DNA from: Gracilibacillus oryzae | GTDB lineage: Bacteria; Bacillota; Bacilli; Bacillales; Amphibacillaceae | DNA length: 61,583 nucleotides | Reading direction: 5' to 3' | Assembly: GCF_009498735.1 (NCBI RefSeq) | Contig: NZ_ML762442.1 | Location: 7,386 to 68,968, forward strand | In this document: positions 1 to 61,583 of the stretch, piece by piece | How the letters are laid out: each line of letters begins with the position of its first letter | Position numbering within the stretch: the first letter of the stretch is position 1 | Notes under the pieces: model-generated | Databases searched by the model: none | What the model was told of the DNA's origin: nothing | What the model saw: the letters and a program-made list of their open reading frames with translations, nothing else | Position numbers and translations under genes: made by a program

Positions 1-29
1 ATGACAAACCAGTGAAAATAGACTGTCAA
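1..29 (-). CDS. comEC: Start of comEC, DNA-uptake channel protein (partial, runs off window)
   Basis: Only the first codons are in the window. An AGGAGG ribosome binding site at 44-39 (minus strand) precedes a TTG at 29 whose frame reads MTVYFHWFV to the edge; this hydrophobic start with a YFHWF pattern suits the ComEC membrane channel. A GTG at 33 in another frame (MIDSLFSLVCH) is a competing start. ComEC normally follows comEA-comEB, so position supports the call. ComEC is the polytopic membrane pore that passes single-stranded DNA during transformation. The call rests on synteny plus about ten codons. Confidence 0.5.
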
Positions 30-128
30 TCACACTCGCCTCCTCTATTTGGTAATAAATTCTGCCCACTAATGCACTGGAAAATAGCAGTTTATGTAGA
101 ATCTAAGCACATTAGTGAGAAGGATATA

Positions 129-587
129 TTATTTGTTAGGGTTTAGATTAATGGTTGTATGATCTAGCGCTACTTTTTCCACTTTTACATTAGCCTCTTG
201 AAAAAGTTCAATGGCATATGGGTGATTCTTGTAATCTGTCGCATAATATACTGTTTTGATTCCGCTTTGAATAATTGCCTTACAGCAATTCAGACAAGGA
301 AAATGGGTAACATAAATTTCCGCACCCTCTGTAGATGCCCCAAACTTGGCACATTGTATGATGGCATTCATTTCTGCATGAATGGTACGTACACAGTGAC
401 CGTCTATTACATAGCATCCTTCATCAATACAGTGGACACTGCCTGACACACTGCCATTATAACCGCCTGCAATGATTCTTTTGTCTCTTACTATTGTTGC
501 ACCAACCATCAGGCGCTCACACGTGCTTCTCAATGCCAATAAATGACTTTGAGCCATAAAATATTGATGCCAAGATATTCTCTCCAT
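129..587 (-). CDS. comEB: ComEB, late competence protein, dCMP-deaminase family
   Basis: A 152-residue cytidine/deoxycytidylate deaminase fold protein. The zinc and catalytic signature is intact: HAE at residues 70-72 and PCLNC at 97-101, so His70, Cys98 and Cys101 should bind zinc and Glu72 act as proton shuttle. In related bacilli comEB is the second gene of the comE operon; its deaminase activity is real but its part in DNA uptake is slight. The ATG at 587 was chosen over the upstream in-frame ATG at 656 because AAGGAG lies at 600-595. It follows comEA by 74 bp and precedes the presumed comEC start by about 100 bp. Confidence 0.93.
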   Translation of the reverse strand: MERISWHQYFMAQSHLLALRSTCERLMVGATIVRDKRIIAGGYNGSVSGSVHCIDEGCYVIDGHCVRTIHAEMNAIIQCAKFGASTEGAEIYVTHFPCLNCCKAIIQSGIKTVYYATDYKNHPYAIELFQEANVKVEKVALDHTTINLNPNK

Positions 588-661
588 GAAAATGCTCCTT
601 ACATTTTTATTTATCTGTCTTCTTAAAAGTTTAGCGATACATGTCGAATGCGTCAATACAC

Positions 662-1249
662 TTATGGAATTTGAATCAAATCCTGAATTCTTTCCACTGT
701 TTTTTCCCCAATGCCGCTCACATTTGTCAGATCTGTAACCGTCTTAAACCTGCCATTCGTCTCTCGGTATTCTATAATGGCAGCTGCTTTTACTTCACCG
801 ATTCCTGAAATTGTCATCAACTCTTCTTTTGTAGCCTGATTGACTCTTACTTTCCCGTCACTGGTCTTTGCAGTTTGTACGGCCGTTCCCTCCTCCTGCC
901 CAGCAATTAAAATAACCATTTCATCATAAACTCGTTCCGCCATGTTAATGGATTGACTGTTTGCTTCTTTCGTTAATCCTCCTGCCCTTGCAATCACATC
1001 CTTCACACGATCCCCTTCTCTAATTTCATAAACACCAGGATGGACAACCTCTCCTTTAATATCTACCATTTTGGTAATCTCCTCTTCCTCCATCTCCGTA
1101 TCTTCTTCAACTGGATCAGCTTGCATGTCTATAGAAACATTCTCTTGCACCTGCTCGCTTTCCGTTTTCACAGAAGGATTAATCAAAATCCACAAAAAAA
1201 TGACAAGCCCAAATACAATAACATACCAGTATTTTCTGAAAAATGTCAT
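662..1249 (-). CDS. comEA: ComEA, membrane DNA receptor for competence
   Basis: A 195-residue protein that binds incoming double-stranded DNA at the outer face of the membrane. A single membrane anchor lies at about residues 8-25. An acidic linker follows, then an SLBB domain at about 63-115 (KGEVVHPGVYE, DVIARAGG), then a C-terminal double helix-hairpin-helix at about 135-193 with the repeated motifs ISGIGEVKA and VSGIGEKTV that grip DNA. Start: AAAGGA about 9 bases before the ATG. It is first in the comE operon, divergent from comER across about 90 bp, where competence control (ComK) would be expected; I did not confirm ComK boxes. Confidence 0.95.
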   Translation of the reverse strand: MTFFRKYWYVIVFGLVIFLWILINPSVKTESEQVQENVSIDMQADPVEEDTEMEEEEITKMVDIKGEVVHPGVYEIREGDRVKDVIARAGGLTKEANSQSINMAERVYDEMVILIAGQEEGTAVQTAKTSDGKVRVNQATKEELMTISGIGEVKAAAIIEYRETNGRFKTVTDLTNVSGIGEKTVERIQDLIQIP

Positions 1250-1341
1250 AAAATCTATCCTTTTACATAGAATGATATAGTGATTTTTATAGATAAGTAT
1301 TTGCTTTACTTATGCGGAAAAAACAAAGGAGGCGAATAAAA

Positions 1342-2169
1342 ATGAAATGGGGAATTATCGGTACAGGGAATATGGGGCAAGTCTTAACACATGCCTTTAT
1401 CCAGTCTCAGCTGCTTAATCAAAACGATCTGTACGTTACGAATAGAACAATAGATAAGGCCTATCTGCTAAAGGAAACATATCCTAATATCCATGTTGAA
1501 GAAAATGTCTCGGATTTAATTGCTGCTGTTGATACGATTTTCATTTGTGCAAAACCAGGTCAAATTATCCCACTGTTACATGAAATAAAAAACAGTTTAT
1601 CAGAAGTTCAGCTGCTTGTATCCATTACAAGCGCCTTGTCGATTGCTGATATTGAATCAATTGTAGACTGTCAAGTGGCAAGAATGATCCCTAGTATTAC
1701 GAATCAGTCCTTAGCTGGGGTTACCTTGCTTACATTCAGCAGCAAAATTAACTTACCGCGGAAGGAATCATTTATCAAAAAGGTGAAAAGTTTCTCTGAG
1801 CCTGTGGAAATAGAAGAGAATATTGTACGGATTGCGTCCGATATTGTTTCGTGCGGACCGGCATTTTTTGCCCATTTAGCACAACAATTTATTCATGCGG
1901 CGAGCAATTCAACAGATATTTCAAACGAAAAAGCAACAATTCTCATGGAAAAAATGTTTGAAGGCTTTGGCACATTACTGGCAGATAATCATTTCAGCCT
2001 GGAAGAATTAATCGATAAGGTCTGTGTTACTGGAGGAATTACTGGTGTCGGGATTGCAAGCCTGGAGGAACACGGGAAAGATTTATTTCCATACTTAATT
2101 AAGGAAACACACCATAAGTTTTATGAAGAGAAGCAGCATATACGTGAGGAACTGAGTAGAAATATTTAA
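1342..2169 (+). CDS. comER: ComER, pyrroline-5-carboxylate reductase-like protein
   Basis: A 275-residue ProC-family protein with an N-terminal Rossmann motif (GIIGTGNMG) for NADP and a C-terminal dimerisation region (CVTGGITGVG). It sits divergently next to comEA, as comER does in Bacillus. In that genus it is dispensable for transformation and has been linked to sporulation and biofilm control, so a proline-synthesis role should not be assumed. The ATG at 1342 is preceded by AAAGGAGG; the longer frame from 1312 has no such site. No terminator is obvious after the stop; dispersed repeat A1 begins about 60 bp downstream. Confidence 0.9.
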   Translation: MKWGIIGTGNMGQVLTHAFIQSQLLNQNDLYVTNRTIDKAYLLKETYPNIHVEENVSDLIAAVDTIFICAKPGQIIPLLHEIKNSLSEVQLLVSITSALSIADIESIVDCQVARMIPSITNQSLAGVTLLTFSSKINLPRKESFIKKVKSFSEPVEIEENIVRIASDIVSCGPAFFAHLAQQFIHAASNSTDISNEKATILMEKMFEGFGTLLADNHFSLEELIDKVCVTGGITGVGIASLEEHGKDLFPYLIKETHHKFYEEKQHIREELSRNI

Positions 2170-2230
2170 TATTATTATAAAGCAAAGTTTAACAGAAAAC
2201 TAGTAATATGCAATGATAAGATAATGTGAA

Positions 2231-2497
2231 GGTTGGGACATAACAAAAATAATTAATTTAAAAACGAACAAAAAATTCTCAAATTTTCATTCACTATTGT
2301 ACTAATTTAGATACTGTTAGCACACCGCCGGGAAAAAATACTCGCTTTCACCACGGGTATAAGGGCGTCATCTACTCAAGCAGAATGCACTTGAGTAGTG
2401 TCTTCTTTACCACGGGTACGGCGGTCTGCTAACTTGGTAAAGAAACCCTCTTTACCAAGTGGATATTCAGCTCGCAATTTCCTTTGTCCCATCCTCT
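2231..2497. repeat. Dispersed intergenic repeat A, copy 1
   Basis: Non-coding element between comER and the diguanylate cyclase. Its ends are near-perfect inverted repeats, GGTTGGGACA at the left and TGTCCCATCC at the right (9 of 10 match). The core at 2336-2419 is, as reverse complement, recognisably the same sequence as 24689-24775, sharing the words GGTAAAGAAGACACTA and GTGGTGAAAGCGA. Two hairpins are visible: 2372-2380 with 2390-2398 (9 bp), and 2432-2442 with 2450-2460 (11 bp). It encodes no transposase and looks like a MITE or REP-like element. Confidence 0.7.
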
Positions 2498-2500
2498 TTC

Positions 2501-4051
2501 TTAACCTGCATATACCTCCACATGATCTCTGCCGCTTCGTTTGGCTCTGTATAATGCCTGATCAGCTTCGTAGTATGCTTTTTCAAAGGTAAAGTCTTTT
2601 TCCTTGTCGTTTGTTGACATTCCAATACTGACTGTAATGGTCTCTTTTTTCTCTTTTTCTATCAGAATTGGTACTTCAGCCAGCAGTTTCTGAAATTCTT
2701 TAGCGATTTTCATTGCTTCATCCTGTTTTTTATCAATTAAAACAGCGAATTCTTCCCCGCCGATTCTTCCGACAATCGCATATTCACTTTTACATATAAA
2801 ATATTCATCAAGTAAGTTGGCTAATCTTTTTAATACTTTATCACCAATAATATGACCGTAATTATCATTAAATTGCTTGAAATAGTCTACATCCAAAAGT
2901 AAAAAAGTATAATCATTATTGTCTTTGACTCTATTATTAAAACTTTCAATAAAAGAGCGTCTATTGGAGATGTTGGTCAAGTCATCATGATGAGCTAAAT
3001 GATATAATTTGTTTTCAATGGCTTTCTTTTCTGTCAGATCCGTTATCACTAACAAGAGCATTTCATTTTGTTCATTCTTCCCTATTGGAACAATATTCAG
3101 CTGAAAACAGGAAGAGCGGTATTTCCATTCAAAGCTGATATTCTTCCTTTCTTGAACAGGCAGTATGATGATTTCATTGTACTGAAACAGTTCCTTTACA
3201 TTCTTCCCTAACAGCTGATCATTACTTGCTTCCCATCCAAAAGTATGATGTAGAATATTACGTCCAGAAGGATTAATTTCTATCAATCTACAATGAAAGT
3301 CAAATAAAAGAATCCCTTCATCTAATGACTCCAGTATTTTTCCTCTCGATATCGGCCAGATAGAATTATAGTCATACCTTTTATTGACCATAATAAGCAA
3401 AATGGCCATGATTGAAAAAGATAACGCGACCTCTCCGGGAATGGAAACAGGGATAATGGAAAAAAACATAATAAAAGTCAAAGGTGTAACAATGGCGATA
3501 GCAGAAAGGATATGGCTGATTCTGAAGGAAGAAGGCAAGTCATTCATATTTCTCATTAATAAAACAACAGTGAAAATGTTTAAAAAGTTTGGATAGGCAT
3601 ATAGCAGCATTCCTAATCCAGTTGGGGTAACCGATATTTCGGTAAGATTCCATGTTTCCACAAGCTGAATACTTGAACGCATCCAGCCATGCCACTGGTT
3701 TGTAAAGATAAGCAACAGAGAAATAATCGAAGGAACTGCGAGCAGACATAAATACTTCAATGTCTTCGGATTATTCTGTTTATAAAGCTCCTGTGCATAG
3801 CCGAATAATGTGACTGGACTTAAAAAGATGGTAACCTGCTGTAAATTTCTTAACCACAGCATGGTGTGATAATCATCAATTAATAACTCTAAAGCAGTAA
3901 GCAAGACAAATATACCGATGAACAACATCGTAACAGATAATAATATTCGACTAAGGGTTCTTGGTTTCTTCAGTAAAATAATCCCAACAAAAAAAAGGAA
4001 TAAGCCAAACATTGATAAATAGTATGTATATGGTTCTATCCACTCCAACAT
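2501..4051 (-). CDS. Membrane-bound diguanylate cyclase (7TM sensor, PAS, GGDEF)
   Basis: A 516-residue signalling enzyme expected to make c-di-GMP from two GTP. Seven or so membrane helices fill residues 1-225, resembling the N-terminal seven-helix module of some histidine kinases. A PAS-like segment (about 235-340) with KILESLDEGILLFD follows, then a GGDEF domain (about 350-515) with the active-site motif GGEEF near 431. The inhibitory I-site RxxD is absent (SEYA at that position), suggesting no product feedback. GGAGG lies upstream of the ATG. Its stop abuts repeat A1; no other gene obviously shares its transcript. Confidence 0.88.
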   Translation of the reverse strand: MLEWIEPYTYYLSMFGLFLFFVGIILLKKPRTLSRILLSVTMLFIGIFVLLTALELLIDDYHTMLWLRNLQQVTIFLSPVTLFGYAQELYKQNNPKTLKYLCLLAVPSIISLLLIFTNQWHGWMRSSIQLVETWNLTEISVTPTGLGMLLYAYPNFLNIFTVVLLMRNMNDLPSSFRISHILSAIAIVTPLTFIMFFSIIPVSIPGEVALSFSIMAILLIMVNKRYDYNSIWPISRGKILESLDEGILLFDFHCRLIEINPSGRNILHHTFGWEASNDQLLGKNVKELFQYNEIIILPVQERKNISFEWKYRSSCFQLNIVPIGKNEQNEMLLLVITDLTEKKAIENKLYHLAHHDDLTNISNRRSFIESFNNRVKDNNDYTFLLLDVDYFKQFNDNYGHIIGDKVLKRLANLLDEYFICKSEYAIVGRIGGEEFAVLIDKKQDEAMKIAKEFQKLLAEVPILIEKEKKETITVSIGMSTNDKEKDFTFEKAYYEADQALYRAKRSGRDHVEVYAG

Positions 4052-4204
4052 TCACGCCTCCAAAATAACTTTTCTAACTATAGTGAAGAATGGTGTAATT
4101 TATCATTTTTTCTCATGTTTGTTAACTGAAGTCTACCATTCTTCCTCCTTTTTAGCTACCCTTTTCCGCCTTAATTATGACAAGTAATCCATTCTGCTTC
4201 CCCT

Positions 4205-5089
4205 TTATTTGTCTAAAACTAAAATCAATGTCGATCCGTTTGAGGAAGTTTCCAGCAAAAGCTGTTTTGCCATTTTCATCATTAAAGTAAAACCTTGACC
4301 AAGAGAACTTTTTGTAGAAAACCCCGCTAACAATGTTGCTTTAGGAATTTCACTTAACAGGAATCCCGGTCCATTATCTTCAATGACAACATATACCTCA
4401 TCTTCTGTCTGGTAAATATTCATTTTTCCATTATTAGCGTGTTTAATCACATTTGTCACCGCTTCAGAGATAATAAGCTGGTAGCTCATTATCTTGTCTC
4501 CGTCTGTAAGTATTTCCTCAAAAGCCTTCTTAGCTTTGTTTCTGGCATACGCTATATCATGCTTATCCATCAGAAATGCCGTACATAAATGTTCGCCTTT
4601 TTTATACTGATCAACCTTGTCAGAAGAAATAAGAAGTAATTTCCCTTGGGTTGCGGAAAATAGTACATCTCGGTATACCTTCCAGTCACTCTTAGTATGT
4701 ACTATCATTTCACTCATTTGAATTTGTTTCAATAATTGATAAAAATGATCAAGAAAGCCTTTCGGATATGATAATTTGCTTAATTCGTTTTCTATCATAG
4801 TGCTATTCTTTATCCAGTCCAGGCCTTGTTCTGCAAGCTCATACAATTCCAGTACGCTCTGATCTTCTATTTCGCTTTTTCCATTTATTTGTACTAATTT
4901 CATAAAAAGTGACTGATGCTTCTCTTTATCTGTAAAAATAGCTAACTGACTAACAATCCAGGCAATGGTGAATGTTGATTTAAGTTGATCATAGGAATCA
5001 TTAATGATATAGGAAGGATGGTTACTTTGATCGTCGATTGATTTCTTACGTTTTGTGTTTCTTTTCCGTCTTGAAAAATATTTTCTCAT
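4205..5089 (-). CDS. GHKL ATPase-domain protein, RsbT/SpoIIAB-like C-terminus
   Basis: A 294-residue soluble protein with a lysine/arginine-rich N-terminus. Residues about 200-294 form a GHKL ATP-binding domain: N-box ISEAVTNVIKHA, G1 motif EDNGPGF, and a G2-like FSTKSSLGQGF. This arrangement is that of anti-sigma or switch kinases (SpoIIAB, RsbW, RsbT) rather than of histidine kinases, since no phospho-acceptor His domain is seen. The N-terminal 190 residues match nothing I recognise and may be a helical sensor. No obvious sigma factor or STAS partner lies beside it. Substrate and partner are unknown. Confidence 0.7.
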   Translation of the reverse strand: MRKYFSRRKRNTKRKKSIDDQSNHPSYIINDSYDQLKSTFTIAWIVSQLAIFTDKEKHQSLFMKLVQINGKSEIEDQSVLELYELAEQGLDWIKNSTMIENELSKLSYPKGFLDHFYQLLKQIQMSEMIVHTKSDWKVYRDVLFSATQGKLLLISSDKVDQYKKGEHLCTAFLMDKHDIAYARNKAKKAFEEILTDGDKIMSYQLIISEAVTNVIKHANNGKMNIYQTEDEVYVVIEDNGPGFLLSEIPKATLLAGFSTKSSLGQGFTLMMKMAKQLLLETSSNGSTLILVLDK

Positions 5090-5124
5090 TACTGATTTTC
5101 CTTTATATTTTAAAATAACTTACG

Positions 5125-5170
5125 ATAAAGTGAGACTTTTTAGTTTCTGTACCTACTGATATTAGCGTAA
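5125..5170 (+). repeat. Dispersed repeat B, degenerate fragment
   Basis: In the 250-bp gap between two minus-strand genes. It begins with ATAAAGTGAGACTTT, identical to the left end of the copy at 14538, and continues with a GTACC..ACTGAT..TTAGCG order found in the copy at 31207-31349. It is decayed and shorter than other copies. The remainder of 5090-5340 shows nothing recognisable. Confidence 0.45.
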
Positions 5171-5340
5171 TTTAACTGGAATCTTAGTGTCTATACTAAA
5201 TTTCTTAATTGCAAATAATTATAATATAAATTTTCAAGTCTCATTTTTCTTCACACTTCATTTTAATTTACCTCAATCTCCCTGTTAAGTACAAACGTTC
5301 AGCAATTGGTAATATTTTCTTATATGGGTATCTGCCATAT

Positions 5341-6162
5341 TCATCTGTTTCCTATAAGATGGATGATACTAATCTGACTTTGATTAAGAAAACGAACTGG
5401 TAATCTGGTTGTTCCCGCCCCACTGTCAATATAAAGTAATTTTCCCTCTTCCCATTCATAGATCCCCTGGTCAAAGGCTGGAAATACCCCCTGATCAGGC
5501 ACGACGACAGAACCGACATACGGGAATCTTATCTGCCCGCCATGGGTATGTCCACTTAAGATCAAATCAATCGGTCTGCCTGATAAGTGCTTTACAACAT
5601 TCGGAATATGTGAAAGTAACAGGATGAAGTTATCAGGATTAGCATGTTCAAGCAAATGAATCAATTTTTCACTTTTCGCTAATTTTCTGCCTGTACCGAT
5701 AATATGAATTATTCCTTCATTGGCTTGCATATGAACTTCCTTATCGTCCAAAACTTGAACGTGTTGTTTCTTCAATTGCAACAATAGTTCACTTGTTAGC
5801 GGATTATCCCATTCATGATTCCCTGTTATATAGAGAATATTTGGGTTTACTTTTCTCATTTCCTTTACCAGAAGAATAACGGAATCAAGTTTTGTCGTTT
5901 TTCGATCAATTAAATCACCTGTTATCACAATAAGGTCTGTTTTCGCTTTTTTGATTTCTTTCAATATTCGTTGGTGATTTTTGCCAAACGTTTTATTGTG
6001 AAGGTCACTTATTTGTAAAATAGAATAGTTGTTTCCTTTCTTTAATTTATCTGTCAGCAGTGTAACAGAAGCTGTTTTAATAAAATTGGTATCATAATAA
6101 ACCTTGCTGAGCAGGCCGAAAGTGGAGATAAGTCCTGTCATATACAAAAGTTTTTTCAGCAT
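5341..6162 (-). CDS. Membrane-anchored metallophosphoesterase (YkuE-like)
   Basis: A 273-residue calcineurin-type phosphoesterase. An N-terminal hydrophobic helix (residues about 2-18) tethers or exports it. All dinuclear metal-site blocks are present in order: SDLHN, TGDLIDR, GNHEW, LSHIPN and SGHTHGGQ. Relatives in bacilli are extracytoplasmic hydrolases of unclear substrate (UDP-diacylglucosamine-type hydrolases are a more distant branch). Start: ATG at 6162 preceded by GAGGGG; the longer frame from 6186 has no site of its own. It is divergent from the ECF sigma operon. Confidence 0.87.
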   Translation of the reverse strand: MLKKLLYMTGLISTFGLLSKVYYDTNFIKTASVTLLTDKLKKGNNYSILQISDLHNKTFGKNHQRILKEIKKAKTDLIVITGDLIDRKTTKLDSVILLVKEMRKVNPNILYITGNHEWDNPLTSELLLQLKKQHVQVLDDKEVHMQANEGIIHIIGTGRKLAKSEKLIHLLEHANPDNFILLLSHIPNVVKHLSGRPIDLILSGHTHGGQIRFPYVGSVVVPDQGVFPAFDQGIYEWEEGKLLYIDSGAGTTRLPVRFLNQSQISIIHLIGNR

Positions 6163-6305
6163 GATACTGCCCCTCTTTCTCGACATTTTTCATTTTCTTA
6201 TTGTAAATTGCCATTAAGTTAATTTTTTTTTGAAAATTATGTAGTAATCTTATTATTTTTTTCGTCTATTGTACAGAGAGATATGATGGAAGGGGGGAGA
6301 GAGCT

Positions 6306-6845
6306 ATTCAAGATGATGTACTAATTAACAAAGTAAGAACAGGAAACAAACAGGCATTACGTTTGCTGATCGAGAATTATAAGCACCATGTTTATAAAGT
6401 TGCTTATAGTGTCGTCCATGATGAGAAAGAGGCAGAAGATGTAGCACAGGAAACGTTTATAAAGATGATCGATGCTCTCCCATCCTATCAAAATCAAGGA
6501 TTTAAAACATGGATAAGTAAAATTGCCTTACATAAAGCAATAGATGCCAAAAGAAAAAAGCAGCGTAAACAAGAAGAGCTGACAAGTTTTGAAGAAGATT
6601 ACTTATATCCCGACGAAGGTCGTGTTGATCAAATGATATTAGAGAAAGAACAAAACCGCCTTGTTCATAAAGCTATTGATCAAATGCCAGCCAAATTTCA
6701 GGATGTAGTGAAACTATATCATCTTGAAGGCCGGTCATACAAAACGATTGCAGACAAGCTTGAACTGAAAGAAACAACTGTAAAAATGAGGCTCTACCGC
6801 GCGAGAATGTGGATGAAGGAAAATTGGAAGGAGGAAGATTTCTAA
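6306..6845 (+). CDS. ECF-type RNA polymerase sigma factor
   Basis: About 179 residues with sigma region 2 (YKVAYSVVHDEKEAEDVAQETF) and region 4 (VVKLYHLEGRSYKTIA..ETTVKMRLYRAR). The natural N-terminus appears to be (M)QDDVLINKVRTG, but no ATG, GTG or TTG is in frame until a TTG at 6363, which would cut into region 2. I place the start at an ATT at 6306, spaced 8 bases from AAGGGGGG. Alternatively one base is missing from the G6 run at 6292-6297, which would join an ATG at 6283 or 6286. It is first of four overlapping genes; the next gene is its likely anti-sigma factor. Confidence 0.87.
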   Translation: MQDDVLINKVRTGNKQALRLLIENYKHHVYKVAYSVVHDEKEAEDVAQETFIKMIDALPSYQNQGFKTWISKIALHKAIDAKRKKQRKQEELTSFEEDYLYPDEGRVDQMILEKEQNRLVHKAIDQMPAKFQDVVKLYHLEGRSYKTIADKLELKETTVKMRLYRARMWMKENWKEEDF

Positions 6846-7276
6846 TGGAACATATTCAAAATGAAAAGCTGTCAGCATATTGCAATAATCAGTTACCGGA
6901 AGAAGAACAAACCATCATTGATAATCATCTGACAGAATGTGAATCCTGTTTCTCTCTTTATCTTGAGGCGATTGATAACTGTCATATAGACCATTCAGTT
7001 TCAGAGTCTTTTACTGATAAAACTATGGAGGAATTAGAATTGTCTCCATTATTTAATCAAGAGTCCCGTCCATCATCCAAAAAGAAAAATCGCATAATGG
7101 CCCATTATCTTCTGGCAGCTGGCCTGACATTGATATTTACATTTAGCGGTTTATTTGAAAGTGTACTTCATTTATCCGAACAGACAGATGCTGTTCCTAA
7201 AGTTTCTGTATCGGAACAGTTAATGAATAAAACAACCGATTTTCTTGATCAAATAAAGGAGGACAACAACAAATGA
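6845..7276 (+). CDS. Zinc-finger anti-sigma factor
   Basis: A 143-residue single-span protein. The cytoplasmic N-terminus carries the ZAS signature HxxxCxxC (His28, Cys32, Cys35) that clamps ECF sigma factors. A membrane helix lies at about residues 87-107, followed by a short outer tail. Its ATG overlaps the sigma stop codon by one base and is preceded by GGAGG inside the sigma gene. The pairing strongly implies that it holds the upstream sigma factor inactive until an envelope signal arrives. The last codons overlap the next gene by an ATGA. Confidence 0.9.
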   Translation: MEHIQNEKLSAYCNNQLPEEEQTIIDNHLTECESCFSLYLEAIDNCHIDHSVSESFTDKTMEELELSPLFNQESRPSSKKKNRIMAHYLLAAGLTLIFTFSGLFESVLHLSEQTDAVPKVSVSEQLMNKTTDFLDQIKEDNNK

Positions 7277-8349
7277 ACAAATCACCAATATTAGCGTTAT
7301 TTCTCGCATTGTTTCCCGGCTTTGGCCATATTTATTTAGGCTATAAAGTCAGAGGAGTACTTTATCCGCTTTTCTTTTTAGGAGCTTTAGGTTTAGGTAT
7401 CGTTACCGGTATATTAATCTATAGTGATGCTGCTTTTCTCCTATTCTTTGCATTAGCAGGAGCTGTATGGTTTATCAATATGATGGATATAATAATCACC
7501 CTCATCAGTCGCAAAGCAGTACCTGCTGCCAATACAGGGGATGACTATTCTACTTCCAATCTGATTCAAAATGAACGTTTCACTACAATTTTACTATCAT
7601 TCATGCCAGGCGTGGGCCATTTTTATTTAGGGCTTACCCATCGGGGATTAACCCTTTTGGCAGCTTTCTTCGGGATTATTTCAATGGTTTTGTTTATCTC
7701 ATTCTTAACAAGCGGCGTCTTTATGATCTTTTTACTAGCACTCCCTATCATATGGGTGTACGGCTTGTTTGATGTCATTCAATTACTGAATAAAAAGCAG
7801 GCAGGTGAAATACTGCAGGATAATACCATTATGGATGATTTCGACCAGCTGCGGCAGGAAAACAAGAAAAGCAAAATTCTCGCAACAGCATTATCTATCT
7901 TCCCAGGTGCCGGCCATATGTATTTAGGTTTGCAAAAAAGAGGATTACAGTTAATGGCTGCATTCTTGTTATCCATCTATATTCTGGATGTATTGCATTT
8001 AACCTTTTTCCTTTTTGTTATCCCGATTATCTGGTTCTTCAGCTTTTTTGATGCCTTGCAATCCGCTAATAAATACGAAGAAGGTTCCCTTGATGACATT
8101 CCGATTTTCAGGCAATTAGCCAATCACCAGCGCTGGCTCGGGTTGGGTTTAATCCTGTTAGGCTGTTTCTATCTGCTGGATTCGATTTTTATGCCTTTTA
8201 TTGCAGATCAATTTCGAGAAATCTATGACATCTATATCTGGCATTATTATGATCAGTATTTTCAAGTAACCATTGTTTGTCTCCTATTAATCGGCAGTGG
8301 GCTTAGATTAATGATTGGCACAAAGAAACGGAAGCAGGTGAAAGAATAA
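7273..8349 (+). CDS. Membrane protein with three internal TM2-like repeats
   Basis: A 358-residue polytopic protein made of three copies of one module. The signature F-P/M-G-x-G-H-x-Y-L-G recurs near residues 14, 111 and 213 (FPGFGHIYLG, MPGVGHFYLG, FPGAGHMYLG), each followed by a basic RG step and two hydrophobic helices. Single modules resemble TM2-type small proteins; a triplicate fusion is unusual. A further pair of helices ends the protein. It is translationally coupled to the anti-sigma gene by ATGA overlap. It probably belongs to the envelope-stress response controlled by the sigma factor; biochemical role unknown. Confidence 0.75.
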   Translation: MNKSPILALFLALFPGFGHIYLGYKVRGVLYPLFFLGALGLGIVTGILIYSDAAFLLFFALAGAVWFINMMDIIITLISRKAVPAANTGDDYSTSNLIQNERFTTILLSFMPGVGHFYLGLTHRGLTLLAAFFGIISMVLFISFLTSGVFMIFLLALPIIWVYGLFDVIQLLNKKQAGEILQDNTIMDDFDQLRQENKKSKILATALSIFPGAGHMYLGLQKRGLQLMAAFLLSIYILDVLHLTFFLFVIPIIWFFSFFDALQSANKYEEGSLDDIPIFRQLANHQRWLGLGLILLGCFYLLDSIFMPFIADQFREIYDIYIWHYYDQYFQVTIVCLLLIGSGLRLMIGTKKRKQVKE

Positions 8350-9188
8350 TGAGACAATGGCGCGTAGGTTCCATTTCAATGGGGTTAACTTTAGTAGGTT
8401 TAGGCATTATCTTGTTTATCTCTCAATTTTTCCATTGGGAGATAAGCAAAATAGCAGTGAGCTGGATTCCTGTTCTGTTAATTGTTTTAGGAATAGAGAT
8501 TCTAATCTATCTGTTTACGGCGAAGAGTGAACAGCCTGTGATTAAATATGATATATTCTCCATTCTTTTTATTATCTTTATCAGTTTTGTCTCAATTGGA
8601 TTTTATGTTGGAGCAAGTTCAGGGGTACTCGCTGCTGTAGACAATTATATTAATGATCAACAAGTGTCTGGTTCACTTCCTGTGATGGAGGAAGTGATTG
8701 ATGAAAATGTAGAAAAAGTTGTGATTGATTCTCAAAATCATTTAACGAAAGTAACTGCAACTGAGTCAGAATCCATCTCTATTTTTGGTACTTATCAGAC
8801 AAACAGCAATAAAAAATTAACAAAAGATCAAATAGCTTCGATCCATAAAGTTGGAGAGACTGTCTATATCAGTCTTTTCCCATCACCAACTGACCATGGA
8901 TTAAACTATCAATTTACAACCTATTATCCGACAATTTCTTTACCAAATGATGTAGATGTGGAAATAACGGGACATATCAATGAAGTGAACTTAAACTTAA
9001 CGGATATTCAAGCAAACTGGTATGTTGACAGTACGAATGTGGCTCATTTAAAAGACAAGGAACAGGCAAATCTTACTCTAATATTAGGCAATACAGGGGA
9101 ATCAGCAGAAAAAGATGTGCAGAAATTCGGAGAAGGACAATACGCTGTTCAGTTTGGGAATGTTCAGTCAGTGAAGGAATTGCAATAA
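8349..9188 (+). CDS. LiaF-like envelope-stress membrane protein
   Basis: A 279-residue protein with three or four N-terminal membrane helices (residues 8-100) and a soluble C-terminus rich in beta-type sequence (about 105-279). This is the layout of LiaI/LiaF-type proteins (toastrack-like domain), which sense or damp cell-wall stress. The ATG overlaps the previous stop by one base, making it the last gene of the sigma operon, followed by a strong terminator at 9252-9296. Function is inferred from architecture and operon only; no residue-level signature was found. Confidence 0.6.
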   Translation: MRQWRVGSISMGLTLVGLGIILFISQFFHWEISKIAVSWIPVLLIVLGIEILIYLFTAKSEQPVIKYDIFSILFIIFISFVSIGFYVGASSGVLAAVDNYINDQQVSGSLPVMEEVIDENVEKVVIDSQNHLTKVTATESESISIFGTYQTNSNKKLTKDQIASIHKVGETVYISLFPSPTDHGLNYQFTTYYPTISLPNDVDVEITGHINEVNLNLTDIQANWYVDSTNVAHLKDKEQANLTLILGNTGESAEKDVQKFGEGQYAVQFGNVQSVKELQ

Positions 9189-9251
9189 GCTTAAGTTCTA
9201 TAACAATTGTAATTACGGAAAGTTAAATATCGCTAGAACATCAGCTTTTAG

Positions 9252-9296
9252 AAAAAATAGCAAAGGACTATTAATCTAGTTCCTTTGCTATTTTTT
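9252..9296. terminator. Bidirectional terminator between convergent genes
   Basis: Perfect 16-bp stem (AAAAAATAGCAAAGGA with its complement at 9281-9296) with A-run on one side and T-run on the other. It ends both the sigma operon (+) and serves as the far side of the 9299 gene (-). Confidence 0.85.
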
Positions 9297-9298
9297 CA

Positions 9299-10717
9299 TT
9301 ATACTCCAAAAAAGACCCTGACCTGAATATATAATTGCACTAATATGTAAAAAGCTATTGTATATTTCCAGTTAAAGTGGATGCCGTTTTTAAATGGGTT
9401 TAAGCCGTTGACACTGCTGAGTGCGATCACTGGCATGATTAATGGTGATAACATAATGGAAATCGCACTTCCTGAAGTAATAGCCAGTACGACAAGCTCC
9501 GGCGGATAAGGAAGTTTAATTGTTTCGAGTATCCCGCCAACCAATACCATAACGGTTAATGGCCCTAACCCGACAAACCCCAGCAGAATTACAATAAAAG
9601 GCAATAAATAAAGTAAATTTAAGAAAGGAAAAACTCTCTGCAGTGAATAAATGCTGTCAACTATAGTTTGTGCAAAGTTGGTCTGATTTAGCGAATAAAT
9701 GAGTAAACCGGCCCCCAGCATTACACATAATTGATAAGCCTGATGCTCCATTCCCTTTTGATAAAAAGTTTTCGCATTCGCGAGTAATTTTTCCGGTCTG
9801 CGTTTGTATAGATAATAAACCATAATCCAAACGAGGACGGTGAGCGGAATTAATACTAACAACTCAATTGAAACTAATGCCTGAATAACAAAAATCGAGC
9901 CAAATAAAGTAATAAAGAGCAAAAGAAATTCCCAAACGTTATGCTTCATCTTGCTGATATCTTCTGTATGTGCCAGTACATCCTCTATCTCCTTCTCCAG
10001 TCCGGATGTAAAAGAAATGCTGTAATGTTTTTCCTCAAAATAAGAAAACCCAATCGCGAGAATTATGCCTGCGAAGGATATAAGCAACCCCTGGATAATA
10101 GAAATTCCTAATGAAGCACCCATTATCTCCACAACGTAAGCAAAGCTCGGGATGCTGACAACCCACATGACAGATAGGCCGAACCCGCGAAGTAATGGAG
10201 TTGATTTGAAATTCTCCCATGCTTCTCCCTTTTCATTTTTCAAAATATAGCTTACAAATTGATACATCATCGTAATCGACCCAAACAGCAGGAAATAGGC
10301 AATAATTTGGGTAAAAGATATGATCCCAAAATAAAATTTCCGGCTTGTATTTAGGAATTTATGTGCATAGCCCATGAAAGATTCGATATACCTTTCTTCA
10401 TGCAATACCCAGCTGATCATAGGAACAACGATTAACAGACCGATCATATTTCTCATCAGCAACAAACCGTTTTCTAATTCTGTTATAATAGAATTTCCTT
10501 GATAGATCATAATAAGTAACCCCACGAGAACAAGACCAAGCGGCATTTTTATTTGTAATACCGGCCGCTTGAGTACAGTGAATAACAGCAGAAAGAATCC
10601 ACTGATAACAAGCCCAATATGCCCAACTCTGCTTGGGGAAAAATAAGTATAAAAATGTATAACCGTATAGAAAATGATAGAAAACTTTAATCCTGTACTT
10701 GCAATTCGATGCATCAT
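9299..10717 (-). CDS. Polytopic membrane protein, transporter-like, unknown substrate
   Basis: A 472-residue, very hydrophobic protein with about 11-12 predicted helices and a charged cytoplasmic loop in the middle (around residues 230-260). The C-terminal half contains helix-breaking segments (GFVGLGPLTVMV, SGSAISIMLSPLIMP) that look like the re-entrant loops of ion-coupled transporters, but I recognise no family signature. The start chosen is the ATG at 10717 with AGGAG upstream; the ATG at 10714 is equally possible. It is likely monocistronic, with terminator 9252-9296 at its 3' end. Confidence 0.6.
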   Translation of the reverse strand: MMHRIASTGLKFSIIFYTVIHFYTYFSPSRVGHIGLVISGFFLLLFTVLKRPVLQIKMPLGLVLVGLLIMIYQGNSIITELENGLLLMRNMIGLLIVVPMISWVLHEERYIESFMGYAHKFLNTSRKFYFGIISFTQIIAYFLLFGSITMMYQFVSYILKNEKGEAWENFKSTPLLRGFGLSVMWVVSIPSFAYVVEIMGASLGISIIQGLLISFAGIILAIGFSYFEEKHYSISFTSGLEKEIEDVLAHTEDISKMKHNVWEFLLLFITLFGSIFVIQALVSIELLVLIPLTVLVWIMVYYLYKRRPEKLLANAKTFYQKGMEHQAYQLCVMLGAGLLIYSLNQTNFAQTIVDSIYSLQRVFPFLNLLYLLPFIVILLGFVGLGPLTVMVLVGGILETIKLPYPPELVVLAITSGSAISIMLSPLIMPVIALSSVNGLNPFKNGIHFNWKYTIAFYILVQLYIQVRVFFGV

Positions 10718-10777
10718 GCCTGCTCCTAATCTCATCTGCTTTTCTTTATTGTATAGCAGATTGATCCATTTGAAAAA

Positions 10778-11284
10778 TCATGTGCCGGCATTTGCAGCAG
10801 CTGCATTATTACTTTTCTCAATCGCATTTACACCCATTACAACACAGATTAACTCTTCTGTCTGGAGCCTGTTTTCCGTATTGTTAATCTCAAATGCTGG
10901 TGAAGAAAAAAAGTGGTTCATCCTTTTAAATGTTGCGACAGCATTTTCTTGCTTGTCACGAATTGTAAAATCACGGGAAAATGCTGGTGAGTGGATAATG
11001 TAGGTATCCTGGCCTTTCGTAGTGTAATAGTAGGTTTTCGAAAAACTGAATAGCTTTTGTTTCAGGATGCCTAATTCCTGTTCGGGACCGTAAACAATCC
11101 ATTTACTTGAAAATGGTCGGAACTTTCCTGATGCAAGCATACTCCCATTATTATCAAAGACCGAAATATTTGATTTAAACGCACTTTTCAAATCCAGCAT
11201 CCCTATTTCTTCGTTCTGGGCGTTTCTTATACTGGTTTTCCCTGCTGAGAAGAAATTATCTGAAATATAGATAATCTTATCCAT
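10778..11284 (-). CDS. LURP-one-related / tubby-C-like domain protein
   Basis: A 168-residue soluble protein built of short beta-strand segments. Pattern elements typical of LURP-one/YxjI-like proteins are present: an N-terminal YISDNFFSAG, then KWIVYGPE, then YIIHSPAF followed by a basic strand. These folds resemble the C-terminal domain of tubby and scramblases and may bind lipids or nucleic acid; no enzymatic residues are evident. GGGGG precedes the ATG. It lies 60 bp upstream of the membrane protein on the same strand and could share a transcript with it. Confidence 0.6.
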   Translation of the reverse strand: MDKIIYISDNFFSAGKTSIRNAQNEEIGMLDLKSAFKSNISVFDNNGSMLASGKFRPFSSKWIVYGPEQELGILKQKLFSFSKTYYYTTKGQDTYIIHSPAFSRDFTIRDKQENAVATFKRMNHFFSSPAFEINNTENRLQTEELICVVMGVNAIEKSNNAAAANAGT

Positions 11285-11424
11285 TGTTCTATCCCCCTGT
11301 TTTAAAGTCTTCTATATGTACGAATAATGAAAACAAAACGTTTCATACAGAAACTGCCAATAAACACTTCACTTCTCTTTCTCAATTTTTTTACGTTATA
11401 GTTTTAAGGAATAAGGGGGTATTG

Positions 11425-11532
11425 ATGGTGAATTCCTTTGTCACATTAAATGCAGTAGAAGAAAACACAAAGCTTTATTACAAAGAGTCCTTAATCTTTT
11501 CGCCTAGGGATTACAGACGGTTAGCGCTGTGA
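11425..11532 (+). CDS. Small ORF whose 3' end lies in repeat B (doubtful gene)
   Basis: A 35-codon frame with a good ribosome binding site (AAGGGGG, 5 bases before ATG). About the last nine residues (PRDYRRLAL) and the stop codon come from the repeat B fragment at 11509-11534. This suggests a small or once-longer reading frame cut by the repeat. No homologue is recognised. The rest of 11285-11570 shows nothing else. Confidence 0.25.
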   Translation: MVNSFVTLNAVEENTKLYYKESLIFSPRDYRRLAL

Positions 11533-11534
11533 TA
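11509..11534 (+). repeat. Dispersed repeat B, right-end fragment
   Basis: GATTACAGACGGTTAGCGC followed by TGTGATAA matches the right end of the full copies at 14538-14697 and 22209-22350. The ACAG..CTGT arms form a small hairpin. It lies just upstream of the antitoxin promoter. Confidence 0.6.
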
Positions 11535-11569
11535 AGAATTTCCAATCTTAATAATAAACAGGTTCTAAC

Positions 11570-11598
11570 TTCCCAGGATAATTCATCTATGTTATAAT
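11570..11598 (+). promoter_or_regulatory. Promoter of antitoxin RNA 1
   Basis: Extended -10 TGTTATAAT (TATAAT at 11593-11598) with a weak -35 TTCCCA 17 bp upstream. The same TGTTATAAT occurs at the same place before the second locus (54015-54023). Confidence 0.65.
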
Positions 11599-11604
11599 AA
11601 AAAA

Positions 11605-11736
11605 GTATCAACTTGATAATAACCCACAGCTGGCACTGTGGGTAAAGATAAGCGGTTCCCCCAGAGGGTTCGGCTGCAATCAACGCATAGACCTCACCTA
11701 GTCACTTGCAGGGTAAATAGGGAGGTCTATTTTTTA
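11605..11736 (+). ncRNA. Antitoxin antisense RNA of type I toxin-antitoxin locus 1
   Basis: About 130 nt. It starts with a hairpin (ACCCACAG 11622-11629 with CTGTGGGT 11636-11643), followed by a block conserved with locus 2 (GATAAGCGGTTCCCC). It ends in a terminator stem ATAGACCTC/GAGGTCTAT (11687-11695, 11722-11730) plus T6. It converges on the toxin gene and overlaps its last codons and 3' UTR. It also carries GACCTCACCT (11690-11699), which recurs as a direct repeat at 11853-11862. The RNA can therefore pair with the toxin mRNA leader (AGGTGAGGTC) as well as its 3' end, as in par/RNAII-type systems. Confidence 0.75.
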
Positions 11737-11822
11737 TTGATCAAATTAATGATCAGTGCGAGTAATGTGATAATCAAACCGCCAAATCCAAAAAGGACCA
11801 TAAAAGTTTCATACATACTCAC
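11727..11822 (-). CDS. Holin-like type I toxin peptide 1
   Basis: A 31-residue hydrophobic peptide, MSMYETFMVLFGFGG then a LIITLLALIINLINKK helix, matching the putative holin-like toxin family related to TxpA/BsrH-type peptides. It starts at GTG 11822 (homologous to the ATG of locus 2), six bases after GGGGGG. The promoter has TGATATAAT (-10 at 11890-11885) and TTGTAT 16 bp upstream. The stop codon lies inside the shared terminator stem. Expected action is membrane insertion and depolarisation unless the antisense RNA silences it. Confidence 0.85.
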   Translation of the reverse strand: MSMYETFMVLFGFGGLIITLLALIINLINKK

Positions 11823-11884
11823 AGGCATCCCCCCTTTCATCAAGGGCTAGCCGACCTCACCTTAAAAGAACATTATCTTATTCG

Positions 11885-11912
11885 ATTATATCATATTTAT
11901 AATAGAATACAA
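11885..11912 (-). promoter_or_regulatory. Promoter of toxin gene 1
   Basis: -35 TTGTAT (11912-11907), 16-bp spacer, extended -10 TGATATAAT (TATAAT at 11890-11885). The same extended -10 precedes toxin 2 at 54318-54313. Confidence 0.65.
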
Positions 11913-11961
11913 GAACAAATGTTCTATCACACCTGCAAAAGAATACCCATCCTGTGATGAG

Positions 11962-13164
11962 TTATCTTTTAGTGTGAAATAGAGAAGAACCCTGAAGCTT
12001 GTTAAACCAGCTTGCAAAGATCCCCTCCTCACTTATTTTGACTTCTTTTAGCTTATCAGAAAAAAATGAATAATTGTTCTTGCCCTTATTTTTGGCATCA
12101 TACATTGCTTTGTCAGCATTTTGAATCAAGGTTACTTTGTCCATTCCATTATCGGGATACATACTTATCCCTGCACTAACAGATATGTTCACTTTGTTTC
12201 CATCAAGAGTATAAGACTGCGTTGATGACTGGATGATTCTTTTTGCAATTTTTTCTATTTCCTGCTGATCGGTCTCCTCGAACACGAGAATAAATTCATC
12301 TCCCCCTATTCTGGCTATTACATCTTCTTCACGAATACATTTTCCGATTCTGTCCACCACTTCTCGTAACAATTGATCTCCTGCATCATGTCCTAACGTA
12401 TCATTCACTTGTTTAAAGTCATCAAGATCGACAAACATCAGGGCAAGATTGTGACACTGACGTTTTGAGCGTGCGAGAGCTTTCTTGATATGGCGGTCAA
12501 GCATCTTGCGGTTAGGCAAATCGGTCAAATCATCAAAGTAGGCCATATGCCGTAATTCATTCTCAAGCTCTTTTTGTTTGGTAATATCCTTAAACTGTCC
12601 ATTTATGCGTATGATAGTTCCATATTGATCTGTAATCGGTTTAGACAGCTTTGTGATCCACTTTTCTCCTTTTGTTGGATGGATGATTCTAAAATCTATT
12701 TGAACTTCCTTCCCACTGAATAAAAGCTGCTCTGCCTTGTTTACTTTATTTCTATCGGCTGGATGAATGAAATCTTTCCACAATTCGCCGTTACCGTTGA
12801 ATTGATTTTGTGTCATACCGAACAGGACTTCCACTCCTTTTGAAAATTTAGTATGTTTATGGGTAAGGTCGAACATAAACAAGGTAACACCATCAAACGA
12901 ATTAAAAAATTGCTCATACTCCTCGATTCGAACATGTAATTGTCCATATTGGGAATGAAGGTGATCCTTTACCTCGGTTAATTGACTAATGGCATTAAAT
13001 TGCATATCATACTTCCGGCCCAACCACAGTGAAATGATTGTCAGTCCAATAATCAGCATAAATTCTATTAAACTGAAAAATGTATTCATTATAGATTGAT
13101 AGAATATTGTCAACAATACAAGGAATATCACTGTCACTGTTGTTAAAAACCCTAATCTTCTCAT
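11962..13164 (-). CDS. Diguanylate cyclase with PAS sensor
   Basis: A 400-residue protein. Two N-terminal membrane helices (about 8-50) are followed by a PAS/PAC domain (about 85-195, ending GQFKDITKQKELENEL) and a GGDEF domain (about 200-365). The active site RIGGDEF is at about 287-291 and the product-inhibition I-site is present (REED five residues before GGDEF). It should make c-di-GMP, feedback-inhibited, in response to a PAS ligand or redox cue. A short basic tail follows the cyclase. It is a single gene just past toxin locus 1. Confidence 0.9.
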   Translation of the reverse strand: MRRLGFLTTVTVIFLVLLTIFYQSIMNTFFSLIEFMLIIGLTIISLWLGRKYDMQFNAISQLTEVKDHLHSQYGQLHVRIEEYEQFFNSFDGVTLFMFDLTHKHTKFSKGVEVLFGMTQNQFNGNGELWKDFIHPADRNKVNKAEQLLFSGKEVQIDFRIIHPTKGEKWITKLSKPITDQYGTIIRINGQFKDITKQKELENELRHMAYFDDLTDLPNRKMLDRHIKKALARSKRQCHNLALMFVDLDDFKQVNDTLGHDAGDQLLREVVDRIGKCIREEDVIARIGGDEFILVFEETDQQEIEKIAKRIIQSSTQSYTLDGNKVNISVSAGISMYPDNGMDKVTLIQNADKAMYDAKNKGKNNYSFFSDKLKEVKISEEGIFASWFNKLQGSSLFHTKR

Positions 13165-13338
13165 CTCTTCACCTGTACTTTCCTGTAAACTCTGCGATAG
13201 TGATAAGTAATTTTACTATAAAGGTTAATTTGTTGTAAACGATAATATTCGACAAATTTCTCATTATTTCTTTGCATGCTGGTTTATGTTGCCAAATCAT
13301 AGGGGAAATCCTATCACAGCAGACCATCCTCTCTATAT

Positions 13339-13376
13339 TAAAAAAATCTCCAGAATGTAACATTCCGAAGATTTTC
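13339..13376 (-). terminator. Terminator after sspH
   Basis: Imperfect stem around AATCTTCGGAATG / CATTCTGGAGATT followed on the minus strand by a T7 run. It lies immediately past the sspH stop. Confidence 0.65.
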
Positions 13377-13386
13377 TTACAGGAGT

Positions 13387-13566
13387 TTATTGTTCCATTA
13401 GCTGATTAATTTCGACACTGATTTTCTGTTCTGGATTATGAAGAGGATGAACGGTAGCTTGTCCATTACTTCTGTCAACATGCTCGATATAAATTTTCTC
13501 TCCATTATAGGTAACATGAAACATCTCTGGTGAATTCAGTATTTCTTGTGCGCGTTGTGCATCCAT
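13387..13566 (-). CDS. sspH: Small acid-soluble spore protein, H-type
   Basis: A 59-residue protein. The order MDAQRAQEILNSPEM, VTYNGEKIYIEHVD and QATVHPL matches the SspH family of minor SASPs, made in the forespore late in sporulation. AAAGGAG precedes the ATG. It lies 66 bp after ku on the same strand, which may place spore DNA protection and spore end-joining under joint control. A possible sigma-G promoter lies between them. Its presence marks the organism as an endospore former. Confidence 0.88.
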   Translation of the reverse strand: MDAQRAQEILNSPEMFHVTYNGEKIYIEHVDRSNGQATVHPLHNPEQKISVEINQLMEQ

Positions 13567-13587
13567 ATTCTCACACTCCTTTCGTGC

Positions 13588-13617
13588 TATCTTTTCCGTA
13601 ATGAAGCAATCTATTCA
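13588..13617 (-). promoter_or_regulatory. Candidate sigma-G promoter of sspH
   Basis: TGAATA (13617-13612), an exact forespore -35 match, then 17 bp, then AAAGATA (13594-13588), a partial match to CATnnTA. It is located between ku and sspH. Weak on its own; supported by the gene type. Confidence 0.35.
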
Positions 13618-13632
13618 TGGGATACAGTCAAT

Positions 13633-14472
13633 TTACGCCTGTTTTCTGGCAGTTGCTGCTTTTTTCTTTGCGGCAGGTTTTCGTTTTGGCTTCGCTTTTG
13701 TTTTGGTTTTCTGCAAAGATTTCTCCAGAGCTTCCATTAAATCTGTTACATTATCAGGCTTCTTCGGCTCTTTTGCTGTTGATACTTCTTTCCCTTTTCG
13801 TTTTTGTTCAATTAAATCCAGTAATGCCGTCCTGTATTCATCTGTATATTTTTCCGGTTCGAATTCTGTTGTCAATTGATCAATCAGCAACTTTGCTGTT
13901 TCAAGTTCTTTTGCGACAATCTTGTCTTCCTCCGGGACATTCGGCACTTCCTGGTAATTACGGACCTCATCGGGAAAGTGAATCGTCTCCATAACTAATG
14001 TGTTTTTGTATATTCGTACAACAGCCAGATGTTCCTTTGACCTTATCGTGATCTTAGCAACTCCTATCTTTCCTGTTTCTTCCAATGCTTCACGCAGCAG
14101 CACATAACCTTTTGTACCGCCGTCATTTGGTGAGAGGTAATAACTTTTGTCAAAATAAATCGGATCAATTTCTTCTAATTTGACAAAATCCACGATCTCC
14201 ACAGCCTTCTCTTCCTGTTCATCTTTTATCGCCTCTAAGTCTTCGTCTTCCAAAATGACAAACTTATTCTTAGTGTATTCATATCCTTTTACCATTTCAT
14301 CATTTGTCACTTCTTTATCACAAACTGGACATACTTTTTCGTATTTAACAGGAGAATGACACTCCTTATGCAGATTTCGTAATGGAATATCTTTGTTTTC
14401 AGTTGCTGAATGCAGTTTCACTGGAATATTTACTAATCCGAAACTGATGGTTCCTTTCCACATTGTGTGCAT
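13633..14472 (-). CDS. ku: Ku, non-homologous end-joining protein
   Basis: A 279-residue bacterial Ku (YkoV type), the DNA-end-binding homodimer that recruits LigD. The core beta-barrel begins WKGTISFGLVNIPVKLHSA. It contains a CPVC pair and ends in a lysine/alanine-rich tail (last ~45 residues) typical of Ku proteins whose tails bind DNA and ligase. The ATG at 14472 follows AGAGGTGG; the earlier in-frame GTG lies within that ribosome site. It is divergent from ligD across a 250-bp region occupied by repeat B. Confidence 0.94.
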   Translation of the reverse strand: MHTMWKGTISFGLVNIPVKLHSATENKDIPLRNLHKECHSPVKYEKVCPVCDKEVTNDEMVKGYEYTKNKFVILEDEDLEAIKDEQEEKAVEIVDFVKLEEIDPIYFDKSYYLSPNDGGTKGYVLLREALEETGKIGVAKITIRSKEHLAVVRIYKNTLVMETIHFPDEVRNYQEVPNVPEEDKIVAKELETAKLLIDQLTTEFEPEKYTDEYRTALLDLIEQKRKGKEVSTAKEPKKPDNVTDLMEALEKSLQKTKTKAKPKRKPAAKKKAATARKQA

Positions 14473-14537
14473 TGTTTCCACCTCTTTTTAGCATAGTTTT
14501 ATCGAGAACCGTATGAATCATTCGTTAATTACGAAAA

Positions 14538-14697
14538 ATAAAGTGAGACTTTGATCAGTGGGGGTTTTTGTATCCGCCACTGAACATTTGCGAAACTCAT
14601 CAGGTTGCTTAGCGTCTGTTTATCCCCCCACTTACTTTCTTCGTATTACTTGAATCATGAAGAGGGAGTATTACAGGCGGTTGGCGCTGTGATAAAC
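14538..14697 (+). repeat. Dispersed repeat B, full copy between ku and ligD
   Basis: About 160 bp. The left end ATAAAGTGAGACTTTGATCA leads into a hairpin of GTGGGGG against a C-rich arm. The centre GCGTCTGTTTATCCCCC then CTTACTTTCTTCGT is followed by the right end TTACAGGCGGTTGGCGCTG and TGATAA. It fills most of the ku-ligD intergenic region, so ligD transcription probably starts within or beside it. Confidence 0.8.
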
Positions 14698-14723
14698 AAA
14701 GAACAAAGAAGGAGTTGAACTTT

Positions 14724-16487
14724 ATGTGGCAGCCAATGTTACCGACACTAGCCGGTCATGTCGATGAACAGGAAAAATGGTTATATGAAGTGAAATATGA
14801 CGGTTTCCGCTGCGGGTTAGAATGGAAAAAGTCTGGCATCACTCTCTGGAGCAGGAACAATCATGATTTGACAGAACAGTTTCCAGAAATAGTAACATGG
14901 TGTAACAACCATCAAGAATATGTAGCGAATTTATTGCCATTGTTTCTTGATGGAGAGCTTGTCATATTGCGAACACCTTATCAATCCATCTTCTCACAAG
15001 TACAGCAGCGCAGCAGATTGAAAACAAAGAAAAAGATTGAAATGTCAAGTACTGCCAGACCAGCAAGTTATATCAGCTTTGATATTGTCGAATATAAAGG
15101 AAAATCTGTTATCAATAAAACACTGTCAGAAAGAAAAAAGCTATTAGAAACCGTTTTTCGTTCGTTTTCTTTAGAAACAAATTTATTACAGGAAAGGCTT
15201 GCAATGGTCACAAGCTTCGAATCATTACAGGAAATGGAAGCACTTGTGTTTCTTCACCAGTGCGAAGGAATTGTGGTAAAAGACCGAAACTCTCATTATG
15301 CATATGGAAAAAGAACAGAAAACTGGCTAAAGGTGAAAAATTACCGCAAGATTCTAGGAGTAGTGGCAGGATGGAACTCAAAAAACGATTATTTTCAGAC
15401 AGTCATTTATAATAACAAGCAGTGGTCAGAACTGGGAAAAGTCAAAAATGGCATGAATCCGGAAGAAAGAAAAACAGTAACAACATTTATCCGTGAAAAT
15501 GGAACAAAACAAAATGCATATTACTGGAAAGTAAATCCAAGTATATGTATCGAAATCAATTGCTTAGATGCGGAAAATCAGGAGTTGAGAGAACCGAATT
15601 TCAGCAGATTCCGTTTTGATTTAGAGCCGGAGGAATGTACACCAAAACAGCTGGCACTTCAATTAAGCCAACTGCCGGAAACCATTGAAGTAAATAAGCC
15701 GGAGAAGCTGCTTTTTCCTAATGTGTCAAAACAGGATCTGGTCACATACTACCGGCAAGTAGCCCCTTTTATGCTGCCTAGATTATCTGATAAACATTTA
15801 ACCGTTATCAGATACCCAGATGGTATTGACGAAGATTCCTTTTTTCAGAAACATTTATCGAAAGCAGAACCTGCTTTTATTGAAACGGAAGGCGATCATT
15901 TATTGTGCAACAATCTTGATAGTTTGTTGTATTTCGCCAATCATGCAGCAATTGAATTTCATATCCCTTTTCATAAAATAAAAACAAAGAATCCTGATGA
16001 GATTGTATTCGATTTAGACCCCCCATCACTGGATCAATTTCCATTAGCAGTATTGGCAGCAAAATTAATCAGGCAGTTATTAGACTATAAAGGATTTGAA
16101 TCATTTGTCAAAACCAGCGGAAAAACAGGTCTGCAAGTTCATACACCTGTTAAAGGTTCCATGAGCTTTGATCAGACAAGGGAATTAATGGAGGCAATTG
16201 CTCATGTGCTTGTGGACAAATATCCTGAATCTTTTACAACAGAACGGTTGATTAAAAACAGAGGAAATAAGTTATATATAGACTATGTGCAGCACGCACC
16301 GAAGAAGACCATTATTGCTCCATATTCCACAAGAGCAACAAAAGAGGCGACAGTTTCTACTCCATTATTTTGGGAGGAGCTTACAGAAGATCTAGATCCA
16401 AGGGTTTTCACTGTTAAGACAATTCCGGAAAGGTTAAATCAAAAAGGCTGCCCGTTCTTGATCGGCGGCTGCACCATAATTGATTGA
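14724..16487 (+). CDS. ligD: LigD, ATP-dependent DNA ligase with primase/polymerase domain
   Basis: A 587-residue Bacillus-type LigD that repairs double-strand breaks with Ku. The N-terminal ligase domain carries the adenylation motif VKYDGFR (Lys24), CEGIVVKDR and WLKVKNY. The C-terminal polymerase/primase domain (about 325-587) has the metal motif VFDLDPP and the TSGKTGLQVH block. The nuclease domain of mycobacterial LigD is absent, as in B. subtilis YkoU. The ATG at 14724 follows AAGGAG by 9 bases. The partner gene ku is divergent. Confidence 0.95.
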   Translation: MWQPMLPTLAGHVDEQEKWLYEVKYDGFRCGLEWKKSGITLWSRNNHDLTEQFPEIVTWCNNHQEYVANLLPLFLDGELVILRTPYQSIFSQVQQRSRLKTKKKIEMSSTARPASYISFDIVEYKGKSVINKTLSERKKLLETVFRSFSLETNLLQERLAMVTSFESLQEMEALVFLHQCEGIVVKDRNSHYAYGKRTENWLKVKNYRKILGVVAGWNSKNDYFQTVIYNNKQWSELGKVKNGMNPEERKTVTTFIRENGTKQNAYYWKVNPSICIEINCLDAENQELREPNFSRFRFDLEPEECTPKQLALQLSQLPETIEVNKPEKLLFPNVSKQDLVTYYRQVAPFMLPRLSDKHLTVIRYPDGIDEDSFFQKHLSKAEPAFIETEGDHLLCNNLDSLLYFANHAAIEFHIPFHKIKTKNPDEIVFDLDPPSLDQFPLAVLAAKLIRQLLDYKGFESFVKTSGKTGLQVHTPVKGSMSFDQTRELMEAIAHVLVDKYPESFTTERLIKNRGNKLYIDYVQHAPKKTIIAPYSTRATKEATVSTPLFWEELTEDLDPRVFTVKTIPERLNQKGCPFLIGGCTIID

Positions 16488-16539
16488 CTTGTCGTTATCA
16501 AGTACATATATCATCTGTTCCTCGCAACTTTTCCTTCGG

Positions 16540-16571
16540 GATATTACAGACTCTTAGTGTTGTGATAAACT
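16540..16571 (+). repeat. Dispersed repeat B, right-end fragment
   Basis: ATATTACAGACTCTTAGTG then TTGTGATAAAC, the right end of repeat B. It is preceded by a short remnant (CTTTTCCTTCG) of the central CTTACTTTCTTCGT segment. It lies between ligD and the zinc-ribbon gene. Confidence 0.55.
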
Positions 16572-16598
16572 TAGGAAAAATGGAAAAGAGGTGTTCTT

Positions 16599-16792
16599 AT
16601 GGCGAATAATGGCTGTGTGAAATGTGGAAGCCGCAATGCCGCACAAAAATGACAGGAACTGGACTGTCGAAAATGTTTGATATCCAGAACAATCAGTTTG
16701 TCGTCATCTACTGCGAAGATTGCGGCTATTCCGAATTCTACAACAAGCAGGCATCAAAATCATCAAATATTCTTGATTTGTTTTTTGGATAA
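16599..16792 (+). pseudogene. Frameshifted small zinc-ribbon protein gene
   Basis: The start frame reads MANNGCVKCGSRNAAQK and then stops. A frame beginning in the A5 run at 16645-16649 continues as MTGTGLSKMFDIQ, CEDCGYSEFYNK and SNILDLFFG to 16792. Together these look like a 65-residue two-CxxC zinc ribbon of a family common in bacilli. One extra A, or a net loss of 2 mod 3 bases, would restore the frame; two or three residues also seem missing at the junction. A good ribosome site (AAAAGAGGTG) remains. Either recent decay or a homopolymer sequencing error. Confidence 0.6.
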
Positions 16793-16805
16793 AAATAAAG
16801 AGGAT

Positions 16806-16826
16806 GGGGTAAAGAAAATTTACCCC
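16806..16826. terminator. Hairpin terminator, probably bidirectional
   Basis: 8-bp perfect stem GGGGTAAA/TTTACCCC with a 5-base loop, flanked by T-rich sequence on both strands. The region 16827-16983 to its right holds no supported gene. Confidence 0.6.
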
Positions 16827-16983
16827 TTCCTTTAATCCGGACGAATGAATTCAATGCGCCCGCATAATTTGTTTCTTGAAACAGGAACTATCACTCTCTG
16901 CTTATTTTCAGTTACCTGCTTTGGAAGATTTATTGTTTTTCCAGATTAACTATTTATGGTACGACTCAACCTCTTCCTTCTTT

Positions 16984-18222
16984 TCAATCTTCCAGCAGAA
17001 AAGCTTCGTTTAATGGAACTTCTAAATGGGCCAAACCGTAATTTTCTTTTTCAAGCTGCTTGATATGTTTTTGAATTTCAACAACCTGGTATTTTGATTG
17101 GATCAGTTCATTTTTTAACATTTCCTGATATTTTTTATGCTGAGTTTCCCATTTTTCCAGGTCTTTTATTTTTTTCTCCCATTGTTTAATCCTGTTTTGT
17201 TCTGCTTCTTTAAAGGGGATGTTCACACTTAGTAAATCCTCTACCATTTCACTTAAATAATAATTTGCTTTTCTTTCCTGATTCTTTATCTGCAGTGCTG
17301 CACCCATATTGGATACAGTTGTACTCAGTTTTGCCAATAGCTTACGTTCCGCTAAATGTGAAGACTTGGAGCGATACAATTTGCCGATTTTTTGCTGAAT
17401 TTGCTCATATGCCTGGCGATTTGCCTCAAATGACGGATTGACTTTTAATTTATCCAAGTCTGCATATTTCAAAATACTTTGCAGTGTCTTCTTTTCTAAT
17501 ATAATTTGATTCTTGGCATGGCGGATTTGCTTCTGGATCTCATTAATAATCGTTTGGTTCTCATCAAAATCGTTTTGGACGCCATCTCTTTCAATTTCCA
17601 ATTCTATTAGTTCATGATGTAAGTTGATAAAGACATCATACCGGCTTTGCCACTCACTGAGAAAAGGATCAATATTTATTTCACTTACTTCCTGGGCATT
17701 CTTTAATAAAAGAAATGCCACTACCATTTCGATGATTTTATGGCGTGAAATACTCTTCATAGCAAAACGGTTGTTTGATAGCACTCTTTTTATTATCTCT
17801 ACATCTGTTAAAACATCTATTGTGATAAGGCTATCCTGCCAAGCAGTGTTTATTTTATTCAGGTGATATTGAATAAAGAGTTGTTCTTTCTCCATATCAT
17901 CTCCAGCTTTTAATTGATTTTCTTTTGGTATCTGCTTATATGTATGATGAAATATATTAGAAGACTGGGCAAACAAGCTGTCTTGATCTGTGTACTCCAT
18001 TCCTCGCAATTTACATATTTTCGTCATTTCCAAGAAGATGTCGACATGCATTTTTTCCTCTGTTAGATCTGCCAGTTGATCTTCTTGTTCTATTCTATAT
18101 TCTGCAAATTTAGTCTGACTTAATGAAAGTATATTGCCTGGTAATTGAAATAATAAAAAATATAGCATCCTTAACTCAGAGCCTTTACAACTAACAAGGC
18201 TTTTCACAAGATGTCCATCCAT
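16984..18222 (-). CDS. Unrecognised coiled-coil protein
   Basis: A 412-residue soluble protein I do not recognise. The N-terminal ~200 residues are mixed, starting with hydrophobic MLYFLLFQLPGNIL. Residues about 205-400 are strongly heptad-like and charged (runs of E, K, Q, I, L), predicting long coiled coils as in SMC-arm or tail-fibre-like proteins. No nucleotide-binding motif is seen. The ATG at 18222 was chosen (AGGAG 8 bases upstream). It lies 108 bp downstream of the DUF4145-like gene on the same strand, and the two may act together. Confidence 0.55.
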   Translation of the reverse strand: MDGHLVKSLVSCKGSELRMLYFLLFQLPGNILSLSQTKFAEYRIEQEDQLADLTEEKMHVDIFLEMTKICKLRGMEYTDQDSLFAQSSNIFHHTYKQIPKENQLKAGDDMEKEQLFIQYHLNKINTAWQDSLITIDVLTDVEIIKRVLSNNRFAMKSISRHKIIEMVVAFLLLKNAQEVSEINIDPFLSEWQSRYDVFINLHHELIELEIERDGVQNDFDENQTIINEIQKQIRHAKNQIILEKKTLQSILKYADLDKLKVNPSFEANRQAYEQIQQKIGKLYRSKSSHLAERKLLAKLSTTVSNMGAALQIKNQERKANYYLSEMVEDLLSVNIPFKEAEQNRIKQWEKKIKDLEKWETQHKKYQEMLKNELIQSKYQVVEIQKHIKQLEKENYGLAHLEVPLNEAFLLED

Positions 18223-18330
18223 CCCCATCACTCCTATGTTGTCATGAAAATATTATACTCCATTTATTTGAAATGTATAGTACAAAAACAGTGTAATTGA
18301 CAGAATTCTTTCTTGTTTGGATATTTAATT

Positions 18331-19431
18331 TCAGCCGGAAACAGAATGGGCTTCTAACTGTTTAAAGAACTTTTCCACTGTTCCTACTCCTACCCTGTCA
18401 TATTTAGCAAGAATTAACAGTTCCTGTGGCAATTGGCCAATCTTTATGATATTATCTTCCTGCATCTGACGGAGGAAATTAGGAAACCCTTTAAAGTTAT
18501 CTTCGGTTAAAGGGATATTTGCCAAGGCTTCTGTCATGATAATATACTCTGAACGGAAAAATAGAAACAGTTCGCCAGGATGCTGGTGGATTACATGTCT
18601 GCGGATTCTTTCCTCTTCCACGAATTGAATCAGATCTTTAAATAACCACGCTTCATTCTCTTCTTTATACCGTTTTACAAGTTTGGACATTCCCTCCATT
18701 TTCGCAGGTAATTCGCTCATAATTCGTGCCTGTTGGGCTCCGCCTAATGCGATCATAAATCGTTCCGCATTCTGGAATCGCTGCGGCAGCAAAAAAGCAT
18801 CTCGAAGAAAATACGGGATTTCTATCTGTTCATTTTTATACGTTATTGTGCGGATGATCGTTTCACCTGGAATTGGTGCTGTTCTGGGTTTTGGCTTCTT
18901 TTTTGGTTCATCAGAACTTTTCACCTGATTAATTTGATCAATCAGTTTATTCTCCAGCTCTTTTAAGCGGGCATGCAGTTCCTGAATATCGTATCCATCT
19001 GCCTGTTCGATCGCAGGATCTCTATAAACTGGCACTTCTATTGTGGCAGAACCATACGTTTCCACATACCACTTGATCACAATATAAAGCGATTCCCATG
19101 CAGATAATGCCTCCGAAAAACGAAAACTTCTTGTCTGATGTGCTGCATCATTCCCTAACAGACGGATATTATTTATTGCATCACTTTGTTCTTTCATCAT
19201 AAGGTCTTGATCATTTAAATAAAGAATGCGATCATGTAACCCCTTTTTCTCATATTCTGGTATATTTTCTAAACGGAAAACATGCTCGATAACTCCTTCG
19301 ATAAAGACACGCGCATGTGTAAGCATTGTTCTGGGACTAGTAAATACACTGTATTCTAGTTCTCTGGCAATTTGGGCTAATTCATACGATATATCTTCAA
19401 GAAAATAATAAAAATAGGTTTGCTGCTTCAT
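18331..19431 (-). CDS. DUF4145-like N-terminal domain protein, unknown role
   Basis: A 366-residue protein. Residues about 1-125 match the helical DUF4145 pattern (ARVFIEGVIEHVF, LHDRILYL, NNIRLLGNDAAH), which also forms the N-terminus of some type I restriction HsdR-like and other nucleic-acid proteins. A short coiled region (about 155-175) and a basic proline/lysine linker follow, then an unrecognised C-terminal half ending in a helix-hairpin-like GVGTVEKFFKQL. AAAGG precedes the ATG. It is followed by the coiled-coil gene. A DNA- or RNA-linked role is only an inference. Confidence 0.55.
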   Translation of the reverse strand: MKQQTYFYYFLEDISYELAQIARELEYSVFTSPRTMLTHARVFIEGVIEHVFRLENIPEYEKKGLHDRILYLNDQDLMMKEQSDAINNIRLLGNDAAHQTRSFRFSEALSAWESLYIVIKWYVETYGSATIEVPVYRDPAIEQADGYDIQELHARLKELENKLIDQINQVKSSDEPKKKPKPRTAPIPGETIIRTITYKNEQIEIPYFLRDAFLLPQRFQNAERFMIALGGAQQARIMSELPAKMEGMSKLVKRYKEENEAWLFKDLIQFVEEERIRRHVIHQHPGELFLFFRSEYIIMTEALANIPLTEDNFKGFPNFLRQMQEDNIIKIGQLPQELLILAKYDRVGVGTVEKFFKQLEAHSVSG

Positions 19432-19472
19432 TTCATCTTACCTTTCGCTTAGATTGAGTCTTTTAAACAAAG

Positions 19473-19503
19473 AAAAGCAACTACCAAAAAGATAGTTACT
19501 TTT
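19473..19503 (-). terminator. Terminator after the pseudouridine synthase gene
   Basis: Stem AAAAG(c)AACTA / TAGTT(a)CTTTT with one internal mismatch, ending in T-rich sequence on the minus strand. Confidence 0.6.
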
Positions 19504-19511
19504 CCATCTTA

Positions 19512-20189
19512 CTATATTGCCTCCCACAAATTCCATGGATACTGATTCGGCGGGATTGAGTCACAATACGTTTCTTCTTTTTTTACTGGATGGTCAAATC
19601 CGATACAATGGGACCATAAAGCAATTTGCTGTCCGGCTTTATTCCTTTTCGCACCATACTTTTGATCACCATAGAGCGGTAACCCTCTTGAAGCAAATTG
19701 CACTCTGATCTGGTGTGGTCGTCCTGTATGCAAGTTTATTTTGACAAGACTCAGATTACCGGAAGTTTCCAGAACCTGATAGTCAAGAACTGCTTTTTTG
19801 GCTTTTTCTTCCTTTTCAGAAGCTGTTCTTACGATATTTTCCTGTCTATCTTTAACTAGAAAATCTTCTAATCTCGCAAACTTTTTGCTTGGCAAACCGC
19901 GAACCACCGCTAAATATTGTTTGGTGACAGCATTCCTGCGAATCTGATCAGATAAACGCGAGGCCGCTTTTGATGTTTTGGCAAATACCATTGCCCCGCC
20001 AACAGGACGGTCCAGACGGTGGACTAATGCTAAATAAACATTACCAGGCTTCTGATAACGTTCTTTGATATCTTGTTTCAATAAGTTCAATAGATCCTCA
20101 TCTTGTGAGCGATCTGCCTGAACCGGAACATTTACCGGCTTCTCCACTACAAGCAGATGGTTATCCTCATGCAGAATCGGAATCTCCAT
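19512..20189 (-). CDS. RluA-family RNA pseudouridine synthase
   Basis: A 225-residue enzyme that converts uridine to pseudouridine in rRNA or tRNA. The catalytic motif LVHRLDRPVGG contains the essential Asp. Other family blocks are GRPHQIRVQFA and an early VVEKPVNVPV. There is no N-terminal S4 domain, so it is the short single-domain form rather than an RluD/YlyB type. AAGGAG lies about ten bases before the ATG. It appears to be transcribed alone. Confidence 0.88.
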   Translation of the reverse strand: MEIPILHEDNHLLVVEKPVNVPVQADRSQDEDLLNLLKQDIKERYQKPGNVYLALVHRLDRPVGGAMVFAKTSKAASRLSDQIRRNAVTKQYLAVVRGLPSKKFARLEDFLVKDRQENIVRTASEKEEKAKKAVLDYQVLETSGNLSLVKINLHTGRPHQIRVQFASRGLPLYGDQKYGAKRNKAGQQIALWSHCIGFDHPVKKEETYCDSIPPNQYPWNLWEAI

Positions 20190-20433
20190 ATTACCAAGAC
20201 TCCTTTATTTAAATTGTTATCTTTATCATAACATACAATGCTGGACTGCGGGAAGTTGGGGGATATTGGGAATGAGTGTGCAGAATACAGCTTTTCATAA
20301 ATGAATCTTCAATTAACGATTTTCCTGGCAACAACTGATTATTAGCAAAGCCTTTGTGTATTCGATATACAAGGGTTAACCACACTGTAATTAAAATGGT
20401 TTTACCTACAATATGTTTTTCAAAGTATTCATC

Positions 20434-20817
20434 TTATTTTTTCTCAGATTCGAAGGGAATCAATGACAACACTGAGAACAATACAAAAATTAAATATAAA
20501 GACTTTAATTCAAAAATTTTTAATACCCAGATATCAACGCAACCTATTAAAATTAAACCTACCATATTAAATAAAACAAAAGATATTAATTTATTATCCA
20601 TTTTCTTCGTTATATAAATATTAATAGGTAATACACAACCAATAGTAAATAAATAGATTGTAAAAAAGACCATTGTAACGATCACTAGATTTTCAAACGT
20701 CGTAAAGTGAATTAAATCTGGTCCCGAAGTTCCTTCAATGAATTGAATGCTTAACGTGGTAACTAAAGCTACTACTATCGGTAATAAAATTAGCTTTATT
20801 TTAAAGTTTTTATTCAT
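20434..20817 (-). CDS. Small four-helix membrane protein, unknown
   Basis: A 127-residue protein with four hydrophobic segments (about 8-24, 42-62, 72-92, 98-115) and a charged C-terminus. GAGG precedes the ATG. I recognise no family. It is more AT-rich than its neighbours. The gap 20190-20433 upstream of rluA shows no supported feature. Confidence 0.5.
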   Translation of the reverse strand: MNKNFKIKLILLPIVVALVTTLSIQFIEGTSGPDLIHFTTFENLVIVTMVFFTIYLFTIGCVLPINIYITKKMDNKLISFVLFNMVGLILIGCVDIWVLKIFELKSLYLIFVLFSVLSLIPFESEKK

Positions 20818-20980
20818 TAAATATACCTCAATTAGTTTTTATAAACCAGTACAGACGGACTGGTATATAAAAACAATTATAGTAAAAATTATATAAAACA
20901 TCAATCTGAAAATCTTTTTATCAACCGTAATAGTCATTTCCATAGACAGATGGAACACGGCTTTTTCCATTATTACTGGA

Positions 20981-22225
20981 ATGGGAGTAGTCTCTCCTCT
21001 GGGAAACAATGTCCAGACATTTTGGAATAATTTAATCAATGGAAAGTCTGGTATTTCCTCAATTGATACATTTGATGTGACGGATCATAAGGCAAAGATT
21101 GCTGGGATCATTCGTGATTTTGATGCGGAAAAAATATTGGGAAAGAGCGAAGCAAGGCGGTTAGACCGTTTTTCCCAATTTGCCTTGGCTGCAGCTGAAG
21201 AAGCTTGGGAAGATGCGAAGTTAGATCTTAATAATATCGATGCAGAAAGGCTAGGTGTCTATGTGGGATCTGGTATTGGGGGAATAGAAACATTAATTGA
21301 GAATATTGATACTCTCAGACAGAAGGGACCAAGAAGGGTCAGCCCCACTTTAGTACCTGCCATGATTTCCAATGCAGCTGCTGCTCAGATTAGTATTAAA
21401 TGGAATGCAATGGGGCCTTCAATGTCACCTGTATCTGCATGTGCAATCGGAAACACCGCCATAGGAGAAGCTTTTAGACTTATTCGCTCTGGCGAAGCGG
21501 ACGTCGTGTTTGCTGGCGGAACAGAAGCTGCAATAACAGATTTATCCATGGCAAGCTTTGGGAACGCTACTGCATTATCTCAAAGAAACAATGACCCTGA
21601 GAAGGCTAGTCGTCCATTTGATCAAGCTCGGGATGGGTTTGTCATGTCGGAAGGTGCTGGAATTTTGATCTTAGAATCTTTAACTCATGCACTAAGAAGA
21701 AAAGCTAAGATTTATTCGGAAGTTATTGGCTATGGTGCAAGTTCAGACGCACACCATATTGTAGCTACACACCCAGAAGGTAAAGGGGCTTTTAATGCGA
21801 TGAGGTCAGCTATAAGAAATGCTAATATATCACCTGATGAAGTGAATGTGATCAGTGCCCATGCAACAAGTACAAAAGTTGGTGACATATCTGAGACAAA
21901 AGCAATGAAGCAGCTGTTTGGAGAAAAAGCATATCAGATTCCTGTAACTGCTAATAAGTCTATGCTAGGTCATATGTTAGGGGCAGCTGGCGGAGTGGAA
22001 GCAATTGCTTTAGCAATGAGCTTGAAGGAAGGGATAATACCTCCAACGATCAACTTGGAAAATCCTGATCCTTCATGTGACCTGGACTACGTGCCAACTG
22101 TTGCGCGGCAAATGAACATGAAAACAGGTTTATCTAACTCGTTTGGTTTTGGTGGGCATAATGCTGCTGTTATTTTAAAGAAATATGAGGATGAAACGAT
22201 CTGTTCAAATAAAGTGAAACTTTGA
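20981..22225 (+). CDS. FabF-type 3-oxoacyl-ACP synthase paralogue, start disrupted
   Basis: A condensing enzyme of the KAS II type, length near the usual 413. The Cys-His-His triad is intact: SACAIGN (around residue 155), SAHATSTK and GHMLGAAGG. The frame starts inside the conserved first strand, and no start with a ribosome site is in frame. Removing one T from the T5 run at 20962-20966 would join an ATG at 20950, giving MEHGFSIITGMGVV. Hence it is either a frameshifted gene or a sequencing error. It stands alone without fab neighbours. Its last codons and stop (KL-TGA) fall inside repeat B at 22209. Confidence 0.75.
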   Translation: MGVVSPLGNNVQTFWNNLINGKSGISSIDTFDVTDHKAKIAGIIRDFDAEKILGKSEARRLDRFSQFALAAAEEAWEDAKLDLNNIDAERLGVYVGSGIGGIETLIENIDTLRQKGPRRVSPTLVPAMISNAAAAQISIKWNAMGPSMSPVSACAIGNTAIGEAFRLIRSGEADVVFAGGTEAAITDLSMASFGNATALSQRNNDPEKASRPFDQARDGFVMSEGAGILILESLTHALRRKAKIYSEVIGYGASSDAHHIVATHPEGKGAFNAMRSAIRNANISPDEVNVISAHATSTKVGDISETKAMKQLFGEKAYQIPVTANKSMLGHMLGAAGGVEAIALAMSLKEGIIPPTINLENPDPSCDLDYVPTVARQMNMKTGLSNSFGFGGHNAAVILKKYEDETICSNKVKL

Positions 22226-22350
22226 TCAGTGGGGGTTTTTGCATCCCCCACTAATCAATAGCTTTTGTTTATCCCCCGCTTACTTTCTTCGTGTTATTTG
22301 AAGAAATCTTTAAGTTTAAGGTATTAAAGACGGTTGGCGCTGTGATTAAG
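22209..22350 (+). repeat. Dispersed repeat B, copy overlapping the fabF 3' end
   Basis: ATAAAGTGAAACTTTGATCA, hairpin AGTGGGGG/CCCCCACT, GTTTATCCCCC, CTTACTTTCTTCGTGTTA, and right end AAAGACGGTTGGCGCTGTGA. It is shortened in the middle relative to the copy at 14538. It supplies the fabF-like gene's final codons and stop, and ends 8 bp from the citA stop codon. Confidence 0.8.
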
Positions 22351-22358
22351 TTAACTTA

Positions 22359-23450
22359 TTATTTCAACTTAACAGGCCCAGTGTATTCAGACAGTGGACG
22401 AAAGATTCGATTATTTTCTGCCTGTTCCAGAACGTGTGCACACCACCCTGCTGCTCTGCTTGCAGTAAAAGTTGGAGTGTAAAGCATTTCTGGTAAATCA
22501 ACTGCTCTAAATACTGCCGCTGCATAAAACTCTACATTGGTATAAAGCTTTCTACCTGGTTTGTATTCCTCGAGCAAGGTAATAGCAGTATTTTCAACAT
22601 GTCTGGCAATCGCGAACCAGTCATCCTCTGTTGATAAATCGCCCGTAATATCTCTTAGTGCTACAGATCTTGGATCATTCGTTTTATATACTCGATGTCC
22701 AAATCCCATCAGTTTTTGACGGTTCTCCAGTGCCTTCCTTAGCCAAGGTTCCGCATTGTCTATTGTCCCTATATCATGTAACATCTTCATCACTTCAGAT
22801 GGTGCCCCGCCATGTAAAGGACCTTTCATTGCACCAATTGCGCCTGTGATTGCAGAGAAAAGATCAGACTCTGTTGATGTAATCACTCTTGATGTAAAAG
22901 TTGCTGCATTCATGCCATGTTCTGCTGTCAGTACAAAATAGGCATTAAGTGCCCTAACATGGGAGGCTTTCGGCAGCTCTCCTTTCATCATATATAAATA
23001 GTTGGCAACATGATCAAGATCTTGTTTTGGCGGGATAGGATCCAGATTATTCACTTGTCGATAGCGGTAAGTCAGAATGCTAGGTATAATGGCAATGATT
23101 CTGATTGCTTCTTCCACTGTTGGCGGCCATGCAGGTTGAGACTCCATTGCAGAAATGCAAGTTCGTAACACAGCCATCATTTCCATCTCTTCCGGTAAAT
23201 CGTTCATAAGGTTTTTTAATCGTTCTGATAATTGCCTTTCTTTTGCTAACTTATCTTTGAGTTGCCTTAACTCCAATGGTTCTGGCAATCTTCCATATAA
23301 AAGCAGATGGACTGCTTCCTCAAAGTTATACTGTTTTGCTAATTGATCTGCATGATATCCACGAAAAATCAGCTTCCCGTTATCACCATCTATATCACTC
23401 AATTTGGTTTGTACTGCTACAACTCCCTCGAGACCTGGGCGAAAATTCAT
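22359..23450 (-). CDS. citA: Citrate synthase, CitA type
   Basis: A 363-residue citrate synthase that condenses oxaloacetate and acetyl-CoA. Active-site blocks: KGPLHGGAPSEV and MGFGHRVYKTNDPR supply the two histidines, and TNVEFYAAAVFR holds an acidic residue that is Glu where most citrate synthases have Asp; I believe this is also the case in Bacillus CitA. Divergent from a LysR gene, exactly as citA/citR in B. subtilis, which supports the minor (CitA) rather than the main (CitZ) enzyme. GGGGAGG precedes the ATG. Confidence 0.9.
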   Translation of the reverse strand: MNFRPGLEGVVAVQTKLSDIDGDNGKLIFRGYHADQLAKQYNFEEAVHLLLYGRLPEPLELRQLKDKLAKERQLSERLKNLMNDLPEEMEMMAVLRTCISAMESQPAWPPTVEEAIRIIAIIPSILTYRYRQVNNLDPIPPKQDLDHVANYLYMMKGELPKASHVRALNAYFVLTAEHGMNAATFTSRVITSTESDLFSAITGAIGAMKGPLHGGAPSEVMKMLHDIGTIDNAEPWLRKALENRQKLMGFGHRVYKTNDPRSVALRDITGDLSTEDDWFAIARHVENTAITLLEEYKPGRKLYTNVEFYAAAVFRAVDLPEMLYTPTFTASRAAGWCAHVLEQAENNRIFRPLSEYTGPVKLK

Positions 23451-23566
23451 GAAAAATAACCTCCCCTATTAATGATTGATTTTAGTTTACAGGAGAATTA
23501 TCATTATGAATATTAGTTAATTTATTTATAATTGATAAGAATTCATAATTAATTGGAGATGAGAAG

Positions 23567-24448
23567 ATGAATATACATTGGCTTCGAACATTTGTAACAG
23601 CTGCAAAAAATGAGAACTTCAGGCAAACAGCGGAAGAGTTATTTTTGGCTCAACCAACTGTGACAACACATATTAAACAGCTTGAGAAAAACTTCCACAC
23701 AAAGTTTTTCCGCCGATCTGGGCGTAATATCGTGCTAACAGAAGCAGGACATCGCTTCCTCCCACATGCAAATCTTATTTTATCCGCCTATGAAGAAGGA
23801 GCCCATGACTTAACATCATGGCATCAGGGCTATAAAAAAACACTGACATTAGCTGTTTCTCCGATCCTCGCTGCTTCCGTTCTTCCCTATATTATCAGAC
23901 AGTTTATGGAGCGTTATCAGGAGATCGAAGTGATCGTACAGGTGTGCGAATCCAGTGATATTGGTGAAATGATAGAAAAAGGAGAAGCGGATATAGGATT
24001 ATCAAGGATGCATCCAATTCAAACAACATTAACAAATCAAAAAATCATGGAAGAGGATGTGGTTTGTGTATGCCCGCATGATGGCGGTGACATGGAAAGC
24101 AGTCCACCAATCGATCTGGATTTCCTGATTGAAACACAGACATTATTTACTTTTAATCATCCCGAATATTGGGACAGCCTTTTAGCTGCAATAAGGGGAA
24201 AGCATCAGAGAATACGGACAATGATCGTTTCACAGGTGCATATTACCAAAAGATTTATCGAGGAGGGTTTGGGTTTTTCTTTTCTGCCGAAATCGGCGGT
24301 AAGACGGGAACTTATGGAAGGACGAATGCTTGAAGCCGACACACCGGGAATTCGTTTACCAAGGGCATCAACCTATATCATAACCCGCGGCGAATCGAAA
24401 GAAACGAGCATGTTCCAGACATTTTTAAGAGAATATTTTTCCTATTAG
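23567..24448 (+). CDS. citR: LysR-type regulator, CitR-like
   Basis: A 293-residue LTTR. The N-terminal winged helix-turn-helix (residues 1-60: WLRTFVTAAKNENFRQTAE, LAQPTVTTHIKQLE) is followed by an effector-binding domain. It is divergent from citA across 116 bp containing an A/T-rich palindrome around GAATTC (near 23540) that could be its operator. By synteny it should repress citA. GGAG lies upstream of the ATG. It is followed by repeat A2, then the convergent MetE-like gene. Confidence 0.82.
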   Translation: MNIHWLRTFVTAAKNENFRQTAEELFLAQPTVTTHIKQLEKNFHTKFFRRSGRNIVLTEAGHRFLPHANLILSAYEEGAHDLTSWHQGYKKTLTLAVSPILAASVLPYIIRQFMERYQEIEVIVQVCESSDIGEMIEKGEADIGLSRMHPIQTTLTNQKIMEEDVVCVCPHDGGDMESSPPIDLDFLIETQTLFTFNHPEYWDSLLAAIRGKHQRIRTMIVSQVHITKRFIEEGLGFSFLPKSAVRRELMEGRMLEADTPGIRLPRASTYIITRGESKETSMFQTFLREYFSY

Positions 24449-24536
24449 TCTGTTTTAAAAAACAAGCTTGTATTGAGGCTTTGAACTTTGTGAACATATT
24501 TCCTATGTTGTTGCTAGCTAGGTAAAGCAAAAAGAG

Positions 24537-24800
24537 CATGGGACATAACTAAAATATACGAATGATACTATAATGCAGAAAATGTACGCACATAATAAGC
24601 GTAGTCAAAATACTAAGCTCATGCGGGAACAGCGCGAGCCGAAGATCCCGCAGGAAAGCGGGATTTGCTTTCCGAGGAAGCTAAGGCCGTGCCCGCGGTA
24701 AAGAAGACACTACGAAAGCTTAGTGTGCTGGAGTAGATGTCGCACTTATGCCTGTGGTGAAAGCGAAGTATTTTGACGGAGCGAAATATGAACCAGTTTT
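24537..24800. repeat. Dispersed intergenic repeat A, copy 2
   Basis: It begins with ATGGGACATAAC, matching TTGGGACATAAC of copy 1. Its core (24689-24775) is the reverse complement of copy 1's core at 2336-2419. An additional internal hairpin ATCCCGC/GCGGGAT lies at 24645-24664. The right border is uncertain, since no TGTCCC terminus is seen. No open reading frame. It occupies most of the 466-bp gap after citR. Confidence 0.65.
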
Positions 24801-24815
24801 TTCATGAACAAAAAT

Positions 24816-24844
24816 CCGGACACGCTATTGAATGTCCGGGTTTT
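24816..24844. terminator. Bidirectional terminator
   Basis: CCGGACA/TGTCCGG stem (24816-24822, 24833-24839) followed by GTTTT on the plus strand and TTTTTG on the minus strand. It sits between citR and the convergent MetE-like gene. Confidence 0.75.
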
Positions 24845-24914
24845 GATACGTACAATATAGTTTTGTTTCAGCCTCTACACCTATTAACAACATTTTTATA
24901 TTGCAGACAAAAAA

Positions 24915-26030
24915 TTATCTGTTAGAACTCCAAATCTCATTCGCTAAGTCCACGATATATTTTAATTTATTCCACTGGTCTTCTTCTGTTAATAAATTCC
25001 CGTGGTGTGTGGAAGCAAATCCACATTGCGGGCTTAAGCAAAGCTGCTCTAAAGGAACATATTGAGTCGCTTCCTCTACACGTTTTTTAATTTGCTCTTT
25101 GTTCTCTAATTCTCCTGTTTTTGAAGTAATCAGACCTAGCACCACTTTTGCACCGTCATTCGGGATATGGCCTAATGGTTTGAAACCGCCAGAACGATCA
25201 TCATCATATTCCAGGAAAAAGCCATCCACTTTTTCTTTGGCGAATAATGTTGGGGCGATCAGATCATAGCTTCCTTCAAATGCCCAGTTTGAACGGTAGT
25301 TCCCACGGCATAAATGCGTTGTCACAGTTAAGTCACTTGGCTTGTCTTCAAGCACACCATTGACTACACGCAAAGCCAGATCAATTAAGAAATCTCTTGA
25401 AAATTCGCCATCATTAAATGGAATATCAGGTGAAGATAAACCAGCAATATATACATCATCAAACTGAAGGTAACGAACACCAGCATCATAGAATGCTTTC
25501 ACTGCATCGCGATACGCCTGGATCACGTCGTTTGCATAATTTTCAATATCCGGATAAATGGATTCATCACGGATTCCGATATTGAATAACTGGTTCGGAC
25601 TTGGAATCGTTTGTTTCGCTACCGCACGGCCACCAACAATTTCATTAAACTCTTTGAAATCCTGGATAAAAGGATGATCTGGGTTGAAAGAAATTTTTCC
25701 AGTATTGCGAACATTGTATTTTTCTGTTTCTTCCTCATTATTGAAGATATAACCAACTTCCGGAACATATCCTTCAATGCCGTTTAAATGCTCAAGAAAA
25801 TCAGTATGCCAGAAACGGCGGCGAAATTCTCCATCTGTTACAAGTTCTAAACCTACTTCAATTTGTTTATCTACAATATGTGCAATTGCTTTATTTTCCA
25901 CTTCGCGTAATTGTTCTGCTGAAATGCTGCCTTCCTGAAAATCTTTTCTTGCTTGTAATAGATTTTCTGGTCTTAATAGACTTCCTACATGATCTGCTTT
26001 GAATGGTCCTGTGATAGTTTTTGTTGTCAT
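24915..26030 (-). CDS. MetE-like cobalamin-independent methyltransferase (YxjG/YxjH family)
   Basis: A 371-residue protein of the C-terminal MetE type, transferring a methyl group in methionine synthesis or salvage. It begins with the family block VGSLLRPENL and TDGEFRRRFWH. The zinc-thiolate ligands lie in THLCRGNYRSNW and CLSPQCGFAS. It lacks the N-terminal half of full MetE, as in YxjG/YxjH. It is preceded by a SAM-I riboswitch with a transcription terminator, so it is expressed when SAM is scarce. A second paralogue at 38849-39982 has no riboswitch. Confidence 0.9.
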   Translation of the reverse strand: MTTKTITGPFKADHVGSLLRPENLLQARKDFQEGSISAEQLREVENKAIAHIVDKQIEVGLELVTDGEFRRRFWHTDFLEHLNGIEGYVPEVGYIFNNEEETEKYNVRNTGKISFNPDHPFIQDFKEFNEIVGGRAVAKQTIPSPNQLFNIGIRDESIYPDIENYANDVIQAYRDAVKAFYDAGVRYLQFDDVYIAGLSSPDIPFNDGEFSRDFLIDLALRVVNGVLEDKPSDLTVTTHLCRGNYRSNWAFEGSYDLIAPTLFAKEKVDGFFLEYDDDRSGGFKPLGHIPNDGAKVVLGLITSKTGELENKEQIKKRVEEATQYVPLEQLCLSPQCGFASTHHGNLLTEEDQWNKLKYIVDLANEIWSSNR

Positions 26031-26165
26031 TTTTCATTCTCCTCTTTTGCTATAAATTATTCGCTCGTCATTTAGCGAATGTGTTAGTTTTTCAGATACT
26101 TGGTACTTGAAAATTATTACTGCGTCGGTTTACTTCGTTGCTAAAAATTCATGCTCTCCTTACAT

Positions 26166-26194
26166 AAAAAAGGCCTTCTAAGAAGAAGGCCTTT
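26166..26194 (-). terminator. Riboswitch-controlled terminator
   Basis: 11-bp stem AAAGGCCTTCT/AGAAGGCCTTT followed by a T-run on the minus strand. It forms the expression platform of the S-box leader, about 135 nt before the start codon. Confidence 0.88.
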
Positions 26195-26207
26195 AGTTAA
26201 TAAAAGT

Positions 26208-26326
26208 CACTCTTCTTATCTTCTAGACTGAGAACAGTCTATTGGAATTAGCACCGGGTCTTCGATCAGACTGGTTGCTGAGACATCACAGGGCCAAATC
26301 CCTCCGCCTCTCTTGATAAGAGATAC
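26208..26326 (-). ncRNA. SAM-I (S-box) riboswitch aptamer
   Basis: Read on the minus strand, the leader shows the S-box consensus in order: CTTATCAAGAGAGGCGGAGG, GGCCCTGTGATG, CTCAGCAACC, GGTGCTAATTCCAA and closing P1 strand AGATAAGAAGAG. P1 pairs TCTTATC with GATAAGA. Ligand binding would favour the downstream terminator and switch off the methyltransferase gene. The interval 26331-26418 upstream is AT-rich and should hold the promoter; a -35/-10 could not be assigned firmly. Confidence 0.95.
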
Positions 26327-26418
26327 TATTAAATTAAATGATTAACTGATTGTTAGTTTAATATAACAAAGAATAAAAAGCAATACTTTTTTAAAAAATT
26401 CTGAATATTCTACTACTA

Positions 26419-27531
26419 TTACTTAACAGCAGCTAAAGTTAACTGGTCACAAACCGTCTGATTCTTGCCATTATGTTTCGCCTTGTACAGCAGTTCATCT
26501 GTTTCATGAAAGAATTCCGATTTTGTAAAGTGCTTTTCAAGTTGTTTTAATCCAATACTTACGGTAATGCAATTGTTAAGTTCACTATGAAACTCATTCG
26601 CAATACGGTGACGCAACTCTTCTAAAATTTGATAGGTTGATTCCAGTGACTTGTTTGTCAGTAATACAGCAAATTCCTCCCCGCCATATCTTGCGGCAAT
26701 ATCTTCTTCTGTTACTTTCTCGGAAATTGCCTGAGCAACCCGCTTTAATACAATATCCCCATTGCTGTGTCCATGCAGATCATTGACTTGCTTAAAATTA
26801 TCAATGTCTATTAAAGCCAGCTGAACTGGCATATCGGAAGTGACACACTGTTCATAGAGAAAATCCAGGTATTCATAAAAAGTTTTATGATTGTATAAAT
26901 TTGTAAGCGGATCAATCTTCGTTAACCTTTCCATCATTGTGCTTTTGACAATTAACTGTTGTTCTTTTTCAATGGCATGATGCAAGTTATCAAGTACTTC
27001 ATTTGCTCTTGATAAAACAATCCGAAAAATAGAATAACTGCCTAATATAACAAATACATAGCAGCTGAATTCATAAATCGTTATCGTATTGCGCATTTCC
27101 GGAATTAAGTATAATGACATAATGGCAATAAGATTAATATAGAGACTGAAGGTCAGCTTCTTTTGATCCAAATATACTAAGATCGCCGCCATTTGCAAAA
27201 TAAACAGAATCTGCAATCCAGGGATTTCCAAATGCGTTACAATCACAGCATATATGAGCAGTGTCCCAGTCAATGTCATGAGAATATGATTGGAAATACC
27301 TCTTATTTTTATTAAATATGTAGTAATCCCCATTAATGCCAATTGAATCGTTGCCGGAATAATCAGCAGATTTAAGAAAAACCCTTCCGAATAATCTGGA
27401 AAAAAGTATACGGTAATAATCCATCCTGTCATATGTCCTGTAATTGATATAAGAAACAGTATCCAATATATAATAAGTATTTTTTCAGTCCACAGTTTGT
27501 TGTTTCTTTCAATATGATTGTAATTGGTCAT
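26419..27531 (-). CDS. Membrane diguanylate cyclase (6TM, GGDEF)
   Basis: A 370-residue protein. Six membrane helices (about 15-180) and a short coiled linker lead to a GGDEF domain (about 205-365) with ARYGGEEF. The I-site position reads TEED, lacking the Arg of RxxD, so product inhibition is not expected. The ATG at 27531 gives better spacing to AAGG than the ATG at 27540. Transcribed alone. It is the third GGDEF gene in the window. Confidence 0.87.
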   Translation of the reverse strand: MTNYNHIERNNKLWTEKILIIYWILFLISITGHMTGWIITVYFFPDYSEGFFLNLLIIPATIQLALMGITTYLIKIRGISNHILMTLTGTLLIYAVIVTHLEIPGLQILFILQMAAILVYLDQKKLTFSLYINLIAIMSLYLIPEMRNTITIYEFSCYVFVILGSYSIFRIVLSRANEVLDNLHHAIEKEQQLIVKSTMMERLTKIDPLTNLYNHKTFYEYLDFLYEQCVTSDMPVQLALIDIDNFKQVNDLHGHSNGDIVLKRVAQAISEKVTEEDIAARYGGEEFAVLLTNKSLESTYQILEELRHRIANEFHSELNNCITVSIGLKQLEKHFTKSEFFHETDELLYKAKHNGKNQTVCDQLTLAAVK

Positions 27532-27811
27532 TTTACCCATCCTTCGTTATTATTCCACTTTATCCATATTATTCGGGACTATCCACCTATCATAATCTTA
27601 TTATGTAGTTTTATAATACCATACAGTAATAAAAAAATGACATTAATAAGCAATAGTTTCGCCGAACTTTCTTCCTATTTTAAGATCAAATGTGGTATTA
27701 TTGCTGGCACAATTTAATATTTTGCTATTAAATACAGCCCATAATGAAATGGACCGTTTTGTTTAACAGGAAAGTGATCGTGGTATATCTTCATAGAAAG
27801 GAAGAATAGTC

Positions 27812-28753
27812 ATGATTACAATATATCAGTCAACAGAAGATGGAAAATTAATAGAACTAGAAGATTTTAAACAAGACAGCTGGATTCATTGTACAGCACC
27901 GACAACGGAAGAAATACTACAGGTTGCTGAGAAATGCAGAATACCTGTAGATTATCTGCAAGATCCCCTTGATTCCGAGGAGTCAGCCAGAATAGAATAT
28001 GATGAAGCAACAGATTGTACGATTATTATCAATGATTTTCCTGTACCTGGCGAGAATGAGGGCCAATTTCTATCCTACACCACCCTTCCCATTGGGATTA
28101 TTATTACCAAATCCTATATTGTGACAGTCTGTCTGAAGGAAGCTCCTTTTCTAAACCAATTGCAGGATAAAATAGTTACCAAGATGAAAAGCAGGCTTGC
28201 ACTACAAATATTATTTGCGGTTTCCACCTTATATCTTCAAAGTCTGGATAAGTTAAACAGACAGCGAATTACGATTGAAAAGAAATTAAAGCAATCTTTA
28301 ACAAATAAGCAGCTCTTTAATCTGCTGGAAATTGAAAAAAGCTTAGTGTATTTTTTAACATCTATCCGTACCAATAATGTGGTGTTAAAGAAAATTCTGA
28401 GGGCTGAATCAATTCCTCTTTATGATGACGATAAGGATTTACTTGAGGATGTCCTGATTGAAAGCACACAGGCAATGGAAACGACGGAATTGTATTCAAG
28501 CATTTTAGATAGTATCACGAACTCCTATTCGTCCCTAATTTCAAATGAAATGAATTATGTGATGAAAACATTAACGCTTTTTACTATCTTTCTGACCTTG
28601 CCTACACTCGTTTTCAGTTTCTTTGGTATGAATGTGGCACTGCCAATAACCAATAACGGGCTATCTGGCTGGTTTATTACGATTATTATTTCTATCGTGC
28701 TTTGCATAGCAGTTGCGTTGTTTTTATGGAGAAAGAAGATATTTAAAAAATAG
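27812..28753 (+). CDS. CorA-family magnesium/divalent cation transporter
   Basis: A 313-residue protein with a large cytoplasmic funnel domain and two C-terminal helices (about 250-275 and 285-308). The selectivity motif GMN occurs between them (FFGMNVALP). It forms homopentameric channels for Mg2+ or related ions; the form resembles B. subtilis YfjQ. AAGGAAG precedes the ATG. The 270-bp upstream gap shows no M-box or other recognisable leader. Confidence 0.9.
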   Translation: MITIYQSTEDGKLIELEDFKQDSWIHCTAPTTEEILQVAEKCRIPVDYLQDPLDSEESARIEYDEATDCTIIINDFPVPGENEGQFLSYTTLPIGIIITKSYIVTVCLKEAPFLNQLQDKIVTKMKSRLALQILFAVSTLYLQSLDKLNRQRITIEKKLKQSLTNKQLFNLLEIEKSLVYFLTSIRTNNVVLKKILRAESIPLYDDDKDLLEDVLIESTQAMETTELYSSILDSITNSYSSLISNEMNYVMKTLTLFTIFLTLPTLVFSFFGMNVALPITNNGLSGWFITIIISIVLCIAVALFLWRKKIFKK

Positions 28754-28757
28754 ACAG

Positions 28758-28794
28758 AAAATGCCGAGCTCAAATGTATGAGTTCGGCATTTTT
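28758..28794. terminator. Bidirectional terminator between corA and C45 hydrolase
   Basis: 15-bp stem AAAATGCCGAGCTCA/TGAGTTCGGCATTTT with one wobble and T-runs on both strands. Confidence 0.85.
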
Positions 28795-28812
28795 CAGCTA
28801 CCATCATTTCGT

Positions 28813-29877
28813 TTATTTATTGCTGAACCAGTCAGCTTTTTCAAAATTTAGAAACGGGATTTCTGTATTGACTTCCCCTTCTACTCTATCAATTGCAGTA
28901 TCAATGCCTTCCAGCCATCCACTAAAGTCAAAAACAGCTGGTTTCTGGTCACCGCCAAGGGCAAACCACACTTCTAACTGTTCTGGAAAATAAAGAGAAG
29001 TATGAATTGTGCCTGCCCAGTTTTTGTACAGATCGGAAAACAAGCCTTTATCTGTATCATTTAACAGATGATAGGCTTCCTCCCCATTCAATCCCTTCGA
29101 ATAATTGGTTTCCATTAAATCCCGTCTTTTTATCGAGTCTTTCAGATAATGTCTGTTTTCTTTTAATTGCAAATCAAAATGATTGGTACAGGTATACCCT
29201 TTCCTGCATTCCACCCCGCGTGGTGATGCTTCTACAACCATTGGTTCCTGCTTCCCGTCATATAGAATATAACTGAAAGATCCACGATGAGGAATTGCTT
29301 TGAGCAACTCTACTGCTTCCTTTGTATCTGCACATTGTTCCAATACAATGCGTGCGATCATGTTACAGACAAATCCATTGCCAGGCCGTTTTCTGTTGAT
29401 AAAGGTATAACCTAGAACAAGTCCTTTCTCATTCATCCCGTCACATCGACCAGTTATCCGCTGGCTGACACCAATCGTTGCATAACCAGCATCAGATGGT
29501 TTATAGAGATTTAGTATGCCATCATATGTTTTCGGATGATAATCATAGTTACGGACAAAATAGTCTTTTCCAATCATAATCGAACAGCCGGATTTCTGGA
29601 TTTTTAACCTGTAGCCGCCAAATTCAAATAATACTTTTTGCCATGACCAGCCCAGTGCATCTTTCAATCCTCTAAACTCGTCCCAAATTTGAGGCGCAAA
29701 TTTCTGATATACCTGTTTTGCTTCTTCTACATCGATCTGAAACAATGGTCTGCGGACTTTCCATTGTCTCTCCCTATTTTTTAAAATGTAAGAGTCTTTT
29801 AATTGTTCTCCCTGCATATAGCCATAATCATAATGAGAACCTCTGAATTGATTGATTTCCGCAAAAATTGTTTTCAT
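28813..29877 (-). CDS. C45-family autoproteolytic acyltransferase/hydrolase
   Basis: A 354-residue Ntn-hydrolase relative of acyl-CoA:6-aminopenicillanate acyltransferase (peptidase family C45). The predicted nucleophile is the Cys of KSGCSIMIG near residue 95, which becomes N-terminal after self-cleavage. VRNYDYHP, GRCDGMNEKGL and the TCTNHF block are typical of the family. Natural substrates in bacilli are unknown (amides, peptides or N-acyl compounds). The ATG at 29877 follows AGAGGTG; the upstream GTG lies within that site. No signal peptide. Confidence 0.8.
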   Translation of the reverse strand: MKTIFAEINQFRGSHYDYGYMQGEQLKDSYILKNRERQWKVRRPLFQIDVEEAKQVYQKFAPQIWDEFRGLKDALGWSWQKVLFEFGGYRLKIQKSGCSIMIGKDYFVRNYDYHPKTYDGILNLYKPSDAGYATIGVSQRITGRCDGMNEKGLVLGYTFINRKRPGNGFVCNMIARIVLEQCADTKEAVELLKAIPHRGSFSYILYDGKQEPMVVEASPRGVECRKGYTCTNHFDLQLKENRHYLKDSIKRRDLMETNYSKGLNGEEAYHLLNDTDKGLFSDLYKNWAGTIHTSLYFPEQLEVWFALGGDQKPAVFDFSGWLEGIDTAIDRVEGEVNTEIPFLNFEKADWFSNK

Positions 29878-30073
29878 GTTGAACACCTCTGCTCTTCTCT
29901 CTGTTTCACTGCCACGTCTCTCGCTGATTCATTTTACCGCTTTTTGTGATCAGATTTCAATTATGTGGTATTTAGTAATTACATAATATGGGAACATTTT
30001 GGTAAGCCTAACAGTTAGCATCAAAATTTCTATTACATATACTGTAAGCAAGAAGAAGGAAAGAGGGTCTAAA

Positions 30074-31183
30074 ATGTGGAAGCTATCTCCTGAATTAAAA
30101 GCCATCAAGCAGGCTCTCAAACAAAACAAACTGCCAAACCATTCTGCTGATCTATCCTATGCAGAGGAGAAGATCGTCAGACAGATTGAAAAAGAAACAG
30201 AAAAACATAATCTGAACAATCTGACAAGAACAGCAGCTTATCTGGATTTTTTCACATCTTTTCCTGAATTGGAGTGGGCTTTTCTTGCCCATATGGTATC
30301 GAGAAATGCCGGCTGGAATATGACCGATTTGAAAGGAACTTTTTTATCTAAACTGTTAACATTAAAACAGCAGGAATATTTCTTTACTTTTCTGGAAAGA
30401 AGCAATTGGCTGATCTTCCAGGACGCTTATCCCCAGCTGCTTCTTTATCAGGAGAGCAAGTTACAACAAAGAAACTTATTTCATCTGCTGCCACAATTCG
30501 GTGTTTCTTCTTTTATGGTAATACTATGGAATCATTATTTACAAACCAAAAATGATAAGATGATCTCTACAGCACTAATAATTAATGAACAGCATTATAT
30601 TGAAAACAGAGTGGTACATCATCCTGATTACCATGCCACGATTTTTGAATCCATTGAATTCAAGTTACAAGAACTGTTGGAATTAAATCAAATTCTTTTC
30701 CCTTCAAAAAGTGAGGAAAATACCAACGTTATCGGCCTATCTGTTCATCATTTTGCTGCTTTGAATGAAAGAATTGAGTTAGGAAAAAAATTATATCAGC
30801 TCCTGTTCGATGAAGAAAACTTTTCAGCGGTATATGATTTTGCCATCAACCATTCTCATACTGGTTCCAGAAACGATTTTTATCCGCAATTATTTAATAC
30901 AGTCTTGGAAGAGACTCCATATGACAACTATCAGATAAGGCTGGAAAGATGTCAGTTACTCGCTGGTACCCATAGATTGTACAGTCCGAGACTCAGAGAT
31001 GCGTGGGGGAATGTGCCGCAATTACCAGCCGATAAAGGGGACTGGTATCAGGATTGGAAAGTGATTAAATTATTGCAATCTGCCAAGCATTCAGTTTTGA
31101 AAGAAAAGATTCGGGATTCCTACTGTGATGGTTTAAAAAAACTGGAACTGGCAGTGCTTGCCAAGAGCACATTAACCAAATGA
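30074..31183 (+). CDS. DUF2515 family protein (YppC-like)
   Basis: A 369-residue soluble protein with family segments NLTRTAAYLDFF, ELEWAFLAHMVSRNAGWNMTDL and LYSPRLRDAWG. Function in bacilli is unknown. The ATG at 30074 follows GGAAAGAGGG; the longer frame from 29999 has no ribosome site. Downstream lies an inverted copy of repeat B. No helper genes adjoin it. Confidence 0.8.
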   Translation: MWKLSPELKAIKQALKQNKLPNHSADLSYAEEKIVRQIEKETEKHNLNNLTRTAAYLDFFTSFPELEWAFLAHMVSRNAGWNMTDLKGTFLSKLLTLKQQEYFFTFLERSNWLIFQDAYPQLLLYQESKLQQRNLFHLLPQFGVSSFMVILWNHYLQTKNDKMISTALIINEQHYIENRVVHHPDYHATIFESIEFKLQELLELNQILFPSKSEENTNVIGLSVHHFAALNERIELGKKLYQLLFDEENFSAVYDFAINHSHTGSRNDFYPQLFNTVLEETPYDNYQIRLERCQLLAGTHRLYSPRLRDAWGNVPQLPADKGDWYQDWKVIKLLQSAKHSVLKEKIRDSYCDGLKKLELAVLAKSTLTK

Positions 31184-31206
31184 TAGTCCTGTTAAAGGTA
31201 AATGAT

Positions 31207-31349
31207 GATCACAGCGCCATCCCCCCCTTCAAGATTCAAGTAACACGAAGAAAGTAAGTGGGGGATAAACAGACGCTAAGCATCCAGATAAGTTTCGCTA
31301 ATGATCAGTGAGGGTACAAAAACCCCCACTGATCAAAGTTTCCCTTTAT
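31207..31349 (-). repeat. Dispersed repeat B, inverted full copy
   Basis: Same elements as the copy at 14538 but on the minus strand: AAACTTTGATCAGTGGGGG, TGTACCCTCACTGATCA (a 14-bp hairpin with one wobble), GCTTAGCGTCTGTTTATCCC, CTTACTTTCTTCGTGTTACT, then GGCGCTGTGATC. The ACAGRCGGTT of the right end is lost. It lies between the DUF2515 gene and a lipoprotein gene. Confidence 0.8.
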
Positions 31350-31450
31350 ATTCGCATTTCGTTTTGAAATGGCCGATACTTATGATAGTTCATATTTACT
31401 TGTAACCTTATGTAAACAATAGCCGTCTATTATAGGGGGTGGACTATTAT

Positions 31451-31990
31451 ATGAAAATGTCTAGATCATTACTTGCACTTGCTTTGTTTTTATCGTTATT
31501 TGGATGCAGCCATAGCACAAATGATACAAAACAGTCTGATACAGAAAATGAACAAATGTACGAAGGTCTTGTAGCAACTGAAAAGACATTGCCTGTTAAT
31601 TTTTACGAGATTGCATTTGAAAGAGAAACAACACCTTTGTTTCAATACTTGATTAGAAAAGTGGTTAATCAGTCAGAATTCGAACAGACATGGGACTTTT
31701 ATGAATTGGAAAACAACATACCGAACGTTAACTTTACCGAGAAAGACGTGTTGTTCATTGGAATTCAGGAGTCCGGAAGTTGTCCCTACACGATAAAAGA
31801 GGTTGAATTAAGCTCTGCAAACAATACGATGACAGTGCCTATATCTTATTTAAAACCACAAGAGGAATGTACTACTGATGCATCACCAAGAACATTTGTC
31901 ATTCAAATTGATAAAGAAAAGTCTAAAAAAGTAGAAAGATTAGTTGTTGTTCAAAGCGGAGCAGAAACGAACATACCCTTAGAAAACTAA
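31451..31990 (+). CDS. Lipoprotein, unknown function
   Basis: A 179-residue secreted lipoprotein: signal peptide with lipobox LFGC (Cys19), a polar linker, then a globular domain with two later cysteines (GSCPY, EECTT) that may pair. The middle repeats short beta strands. No family recognised with certainty. The start at 31451 is taken because GGGGTGG lies 8 bases upstream; the in-frame GTG at 31439 is part of that site. Confidence 0.7.
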   Translation: MKMSRSLLALALFLSLFGCSHSTNDTKQSDTENEQMYEGLVATEKTLPVNFYEIAFERETTPLFQYLIRKVVNQSEFEQTWDFYELENNIPNVNFTEKDVLFIGIQESGSCPYTIKEVELSSANNTMTVPISYLKPQEECTTDASPRTFVIQIDKEKSKKVERLVVVQSGAETNIPLEN

Positions 31991-32055
31991 CGATGGAAAC
32001 CCTGATATTTGTCGGGCTTTCTAAATGTTAATCGAAATATCAACATTGCCAAAAG

Positions 32056-32097
32056 AAAAAGCCTATTCCTATTTTTCATGGAATAAGCTTTTTTTAT
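32056..32097. terminator. Bidirectional terminator
   Basis: AAAAGCCTATTCC/GGAATAAGCTTTT stem with one mismatch and T7 on the plus strand, A-run on the other. It lies between the lipoprotein and convergent HAD genes. A weaker hairpin directly follows the lipoprotein stop. Confidence 0.75.
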
Positions 32098-32098
32098 G

Positions 32099-32800
32099 TT
32101 AGGATTGGAAAAAATCCAACAGTTCTTTTGCATGGTGGAATTCCTCGTCTGGCTTATATGGGCTGTTGGCTGGAATGCTTCTGTTTCTGTGATTCATCCA
32201 TATTGCCTGCCAGCCAGCTTGCTTGGCACCAACCACATCTTTTTCAAAGGAGTCTCCGATATAAACCGTTTGTTCTGGGATACTATTTATTTCTGCTGCT
32301 ACTATATCAAAAATCTCCCGTTTTGGTTTGGCGATTCCATGGGTACCAGAAATAAAAATATGATCTTTTCTGATCCATTTGTCCAGTTGCAACTGGGCTA
32401 TTTTCAGTGCCTGATGGCTCTCCTCTCCATTTGTCAGGATTGCCAGCTGCTTGCCTTGCTGCTTTAGTTCTGTTAATAATTGCTTTATTTCCGGAAAAAG
32501 CGAGATTTTGCGCTGTTCCTCTTTGTATTCCTGATCAAACCGTACAGCCTCCTCTTCATCAATCTGGATCCCAAAATCTTCGAATGCTTTTGTTATTCTG
32601 CCAATCTGCCAGTCTTTAATCGATATTTCTCCCTTTTCACTTTGATCAAAAAGGATCTCACTATACTTGCGGCTTTTTCGGTAGATTTGATCCAACTGCT
32701 CATAAGTCTTGTCACTGTCGATTAATTTTTGGAACGTTCGATGGAAGGATAACGCCTGGTCATATAATGTATCATCAACATCAAAAATAATTGTTTGCAA
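32099..32800 (-). CDS. HAD-superfamily hydrolase
   Basis: A 233-residue HAD phosphatase-like enzyme. Motif I is FDVDDTLYD (nucleophile first Asp), motif II ILTNG, motif III Lys in KPKREIF, motif IV IGDSFEKDVVGAK. Length and cap suggest a small-molecule phosphatase of the YfnB/YjjG type. The probable start is a TTG at 32800 (AAAGGAG nine bases upstream), giving MQTIIFDVDD; the ATG at 32827 lies before that site. Confidence 0.87.
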   Translation of the reverse strand: MQTIIFDVDDTLYDQALSFHRTFQKLIDSDKTYEQLDQIYRKSRKYSEILFDQSEKGEISIKDWQIGRITKAFEDFGIQIDEEEAVRFDQEYKEEQRKISLFPEIKQLLTELKQQGKQLAILTNGEESHQALKIAQLQLDKWIRKDHIFISGTHGIAKPKREIFDIVAAEINSIPEQTVYIGDSFEKDVVGAKQAGWQAIWMNHRNRSIPANSPYKPDEEFHHAKELLDFFQS

Positions 32801-32862
32801 AATTATCTGCTCCTTTCGTTTTATCATCTATATTAACACGATAAATTTTGTCAGCCAGTCAG

Positions 32863-33789
32863 TCAAACTGTCAGCCATTCTGCCAATCTTTCTTTTAATT
32901 CCGGATGAATGGGTTTAGAATGGTTTCTTTGATAGATTTTCTTTATTTCCAGTATGTTCACATCATCTTTTTCTTCTTTCAGTAAGTGATCCATGTCCTC
33001 TATTACATATGTTTTAACATCTGTGTTTACATCTTTTAAACGCTCTAGTTTCCGGTAATCTGATTGGATGTCAGCAGCTCCGGTGATTGCCAGCACAGGG
33101 CAGGAGATTTTTTTCAAGTCTGACAACAAATCATAAGCAAAATGCTCACGCGCCCATTTGGCTGGAAACGGAATACCTTGGACTCTGATCACATCTTTAT
33201 CGGTATTCTTTATTTTTGCAAAAATGCGCTGGTTTTTCTTTTCTGTTCTTTTATCAAGCTGGAAGGTGCGAAACAACCAGCCTGAAAAGTTCTTCTTCGC
33301 TTTCAGTGCTGTAAAAGCTAATTCGCGCTGCCGTGCAGAAGCTTCCTCAAATGTTTCGCCACCACCGCTTAATAAAATGATTCCATCAAGCATCTCCCTT
33401 GCAGCTACTGCTGTTGCGATCATTGTTCCTTCACTATGGCCAAGCAGCATGATTTTTGTTCCTTGGGGCATCGTGTTTCTGGTATATTGAATGGCAGCCT
33501 GCACATCATTAATAGCATCATGCAAGCCTGTTCGCAGATGGTCCCCTTCACTCTTCCCCACCCCGCGTTTGTCATATCTGAATGTAGTAAAACCCTTACT
33601 GATTAAAAAATCCGCTAATTGTTTGTAAATACTAAAGTTCATCCATTTTTGATTGGCATTTCCGTCCCGATCCACTTTACCTGATCCCGGGATAAAAAGA
33701 ATAATCGTATGTTGATCATTTTCTTCAGGTTTATTGATTGTTCCTGAAAGCATAACATCACTCTTAAACTTAATCTCCGTCATTTGCAT
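32863..33789 (-). CDS. Alpha/beta hydrolase (esterase-like)
   Basis: About 308 residues with the alpha/beta-hydrolase fold: oxyanion region IPGSGKVDRDGN, nucleophile elbow LGHSEGT, late Asp in ITGAADIQSD and His in DMDHLLKEE. It resembles serine-aminopeptidase-like/acyl esterases. It overlaps the 3' end of the upstream regulator gene by about 20 bp, so the two are translationally coupled. Three clustered ATGs make the exact start uncertain (33792, 33789 or 33783). Substrate unknown. Confidence 0.83.
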   Translation of the reverse strand: MQMTEIKFKSDVMLSGTINKPEENDQHTIILFIPGSGKVDRDGNANQKWMNFSIYKQLADFLISKGFTTFRYDKRGVGKSEGDHLRTGLHDAINDVQAAIQYTRNTMPQGTKIMLLGHSEGTMIATAVAAREMLDGIILLSGGGETFEEASARQRELAFTALKAKKNFSGWLFRTFQLDKRTEKKNQRIFAKIKNTDKDVIRVQGIPFPAKWAREHFAYDLLSDLKKISCPVLAITGAADIQSDYRKLERLKDVNTDVKTYVIEDMDHLLKEEKDDVNILEIKKIYQRNHSKPIHPELKERLAEWLTV

Positions 33790-34318
33790 CATTTCCTTTC
33801 TCCGGAATGATAATTGTCGTAAATTTTCGTTTTATCCGATCATTATCTGGCTCCAATTGCTGGTATTTTTGATATACGTTCTTTAATTCCTTTATCATCT
33901 CTAGAAACTCCTGATCAGATAAATACATATTCGCCTGTCTAAAGCTGATCCCGTCCTCCACTAAATTGATGTTTCCCTGCTCTAAATAATTACCATAATC
34001 GAGAATGGTGTTGGAGATAAACTGTGTAAATAACTCCAAATGCTCTTCCTTGGACAATTTCTCAAAATGCTCGGGACTGATACTTTCCGTGTTTGGCGCC
34101 AGGCTATAAACCCTTTCAACAGTCCCGCGCTTTTGATTTTCTTCCTGAATCACGAGCATTCCTGCTTGATAAAGATACTTGATATGCCGATAAAGAGTTG
34201 CATGAGGAGTCTTCGGCAAATATTCAGCAAGCTGGGAGGCTGTAAGATATTTGCCCCCAGCCAATGCCTGGATAATCTCAAATCTGACAGGATGCAAGAT
34301 CTTTTTCCAATTTTTCAT
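33770..34318 (-). CDS. Winged-helix transcriptional regulator (ArsR-like HTH)
   Basis: A 182-residue regulator. The DNA-binding domain is N-terminal (HPVRFEIIQALAGGKYLTASQLAEYL, LYRHIKYLYQAGML) and a helical ligand or dimer domain follows. It is encoded just upstream of, and overlapping, the hydrolase gene, which it probably controls together with itself. The ATG at 34318 follows AAAGGTG. Its promoter region borders the 52-bp tandem array to the right. Confidence 0.8.
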   Translation of the reverse strand: MKNWKKILHPVRFEIIQALAGGKYLTASQLAEYLPKTPHATLYRHIKYLYQAGMLVIQEENQKRGTVERVYSLAPNTESISPEHFEKLSKEEHLELFTQFISNTILDYGNYLEQGNINLVEDGISFRQANMYLSDQEFLEMIKELKNVYQKYQQLEPDNDRIKRKFTTIIIPEKGNDANDGD

Positions 34319-34477
34319 TCTGATCACCTTTTTTATTAGTATCTATTTTAATATTAGTATCATTTTTGATATTAATCAAGTGATTTTTTAAATTTAATAT
34401 TATTGTTATGAAATGTTAGGCGAGTGATGAATTGTTGGTGTTTGTTTTAAATGATTACTGGGGAACTCGTATATAAA

Positions 34478-35092
34478 GCGGAAATCTCACACTCTGGCTC
34501 AGGTGATTTCCCGGTTATCTTCTTATTAAGCGGAAATCTTACCCTCTGACTCAAGTGATTTCCCGGTTATCTTCTTTTTAAACGGAAATCTCACACTCTG
34601 GCTCAGGTGATTTCCTCGTTATCTTCTTATTAAGCGGAAATCTCACACTCTGGCTCAGGTGATTTCCTCGTTATCTTCTTATTAAGCGGAAATCTTACCC
34701 TCTGGCTCAAGTGATTTCCTGGTTATCTCCTTATTAAGCGGAAATCTCACCCTCTGAGTCAGGTGATTTCCTGGTTATCTTCTTATTAAGCGGAAATCTT
34801 ACCCTCTGACTCAAGTGATTTCCTGGTTATCTCCTTATTAAGCGGAAATCTCACACTCTGACTCAGGTGATTTCCTCGTTATCTTCTTATTAAGCGGAAA
34901 TCTCACCCTCAGGCTCAGGTGATTTCCTCGTTATCTTCTTATTAAGCGGAAACCTTACCCTCTGGCTCAAGTGATTTCCTGGTTATCTCCTTATTAAGCG
35001 GAAATCTCACCCTCTGAGTCAGGTGATTTCCTGGTTATCTCCTTATTAAGCGGAAATCTTCACCTTAAATCAAGTGATTTCGCGGTTATTAC
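34478..35092. repeat. Tandem array 1: twelve 52-bp units
   Basis: Units start at 34478, 34530, 34582, 34634, 34686, 34738, 34790, 34842, 34894, 34946, 34998 and 35050, with no length change; the last unit is partial and diverged. Each holds GCGGAAATC ... GATTTCC, a 7-bp inverted repeat about 18 bases apart. Two unit types exist, CTCAC..CAGGTG and CTTAC..CAAGTG. C always goes with G and T with A across the stem (12 of 12). Since 52 is not a multiple of 3 the array is not coding. It fills the 820-bp gap between the regulator and a coiled-coil gene. Confidence 0.95.
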
Positions 35093-35131
35093 AAAAAAAT
35101 GAGCAACACCATCATGGCACTGCTCATTCAA
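35092..35131 (-). terminator. Terminator after the coiled-coil gene
   Basis: AATGAGCA/TGCTCATT stem with T7 on the minus strand, just beyond the last unit of tandem array 1. Confidence 0.75.
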
Positions 35132-35139
35132 ACATTATT

Positions 35140-35433
35140 TTAAAAAAATAAATCTTCCTGTTGTGCTTTTATATTGACTACTGCCCGCTTTAATTCATGC
35201 TGGCATTCTTCGACGCGCAACTGTGCATTAAACAATGGTTCCATTGAAGTTCCGCTTCCATTAATTGCTTTGCCGCGGGCATCCTGAATCTGATCCTGCA
35301 CTTCACGCAATTGCTGCTGTAATTGTTGAATTTCTTCGATATCTGCATCGTTCCTTGCCCGGCGAGTGGCGTCCTGAAGCTGTTGGGAGAGCAAATCAAG
35401 CTGTTCAATTTCATGGCCATTTTGAATTGGCAT
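35140..35433 (-). CDS. Small coiled-coil protein, unknown
   Basis: A 97-residue glutamine- and glutamate-rich protein, nearly all heptad pattern (LDLLSQQLQDATRRA, QQLQQQLREVQDQIQ), with a short break at GKAINGSGTS. It is probably a dimeric helical hairpin. The start at 35433 follows GAAAGGAAG. No family recognised. It follows the patatin-like gene on the same strand by about 70 bp. Confidence 0.55.
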   Translation of the reverse strand: MPIQNGHEIEQLDLLSQQLQDATRRARNDADIEEIQQLQQQLREVQDQIQDARGKAINGSGTSMEPLFNAQLRVEECQHELKRAVVNIKAQQEDLFF

Positions 35434-35504
35434 AAGTGATCTTCCTTTCAAAAACATTTCTTCCTTATGTTTTGTAAAAATTCAGAAATTAAACATTAAA
35501 AATA

Positions 35505-36380
35505 TTAGTTCACATGTTTGATCTGGTCCGGATCATAACAGAATTCCTTCAATTGTGGCAGTATTTCTTTCATTTCATTATACCCTTGCTGATATAAATG
35601 AATCAGCTTTTTTCTGTCTTTTTCCATTCTCCCAACAGATAATTTCTGGATTGGACTGATAATAAAAACATTCCCTTTTCTTTCTTCCTCATATAGGTGT
35701 TGCAATTTCTCATTGTAAAGATGATGACGCTTTTCGATTGCATGCAGAAAATGGGGAAAATCTCGGTATTTTTTTCGGATTAACCAGTGAAAAGGTTCTG
35801 ATTTTCTAAGATAGCCTCTGTTTTTCGTTAAAATTACGATATTTTTCTTGTTGCCATCTTTGATTGATTGCTCAATCGGAAGTGGTGCAGTGATACCACC
35901 ATCAAGCAGTATCCGGTCTTCGAAATGAATAGCAGGTGCAATTAACGGAAGGGAACTGCTTGCACGGATAAGTGTAATCATATCTTGTGCATAGTTGGAC
36001 TTATGGTAAAATACCGCCTCACCTGTCTTACAGTCCGTTGCACCAACAACAAATTCTTCTGTTGCCTGATAAAATGTGTCATAATCAAATGGATCTAATT
36101 CATTCATGATTGTTTCAAATAAAAAATCCATGCCAAATAACTGTCGTTTTGAAAACAAATTTCGTAAAGATAAATATTCTGGATGCTGGATATAATCAAT
36201 ATTGACCCTCTTGTTGCGATTGAGTTGACGTGAAATATAAGAAGAACCATTACACGCACCAGATGAAACACCGATTACATATGGGATGTAAATGTTTGCT
36301 TCCATTAAGTACTGCAGCACACCCGCAGTGTATACTCCCCTGCTTCCACCGCCTTCAAGAATTAAACCTACACCTTTCAT
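35505..36380 (-). CDS. Patatin-like phospholipase, paralogue 1
   Basis: A 291-residue patatin domain protein. It has the oxyanion motif EGGGSRG, the Ser of the GxSxG elbow (GVSSG), and DGG as the second half of the Ser-Asp dyad. It hydrolyses acyl esters, probably membrane phospholipids; no signal peptide is present. It is closely related to the gene at 42726-43574 throughout its length, indicating duplication. Family members in bacilli resemble YqhO. Confidence 0.9.
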   Translation of the reverse strand: MKGVGLILEGGGSRGVYTAGVLQYLMEANIYIPYVIGVSSGACNGSSYISRQLNRNKRVNIDYIQHPEYLSLRNLFSKRQLFGMDFLFETIMNELDPFDYDTFYQATEEFVVGATDCKTGEAVFYHKSNYAQDMITLIRASSSLPLIAPAIHFEDRILLDGGITAPLPIEQSIKDGNKKNIVILTKNRGYLRKSEPFHWLIRKKYRDFPHFLHAIEKRHHLYNEKLQHLYEEERKGNVFIISPIQKLSVGRMEKDRKKLIHLYQQGYNEMKEILPQLKEFCYDPDQIKHVN

Positions 36381-36539
36381 ATAATCTCCTACTCTGTTAT
36401 TTTTTATATTGTCTCTCTTTCATTATACTCTTCCCAGTTAACATTATAGACTAAATTGCTTATAAATTGTTACCAGAATTGACGAACGCTTCTATTCATC
36501 ATATGGTTGATTTATCAATAATTTTAAGGAGTGGTTTTG

Positions 36540-36893
36540 ATGAATCCATTTAATAAAAAAATTACAGGGATATTTATACCAGTAAAAGATATCGAAAAAG
36601 CGCGCAACTGGTATTGTGAACTGCTGCAGATGGAACCTGCAGATGATTTCCCTGGTGGCCATCTGTATGTGTTGGAACTTGATGGAGTGAACGTGATACT
36701 CGACAGCAATGTTTACGCTGAAGAAACGATTTACAAGACACCTGCCTTTCACTTTAATACAGATAATATTGAAAATGCCTACAATTATATGCAAACAAAA
36801 AATGTTGAGCTCCTGTCAGACATTCAATTTGGTCACTTTTTTAATTTCAAGGATCCTGACGGGAACCACCTAATGATGTGTGAGTTAAAGTGA
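36540..36893 (+). CDS. VOC/glyoxalase-fold protein
   Basis: A 117-residue single VOC domain (two beta-alpha-beta-beta-beta modules) of the glyoxalase/bleomycin-resistance superfamily: IFIPVKDIEKARNWYCELL at the start, FKDPDGNHLMMCE at the end with a metal-ligand-type Glu. Substrate unknown. AAGGAG precedes the ATG by 8-9 bases. The stop codon TGA is the one in the AAAGTGA left end of a repeat B remnant. Confidence 0.85.
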   Translation: MNPFNKKITGIFIPVKDIEKARNWYCELLQMEPADDFPGGHLYVLELDGVNVILDSNVYAEETIYKTPAFHFNTDNIENAYNYMQTKNVELLSDIQFGHFFNFKDPDGNHLMMCELK

Positions 36894-36938
36894 GACCTTG
36901 ATCAGTGGAGGTTACAGACGATTAACACTGCGATAGAA
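36886..36938 (+). repeat. Dispersed repeat B, internally deleted copy
   Basis: Left end TTAAAGTGAGACCTTGATCA joined directly to the right end GTTACAGACGATTAACACTG then CGATAGA; the middle ~100 bp is missing. It provides the stop codon of the VOC gene. Confidence 0.7.
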
Positions 36939-36948
36939 TAGGTTAACA

Positions 36949-36980
36949 GGAAATGCATGGACAAAAACCCTTGCATTTCC
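36949..36980. terminator. Terminator between convergent genes
   Basis: Perfect 9-bp stem GGAAATGCA/TGCATTTCC with a 14-base loop. T-richness is modest; shared by the VOC and RDD genes. Confidence 0.6.
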
Positions 36981-36989
36981 TTATCCCAA

Positions 36990-37427
36990 TCATTCATCTA
37001 ACACAACACGCGTATTGCCGATCATGTCATGGATGCCTTGTTTTTGTCTGGTAAACGCGACAAAGAGATATAACAATAACGTGATGGGAAACACACGGTG
37101 AATGAATCTTCCGACAACTTCACGGAAAATAAGGTCACTCCATCCTAATGGCATGCTGTCTTCCCGAACCACTTTTAAACCAAAGATCATCTTTCCTAAT
37201 GTCTGATGGAAATATTTTGTCATAAACAAAAAGTAAAGATAAAAAACAAGCGCGCCTAAAATCCCATTCAATGTCCAATAACCTACATGAATCGTCGCAC
37301 CGTCATTAATAAACTGAAATGGCAGCAGCAATATACCGTTAATGCTGAAAACGATGATAATATCAGCCAAATATGCCCAAAATCGCATCCAAAATCCGGC
37401 GTATCTTTTCGTTACATTATCTTCCAT
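36990..37427 (-). CDS. RDD-family membrane protein (YteJ-like)
   Basis: A 145-residue protein with three membrane helices. The RDD signature residues lie in RYAGFWMRFWAYLADI and the later GLKVVRED block. It directly follows sppA on the same strand with 12 bp between, as yteJ follows sppA in B. subtilis. There the pair is linked to envelope stress and lantibiotic resistance, with YteJ acting on SppA. Confidence 0.85.
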   Translation of the reverse strand: MEDNVTKRYAGFWMRFWAYLADIIIVFSINGILLLPFQFINDGATIHVGYWTLNGILGALVFYLYFLFMTKYFHQTLGKMIFGLKVVREDSMPLGWSDLIFREVVGRFIHRVFPITLLLYLFVAFTRQKQGIHDMIGNTRVVLDE

Positions 37428-37439
37428 TTGCCCACCCCT

Positions 37440-38441
37440 TTATCGTGAATACAAATACATTGCACGCGGTGCATTGCCTTGCTGTAATAATTCCTTAATG
37501 CCGGTAAAATCTGTGTTATTTCCGAACATGTTCTGAATCTGCGCACCGAAAAACTGACCAAATGGCATCCCGTTTTCATATTCTACAACCCGGGAGCTGG
37601 CAAGATCATGCTCTTCTTTTATCATCGCAATCGTATCATCAAGGGAACCAATGGCGTCTACAAGCTCGACTTCCAATTCTTGAGAACCTGTATAAATTCG
37701 ACCATCACCAAGCTCACGAACACGTTCTTCTGAAAGCCCTCTTCCCTCAACGATGACATCAACAAAGTCATTGTACATATCATCAATCATGGATTGTAAT
37801 ATTTGCCTTTCTTCCTCTGTCATTTCCCGGTAAGATGAGAGAATATCTTTGTGCTCACCACTTTTGATTGTATTAAAATCAATTCCCAGCTCTTCAGCCA
37901 ATTGGGTGAAATTAATATTTTCCATAATCACACCAATCGAACCAGTCAAAGTTGCTTTATGTGCGACAATCTTGTCAGCTGGCGCAGAAACATAATAACC
38001 GCCCGATGCTGCTGTGTTACCCATTGACACATAGATCGGCTTGTTTGTTTCTTCTTTTATTTCATTAATCTTGTCATGGATTTCAGCACTCTCCACAACA
38101 CCTCCACCAGGTGTATTAACATGTAAGACAATGCCTTTTACACTATTATCTTCTCCAGCATGTTCCAACATGTCCAAAAAGCGCTGATGATTATAGCTGG
38201 AAGTGTTCAAAAGCGAACTTGGTGTTGTATTCTGAATCACTCCATTCAAATGGAGTACTGCTATTTTACTTGCAGGGGAGCCTTCTTCTACCACTTTCTC
38301 ACTAAATTCCTGATCTAAATCAGCAAAGTTAAAGGCTTCGTTCATATTTGCTGAAAGAATGCTTGACATAAACTGAAACCCCATCGAAATAAAAAACAAA
38401 GCAGCTGCAACAACTAGTGCAATCCACCGTTTCATGTTCAT
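37440..38441 (-). CDS. sppA: Signal peptide peptidase SppA
   Basis: A 333-residue membrane-anchored serine protease of the S49 family. An N-terminal helix (about 3-22) is followed by the protease domain. The catalytic Ser is in NTAASGGYYVSA and the general-base Lys in DKIVAHKATLTGSIG. It degrades leftover signal peptides and membrane-associated peptides. The ATG at 38441 follows AAGGAGG; the longer frame from 38489 does not have a site. First gene of the sppA-RDD pair. Confidence 0.93.
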   Translation of the reverse strand: MNMKRWIALVVAAALFFISMGFQFMSSILSANMNEAFNFADLDQEFSEKVVEEGSPASKIAVLHLNGVIQNTTPSSLLNTSSYNHQRFLDMLEHAGEDNSVKGIVLHVNTPGGGVVESAEIHDKINEIKEETNKPIYVSMGNTAASGGYYVSAPADKIVAHKATLTGSIGVIMENINFTQLAEELGIDFNTIKSGEHKDILSSYREMTEEERQILQSMIDDMYNDFVDVIVEGRGLSEERVRELGDGRIYTGSQELEVELVDAIGSLDDTIAMIKEEHDLASSRVVEYENGMPFGQFFGAQIQNMFGNNTDFTGIKELLQQGNAPRAMYLYSR

Positions 38442-38524
38442 ATGTACATACCTCCTTGTAAATGATAATCCTGAACGGACCAGCTTCACTAACCTTTACG
38501 AAACATGTCTGGAAAAGTTTCAGT

Positions 38525-38671
38525 TTAGCTTTGATTTCCTATCGGTAATATGTAAGAAAAACCTGCAGTCGCCATGACTGCAAGTTCGTATTGTTGATTA
38601 ATTGTTTTCGTTTCTTGAATTGGAAGAAGCTTTTCCTCTTCTTTGTTGATCAGGTCTTTTTCCTTTACCAT
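38525..38671 (-). CDS. Small hypothetical protein (start uncertain)
   Basis: A 48-residue frame from an ATG at 38671 with AAGGA nine bases upstream: charged N-terminal half, hydrophobic C-terminal end (VMATAGFSYILPIG). A longer frame reaches 38803 but overlaps the terminator zone of the next gene. No homologue recognised. Confidence 0.35.
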   Translation of the reverse strand: MVKEKDLINKEEEKLLPIQETKTINQQYELAVMATAGFSYILPIGNQS

Positions 38672-38801
38672 GCAGCTTTTTCCTTGGTGCGTATGAATCT
38701 TTGACCATTGTGATTCCCCTCCATTTTGAGTAGAATGCATCATAGAACAATGCTCTTTTAGGCTAACCTTTCCCTGTAAGAATATGCTTAGAAAAATCAG
38801 C

Positions 38802-38827
38802 AAAAAACCCGCAGATTCCTGCGGGCT
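38802..38827 (-). terminator. Terminator after the second MetE-like gene
   Basis: CCCGCAG/CTGCGGG stem followed by T6 on the minus strand. Confidence 0.85.
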
Positions 38828-38848
38828 TGCTTTTTAACCTATATAATT

Positions 38849-39982
38849 CTATCCCCAGACTTCTTCCGCAACTTCTTTGATTAGAAGAAGCTTATTCCAT
38901 TGCTGTTCTTCTGTTAAAATATTTCCTTCTTCTGTTGATGCAAATCCACATTGCGGACTGATGCACAGACGATCAATATTCACATATTCTGCTGCTTCTT
39001 CAATGCGTTGTTTGATTGCTGCTTTATCTTCTAATTCACCCGTTTTGGATGAGAACAGACCAAGAACCACTAATTTATCATCACTTACATGTGCTAATGG
39101 TTCGAAACCGCCAGAACGGTCTGTGTCAAATTCCAAATAATATGCAGCCACCTTTTCTTTTGCAAATAAAATTTCCGCAATTGGGTCATAACCGCCTGAA
39201 GATGCCCACTTGGAATGATAATTTCCGCGGCAGACATGTGTTGTAATAACTAAATCTGCTGGTGCATTTTCAATTGCTAAATTATTTACTTTTAGATTCA
39301 GTTCGCCTACTTCCTGTACATTTGCACTATCATGTCTGCTTGCCCAATATTTTGGATCAACAAGCATGCCCCATGTACAGTCATCGATTTGCAAGCTGCG
39401 GCAGCCTGCATCATATAAATCCTGGATTACCGTTTGATATGCCTTCGCGATATCTTCTACAAGCTCATTTACGTCTGGATAGATTTCTTTTGTACTTTCA
39501 CTGTTATCAGGACGTTGCAATTCAGCGAGAAACTGTGCCGGTGCCGGAATTGTTTGTCTTGCAACCACCGAGTCATCAGCAAATTGCTGAATAAATTTGA
39601 AATGATCGACAAAAACATGATTTTCGCCACTGATTTTTCCAGTTAATCTTGCTGTTTCCGGACGTGTTTCTTCTCCGTTAAATTGATATCCTTGTTCGAT
39701 TACTTCTTTTTTCACACCATTTAATTCCCACATAAAATCTAAATGCCACCAAGAACGACGGAATTCCCCATCAGTGATCGCTTTTAATCCGACTTCTTTT
39801 TGTTTTTTCACTAGATCTTCTATTGTTTCATCTTCCACTTGTTTCAACTCTTGTGCTGAGATTTTCCCATCAGCGAATGCGGAACGTGCTTCCTTTAGCT
39901 TGTCTGGTCGCAGGAAACTTCCTACATTGTCATAACGAAATGGTGTGATTGTTCTTTTGCCTGCTGCTGTCTGTACTGGCAT
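38849..39982 (-). CDS. MetE-like methyltransferase, second paralogue
   Basis: A 377-residue member of the same YxjG/YxjH family as 24915-26030: VGSFLRPDKL, TDGEFRRSWWH, and zinc-ligand blocks THVCRGNYHSKW and CISPQCGFAS. The ATG at 39982 follows GAGGGAGAG. There is no S-box leader; a LysR gene lies directly upstream on the same strand and a LysR-type palindrome is at 40072-40086. It may thus respond to a different cue, or use a different methyl donor or acceptor, from its paralogue. Confidence 0.88.
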   Translation of the reverse strand: MPVQTAAGKRTITPFRYDNVGSFLRPDKLKEARSAFADGKISAQELKQVEDETIEDLVKKQKEVGLKAITDGEFRRSWWHLDFMWELNGVKKEVIEQGYQFNGEETRPETARLTGKISGENHVFVDHFKFIQQFADDSVVARQTIPAPAQFLAELQRPDNSESTKEIYPDVNELVEDIAKAYQTVIQDLYDAGCRSLQIDDCTWGMLVDPKYWASRHDSANVQEVGELNLKVNNLAIENAPADLVITTHVCRGNYHSKWASSGGYDPIAEILFAKEKVAAYYLEFDTDRSGGFEPLAHVSDDKLVVLGLFSSKTGELEDKAAIKQRIEEAAEYVNIDRLCISPQCGFASTEEGNILTEEQQWNKLLLIKEVAEEVWG

Positions 39983-40071
39983 GATTCTCTCTCCCTCATA
40001 TGTAAGTAATGTGAGATTAGTGTAGCATGAAAAAACATCCATAAGGTAAGATATAAAATCTATCGTTTGCT

Positions 40072-40086
40072 ATAGTTTTAAACTAT
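40072..40086. promoter_or_regulatory. Candidate LysR operator
   Basis: ATAGTTTTAAACTAT, a perfect 7-bp inverted repeat of the T-N11-A type. It overlaps the LysR stop codon and lies about 90 bp before the MetE-like start. Confidence 0.4.
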
Positions 40087-40997
40087 ATCTGACTTATTTC
40101 ATCTGCAATTGTTTCATGCAGGAGCTCGATATAAATTTTGGCCATCGGGCTTTGGACTACATGTTTATGGGTGATGTATCCTACTGTAATCCGTTCATCC
40201 ACTTGTAATGGGACAGAGATAATATTTTCTCCATTTAATTCTTTACTGATCACCCCTGTGGAGATGGTATAGCCGTTCAGGCCGATCAGTAAATTAAACA
40301 ATGTTGCCCTGTCAGTTACACGAATATTCTTAAGGCGTGTCAATGTGCTCAAGATTTCCTCCGAAAAATAAAAGGAATTATACTCCCCCTGTTCGTAAGA
40401 AAGATAAGGATAGGGCTCCAGGTCAGCTAATGTTACATAATCCTGCTGTGCCAATGGGTTATTTGAACTGATAAACACATGCGGTTTTGCTTCAAACAAT
40501 TGCTGAAAAACTAAATTCCCTTCCCGCAAAAATTTGGAGATTACTTTTTCATTGAATCCATTCAAATATAATATTCCTATTTCACTTCTGAGATTGGTGA
40601 CATCATCGATAATTTCATACGTTTTTGTTTCCCTTAACGTAAACTCATATTCCTCGCGGTTGTAATCTTGTAACAATCGTACAAAGGCACTTACCGCAAA
40701 TGCATAATGCTGGGAGGATACGGCAAACTGCTGTTGCGAACTGTTTTGAGCATAACGGTTTTCTAATAATTCTGCCTGTTCCAGAACCTGCCTCGCATAG
40801 CCGAGAAATTCTGACCCTTCCGGAGTGATGATAATTCCTTTATTGGTTCTGGAAAAAATGGTGATGCCCATCTCCTTTTCCAGTTCTTTAATGCTGTTGG
40901 ATAAACTCGGCTGACTGATAAACAGGTTTTGTGCTGCCTTACTAATGGAGCGGCTTCTTGCCACTTCAATTACATATTTGAGTTGTTGAAATGTCAT
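40083..40997 (-). CDS. LysR-type transcriptional regulator
   Basis: A 304-residue LTTR: N-terminal helix-turn-helix (FQQLKYVIEVARSRSISKAAQ, LFISQPSLSNSIKELE) and a two-lobed effector domain. It lies 100 bp upstream of the MetE-like gene, same strand, with a fitting palindrome in between, so it is the probable regulator of that gene in sulfur or methionine metabolism. It is divergent from the general stress gene across 110 bp. Confidence 0.82.
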   Translation of the reverse strand: MTFQQLKYVIEVARSRSISKAAQNLFISQPSLSNSIKELEKEMGITIFSRTNKGIIITPEGSEFLGYARQVLEQAELLENRYAQNSSQQQFAVSSQHYAFAVSAFVRLLQDYNREEYEFTLRETKTYEIIDDVTNLRSEIGILYLNGFNEKVISKFLREGNLVFQQLFEAKPHVFISSNNPLAQQDYVTLADLEPYPYLSYEQGEYNSFYFSEEILSTLTRLKNIRVTDRATLFNLLIGLNGYTISTGVISKELNGENIISVPLQVDERITVGYITHKHVVQSPMAKIYIELLHETIADEISQI

Positions 40998-41052
40998 TCA
41001 TTTCCCTCCCTGTAGATAAATACTGTCTGTGTACTGTGTCTAAGTATATCAC

Positions 41053-41078
41053 GTTTAATTTCCACATTGCGTGGAATA
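41053..41078 (+). promoter_or_regulatory. Candidate sigma-B promoter
   Basis: GTTTAA at 41053-41058, 14-bp spacer, GGAATA at 41073-41078 (consensus GTTTAA-N12-15-GGGTAT). It lies 30 bp before the start of a YdaG-type general stress gene, a class known to be sigma-B dependent. Confidence 0.5.
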
Positions 41079-41107
41079 ATATCCCTAAGAGGAAGGAGTA
41101 GATAAAA

Positions 41108-41533
41108 ATGAGTAATCAAGATATACGTAAGCAAATAGAAAATATTCTGGAAAACAGTCATGTTGGTACATTAGCAACAATTAAGCAGGATCGCCCCCAT
41201 TCCAGATATATGACCTATACACATGATGGGCTGAAATTATTTACCGCAACAAGCAGTGATACAGACAAAGTGGATGAAATTGAAAAAAATCCTTATACCC
41301 ATATTTTACTAGGCTATGAAGGGGATGGCTTTGGTGATGCATATGTGGAATACCAAGGCAAAGTTAAAATTAATGAATCAGAAGATTTAAAAGAAGAATT
41401 ATGGAATTCCTATATGGAAAACTGGTTTGATGGTCCCAATGATCCGAAATATATCGTATTGGAAATCGAACCACTGGCAATAAGGTTAATGAATAAAAAT
41501 GGACAGGAGCCGAAAGAGCTGGATTTAGAATGA
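41108..41533 (+). CDS. General stress protein, pyridoxamine-phosphate-oxidase-like FMN fold (YdaG-type)
   Basis: A 141-residue split-barrel flavin-binding protein. The family start is LENSHVGTLATIKQDRPHSRYM, with conserved RYMTY and WFDGPNDPKYIVLEIEP. Such proteins (B. subtilis YdaG and relatives) are induced by sigma-B stress; enzymatic activity is unproven. AAGGAG precedes the ATG and a sigma-B-like promoter is in place. A strong terminator follows at 41548. Confidence 0.85.
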   Translation: MSNQDIRKQIENILENSHVGTLATIKQDRPHSRYMTYTHDGLKLFTATSSDTDKVDEIEKNPYTHILLGYEGDGFGDAYVEYQGKVKINESEDLKEELWNSYMENWFDGPNDPKYIVLEIEPLAIRLMNKNGQEPKELDLE

Positions 41534-41547
41534 GACTTTTTAAAAGA

Positions 41548-41579
41548 CCTGGGCAAGGGACTAATTGTCCGGGTTTTTT
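41548..41579 (+). terminator. Terminator after the general stress gene
   Basis: CCTGGGCAA/TTGTCCGGG 9-bp stem with wobbles, followed by T6. Confidence 0.85.
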
Positions 41580-41583
41580 ATTT

Positions 41584-41851
41584 GATGTTTAAAATCCCTT
41601 TATTCTTTAATTAGCCCCTTCCCTGCTCTCTTTTTGATGTTTAAACCGCTCTTATTCTTCATTCAGCACCTTCCCTGCACTCCTCTTGATGTTTAAAACA
41701 CTCTTATTCTTCATTCAGCACCTTCCCTGTACTCCTCTTGATGTTTATAACGCTCTTATTCTTCATTCAGTACCTTCCCTGTATTCCTCTTGATGTTTAT
41801 AACGCTCTTATTCTTCATTCAGTCCCTTCCCTGCACTCCTCTTGATGTTTA
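41584..41851. repeat. Tandem array 2: five 52-bp units
   Basis: Units begin with GATGTTTA at 41584, 41636, 41688, 41740 and 41792, and a sixth start at 41844 breaks off. Spacing is exactly 52 bp each time. The plus strand is pyrimidine-rich (TCTTATTCTTCATTCAGCAC, CTTCCCTG, CTCCTCTT). The unit is unrelated in sequence to array 1 yet has the same period. Unlike array 1 it has no clear hairpin. The rest of the gap (41852-42039) contains only a weak reading frame. Confidence 0.92.
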
Positions 41852-42039
41852 TATTATTTTATGTGGTTACAGATTCCAGTTTATAGTAGAATTGGTTTAG
41901 GTGATTTTCTTAAAAGGAATTAAAAGGTACACAGATAACAGAAAATATCTGATTCATCATCAGCAATTCAGCGAAAGACGAACTGATAAAATTGTGAAGC
42001 AAATGTTGGAAGAGCTTATTAGAAAACAGGTGATCATAT

Positions 42040-42555
42040 ATGACGAAAACCGTTGTGCGTCTTGCAGCTTATAATCCTGCCTGGGAAGAACAATTTAGGT
42101 ATGAAAAGCAGCGCATTCTTTCAGTGCTGGGTGACAAAGCGATCAGAATTGAACATATTGGCAGCACTTCTATATATGGCCTTTCTGCCAAACCAATCAT
42201 TGATATCCTAGCAGGGGTAGAAGATCTGGAGATAGTCGATCACATTATCACACCACTTGAGAAAGTCAATTATGAATATATACCAAAACCCGAAATAATG
42301 GATCGTAAATTTTTTCGAAAGGGACCTTGGGGGCAAGGGACTGTTCATTTACATATCTGTCAGCATAATGGAAAGGAATGGGTGGAAAAATTGCTGTTTC
42401 GCGACTATCTCAGATCACATCCACAAGCAGCAAAGGCCTATGAAGACCTAAAGATGGAATTAGCCAATCTTCATACATATGACCGGCAAACTTATACAAA
42501 GAAGAAAGAGCCATTTATTCGCGAGATTATTCAAAGTGCACGAAAAACTATGTAA
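42040..42555 (+). CDS. GrpB family protein (nucleotidyltransferase fold)
   Basis: A 171-residue GrpB/UPF0157 protein with the signature RIEHIGSTSI followed by GLSAKPIIDILAGV. The paired acidic residues and GS motif match the nucleotidyltransferase superfamily, and distant relatives include CoaE-fused domains. Substrate is unknown. AGGTGATC precedes the ATG. It ends 170 bp before the patatin-like gene. Confidence 0.85.
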   Translation: MTKTVVRLAAYNPAWEEQFRYEKQRILSVLGDKAIRIEHIGSTSIYGLSAKPIIDILAGVEDLEIVDHIITPLEKVNYEYIPKPEIMDRKFFRKGPWGQGTVHLHICQHNGKEWVEKLLFRDYLRSHPQAAKAYEDLKMELANLHTYDRQTYTKKKEPFIREIIQSARKTM

Positions 42556-42725
42556 GTGTGTAACAGAATTCCAAGCTGATATGCGGGATGTCACAAAATA
42601 GTGAAGAAATAGAGCAATATCGAAAATGATCATTAAACCCCTTTGCAAACAGCTAACAACAATTTTCCAATTAAACATGCTAAAATAATCTTTGGATTAA
42701 CTACATATTGGTAAGAGGAGATATT

Positions 42726-43574
42726 ATGGAAAAAACAGGATTAGTTTTAGAAGGCGGCGGCAGCAGAGGTGTGTATACTTCAGGCGTGCTGCATTACTTG
42801 ATGGAACAGAATATTTATTTGCCATATATAATCGGTGTATCGGCTGGTGCATGTAATGGTTCTTCCTATATTTCACGGCAAATGGAGCGAAATAAGACGG
42901 TCAGCATTGATTTTGTTAACCATCCGGATTATTTATCTTTTCGTAATCTAATCAAGAAAAAACAATTATTTGGGATGGACTTCTTATTTGACACTTTGCC
43001 GAATCAGCTTGTTCCGTTTGATTTTCAGACATATAACAATGCAGCGGAGGAATTTGTGATTGGTGTAACGGATTGTATCACAGGTGAGCCGGTATTTTAT
43101 CACAAAACACAATATGCACATGATGTGTTGACACTGCTCCGCGCTTCCAGTTCACTTCCATTTTTTGCCCCTGTCGTAGAGTATGGTGATCGTATGCTGA
43201 TGGACGGCGGCTTAGCAGACCCTATTCCGATTAAACAGTCGATTCGAGATGGCAACAATAAAAATGTTGTTGTCTTAACAAGAAATCGCGGATATTATAA
43301 GAAGCCTCAATCAATCAGCTGGTATATGCGCAAAAAATATAAAGACTTTCCAGGATTGTTGGAAGCAATGGAAAAACGCCATCTCATTTATAATGAAACA
43401 TTGGAATATATCTTTGAGGAAGAGAAACAGGGCAATATTTTTGTGATTTACCCGCGGGAAAAGTTAACCGTTGGCCGTGTGGAGCGGAATAAAACAAAAC
43501 TGATGGATTTGTATCATCAAGGAATAAAGGATGCTGAAGAAAATGTTCAGCCTTTAAAAGAATTTTTGGCATAG
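42726..43574 (+). CDS. Patatin-like phospholipase, paralogue 2
   Basis: A 282-residue patatin protein with EGGGSRG, GVSAG and MDGG active-site motifs, collinear with the gene at 35505-36380 along its length (shared SGACNGSSYISRQ stretch differs at one place). GAGGAG precedes the ATG. The pair probably arose by duplication and now sits on opposite strands 6 kb apart. It is followed by a terminator overlapping its stop codon. Confidence 0.9.
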   Translation: MEKTGLVLEGGGSRGVYTSGVLHYLMEQNIYLPYIIGVSAGACNGSSYISRQMERNKTVSIDFVNHPDYLSFRNLIKKKQLFGMDFLFDTLPNQLVPFDFQTYNNAAEEFVIGVTDCITGEPVFYHKTQYAHDVLTLLRASSSLPFFAPVVEYGDRMLMDGGLADPIPIKQSIRDGNNKNVVVLTRNRGYYKKPQSISWYMRKKYKDFPGLLEAMEKRHLIYNETLEYIFEEEKQGNIFVIYPREKLTVGRVERNKTKLMDLYHQGIKDAEENVQPLKEFLA

Positions 43575-43596
43575 CTGATTACACAACAGCTATGCC
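43568..43596. terminator. Bidirectional terminator overlapping the patatin stop codon
   Basis: Perfect 10-bp stem GGCATAGCTG/CAGCTATGCC, with the gene's TAG inside the left arm. A/T-rich on both flanks; it serves the convergent permease operon as well. Confidence 0.75.
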
Positions 43597-43634
43597 AATA
43601 TTTATATTAAGGGGGGAAACCCAAAATAACGATG

Positions 43635-44525
43635 TTACTCTTTCACTGATCCAATCAATACACCTTTCACGAAAAAGCGTTGCAGAAATGGATAGATAAT
43701 AAGCAGTGGCAATGCAGAAACAATGATGACTGCATATTTAATTAAGCCTGCTGTTTTTACCTGTTCCACAAACGATTCCATCTGCCCAGCTTCCTGTGTA
43801 TTCATGTCTATTTCATTGATAACCAGAATTTCTCTTAAAAACAGCTGAAGTGGATAAAGATTCTGATCAGAAATATAAATCAGGGCATTGAAATATTGAT
43901 TCCATAGACTTACCCCGTGGAATAATGCCATTACTGCAATAATCGGTCCAGCTAATGGCAAGACGACTTTACGGAAAATATAAAAATCAGATCCTCCATC
44001 CATCTTTGCTGCTTCAACCAGTTGCTCTGGGATGTTCTGCTGAAAGAATGTCCTTGCAACTAAAATACTCCACGCACCTACTGCATTTGGAACAATAACA
44101 GACCAGATTGTATCCACCATTCCTAATGATTTTACAACCAGGTAAGTAGGAATTAATCCACCATTAAAAAACATTGTGAAAATAATGAACCATAAGATAA
44201 TTTTTTTACCCATGACCTCTCTTCTTGACAGTGCATAGGCACAAGGTATTAAGACAAGTAAATGAATCAATGTCCCGAGAAGTGTGTAAAGAATGGTGTT
44301 ACGGTACCCGATCCAGATATCACTGTTTTCAAAGACCTTTCTGTATCCCTCTAGCGTAATATCAACGGGCCATAGCCACATTCTCCCTGAACTAACCGCT
44401 CCTGGATCACTGATAGAGGCGCTGACTACAAATATTAATGGATAAAGAATGACAGCTGTCACAATTAGAAGAAATATTTTATTCACAATGTCAAATGCTT
44501 TATCAGATAAACTAACTCTCATCAT
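43635..44525 (-). CDS. Carbohydrate ABC transporter permease (LplC/YtcP-type)
   Basis: A 296-residue inner-membrane permease with six helices and the EAA loop (QLVEAAKMDGGSDFYIFRKVVLP) that docks the ATPase. It belongs to the CUT1 group that imports oligosaccharides, often uronic or rhamnogalacturonan fragments. It is last of the transport operon. It pairs with the adjacent permease, 6 bases away. Start at 44525 or 44522; AGGTG lies just before. No ATPase gene is in the window, so a shared MsmX-type ATPase is likely. Confidence 0.88.
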   Translation of the reverse strand: MMRVSLSDKAFDIVNKIFLLIVTAVILYPLIFVVSASISDPGAVSSGRMWLWPVDITLEGYRKVFENSDIWIGYRNTILYTLLGTLIHLLVLIPCAYALSRREVMGKKIILWFIIFTMFFNGGLIPTYLVVKSLGMVDTIWSVIVPNAVGAWSILVARTFFQQNIPEQLVEAAKMDGGSDFYIFRKVVLPLAGPIIAVMALFHGVSLWNQYFNALIYISDQNLYPLQLFLREILVINEIDMNTQEAGQMESFVEQVKTAGLIKYAVIIVSALPLLIIYPFLQRFFVKGVLIGSVKE

Positions 44526-44531
44526 TTTCAC

Positions 44532-45485
44532 CTACCATAAGCTGTTATCACTCGTTTTCTTTGCGATCTGATTGACGGTTATCAGCAAAATAATATTAAT
44601 CATCGAATCAAATAGCCCGATTGCGGACGCAAAACTGTATTGGCCCTCAAGCAAACCACTTTCATAGACAAAAGTCTGAATAACGTCAGAAGTGGAAGAG
44701 TTCAAATTGTTTTGTAACAATAATACTTTTTCAAATCCTACTGCCATAAAATTACCTAGACTTAAAATAAATAGGACAACAACGGTTGGCAGGATTCCGG
44801 GAATATTGATATAGCGAATTCGCTGCATTCTTGTTGCTCCATCGATTTTGGCTGCTTCATGGAGTTCAGGGTTAATTCCTGCTAATGCCGCCAAGTAAAT
44901 GATCGAGCCCCAGCCAAGCGTCTGCCATACATCTGACCAGACAAAAATATGACGAAACCATTCCGGGCTTGTTAAAAATGGGACAGATTCGCCGCCAAGA
45001 CTCGTAATCATGTGATTGGCAAGTCCTGTAATCGTGTCTAGAAAAGCAACGATCATTCCGACAATAACGACAACGGAGATAAAATGTGGTGCATATGTAA
45101 TCGTTTGGACCCATTTCTTAAACGCACCATTTCTTAATTCATTCACAGCAAGCGCGAGAATGATCGGTAACGGAAACAGTGCCAGCTGGTATAAATTTAA
45201 CAGCAAGGTGTTTGTCAGCAAGCGCCAAAAATAATAAGAATCAAAAAACCTTGTAAAATGGTCAAAACCAATCCAGGGACTGCCCCAGATTCCTTCCGTT
45301 GCATAAAAATCTTTAAAAGCAATCTGCACACCGTACATCGGCAGATAATGAAAAATGATAAAGAAAGTTAAAGCTGGAAGGAGAAATAAATATAGTTGCC
45401 AACTATTCTTAAATCTTCGCAAAAGCTTATGTATTTTACTTCTTTCTTTCTGCTTCTTGTCTATTTCCAGGTTAGCAGTTGTCAT
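44532..45485 (-). CDS. Carbohydrate ABC transporter permease (LplB/YteP-type)
   Basis: A 317-residue six-helix permease. A charged N-terminus (IDKKQKERSKIHKLLRRF) precedes the first helix; the EAA loop is ELHEAAKIDGATRMQRIRYINIPG. It forms the translocation heterodimer with the downstream LplC-type subunit. AAAGGAGG precedes the ATG. A decayed second copy of its N-terminus lies at 47297-47521, showing that solute-binding protein plus permease were once duplicated. Confidence 0.88.
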   Translation of the reverse strand: MTTANLEIDKKQKERSKIHKLLRRFKNSWQLYLFLLPALTFFIIFHYLPMYGVQIAFKDFYATEGIWGSPWIGFDHFTRFFDSYYFWRLLTNTLLLNLYQLALFPLPIILALAVNELRNGAFKKWVQTITYAPHFISVVVIVGMIVAFLDTITGLANHMITSLGGESVPFLTSPEWFRHIFVWSDVWQTLGWGSIIYLAALAGINPELHEAAKIDGATRMQRIRYINIPGILPTVVVLFILSLGNFMAVGFEKVLLLQNNLNSSTSDVIQTFVYESGLLEGQYSFASAIGLFDSMINIILLITVNQIAKKTSDNSLW

Positions 45486-45513
45486 CCATCCAACCTCCTT
45501 TAGCTAGATTATG

Positions 45514-45549
45514 GAAGTACAATAGGCAGTGGATGCCCTATTGTACTTC
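45514..45549 (-). other. Intercistronic stem-loop after solute-binding protein gene 2
   Basis: 13-bp perfect stem GAAGTACAATAGG/CCTATTGTACTTC, loop 10 bases, between the solute-binding protein and permease genes. No T-run, so more likely an mRNA stabiliser or attenuator than a full terminator. The equivalent at 47535-47570 differs by compensated base pairs. Confidence 0.75.
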
Positions 45550-45566
45550 ATATATTTTGTTAAAAC

Positions 45567-47186
45567 TTAGCTGTTCTTGAAACGTTCATATGCAGCATTC
45601 TGAATTTCCATATACTCTTCTAAGCCCATATCTTGAAGTGTTTGAACATAGTTATCCCACTCAGCAAAGGAAATTTCGCCTGTGATCAGTTTGTCTCTGG
45701 TTTCTTTGACATATTTCTCAATATCAGTTGCAAGTGCTGAGAATCTTCTGCTCTCTTCTTCTGTAAAAGTAAAAGCCGGCCATATTTCTTCAGGTATATA
45801 TGGCTCTAGCCTTTCTGTTGCTTTTATGGAACTAGGAAGACTTTCCGAACCTTTAAAATAATCTTGTTTCACAATCCCTGGGTAGCCTCCCCCAAGCCAT
45901 GTCATATATTTTGCTAATTCCTGTTCCATTGTTAAACCATCTGGACTATTGGTGATCTTGTCTAAATACTCCACCTCGCCATCTTCTGTTTCTTGATACG
46001 TTTCTCCCTCAAGTCCCATAAAGAATAGCTTGGCCCCTTCATCACTGTAAAAATAGTCCATCCATCGAACAGTGGCAGCTGGATTTGGATTTTCTTTGGT
46101 GATCACAAATCCTCCCATTCCAGCTAAAGAAGATCCCAAATCTGTATACATTTTGTCCCCATTTTCACCCTCCAGTGCATTTCCACCGGTAAATTTACTA
46201 CCAACCTCTTCACCGAAAAGGGAAATAGTGTTGTGAAAAACGGTACTTCCATAAATGTTTTGTGCACCATTTGCTAAGAACTGGTTATAATCAATGGAGA
46301 ATATATTCTGCTGGATCAAGCCTTCACTATATAATTTGTTAATATATTGCAACATTTGCTTATATTCTTCATCATCAGCGAAAAAGCGCAGTTCATCACT
46401 GTCTGAATCAACATCTATATACGGGTGCCTTATTCCTCTGTTTCCAAGACCATATGAACCTTTTATCCAGCCAACTAAACCATCAATCACTGTCCCGCCA
46501 TATGGTATTTCATCTTGCTTGCCATTTCCATTAAGATCTGTTTCCTGAACTGCTTTTAAATATTGATAAAATTCTTCTGTCGTCTCTGGATTTTCCATTC
46601 CCAATTTATCTAACCACTCTTGATTGACCCAAGGACGAGCTCCATCAAGAACAGATAGGAAGTCAGGTTCATAAATCGTTGGCATGGAATAAATTTTTCC
46701 ATTCGGGAAAGTTATCCCCTTCTTGATGTCTGGATTTTCATTCATTAATTTCTTTAAATTGGGTGCATACTGATCAATTAAATCATTTAGTTCAAGAAAA
46801 ACACCTTGCTGTCCATATTCTAGTAAATCGAGATTGGATATATCTGCAGAGTGAAAAACATCCGGTAATGTACCACTTGCTAATGCCAGATTCCTTTTTT
46901 CTGCTAACGCATCTGTTGGAACCATTTCCCATTCCACATCAATGTTTGTCATTTTTTCATACTCATTAAAGATCATGACATCATTCCAGTCTTCATGGGT
47001 AGTTGCTGCTCTGTCTGCAAAGAATTTAAGCTGAATTTGTTCATCAACGATCGGCATTCCTGTTTCGTTAACTTTTTCGGAAGCTGTCTCTGCACTATCC
47101 TCCCCTTGTGTACCTTCTGCATTATTGCAGGCGGATAATAATAACACAGCACTTGTTGCAGCTAATAGACTTTTTTTAAGCTTCAA
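45567..47186 (-). CDS. Extracellular solute-binding lipoprotein 2 (LplA/LipO-type)
   Basis: A 539-residue substrate receptor of a CUT1 ABC importer. The signal peptide ends in lipobox LSAC (Cys20), followed by an acidic linker and a two-lobe binding domain. The start is TTG with GAGGAGG upstream. Nearly collinear with, and by eye mostly identical to, the protein at 47588-49210, so it is a tandem duplicate. Substrate is not given by sequence; the neighbouring dehydrogenases and pectate lyase suggest pectin-derived oligosaccharides. Confidence 0.88.
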   Translation of the reverse strand: MKLKKSLLAATSAVLLLSACNNAEGTQGEDSAETASEKVNETGMPIVDEQIQLKFFADRAATTHEDWNDVMIFNEYEKMTNIDVEWEMVPTDALAEKRNLALASGTLPDVFHSADISNLDLLEYGQQGVFLELNDLIDQYAPNLKKLMNENPDIKKGITFPNGKIYSMPTIYEPDFLSVLDGARPWVNQEWLDKLGMENPETTEEFYQYLKAVQETDLNGNGKQDEIPYGGTVIDGLVGWIKGSYGLGNRGIRHPYIDVDSDSDELRFFADDEEYKQMLQYINKLYSEGLIQQNIFSIDYNQFLANGAQNIYGSTVFHNTISLFGEEVGSKFTGGNALEGENGDKMYTDLGSSLAGMGGFVITKENPNPAATVRWMDYFYSDEGAKLFFMGLEGETYQETEDGEVEYLDKITNSPDGLTMEQELAKYMTWLGGGYPGIVKQDYFKGSESLPSSIKATERLEPYIPEEIWPAFTFTEEESRRFSALATDIEKYVKETRDKLITGEISFAEWDNYVQTLQDMGLEEYMEIQNAAYERFKNS

Positions 47187-47296
47187 AACCTTTCCTCCTC
47201 AATATCCTTTAATTTCAAATTTAAAAAAATTCACCTTACGTTAACTGAACCTTTTTAGCAAATTCATAAACAACTGAAAATAATTTTAATCTGTCA

Positions 47297-47521
47297 TCAT
47301 GAAACATTGCCGACTCTTCTTTGAAAAAAATCTTTTAAATAAAGTAGATACTTGGAGTTTTGTTTGAATGCGATCACGGTATGGATTCCTTTTGAGCCAA
47401 CTATACATGGCGCGAATACCAAAAAAGGGAAATCTGGAAGGAGAAATAATACAAATCTTTGTAAAACCCTCTGTATTTTGGATTTCTCTTTCTGCTTTTT
47501 ATTGATTGGGCAGTTTAGCAA
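47297..47521 (-). pseudogene. Remnant of a duplicated permease gene
   Basis: About 75 codons between the two solute-binding protein genes. The start matches the LplB-type permease at 44532-45485: KKQKEKSKIQRVLQRF against KKQKERSKIHKLLRRF, then FLLP and a decayed VIAFK. DNA similarity is evident over the first 110 bp, with a deletion of about 20 bp and then drift. The remaining ~240 codons are gone. It marks the scar of a duplication of the solute-binding protein + permease unit. Confidence 0.75.
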
Positions 47522-47534
47522 ATGTCTGTATTAT

Positions 47535-47570
47535 CTGGTACAATAGGCATCAAGTTCCATATTGTACCAG
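47535..47570 (-). other. Intercistronic stem-loop after solute-binding protein gene 1
   Basis: 11-bp perfect stem CTGGTACAATA/TATTGTACCAG just after the upstream solute-binding protein gene. It is at the same place as the hairpin at 45514-45549. The outer three pairs differ but are compensated, arguing for a selected RNA structure. Confidence 0.75.
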
Positions 47571-47587
47571 TATTTATTTAGTCAACC

Positions 47588-49210
47588 TTAACTGTTTTTA
47601 TAACGCTCAAATGCGGCATTCTGAATTTCCATATATTCTTCCAAGCCCATATCGTTTAATGTCTGAATATAGTTATCCCACTCAGCAAAGGAAATTTCGC
47701 CAGTAATCAGTTTGTCTTGTGTTTCCTGCACATATTTTTCAATATCTGCAGCTAGTGCTGAGAATCTTCTGCTCTCTTCTTCAGTAAAAGTAAATGCTGG
47801 TACCAGTTGTTCTGGCAAGTATGGATCTAATCTGTCAGCAGCTTCTATTGCAGAAGGAAGACTTTCTGCACCTTGGAAATAGTCTTTTTTCACAATACCA
47901 GGATAACCTCCGCCAAGCCATGTCAGATGTTTGGCTAATTCCTGTTCCATTGTTAAACCATCCGGACTATTCGTGATACTGTCTAAGTATTGGATTTCTC
48001 CATCTTCTGTTTCTTCATAGGTTACTCCTTCTTTACCCATAAAGAATAATTTCGCACCTTCATCACTGTAGAAATGATCCATCCATCTTACTGTTGCAGC
48101 AGGATTTGGATTTTCTTTTGTGATGGCAAATCCTCCAAGTCTTACTAAGGAAGAACCAATGTCTACAAACATTTTTTCCCCATTTTCCCCTTCCAGTGCA
48201 TTGGCGCCTACAAATTGTTCTCCCGTATCACCGAAAGATGTTCTCGGATTTGTAAGTACGGTACTTCCGTAAATGTTTTCTGACCCGTTTGCTAAGAACT
48301 GGTTATAGTCGATGGTATAAATATTTTGCTGAATTAAGCCTTCACTATATAATTTATTAATAAATTGCAGCATTTGCTTATACTCTTCTTCAGCTGGATA
48401 GAAGCGAAGCTGCTCATTATTTTCAGGGTCTAAATCCACATATTTATGGCGTGTTCCCAGATTTCCTAAACCATAGGCACCTTTCATCCAGCCAACTAAA
48501 CCGCCAATTACTGTCCCGCCATAAGGGATCTCGTCATTCTTGCCGTTCCCATTTAGGTCTGTTTCCTGAACTGCTTTTAAGTATTGATAAAACTCTTCTG
48601 TTGTTTGCGGATTTTCCATTCCCAATTGCTCTAACCAGTCCTGATTAATCCATGGCCGTGAACCGATCAAAACGGACGTGAAATCAGGTGAATAAATGGT
48701 TGGCATCGAATAGATCTTGCCATTAGGGAAAGTTAACCCTTTTTTAATATCAGGATTTTCTTCCATTAGTTTCTTTAAATTTGGAGCATACTGATCAATC
48801 AAATCATTTAATTCAATAAAAACCCCTTGCTGTCCGTATTTTAATAAATCAAGATTGGAAAGATCTGCAGAGTGAAAAACGTCAGGCAGTGTCCCACTTG
48901 CGAGTGCCAGGTTTCTTTTTTCTTCCAACGCATCAGTTGGCACCATTTCCCATTCCACATCAATGTTGGTCATTTCTTCATACTCATTAAAGATCATGAC
49001 ATCATTCCAGTCCTCATTAGTGGATGCAGCACGATCCGCGAATATTTCCAGTTTGATTTGTTCATTAACAATTGGCATACCTGTTTTGCTGACATTGTCG
49101 GTATTTGCTGTCTCGGCAGTACTCTCCCCGCCAGACCCTTCTGCATTACTGCAGGCAGATAATAATAATACAGCACTTGTAGCAGCTAATAGACCTTTTC
49201 TGAGTTTCAA
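47588..49210 (-). CDS. Extracellular solute-binding lipoprotein 1 (LplA/LipO-type)
   Basis: A 540-residue lipoprotein receptor with lipobox LSAC (Cys20) and TTG start after GAGGAGG. Its closest relative is the adjacent protein at 45567-47186. Differences concentrate in the linker and in a stretch around residues 300-325 (LTNPRTSFGDTGEQF against FHNTISLFGEEVGSKF), which could change ligand preference. It lies directly downstream of the two dehydrogenase genes. Confidence 0.88.
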   Translation of the reverse strand: MKLRKGLLAATSAVLLLSACSNAEGSGGESTAETANTDNVSKTGMPIVNEQIKLEIFADRAASTNEDWNDVMIFNEYEEMTNIDVEWEMVPTDALEEKRNLALASGTLPDVFHSADLSNLDLLKYGQQGVFIELNDLIDQYAPNLKKLMEENPDIKKGLTFPNGKIYSMPTIYSPDFTSVLIGSRPWINQDWLEQLGMENPQTTEEFYQYLKAVQETDLNGNGKNDEIPYGGTVIGGLVGWMKGAYGLGNLGTRHKYVDLDPENNEQLRFYPAEEEYKQMLQFINKLYSEGLIQQNIYTIDYNQFLANGSENIYGSTVLTNPRTSFGDTGEQFVGANALEGENGEKMFVDIGSSLVRLGGFAITKENPNPAATVRWMDHFYSDEGAKLFFMGKEGVTYEETEDGEIQYLDSITNSPDGLTMEQELAKHLTWLGGGYPGIVKKDYFQGAESLPSAIEAADRLDPYLPEQLVPAFTFTEEESRRFSALAADIEKYVQETQDKLITGEISFAEWDNYIQTLNDMGLEEYMEIQNAAFERYKNS

Positions 49211-49251
49211 TATATTTCCTCCTCTATCATCTTTTATTTTTTCAAATAGAA

Positions 49252-50226
49252 TTATCCTATGGAAATTGTTTTGACTTTCTCGGCAGATTCATATGCAGCC
49301 AGAATGACCTCTACTGCTTTTAAGCCATCATAGCCAGATGTTGCCGGGTCTTTTCCCTCTGAAATATTTTGAATAAAATCTCTGATTAAGCTTTCATTCA
49401 TGCTGTCTCCCCAGCCAAGGTTCTGCTCACTATAATGAACGGTCGAGACTTGTACATACTGTTTGAAAGCATCGACAGAAAGAATGCCTTCTGTTCCGAT
49501 GATTTCAAGCGTCACATCGGCACCTGAGGGATAGTTTCTGTTTTTGGACCAGCTGCAATCAAGTGTTGCGAAGACGCCGTTTGTAAATGACATTGTCAGC
49601 ACGCCTGCATCATCAATCGGCTTATCATGAAAAAGCTGGTCAACTTCCGCATAAACTTCTTTCACTTCACTGTTAATCAGTGAACGAATAACATCGACTA
49701 CGTGTACTGTATGATCCATTACAGCCCCGCCACCTGATTTCTCTTTGTCCACAAACCAGCCGCCTGGATTTTTGCCTCGATTGGTTGCATTTATTGCAAG
49801 AACTTCACCAATTGTGCCGTTGTCGATTTCTGCTTTTGCTTGCATAATTGTTGTATTAAATCTAACTGGATAGGCAACTTGCAGCAGGACGCCGTTATCC
49901 TTACAAGCTTGGATCATTTTCTCTGCATCCTCTATTGTTGTTGCCATTGGCTTCTCCACAAGTACATGCTTTTTTGCCTTAGCTGCTGCAACAGTATGTT
50001 TACAATGGTGGATATTTTCAGATGTGATAATAACAGCATCAATATCCTGCTTCAGCAATTCTTCATATGATGAATAAAAAGTGGCATGAAGGTTTTCTGC
50101 AGCCTGTTTTCCTCTTGTTTCATCTTCATCGGTGACAGCCGTTATTTCTACATCATCCAGCTGGCTGAAGGCTTTGGCGTAGCTGTAGGCATGCATATGG
50201 GCAAAACTGATTACACCAATTTTCAC
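49252..50226 (-). CDS. Gfo/Idh/MocA-family oxidoreductase 2
   Basis: A 324-residue NAD(P)-dependent sugar dehydrogenase. N-terminal Rossmann fold (KIGVISFAHMH), the family EKP motif (VLVEKPMATT) and a C-terminal substrate domain with GGGAVMDHTVHVVD. The GTG at 50226, preceded by AAGGAG, fits better than the ATG at 50247 that would overlap the upstream gene. It acts on inositols, uronates or other sugars; precise substrate unknown. Confidence 0.87.
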   Translation of the reverse strand: MKIGVISFAHMHAYSYAKAFSQLDDVEITAVTDEDETRGKQAAENLHATFYSSYEELLKQDIDAVIITSENIHHCKHTVAAAKAKKHVLVEKPMATTIEDAEKMIQACKDNGVLLQVAYPVRFNTTIMQAKAEIDNGTIGEVLAINATNRGKNPGGWFVDKEKSGGGAVMDHTVHVVDVIRSLINSEVKEVYAEVDQLFHDKPIDDAGVLTMSFTNGVFATLDCSWSKNRNYPSGADVTLEIIGTEGILSVDAFKQYVQVSTVHYSEQNLGWGDSMNESLIRDFIQNISEGKDPATSGYDGLKAVEVILAAYESAEKVKTISIG

Positions 50227-50239
50227 ATTTATCTCTCCT

Positions 50240-51223
50240 TCATTCATTTAGCGTAACAGGCTGGCCTGTTTCCATTGAACGAATCGCAGCCATCGAAATT
50301 TCAATAGCTTTCATTGCATCTTCAGGTGTGATCAATGGTTGCTTATTGGTTTCCACACATTCAATAAAATGTTCGAGCTCTTTATGGTGCGGATTTTTAT
50401 TTAACGGGCTTTTTTGAACAATGGAACCAGGTGATGAAGCTTCCCCATTTGTTGCAATACGTAAAGATTTCTGCTGGTCACTGTTATAGGAAATCACACC
50501 ATCTGTGCCTGACATCTCAAATTTTGCTGTAAAGTGATGGTGTGTCCAGCTTCCTTCCACATGGGCAATTACGCCATTTTTAAAGCGCAATGTTACCAAA
50601 GCATAGTCTTTATCTTTGACCTTCTGAATCGAGATACCTTTGGCATACACTCGCTCCACCTCGCCAAAACACCATCTTAAATAATCAAAATCATGGATAA
50701 TTAAATCTAATATAAGTCCGCCACTTTTCCCGGCATCTCCATACCATTTTTCCCATTTTGGAAAAGCACTTGTCCGGGACATCCTGACAACACCAGGTTT
50801 GCCAATTTTGGATGAGTCCAGCAATCTCTTGGTAAGCTGATATTCTGGAAAAAAACGGACAACATGTCCAACAAAAAGATTGATCTGCTCTTGTTTACAA
50901 AATTGAATGATTTCCATTGCTTCTTCCACATTTCTGCCTAATGGCTTTTCGCAAATAATATTTTGGGTATAATGGGATGCTTTTTTTATGTATGTATGAT
51001 GCAGATCTGTTGGTAAGCATATATCGACAAGGTCAATTGTTGTTAGTTGTTCCATTGCCTCTTCCATTGATGAAAAGACTGGTTCACCATGTAAAGCAAT
51101 TGCTTCCGCCTTTTGGAGATCTAAATCGACGATTCCCGCAACTTTTACATTGTCCATCTTTTGATAGGCATTCATATGAGTTCTGCCCATCACACCAGCT
51201 CCAACTAGTAATAGATAAGTCAA
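50240..51223 (-). CDS. Gfo/Idh/MocA-family oxidoreductase 1
   Basis: A 327-residue relative of the downstream dehydrogenase: LLVGAGVMGRTHMNAY for NAD(P), IICEKPLGRN as the catalytic-lysine block, and GGLILDLIIHDFDYLRW. The start is a TTG with GGGAGG upstream. It is the first gene of the sugar operon running to 43635. The two dehydrogenases may act in sequence on the imported sugar or recognise different oxidation states. Confidence 0.87.
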   Translation of the reverse strand: MTYLLLVGAGVMGRTHMNAYQKMDNVKVAGIVDLDLQKAEAIALHGEPVFSSMEEAMEQLTTIDLVDICLPTDLHHTYIKKASHYTQNIICEKPLGRNVEEAMEIIQFCKQEQINLFVGHVVRFFPEYQLTKRLLDSSKIGKPGVVRMSRTSAFPKWEKWYGDAGKSGGLILDLIIHDFDYLRWCFGEVERVYAKGISIQKVKDKDYALVTLRFKNGVIAHVEGSWTHHHFTAKFEMSGTDGVISYNSDQQKSLRIATNGEASSPGSIVQKSPLNKNPHHKELEHFIECVETNKQPLITPEDAMKAIEISMAAIRSMETGQPVTLNE

Positions 51224-51480
51224 ATTGTTATCCTCCCTTCACTTTTTAATTTGCAGCACCTTGCCGCAAATCAAAAGTATCACATGTCAGAAACAGGTGT
51301 ATATATGTCGTTTTTATAAGCGGAAATGGCGCCATTACGCTATTTTCCGGCAATTTTCCAAAGAAGAAAAGAAGATCGACATATCCAGATAAATTTGACA
51401 TACCAATATGGCTGCAATGCTGTGGATTCAGGCTTTAAAACCAAAATAAATCCAACATATATTACAGCTTGATTGATTAT
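51224..51480 (-). promoter_or_regulatory. Upstream region of the sugar-uptake operon
   Basis: About 257 bp between the regulator's 3' end and the first dehydrogenase. It contains an inverted repeat AAGCGGAAAT..ATTTTCCGG around 51322-51352 whose arms resemble a unit of tandem array 1, and a palindrome ATGGCGCCAT within it. No cre site or clear -35/-10 was found. Confidence 0.35.
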
Positions 51481-51482
51481 AA

Positions 51483-51516
51483 AAAAACCACATGTTCCTA
51501 TAGAGACATGTGGTTT
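51483..51516 (-). terminator. Terminator after the AraC-family regulator gene
   Basis: 12-bp perfect stem AAAACCACATGT/ACATGTGGTTTT with T7 on the minus strand. Confidence 0.88.
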
Positions 51517-51521
51517 TCTTA

Positions 51522-53780
51522 CTAGTTTTTTTCAACAGTTTGCTTGCGGTATTGGCCCGGTGTTAACCCTTCTGTATTCTTAAACTTCCGGATAAAGTTG
51601 GCCACATCAAGATAGCCAATATTCAGGACAATCTCCTTAATAGAGAGGTTTGTCTCCACTAACTGCCGCTTTACTTCACCCATTCTGAGGTTCCAGACAT
51701 ATTGCGTAAACGTAAAGCCTGTTTCTTCCTTCATAAATTTGCTTAAAAAGGAGACTGATACTTGTAATCGTTCGGCAGCATTTTCTAAACTCAATTGATT
51801 GGAAGTATATTCCTTGTGAATATATTCTAAAAGTTTCTCCTTTATCATCACATGTTGGTTATCTTTTCTTGTATTCACTTCCTGGCAGATCCCTTTAATT
51901 AATGCCTGGACATTTGTTTCCAGCTGTTGAATGGAATGAAAGTCTGCCAGTTCATTAACTGCCTTTATCGATAAATCCAGCTTCATTTCGTAAACAGTTT
52001 TAATAATAAGATTGATAATGTCATAACACATACATTTGACTAAATAGATCGACATTTTCTTCTCACTTATGCTTTGAATCATTTTATCCAATGTCTCCTT
52101 GGCAACCTTCTCATCACCTTGTTTCAAACTCTGGATAAACTTCGCTTGTTCATTAACAGGATACCATGCCTTGCTTTCTCCCATTTCACTTATATCATCG
52201 AAATAAATAACATCATTTTTTAATGCGACAGGAAATTCCACTGCAGCAGATGCTTCAATAAAAGAACGGTTCACAAGACTTAACTCACGGTATATTTTCC
52301 CAACCCCTATTGTTGGGGAAAGCTGGGTATGTTCACATATATGTTCTTTCAATTGGATTAGAAAATGTTGCTGAATCTTTTCTGCAGATTCTTCTTCATT
52401 GGTCAAATTGACAATCATACCTATACCGTTATCATGAATTAACTCTACACCATAGCCTGTCCCATAGGAGTTGCTGACTTTCTGGAGCAATGGAATTAAC
52501 TCGTCCTTATGTACTGCTTGTTTATTTCTCTCCTGCTTTTTGCCAAAAGAGACTATTAAAACATAGAATGCATGATCATGAAAAATAATATCCAGTTCCT
52601 TAAACAGGTTCCTATCATTGTCCGCTTCCCCTTTGAGGATATTCATTAACAGCTGATCCCTGACAAATGGCTGCTGGATATTGACTTTTTCCTGTAATTT
52701 CTCACTGTTTTCCACAATGGAATCAAACGTGTGCCGGATTCGGCCAAGTTCATCCTCTCTTGACAGGCTGGTATTCTGTACAGGATGCTTTGTCTTTAAA
52801 TATTGAAACAGACTGTGAATCGGTCTGTATTGCTTTATTGACAAATAAATGGTGAAACTCAGGCCAATAAAGGCAATCAGTGTGACAATTAATATAATCG
52901 ATGTTCGAAGGTCCGCTATACTTCCGTAAAACTGTGCGGTCGGCATTGCGGTAACATACTTCCAGCCATTCACGTCCGACTGCATCGAGATAAGCGAGTA
53001 ATTACTTCCATTAATGTCTTTACTGATTACATCAGAAGAGTCTGCCATATCAATGATTGTCTCCGTTTGAACTCTTTCGCCATGGTTGATCGATGTGAGC
53101 AGTGTATTATCTTCTGAGAAAATATAAACATTCCCATCAAATTCACCTAACAATGGGTTGATTAAACTATTAATCGTCTTTTCCTTTACCATAAAAGTAA
53201 CCGTTCCTAGTGGAAAAGGATTGTCAACAGGGACCGGAAATGTATAGGCAATCATCTTTTTCTGCTTTTCCTGGTTACCAGCTAACATTATGGATTGGAT
53301 GACAGGCTGATTCGCTACATATAGTGTGTTGGTAAATGCTTGTCTGTCCTGTTCTGTAAATGAATACACATTGTTAATATAGTTGTCAATCGTGCCTATC
53401 CCGCTGGTTGTGTAGACATGGTCATCTGCACGGTAATGAAGCAGGAGACTCTCGGCAATCGAACTGTTAATATGGTATCGCTGCAGTTCTTCTATTGCGA
53501 TCTTATCTGAATAAGGATTGGAAACCATATATGGTGTTAAACGTTCATCAAAGGAGATCTTGGCAGCTATCTCTGACAGCTGGTTCATATGGGAATCTGT
53601 TAAGTCTCTTACCAGTTCCAGTTTGTTTACATTGGAATGAACAACTTCTTCTCGCAGACTATTAACAGAATTATTATAAAAGATAGCACTGATAATAATA
53701 AATGGGATAAGAAAGACGAGCAAATAGGAAAAAAAGAACTTATAAAAGAGAGATGAGGTTAAATTTTTTAATTTGCTCAA
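51522..53780 (-). CDS. Membrane-bound AraC-family regulator (YesS-like)
   Basis: A 752-residue one-protein sensor-regulator. Membrane helices at about 15-35 and 290-312 flank an extracellular Cache-like domain. A HAMP-like stretch, a long cytoplasmic region and a C-terminal AraC double helix-turn-helix (about 645-750: LSLENAAERLQVSVSFLSKFM, IKEIVLNIGYLDVANFIRKF) follow. YesS of B. subtilis, of this type, activates rhamnogalacturonan genes. It is the likely activator of the operon just downstream, and perhaps of the pectate lyase. TTG start after AGGAGG. Confidence 0.88.
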   Translation of the reverse strand: MSKLKNLTSSLFYKFFFSYLLVFLIPFIIISAIFYNNSVNSLREEVVHSNVNKLELVRDLTDSHMNQLSEIAAKISFDERLTPYMVSNPYSDKIAIEELQRYHINSSIAESLLLHYRADDHVYTTSGIGTIDNYINNVYSFTEQDRQAFTNTLYVANQPVIQSIMLAGNQEKQKKMIAYTFPVPVDNPFPLGTVTFMVKEKTINSLINPLLGEFDGNVYIFSEDNTLLTSINHGERVQTETIIDMADSSDVISKDINGSNYSLISMQSDVNGWKYVTAMPTAQFYGSIADLRTSIILIVTLIAFIGLSFTIYLSIKQYRPIHSLFQYLKTKHPVQNTSLSREDELGRIRHTFDSIVENSEKLQEKVNIQQPFVRDQLLMNILKGEADNDRNLFKELDIIFHDHAFYVLIVSFGKKQERNKQAVHKDELIPLLQKVSNSYGTGYGVELIHDNGIGMIVNLTNEEESAEKIQQHFLIQLKEHICEHTQLSPTIGVGKIYRELSLVNRSFIEASAAVEFPVALKNDVIYFDDISEMGESKAWYPVNEQAKFIQSLKQGDEKVAKETLDKMIQSISEKKMSIYLVKCMCYDIINLIIKTVYEMKLDLSIKAVNELADFHSIQQLETNVQALIKGICQEVNTRKDNQHVMIKEKLLEYIHKEYTSNQLSLENAAERLQVSVSFLSKFMKEETGFTFTQYVWNLRMGEVKRQLVETNLSIKEIVLNIGYLDVANFIRKFKNTEGLTPGQYRKQTVEKN

Positions 53781-54029
53781 TTTATTTCCTCCTAATAAGG
53801 ATTATACAAAACTTTCGTTCGATATAATCTTATCAGTTGATTGTTAAGGAAATATTAATTTTAGTTAAAAATTTCTCCAAACAATGTCAGGGAGGTCTAA
53901 TATCAAGGACTTTAGTATAGAATAATGGGTGAATAACTGAGGGTATGCTGCTTGAGAAGAAAAAGGTTTCATTACCCGTAATTCGCATGTTGCTTTTGAT
54001 TTTGTAACAGCATATGTTATAATAAATGT

Positions 54030-54161
54030 AAGAAAATATAAACTAAAACACCCGCAGCGGTAACTGCGGGTGATGGATAAGCGGTTCCCCGGAGGATCGG
54101 CTATCACTGTTGGATAGACCTCACCTACTCACTTAGTCGGTTAATAGGGAGGTCTATTTTC
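54030..54161 (+). ncRNA. Antitoxin antisense RNA of type I toxin-antitoxin locus 2
   Basis: Promoter: TTTGAT (53995-54000), 17 bp, TATAAT (54018-54023) with TGT extension. RNA hairpin CACCCGCAG/CTGCGGGTG (54049-54057, 54064-54072) is at the place of the ACCCACAG hairpin of locus 1 with a compensated pair change. A shared block GATAAGCGGTTCCCC follows, then terminator stem ATAGACCTC/GAGGTCTAT (54114-54122, 54149-54157). GACCTCACCT at 54117-54126 is echoed by GACCTAACCC at 54281-54290, the complement of the toxin leader. Confidence 0.75.
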
Positions 54162-54249
54162 TGTTGATCAATGTGATGATCAAAGCGAGTAACGAAAGAA
54201 TAAACGTACCAAAAGAAAACAGCACGACAAAGCTTTCGTACATACTCAT
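54154..54249 (-). CDS. Holin-like type I toxin peptide 2
   Basis: A 31-residue peptide, MSMYESFVVLFSFGT then FILSLLALIITLINRK, clearly homologous to the one at 11727-11822. ATG start after GAGGGTG. Extended -10 TGATATAAT at 54318-54313. The stop codon lies in the terminator stem shared with the antisense RNA. The surrounding 580-bp gap (53781-54362) otherwise holds nothing supported. Confidence 0.85.
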   Translation of the reverse strand: MSMYESFVVLFSFGTFILSLLALIITLINRK

Positions 54250-54362
54250 AGCATCACCCTCTTTCAACAGGGGATTAGCCGACCTAACCCTAAAAGAACG
54301 TTATCCTATTCTATTATATCACATTTTTCACGAACGTATATTCTAGCACTAGCTAACAATTC

Positions 54363-56036
54363 TCACTTTTTCTTTGAACTGTTATCTGTGTTTAACCAGC
54401 GGATTGGGCTATTATTCACTTTATTAACCCCGGCATATTGGGTAACAGTTGGTACAACACTGTCTAAAGGAACAACATTATACGTATATGGCAGTTCTTC
54501 ATCATAATTATATTGGAAAGTAAATGGATCTGACGGTGGATTCATCTTCTCCATATTCTCACTTCCGACAATATGAGACGACCATGCCCAGTTGCCTATC
54601 GTAGCCTTGTCATGCCACACGAATCCTCTGGTAAAAAGATTCTCCCCATTATTATCCCAGCTGCTTCCTGTATATGTGCCATATTTATTGGAAATATGAG
54701 AGTTAACGATTAAATTCCGGTTATAGGCATGTTGAAAGAGTTCTGCCCATTGTTCATCCATGTTCTTTGTATCCAGTCCTTGAATTTCTGCACCAATGAT
54801 CGGCTCTGTAATATCAACAAATACAGAAGTATCTGCTGCAATGGAAGCACCATTTCTTGCATTAAGTGCTCGGGAAAGAGTGTCTCCGCCTCCAGCGTAT
54901 TCCGCAATCGCGCTGACATTTTCCAGCACCTCTTCATGTGTCGAGTTGTCCAGATAAAGGTTGTAAGCATGACCAGTACCTTGGCGTATCATTGGAATTC
55001 TCTGCCCTACGTTCGTATAACGATTATAAGCAAGGGTTAAGCGAATTCGCTGATTGCCGTCCTTATAATTCGTTCCACTGCTGCTTACATAATCCATATA
55101 ATCCTTGTCCCCTGAACCTGTTAAATGCACTTTGCTGTGAAATGCCGCAAATGCCATGATCTGTTCTTTCGTTGCTCCAGCATTGCGCATATTAGAATAC
55201 ACACTGTCAGAACCCAATTCTCCCGCATTATATTTTGCTTCCATAAACTGAATCGATTGATAAATATCGCTGTCTTTTGCTGGTGTCTCATCTGCTGGCA
55301 AGCCGAATTCAGACCAGGAAATCGTAATATTGGAGCCACCATTCTCTGTATCAATTAATCCATCTGCCGCAATTGAGAATTTACTGTGATCAATCCAGAC
55401 ATTATTCGCACCATTTACCTTAATAAATGTCCACCCAACTTCCTTGTGGTTGCCTGTATCGTCCCATTGCCACATGCCATCAAAATTCATATTTCTTATT
55501 ACAATATCATTCGTTGATCGTTGCAGATTGATTTCTGTATGCCTGATTGTTTTCCCCTTTTTCGAAAAAATCGTCAGCCCATCCACATTATTAACATCCA
55601 GTTGCGAAACACCAGAGGCTGCCAGGTTTGGATTGGTAAAGCCGTTCATCGGATCGCGATATTGTTTAATAAAACGATATTTCTTCTGTTCTTCTTCTGT
55701 TAAATTTAAGGCATTCCAGCCAAGGTTTAAATCTTTCGCCACCTCGATTACTTTCACACTGTCATTTCCAGCATCAAGGATTGCCTGCAGGAACTCTCTT
55801 TCTGTCTTCACCTTTCGATAATAAGAGGTCCCTATATATTGACTACGATCATTTACACCTTCGGCAGCGTATCCAGTTACTGATAGAAAACTTTGGTCAT
55901 AGTCTTTTATACTCCTTGTCGTGTTAGGGATAGAATCAATCTCTGCTGCACTTGCTGCTTCTATGCCACTGAGAAAAAATATGGATGGAAAGATTGTGAG
56001 CATAACGAAAAATATGATTACTTTGTTACCTTTCAT
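54363..56036 (-). CDS. Secreted pectate lyase (polysaccharide lyase family 1)
   Basis: A 557-residue exported enzyme that cleaves polygalacturonate by beta-elimination. Signal peptide at about 1-30 (ending ..AASAAE). The parallel beta-helix domain shows NNVWIDHSKFSIAADGLIDT (Asp ligands for Ca2+) and the catalytic-region arginine block YTNVGQRIPMIRQG. Longer than simple PL1 enzymes, with an insertion around residues 260-320. AAGGAGG precedes the ATG. A CcpA site lies 62 bp upstream. It probably feeds the ABC importer encoded just beyond. Confidence 0.9.
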   Translation of the reverse strand: MKGNKVIIFFVMLTIFPSIFFLSGIEAASAAEIDSIPNTTRSIKDYDQSFLSVTGYAAEGVNDRSQYIGTSYYRKVKTEREFLQAILDAGNDSVKVIEVAKDLNLGWNALNLTEEEQKKYRFIKQYRDPMNGFTNPNLAASGVSQLDVNNVDGLTIFSKKGKTIRHTEINLQRSTNDIVIRNMNFDGMWQWDDTGNHKEVGWTFIKVNGANNVWIDHSKFSIAADGLIDTENGGSNITISWSEFGLPADETPAKDSDIYQSIQFMEAKYNAGELGSDSVYSNMRNAGATKEQIMAFAAFHSKVHLTGSGDKDYMDYVSSSGTNYKDGNQRIRLTLAYNRYTNVGQRIPMIRQGTGHAYNLYLDNSTHEEVLENVSAIAEYAGGGDTLSRALNARNGASIAADTSVFVDITEPIIGAEIQGLDTKNMDEQWAELFQHAYNRNLIVNSHISNKYGTYTGSSWDNNGENLFTRGFVWHDKATIGNWAWSSHIVGSENMEKMNPPSDPFTFQYNYDEELPYTYNVVPLDSVVPTVTQYAGVNKVNNSPIRWLNTDNSSKKK

Positions 56037-56097
56037 TTCTATTCCTCCTTTATAACATGGTTGTTTTATCCATTGAATTCAAAAAAGGATCACCCTT

Positions 56098-56113
56098 TTG
56101 AAAACGGATTCAA
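56098..56113. promoter_or_regulatory. Candidate cre (CcpA) site before the pectate lyase
   Basis: TTGAAAACGGATTCAA agrees with WTGNAANCGNWNNCW on the plus strand and is palindromic at its ends. It lies 62-77 bp before the start codon, just downstream of a TATGGTATGCT -10-like stretch, so bound CcpA would block transcription when glucose is present. Confidence 0.6.
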
Positions 56114-56246
56114 CTAAAGCATACCATAATCTAAGGTGCCGGAAATATGTAAAACTTGCTGAATTAATATTCATGAATTGTTAAAACAAGCATCAATCAA
56201 ACCAATTACTCATGACCATTTTCATAAGAAAATATAAACACAGCAA

Positions 56247-56282
56247 AAAGCCCCTGGTTCATTATTAATCGCCAAGGACTCC
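56247..56282 (-). terminator. Terminator after the EAL/HDOD gene
   Basis: Imperfect stem CCTTGG..CCAGGGGC followed by T5 on the minus strand. Confidence 0.6.
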
Positions 56283-56297
56283 TATGCTCAACTAGCT

Positions 56298-57530
56298 CTA
56301 ATCCAATAATTTAAACATCCATTGATTTGCTTGTTGATATGCTTCATATACAGATACAGAGTGAAGGTTTAGTTTTTCTGTTAATTGATCAATCTTCGTC
56401 CAGTTTGCCTCCTCATAAGCTACAGCGAGCTGATAAATATCTGTCAGCAAACCAGGTTCTTCTTTTAATGCAGATTCAATTCGGTTATCTAACGATAAAG
56501 TATTTACTAATAGATCCAATGGCTGACAGAGAATTGCAGGCAGCTGTGAAAAATAGCCTACCAGAAATGCTTCTGGCTGATATTGCTGTGCTTTGAATTC
56601 TGCCAGGTTCTCACACATTTTGGCACGGTAATACGAACTTTTCACAAGTGCGTCGATTCCTTGCTTTTTGGTATGGTTCATGGAATCTCTTAGTGCAAGA
56701 ATATATAACCATTTTTTGATTTCTTTTTTACCTAATAAAACAACTGCACGCTCAATCGAATTAATCCGTTCCATTCTCTGGTATGATGGGGAATTGATTA
56801 ATTTTAGCAACTTATAAGAAAGAGATAAATCTTGTTGAATATACTTCGCTATATTAATTAAATAGAGATGATCGATTTGTTGAATCAGATCAACATAGGT
56901 TAAAAAACCGGAAGGAATCTCCACCATTTTCACCACTTTTGGCTTCATAAAGAAATAGCCTTGATACAGATGATAACCTGCCTTTCGGGCTTCGTTAAAG
57001 TCCTCGTCTGTTTCCACCTTCTCTGCGATCAGACGAATATGCGGATAAATCGAGCGGACAACTGCTGCGATTTTTTCCCTTTCTTTATTGTTGGAAGTGG
57101 CCATGAAATCTATTTTTACGTGGGTTAGATACTGTATCATATCAGCATCATGCCATTCCTGGAATGACTCTGGAGTAACATCATCTAATGCAAGCCTGTA
57201 ACCACTTTCGGAGAGGCACTGAATTTTTTCTTTCATTTCTTTCGTTAGTGGAATATCTTCTAATAATTCAATAACAATATCATCTGGGGAGAAATGGGAT
57301 AATAAATCTTTGCTAATTAAATTTTCTGTGAAGTTTATAAACACAGGATGAGATCCTGCTAATTGTTTAATCCCAATATTTAAAAATGCATGAATCATTA
57401 CTTCAACAGTTGCTAAATCACCATCCCACTGCTGTGGTGCTTTTTCACTGCGATATAACAGTTCATATGCACATATTGTTTGATCTCGATCTAATATTGG
57501 CTGTTTTGCTAAAAGAACATTCTTCATCAT
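56298..57530 (-). CDS. EAL/HDOD protein (YuxH-like)
   Basis: A 410-residue signalling protein. The EAL-type domain (about 1-195) starts QPILDRDQTICAYELLYRS, with ELL in place of canonical EAL. It retains HPVFINFTE, DDVTPES, HVKIDFM and the late AEKVET. The C-terminal HDOD domain (about 200-400) includes LSYKLLKLINSP. YuxH of B. subtilis has this architecture and degrades c-di-GMP. ATG at 57530 after GGGTGGG. Confidence 0.85.
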   Translation of the reverse strand: MMKNVLLAKQPILDRDQTICAYELLYRSEKAPQQWDGDLATVEVMIHAFLNIGIKQLAGSHPVFINFTENLISKDLLSHFSPDDIVIELLEDIPLTKEMKEKIQCLSESGYRLALDDVTPESFQEWHDADMIQYLTHVKIDFMATSNNKEREKIAAVVRSIYPHIRLIAEKVETDEDFNEARKAGYHLYQGYFFMKPKVVKMVEIPSGFLTYVDLIQQIDHLYLINIAKYIQQDLSLSYKLLKLINSPSYQRMERINSIERAVVLLGKKEIKKWLYILALRDSMNHTKKQGIDALVKSSYYRAKMCENLAEFKAQQYQPEAFLVGYFSQLPAILCQPLDLLVNTLSLDNRIESALKEEPGLLTDIYQLAVAYEEANWTKIDQLTEKLNLHSVSVYEAYQQANQWMFKLLD

Positions 57531-57711
57531 AAATCCCACCCTGACTTTGTAATCGATAAAAAAAGACTAGAAAAATATAAATATCTGTAAATAAACATTA
57601 CTTTTAATATCGACTAATAGCAAGGGAATCTTTAAGGATTTATAATAAATTTTGGAAATGGTTAAATTTTCATATAATTGATAATCGAATGAGTGATCAA
57701 CCTTTCTTTTT

Positions 57712-58035
57712 TTAAACAGCCTGTTTTCTTTGCGGCTTCACTCTGAAAGCTAAAATTCCCGCGATTAATAAGAAAATAAAAGCAATCGTGAAAAATAGGC
57801 CATTAGTATAAATACCGTAGATCGCAACAATAAGTAAACCTGCCCCACTTAATTTGTTCCATTTCCATGCGAGAAAACCAAGGAAAATGGAAATAATCGA
57901 AACCCAGAACAGAGCAGCTTCATTACTTGTCACATAAATATCACCAAACACCTCACCCTTGGCTGTGACAAGAAAACCACTGAACGATCCAGACAAACCT
58001 CCTAAAATGGATAGTACTGTTACCAGAATTATCAT
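57712..58035 (-). CDS. Small membrane protein, DUF4064-like
   Basis: A 107-residue protein with four helices (about 2-22, 38-58, 60-78, 80-98) and a basic C-terminal tail. It resembles DUF4064-type small integral membrane proteins; no function known. GGGAGG precedes the ATG. It follows the Lrp gene on the same strand with 155 bp in between, including a terminator. Confidence 0.6.
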   Translation of the reverse strand: MIILVTVLSILGGLSGSFSGFLVTAKGEVFGDIYVTSNEAALFWVSIISIFLGFLAWKWNKLSGAGLLIVAIYGIYTNGLFFTIAFIFLLIAGILAFRVKPQRKQAV

Positions 58036-58161
58036 TTATATTCCTCCCTCGTTTAATGAATGGCTCAAAATAGAAACTCATCCAAAAACTCTTGACAGGA
58101 ACTATTTTAAGGAGAGAACTGGTAATATTTATGTCAGTAAACAGAATTTCGGATAAAAAAA

Positions 58162-58184
58162 CTGACTACAGGATAGAGTCAGTA
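58162..58184 (-). terminator. Terminator after the Lrp-family gene
   Basis: 7-bp perfect stem ACTGACT/AGTCAGT with T7 on the minus strand. Confidence 0.8.
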
Positions 58185-58190
58185 TTGGTT

Positions 58191-58607
58191 TTATTTATTA
58201 TTTTTAATTACCATCGATAATTTATAATTGACATGCTTGTTTAAGTCGATCAAAAAGTTATCCAGCAACTCATTGGAAGGAAATCTGCACTCAAGCAGGT
58301 AACAGCCATCACCGCTGATTTTATAGTTATTGATGATATATTCCTTTTGTTTTTCTGTGAAGGATAAGTATGGCTGGTGATAAGAGCTTTTCGTATAAAT
58401 GTTTAAAAAAGCATGGATATGAAAACCCAATTTGATTTGATCGATGTTAATGGAATACCCTTCAATCACCCCATTATCCTCTAGTTTCGCGACTCTCGCG
58501 GAAGCAGCTGGTCCTGTCAAGTGGACTTTCTCCCCCAGTTCTTTCATCGTAATCCGGCTGTTTCTGGAAAGCTCATCTAATATCAGCATATCCGTTGTAT
58601 CTAACAT
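58191..58607 (-). CDS. Lrp/AsnC-family transcriptional regulator
   Basis: A 138-residue protein. N-terminal winged helix (LILDELSRNSRITMKELGEKV, SARVAKLEDNGVIEGYS) and a C-terminal RAM-type ligand domain (IHAFLNIYTK..., DGCYLLECRFPS). It binds DNA in response to an amino acid or related metabolite. AAAGGAATTAGAGA precedes the ATG. No obvious target beside it, although the small membrane gene downstream is possible. Confidence 0.87.
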   Translation of the reverse strand: MLDTTDMLILDELSRNSRITMKELGEKVHLTGPAASARVAKLEDNGVIEGYSINIDQIKLGFHIHAFLNIYTKSSYHQPYLSFTEKQKEYIINNYKISGDGCYLLECRFPSNELLDNFLIDLNKHVNYKLSMVIKNNK

Positions 58608-58887
58608 TCTCTAATTCCTTTCATTCATAAAGTCAAAATACCAAAAGACTTTATTTAAGCTATGTATTCCTTTATTTTCACAGTATAAACGAAAGATAGA
58701 GGAAAGAAAAGTAGTTACTATATATGTATATAGAGCACATTCGAATTCAACAGGTGTCCTAGAATATGCAGTCAGGAAATTTCTCATAAACCATTCTTAG
58801 ATAATCCAGATAAGAAAGAAAAGCATTTCCGGAAGAAAAAGGAATTGCTAACGAAATATATGTACCTAAGCAGATTATCTAATTGGA

Positions 58888-58985
58888 TCCCAACTTGGTG
58901 GGTTCCCCAATGTTAGAATCTGCTATCGTTTCAGAGATAGACCTACCCTAAGTGCTGAGCGGTTATACGGGAGGTCTATCTTATT
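58888..58985 (+). ncRNA. Orphan antitoxin-like RNA sequence (toxin lost)
   Basis: It matches the 3' halves of the antisense RNAs at loci 1 and 2: GGGTTCCCCA, then GATAGACCT ... AGGTCTATC as a terminator-like stem (58936-58944, 58972-58980) followed by TTATT. No holin-like peptide is encoded on the opposite strand to its right, where a lipoprotein gene begins 20 bp away. The first hairpin is decayed and no convincing promoter is left. It probably is a relic. The rest of 58608-58887 shows nothing. Confidence 0.6.
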
Positions 58986-59003
58986 CAATAAGGAAATTAA
59001 GAA

Positions 59004-59477
59004 TTATCGAATCAAGTAGAAATTTTCAGCTATTGTAAGCATGTCCTCCTTTGAGATAGTGCCACTCTTAACAAACAGTTCATAATATATATTATTTTTA
59101 TCCCATTTCAAAATTTTTGATCCATCATTTTCCCCGTATCTTCCTTCTACATTCTCCGTAATGGTTACTTTCTCTTCCGTATATTCTAAAGCGTTTTTCT
59201 GAAGGCCTGCCCTGTATGTTATCTCTTCCTGGTCTTCGTTAATAAAACGAACAGTAATATAATTATTCTCCATTCCAGCTAAACTCGCTATATCTACATT
59301 TGTCTCTACTGGTTCAAATGGAAGCAGCTTCGGGACTTCCGGGTTAAAAGTCAACACATGAGATGATTCTGTGATTTCTTCTTTGTCATAATCTACAAAC
59401 TCCTTGGAGTCTGAATGAAAATTGCATCCAGCCAGGATCAGTACAAGTGTCATAACGATGCAAACAGATTTCTTCAA
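59004..59477 (-). CDS. Lipoprotein with DUF4367-like domain
   Basis: A 157-residue lipoprotein: signal peptide with LAGC (Cys18) and an extracytoplasmic domain ending LKWDKNNIYYELFVK then SKEDMLTIAENF. This is the pattern of DUF4367, often found at the C-terminus of anti-sigma or envelope proteins. TTG start after GGGGG. The function is unknown. The orphan antitoxin-like sequence abuts its 3' end. Confidence 0.65.
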   Translation of the reverse strand: MKKSVCIVMTLVLILAGCNFHSDSKEFVDYDKEEITESSHVLTFNPEVPKLLPFEPVETNVDIASLAGMENNYITVRFINEDQEEITYRAGLQKNALEYTEEKVTITENVEGRYGENDGSKILKWDKNNIYYELFVKSGTISKEDMLTIAENFYLIR

Positions 59478-59521
59478 AGTGATGCCCCCTTTGCTATGGA
59501 CACTGTAACATAAATTACCTT

Positions 59522-60445
59522 TTATTGGAAGGAATAATGCGTATCATTCAGCATGACCCTTATTAAACTGATAAATAGATTTCTTTGAACAGGATCCTGC
59601 CAGTCCTCTTCATATTCAGCCATCAACCACATCACTTCATCAAGGAAAACGTGCTGTATTGCCTTTTTCCACAGTGATTTTTCCTTATCGGTCAACGTTA
59701 CATATTGTTGATACCCTGATAAGAACAGTTTCCATTCTTCTATTGTAATCATCCGATCAGGTGCAGTGTTATGCTCATTATGAAAAAGTAGTAATGCTAA
59801 TGCCAGATCAAAGATTCTTGGTATCCAAGCCGCATTATCTGGATCAATTAGATATGGTTGTGGAATAAAAATGAGATTATTCGCTTTAAAATCATGAGGG
59901 GTTGCGACATGGGGTAATCCTGCATTGTGTATCACTTCTTGAAATCTCACACTTTCTAGTAACTTTCCTTTTAATCCTGTATTGATTTCTGCTTCAGCTT
60001 TTTTTGCATGTTGTATAATGGCGTTCATGCTCTCTTCTACCTCTTGTTGAGTGAAATCGTAAACATCATATGCAAGTAAATTAAAATTATTGGTAACAGG
60101 AGAAAGACTATGAATTCTTCCTAATAATGCTCCAGCTTCGTATATTTCTGTTTCTTTTCCTGAATATTTCTCACCTTCTATAAATGGATAAACAACGTAA
60201 TTTGTTTCCTCAATTTTTTGTGGATTATCTACCGGCAACTTAACAGGTGTGACCACATTAATTCCGTTCTCTCTCAGCATCGCAGTATATGCCATTACAT
60301 TGTCCGCTTTCTGTTGTGTACGTTTTACGATAACATCATTTCCTCCATAGCTTACGCGAAAAACGGGCGAGAATGGATAAATACTTACAGGCTCCTCCTT
60401 CGCCTCCAATCCAAATTTAGTTAGTATCTCTTTTCCACTGGTCAT
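59522..60445 (-). CDS. Aminoglycoside-phosphotransferase-like kinase
   Basis: About 307 residues with the APH fold. A Brenner-type motif is recognisable as PHDFKANNLIF (catalytic Asp), then metal-binding YLIDPDNAAW in place of DxD. An N-terminal nucleotide lysine is seen in DVIVKRTQQ. Relatives phosphorylate antibiotics, homoserine, choline or spore-coat glycans (CotS/YtaA). No resistance context is present, so antibiotic inactivation is not implied. The ATG at 60445 follows AGGGG; the one at 60451 is too close to it. Confidence 0.8.
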   Translation of the reverse strand: MTSGKEILTKFGLEAKEEPVSIYPFSPVFRVSYGGNDVIVKRTQQKADNVMAYTAMLRENGINVVTPVKLPVDNPQKIEETNYVVYPFIEGEKYSGKETEIYEAGALLGRIHSLSPVTNNFNLLAYDVYDFTQQEVEESMNAIIQHAKKAEAEINTGLKGKLLESVRFQEVIHNAGLPHVATPHDFKANNLIFIPQPYLIDPDNAAWIPRIFDLALALLLFHNEHNTAPDRMITIEEWKLFLSGYQQYVTLTDKEKSLWKKAIQHVFLDEVMWLMAEYEEDWQDPVQRNLFISLIRVMLNDTHYSFQ

Positions 60446-60478
60446 TTTCATTTCCCCTTGCCGGTTTATTTTAAAGTA

Positions 60479-60509
60479 GAGTAAACACGAACATTATTCG
60501 TGTTTACTC
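60479..60509. other. Perfect 13-bp inverted repeat without T-run
   Basis: GAGTAAACACGAA / TTCGTGTTTACTC, loop CATTA, in the 100-bp gap between the DUF1048 gene and the kinase gene. It lacks a U-tract on either strand, so it may be an operator or a processing/stability hairpin rather than a terminator. Confidence 0.7.
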
Positions 60510-60546
60510 CGTGTTGATATGAAAAAAGTTTCTCTTGAATTTTTAA

Positions 60547-60885
60547 TTAGTCACGAGCAATCGTATTATTCAGCTTCTCGCGATATTTGTCTCTCCAAGT
60601 TTCCGTATCCTTTACTAGGTCATCGCAAAATGCAGCCACATTTTCACCCGTAAGGTCCGTAACTTTCTTGCCATTAGCTGCCCCTTCTTCAAAAAGATCA
60701 AGAATACCGCCGAAAATACGTTTCGTGTCCTCCCAGTTTTCAGGACCTCCAGCAGTCCACATATATTTTTGAATCGCTTTATAAGCATTATGGTATTCGC
60801 TTGGAAGCGACTTCGCACGTGCCTCCATTTCCTTCCATTCCCGCTTATCATCCAGACTGCCGATAATTTTGTCAATTAGACTCAT
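60547..60885 (-). CDS. DUF1048 family protein
   Basis: A 112-residue soluble helical protein with the family run [24 protein letters not shown] and a later [11 protein letters not shown]1048 genes are regularly found next to PadR-type repressors, as here: its ATG lies one base after the PadR stop codon with AAGGAG inside that gene. Function unknown; perhaps an accessory or effector of the repressor. Confidence 0.85.
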
Positions 60886-60886
60886 C

Positions 60887-61225
60887 TTATCTTCTCCTTT
60901 TCATTTCATTCGTTTTGAGTTCGTTAATCTTGCTCGAGATAAAATCCCATTTATCCCAAAATGATTCCAATTGTTCTCTGCCTGCTGCGTTTAATGTATA
61001 GAATTTTCTCGGTGGACCTACAGTGGATTTCTTTTTTTCAATGTCCACGAGGTTGTTTTTCTCTAGCCTCATGGTAATCGTATAAACAGTGCCTTCCACC
61101 ACATCCGTAAAGCCAAGTTCCCGCAGCTGCTGGGTAATTTCATAGCCATATGTTTCGCCACGACTGATGATTTCAAGCACACACCCCTCCAGCAGCCCTT
61201 TCAGCATTTCTGTATTATTTTGCAA
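60887..61225 (-). CDS. PadR-family transcriptional repressor
   Basis: A 112-residue winged-helix repressor: [25 protein letters not shown], then [18 protein letters not shown]. Likely start TTG at 61225 (AGAGGG six bases upstream), giving [10 protein letters not shown]; the GTG at 61249 and ATG at 61231 are worse placed. It should repress its own operon with the DUF1048 gene. A promoter and repeated TATTCAGTA boxes lie directly upstream. Confidence 0.85.
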
Positions 61226-61252
61226 ATTCATCCCTCTTTTGACGATCACTGT

Positions 61253-61329
61253 TATTCAGTACTTTGTATTACAGGTATTCAGTATCACTTACTACTAGTA
61301 TAGTAACGCAGAGTAGTTTGTTTTGTCAA
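61253..61329 (-). promoter_or_regulatory. Promoter and possible operator of the PadR operon
   Basis: -35 TTGACA (61329-61324), 18-bp spacer, -10 TACTAT (61305-61300). Downstream of it, TATTCAGTA occurs twice as a direct repeat (61253-61261 and 61276-61284, 23 bp apart), well placed for repressor binding. The remaining 61330-61583 to the window end holds no supported gene. Confidence 0.5.
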
Positions 61330-61583
61330 GCATGTTTTTTGGGAAAGTTTGTGATCGCGAGGGTTATTGGTTTTTAATAGTGAATATGCTAATCAGAAGC
61401 AGAGAACTTCAACAATAATTGTTATGATTGAATCTTTTTATCAAACTGTTTCGTATGTAATAAAAAATAAGATGAAATGTGCATGTTGGAACTTTAAATG
61501 AACTAAAGGAGCATTCCTGTAATGAAGAAATTTGAGGTTTGAATACAAAAAGCCTCCTTGGTATGATACGAGGTGTCCGATCG

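Follow-up and report, generated by a model that had tools for sequence, protein, structure and literature searches.

The window considered here is a stretch of 61,583 nucleotides from the genome of Gracilibacillus oryzae, and at 34478-35092 it holds a tandem array of 52-bp units, in a gap bounded by the gene for an ArsR-type HTH regulator (33770-34327, minus strand) and an ORF of 105 aa (35140-35457, minus strand) that is without a Pfam match. TRF places the array at 34472-35089, with a period of 52, 11.9 copies, 90 % match and 0 % indels. Based on the sequence read-out, TRF and counts of the arms, the array comprises 11 full units of exactly 52 bp (34478..35049; the plus strand, as given, is the pyrimidine-rich one), which belong to a sequence family termed A below, and a degenerate, terminal 12th unit (35050..35092, plus strand) with a shifted inner part and with GATTTCG as its right arm. 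The initial annotation had counted twelve units of exactly 52 bp, which is true of the first 11, and had given every unit GGAAATC and GATTTCC arms; these form 10 exact pairs, with unit 10 reading GGAAACC and unit 12 departing as just described. The exact pattern GGAAATC…GATTTCC (gap of 14-20) occurs 10 times in the window, every time within the array, against a chance expectation of 0.00. Between the 105-aa ORF and the array stands a terminator-like hairpin of that ORF, with a T-run (35093..35140, minus strand; fold of -16.4 kcal/mol).

The inverted half-sites form a conserved core of 34 bp, an example of which, GATTTCC…TTAAGCGGAAATC, lies at 34504..34537 (plus strand); it recurs every 52 bp, and its arm columns are near 2 bits over 19 arrays. 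Next to it, at 34538..34555 (plus strand), is an example of the 18-bp spacer, which is homogenised within an array, random between arrays and fixed in length. The spacer contains the positions of a linked exchange, C/T at column 11 of the unit with G/A at column 25. This linkage is perfect in 11/11 full units, among which the two columns are the sole perfectly linked pair with a minor allele count above 1; in unit 12 the register is broken, and the linkage that had been claimed for all 12 units is valid there only when the motif is slid by one base. Two homogenised unit types had been offered as an alternative source of the linkage, and this fits: two unit types, spread through local duplication, account for the exchange. 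The freely varying loop bases were fairly described, there being 12 variable columns. The array is not covered by any ORF of at least 90 aa, in line with its description as non-coding, and its separation from CRISPR as a regular, spacer-free row also stands, since the inter-arm segments repeat one another (six kinds among 11, mean identity 85 %) and are not unique spacers between identical repeats.

The same window carries a second 52-bp array, of sequence family C, with 5.2 copies (41582..41851, plus strand; TRF, read-out and lag scan). It is near the window's second patatin-like gene, and the first patatin gene is near the family-A array; in 17 patatin loci from 15 other species, the 1.5-kb flanks held 0 arrays.

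Dozens of satellite-like, intergenic 52-bp arrays exist in the host genome, the window array among them. A DNA search of that genome returned other arrays at 66-74 % identity and with an identical period, and at an E of no more than 1 a sequence model built on the unit has 180 matches. By TRF, the window and 40 fetched host stretches, 29 of which were picked because searches had already shown arrays there, contain at least 42 intergenic period-52 arrays; four of the 42 hold a run of 100 N, so that their copy number is not readable. Arrays have about 2-23 units and include higher-order repeats of 104, 156 and 208 bp. By core sequence they fall into several families, of which A (TTTCC…GGAAATC, also WTTTCC…GGAAATC) has 19 arrays and B (TTTGATAGG…CCTATCAAAAC) occupies at least 16 places among the matches listed. 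The smaller families C, D, F and G are named from array consensuses, and E is a two-unit remnant; by eye, a remote likeness is apparent among B, C, D and F. At two loci, L176:3030-3467 (C3:252 kb) and L105:1153-1667 (C14:36 kb), family-D and family-B arrays adjoin each other.

What stays constant in these arrays is the period. Among 280 complete units from 49 arrays (42 of the host and seven of relatives), 260 are 52 bp, 18 are 51 bp and two are 53 bp, and relative to the array consensus the same units show 1695 substitutions and 24 indel events. Since those units were counted via a TRF period of 52, less biased support for the period comes from an autocorrelation scan over lags 20-120, in which ringing in the window and in 220 kb of host samples was confined to 51-53 and the doubles (102-105). 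The eleven 20-kb samples (contigs C2, C4, C6, C9 and C10) yielded four arrays at lag 52, all on C4, and no genome-wide density is therefore claimed. In the array stretches, the extra lags that rang came from N runs (scored as equal) and from two tandem repeats, of 20 and 21 bp.

Within the period, the sequence of family A has constant and free parts. The arms, which had been proposed to be conserved, are nearly invariant over the 19 family-A arrays of the host genome: pairwise identity is 99 % in arm columns, 79 % in the core and 31 % in the spacer, which stays at 18 bp. Family-A membership rests on similarity, and part of the arm identity is therefore built in; such membership would not alone yield random spacers of constant length. 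Throughout family A, inverted half-sites alternate, their halves ~20 bp apart. For the families other than A, inverted arms are partly shown, being significant in about half of those tested. Scored against shuffles, 12 chosen representatives (one consensus per presumed family) gave a combined p of 5e-5, with p <0.05 in 6/12, and over all consensuses p was <0.05 in 9/19; the test fails for families C (0.70), D (0.50) and F (0.17), for both G007 arrays (0.22 and 0.21) and for the family-A array of L047 (0.41). Helical phasing is clear in family A only: WW dinucleotides of six family-A arrays have a 10.4-bp harmonic at z 7.6 (8.7 bp, z 5.7), and the 10.4-bp harmonic is weak (z 2.0) in 18 arrays of other families.

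The genes beside the arrays offer little that is shared. The window array had been assigned to the promoter-side gap of a regulator/hydrolase operon; that gap is not special, as the other 41 arrays of the host occupy different gaps. Of the 42, 27 are in co-directional gaps, 12 in convergent and two in divergent ones, with one not assigned. Relative to a background of 112 gaps of 80 bp or more, divergent gaps are under-represented (2/41 arrays vs 22/112 gaps, p 0.025), and convergent gaps show no significant excess (p 0.11). The pyrimidine-rich strand is opposite the majority gene strand in 33/36 arrays (p 2e-7) and falls on the C-rich strand in 31/36, counts that leave out six of the 42 arrays as near-balanced (|Y-0.5| of 0.03 or less); mutational skew on free spacers could be the source of this bias. 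Flanking genes are diverse. An all-vs-all comparison of 185 ORFs, from the window and 17 array loci, found 11 pairs of related ORFs, with none of the genes recurring across several loci and with two SLH-domain proteins (L048 and L054) as the sole related pair adjoining arrays. For 40 ORFs in or close to the arrays of the same loci, Pfam likewise showed no common partner, and on these loci the idea of a shared neighbour gene was rejected.

With respect to chromosome position, dnaA was placed in four genomes. In G015, a complete genome of the same genus, 14 arrays are in the dnaA-near half, near and far stretches with arrays number 9/15 and 0/15 (p 7e-4), and the sampled arrays are confined to within 1.2 Mb of dnaA. 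G011 has four arrays, all within 1.15 Mb of dnaA (near 3/11 vs far 1/13 stretches, p 0.30), and G002 had 0 arrays in 10 stretches. Avoidance of the terminus is thus significant in G015 only, with G011 in line but not significant. In the host, on the assumption of a gene order like that of G015, an array on contig C20 lies ~2.1 Mb from the origin, and two of four sampled stretches of contig C2 map near the G015 terminus, with no A or B array on that contig among the matches listed.

Searches of related genomes for the unit, as had been recommended, gave an answer that depends on what is sought. As a sequence, the unit is nearly private to the host. Over 17 genomes of the genus, family A is strong in the host only, with one or two weak matches in each of five others, one of these, in G014, being a short stretch with a similar architecture. 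With up to two mismatches, family B has 74+68 matches in the host (backwards control, 0) and three in total in the 16 other genus genomes; with up to one mismatch it is found in the host alone of 159 genomes of the bacterial family (0/158 others). As an architecture, the array recurs: four members of the genus, G015, G011, G007 and G013, have lag 51 or 52 arrays of different sequence. In 600 kb of G015, lag 52 rang 12 times and its double, 104, nine times, followed by 42 (five) and 21 (four). Samples of G002 (200 kb), G012 and G016 (80 kb each) had no array, nor did those of three further genera in the family and two in the order, or eleven clostridial loci. Sampling covered 80-600 kb per genome (G015, 600 kb; G011, 480 kb; G002, 200 kb; others, 80 kb), which makes absence weak evidence. 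A plasmid, phage or viral origin was rejected, as neither blastn with the array nor a scan of viral contigs for one exact family-A pattern gave a match. A literature search, at the level of records, recognised no description of such arrays.

Gaps shared between species suggest how the sequences change. Between a gene for an ABC-ATPase and one for a histidine kinase, the host and G015 both have 52-bp arrays, of unlike sequence. Both neighbours of this gap are kept in eight species, including the host, and an array (self-identity of at least 65 %) is present in two of the eight; in G007 a 51-bp array lies upstream of this ABC gene, with a different gene as the far neighbour. After atpC, where three of 16 gaps were read, the host has a family-A array, G015 a two-unit lag-51 repeat (37 of 52) and G007 none. 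The G015 regions that match host loci L047 and L170 have no array, and for the other array of L185 (family F) the neighbours differ in the G015 locus L083. Being found post hoc, these cases are suggestive of an in-place turnover of array sequence in orthologous gaps. At the shared gap, the host ABC-ATPase gene (L185:1100-1995) reads as two overlapping ORFs of 141 and 158 aa; in relatives, the close matches each have one frame of 305-315 aa.

Arms that stay constant, spacers that are free in sequence but not in length and an inverted arrangement argue for recognition of the DNA by a protein and not for RNA structure, and higher-order repeats together with species-specific sequences argue for local amplification with concerted evolution. 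The reading preferred here, to which we assign a probability of roughly 40 %, is that the arrays are satellite-like rows of protein half-sites, amplified and homogenised locally, the spacing of which is held by a putative DNA-binding protein. Each 52-bp unit would consist of two inverted half-sites of a putative sequence-specific protein (WTTTCC…GGAAATC in family A), and units would multiply and homogenise through slippage or unequal recombination. The geometry may be set by a protein that acts in trans and contacts both half-sites, 52 bp amounting to 5 helical turns of 10.4 bp, and protein and sites would change together between species. The role might then be chromosome organisation, in the manner of Noc, SlmA and RacA sites or of gyrase-binding BIMEs, and not an effect on neighbouring genes. 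A general role of this kind would have to be dispensable, as the samples of G002, G012 and G016 had no array, which counts against the protein-site reading. That the period holds at 51-52 bp across changing sequence, family and species points to a physical ruler, whether a protein or an amplification enzyme of fixed geometry. Intergenic tandem repeats of bacteria are usually taken as noise or as typing markers; should a binding protein be found, the genus would become a bacterial model of concerted satellite evolution with co-evolving site and binder, and the arrays possibly a new class of chromosome-organising element. The furthest-reaching form of the idea is speculative and on balance unlikely: a chromosome-organising system of a bacterial genus, fast-evolving and origin-centred, in which the 5-helical-turn ruler is conserved and the half-sites differ by species and co-evolve with the protein that binds them, a bacterial parallel to the rapid turnover seen in eukaryotic centromere satellites.

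The alternative that survives best, and one that could quite possibly be true, is a neutral or selfish bacterial satellite, in which the 52-bp unit spreads via slippage and unequal crossing-over with no gain to the cell, its period and arms being ancestral relics or needs of amplification. The higher-order repeats of 104, 156 and 208 bp, the homogenisation inside arrays and the turnover of sequence between species speak for it, as do the want of a gene common to several array loci, the species whose samples were free of arrays and the shared gap that has no array in most of its orthologous copies. It is less at ease with arms that are nearly invariant over 19 arrays with random spacers, with a length that hardly drifts while sequence turns over and with the strand and terminus biases. 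If the amplification machinery of a selfish satellite were to read the half-sites, the outcome would be much like an array of protein sites. Eukaryotic satellite DNA has a fixed monomer length, concerted evolution, higher-order repeats and species-specific sequence, all of which the arrays share; unlike it, the host arrays are short (~2-23 units), intergenic and bacterial. Bacterial minisatellites of the VNTR/MIRU type are intergenic tandem units of ~50-100 bp, with variable copy number and a period that varies by locus. The arrays are intergenic tandem units of the same size class, likewise of variable copy number, but one period dominates the scanned DNA and recurs in other species of the genus.

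A distinctly less probable explanation is that the arrays resemble the BIME/REP elements, clusters of inverted repeats downstream of genes, which relieve supercoiling by binding gyrase or other general proteins and which are spread, now or once, by a Y1 (RAYT) transposase. PMC2817692 describes BIMEs as containing REPs that are regularly spaced and in alternating orientation. Family A has the same regular alternation in clusters, and the arrays, like the BIME/REP elements and REPINs of gammaproteobacteria, are short, inverted, clustered and intergenic and turn over as families between species; the clusters of the arrays are tandem and are few in divergent gaps. Moreover, the host's sole Y1-transposase match (C24:14556-14888) adjoins a two-unit 52-bp remnant (ACAAATC…GATTTGT, L114:699-782). 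The transposase is nonetheless disfavoured as a necessary partner. Among array-bearing genomes, the Y1 matches number one in the host, one in G015, 10 in G007, two in G013 and none in G011, so that in the last arrays occur without a match; where samples showed no array, there were eight matches in G012 (80 kb), one in G016 and none in G002. The arrays also keep their 51-52-bp period across unlike families, and their half-sites are not stem-loops themselves. The GTAG/CGTC tags of REPs, which stand next to a stem-loop of 20-40 bp, or their complements, occur in the core of 0/19 family-A consensuses; outside the core, in family A, CTAC is found in five of the 19 and CGTC in one.

Arrays of sites for Noc, the nucleoid-occlusion protein, are an improbable reading, in which family A would be built of halves of the Noc site and the avoidance of the terminus would be the Noc pattern. 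The family-A arms do resemble halves of the Noc site ATTTCCCGGGAAAT, a contiguous palindrome, and one host family-A array lies between a ATTTCCCGGGAAAT site and atpC. In the arrays, however, the halves are ~20 bp apart and the contiguous palindrome does not occur; the exact site is found elsewhere, in three copies in the host, and the other families are unlike it. The contiguous ATTTCCCGGGAAAT is, moreover, present in 17/17 genus genomes, at one to five copies, irrespective of whether arrays were found, which weakens an identity of the arrays with Noc sites. A perfect ATTTCCCGGGAAAT palindrome is present within 1.5 kb downstream of atpC in 15/16 genus genomes with an atpC match (not in G008), presumably as a conserved Noc site. 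PMC4331003 reports that the NBSs of B. subtilis are absent from the terminus, and that the sites of Noc and of E. coli SlmA are palindromic and spread over most of the chromosome except the terminus, a distribution that the arrays of G015 may share; those sites, in contrast, are single contiguous palindromes, whereas the host has tandem arrays of split half-sites and a separate canonical Noc site.

The reading advanced in the initial annotation, a transcribed hairpin or small-RNA array under selection for RNA structure, has in its favour the palindromic arms and the linked exchange of the window array, but it is the least probable of all, because the arms show no compensatory changes and the predicted fold does not pair the linked bases. 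In that RNA fold, columns 11 and 25 pair with a probability of 0.019 (C-G) or 0.009 (T-A), and column 25 alone decides stability (C/G = T/G = -7.4, C/A = T/A = -6.0 kcal/mol). The check for covariation on unit copies elsewhere, by RNAalifold and by pair counts over 19 array consensuses, was likewise unfavourable: RNAalifold on 29 units gave five pairs, 0 compensatory, and the five TTTCC/GGAAA pairs are invariant over the 19 family-A consensuses in both possible stems and, never varying, hold no information in favour of pairing. Positions adjoining these pairs are mostly unpaired (5/19, 8/19 and 9/19 pair), pairs further in hold in 15 to 19 of 19 consensuses without compensatory change, and lone compensatory cells (at most 3/19) are confined to poorly paired columns. 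Rfam 15, applied to six sources at E up to 1, matched only a T-box and, weakly, an sRNA, both outside the arrays, and in the window the terminator-like hairpin stands before the array.

Other repeats were noted in the host genome. A 159-bp direct repeat pair (CTTATAGTACGTGTTCAAAAAGTCG…, L091:376-700) lies near a family-B array, and a tandem array of 21-bp units (L059:5830-6194, 17.5 copies of AAAGTCGCAAGAAGCACCCGC) stands outside the 52-bp system.
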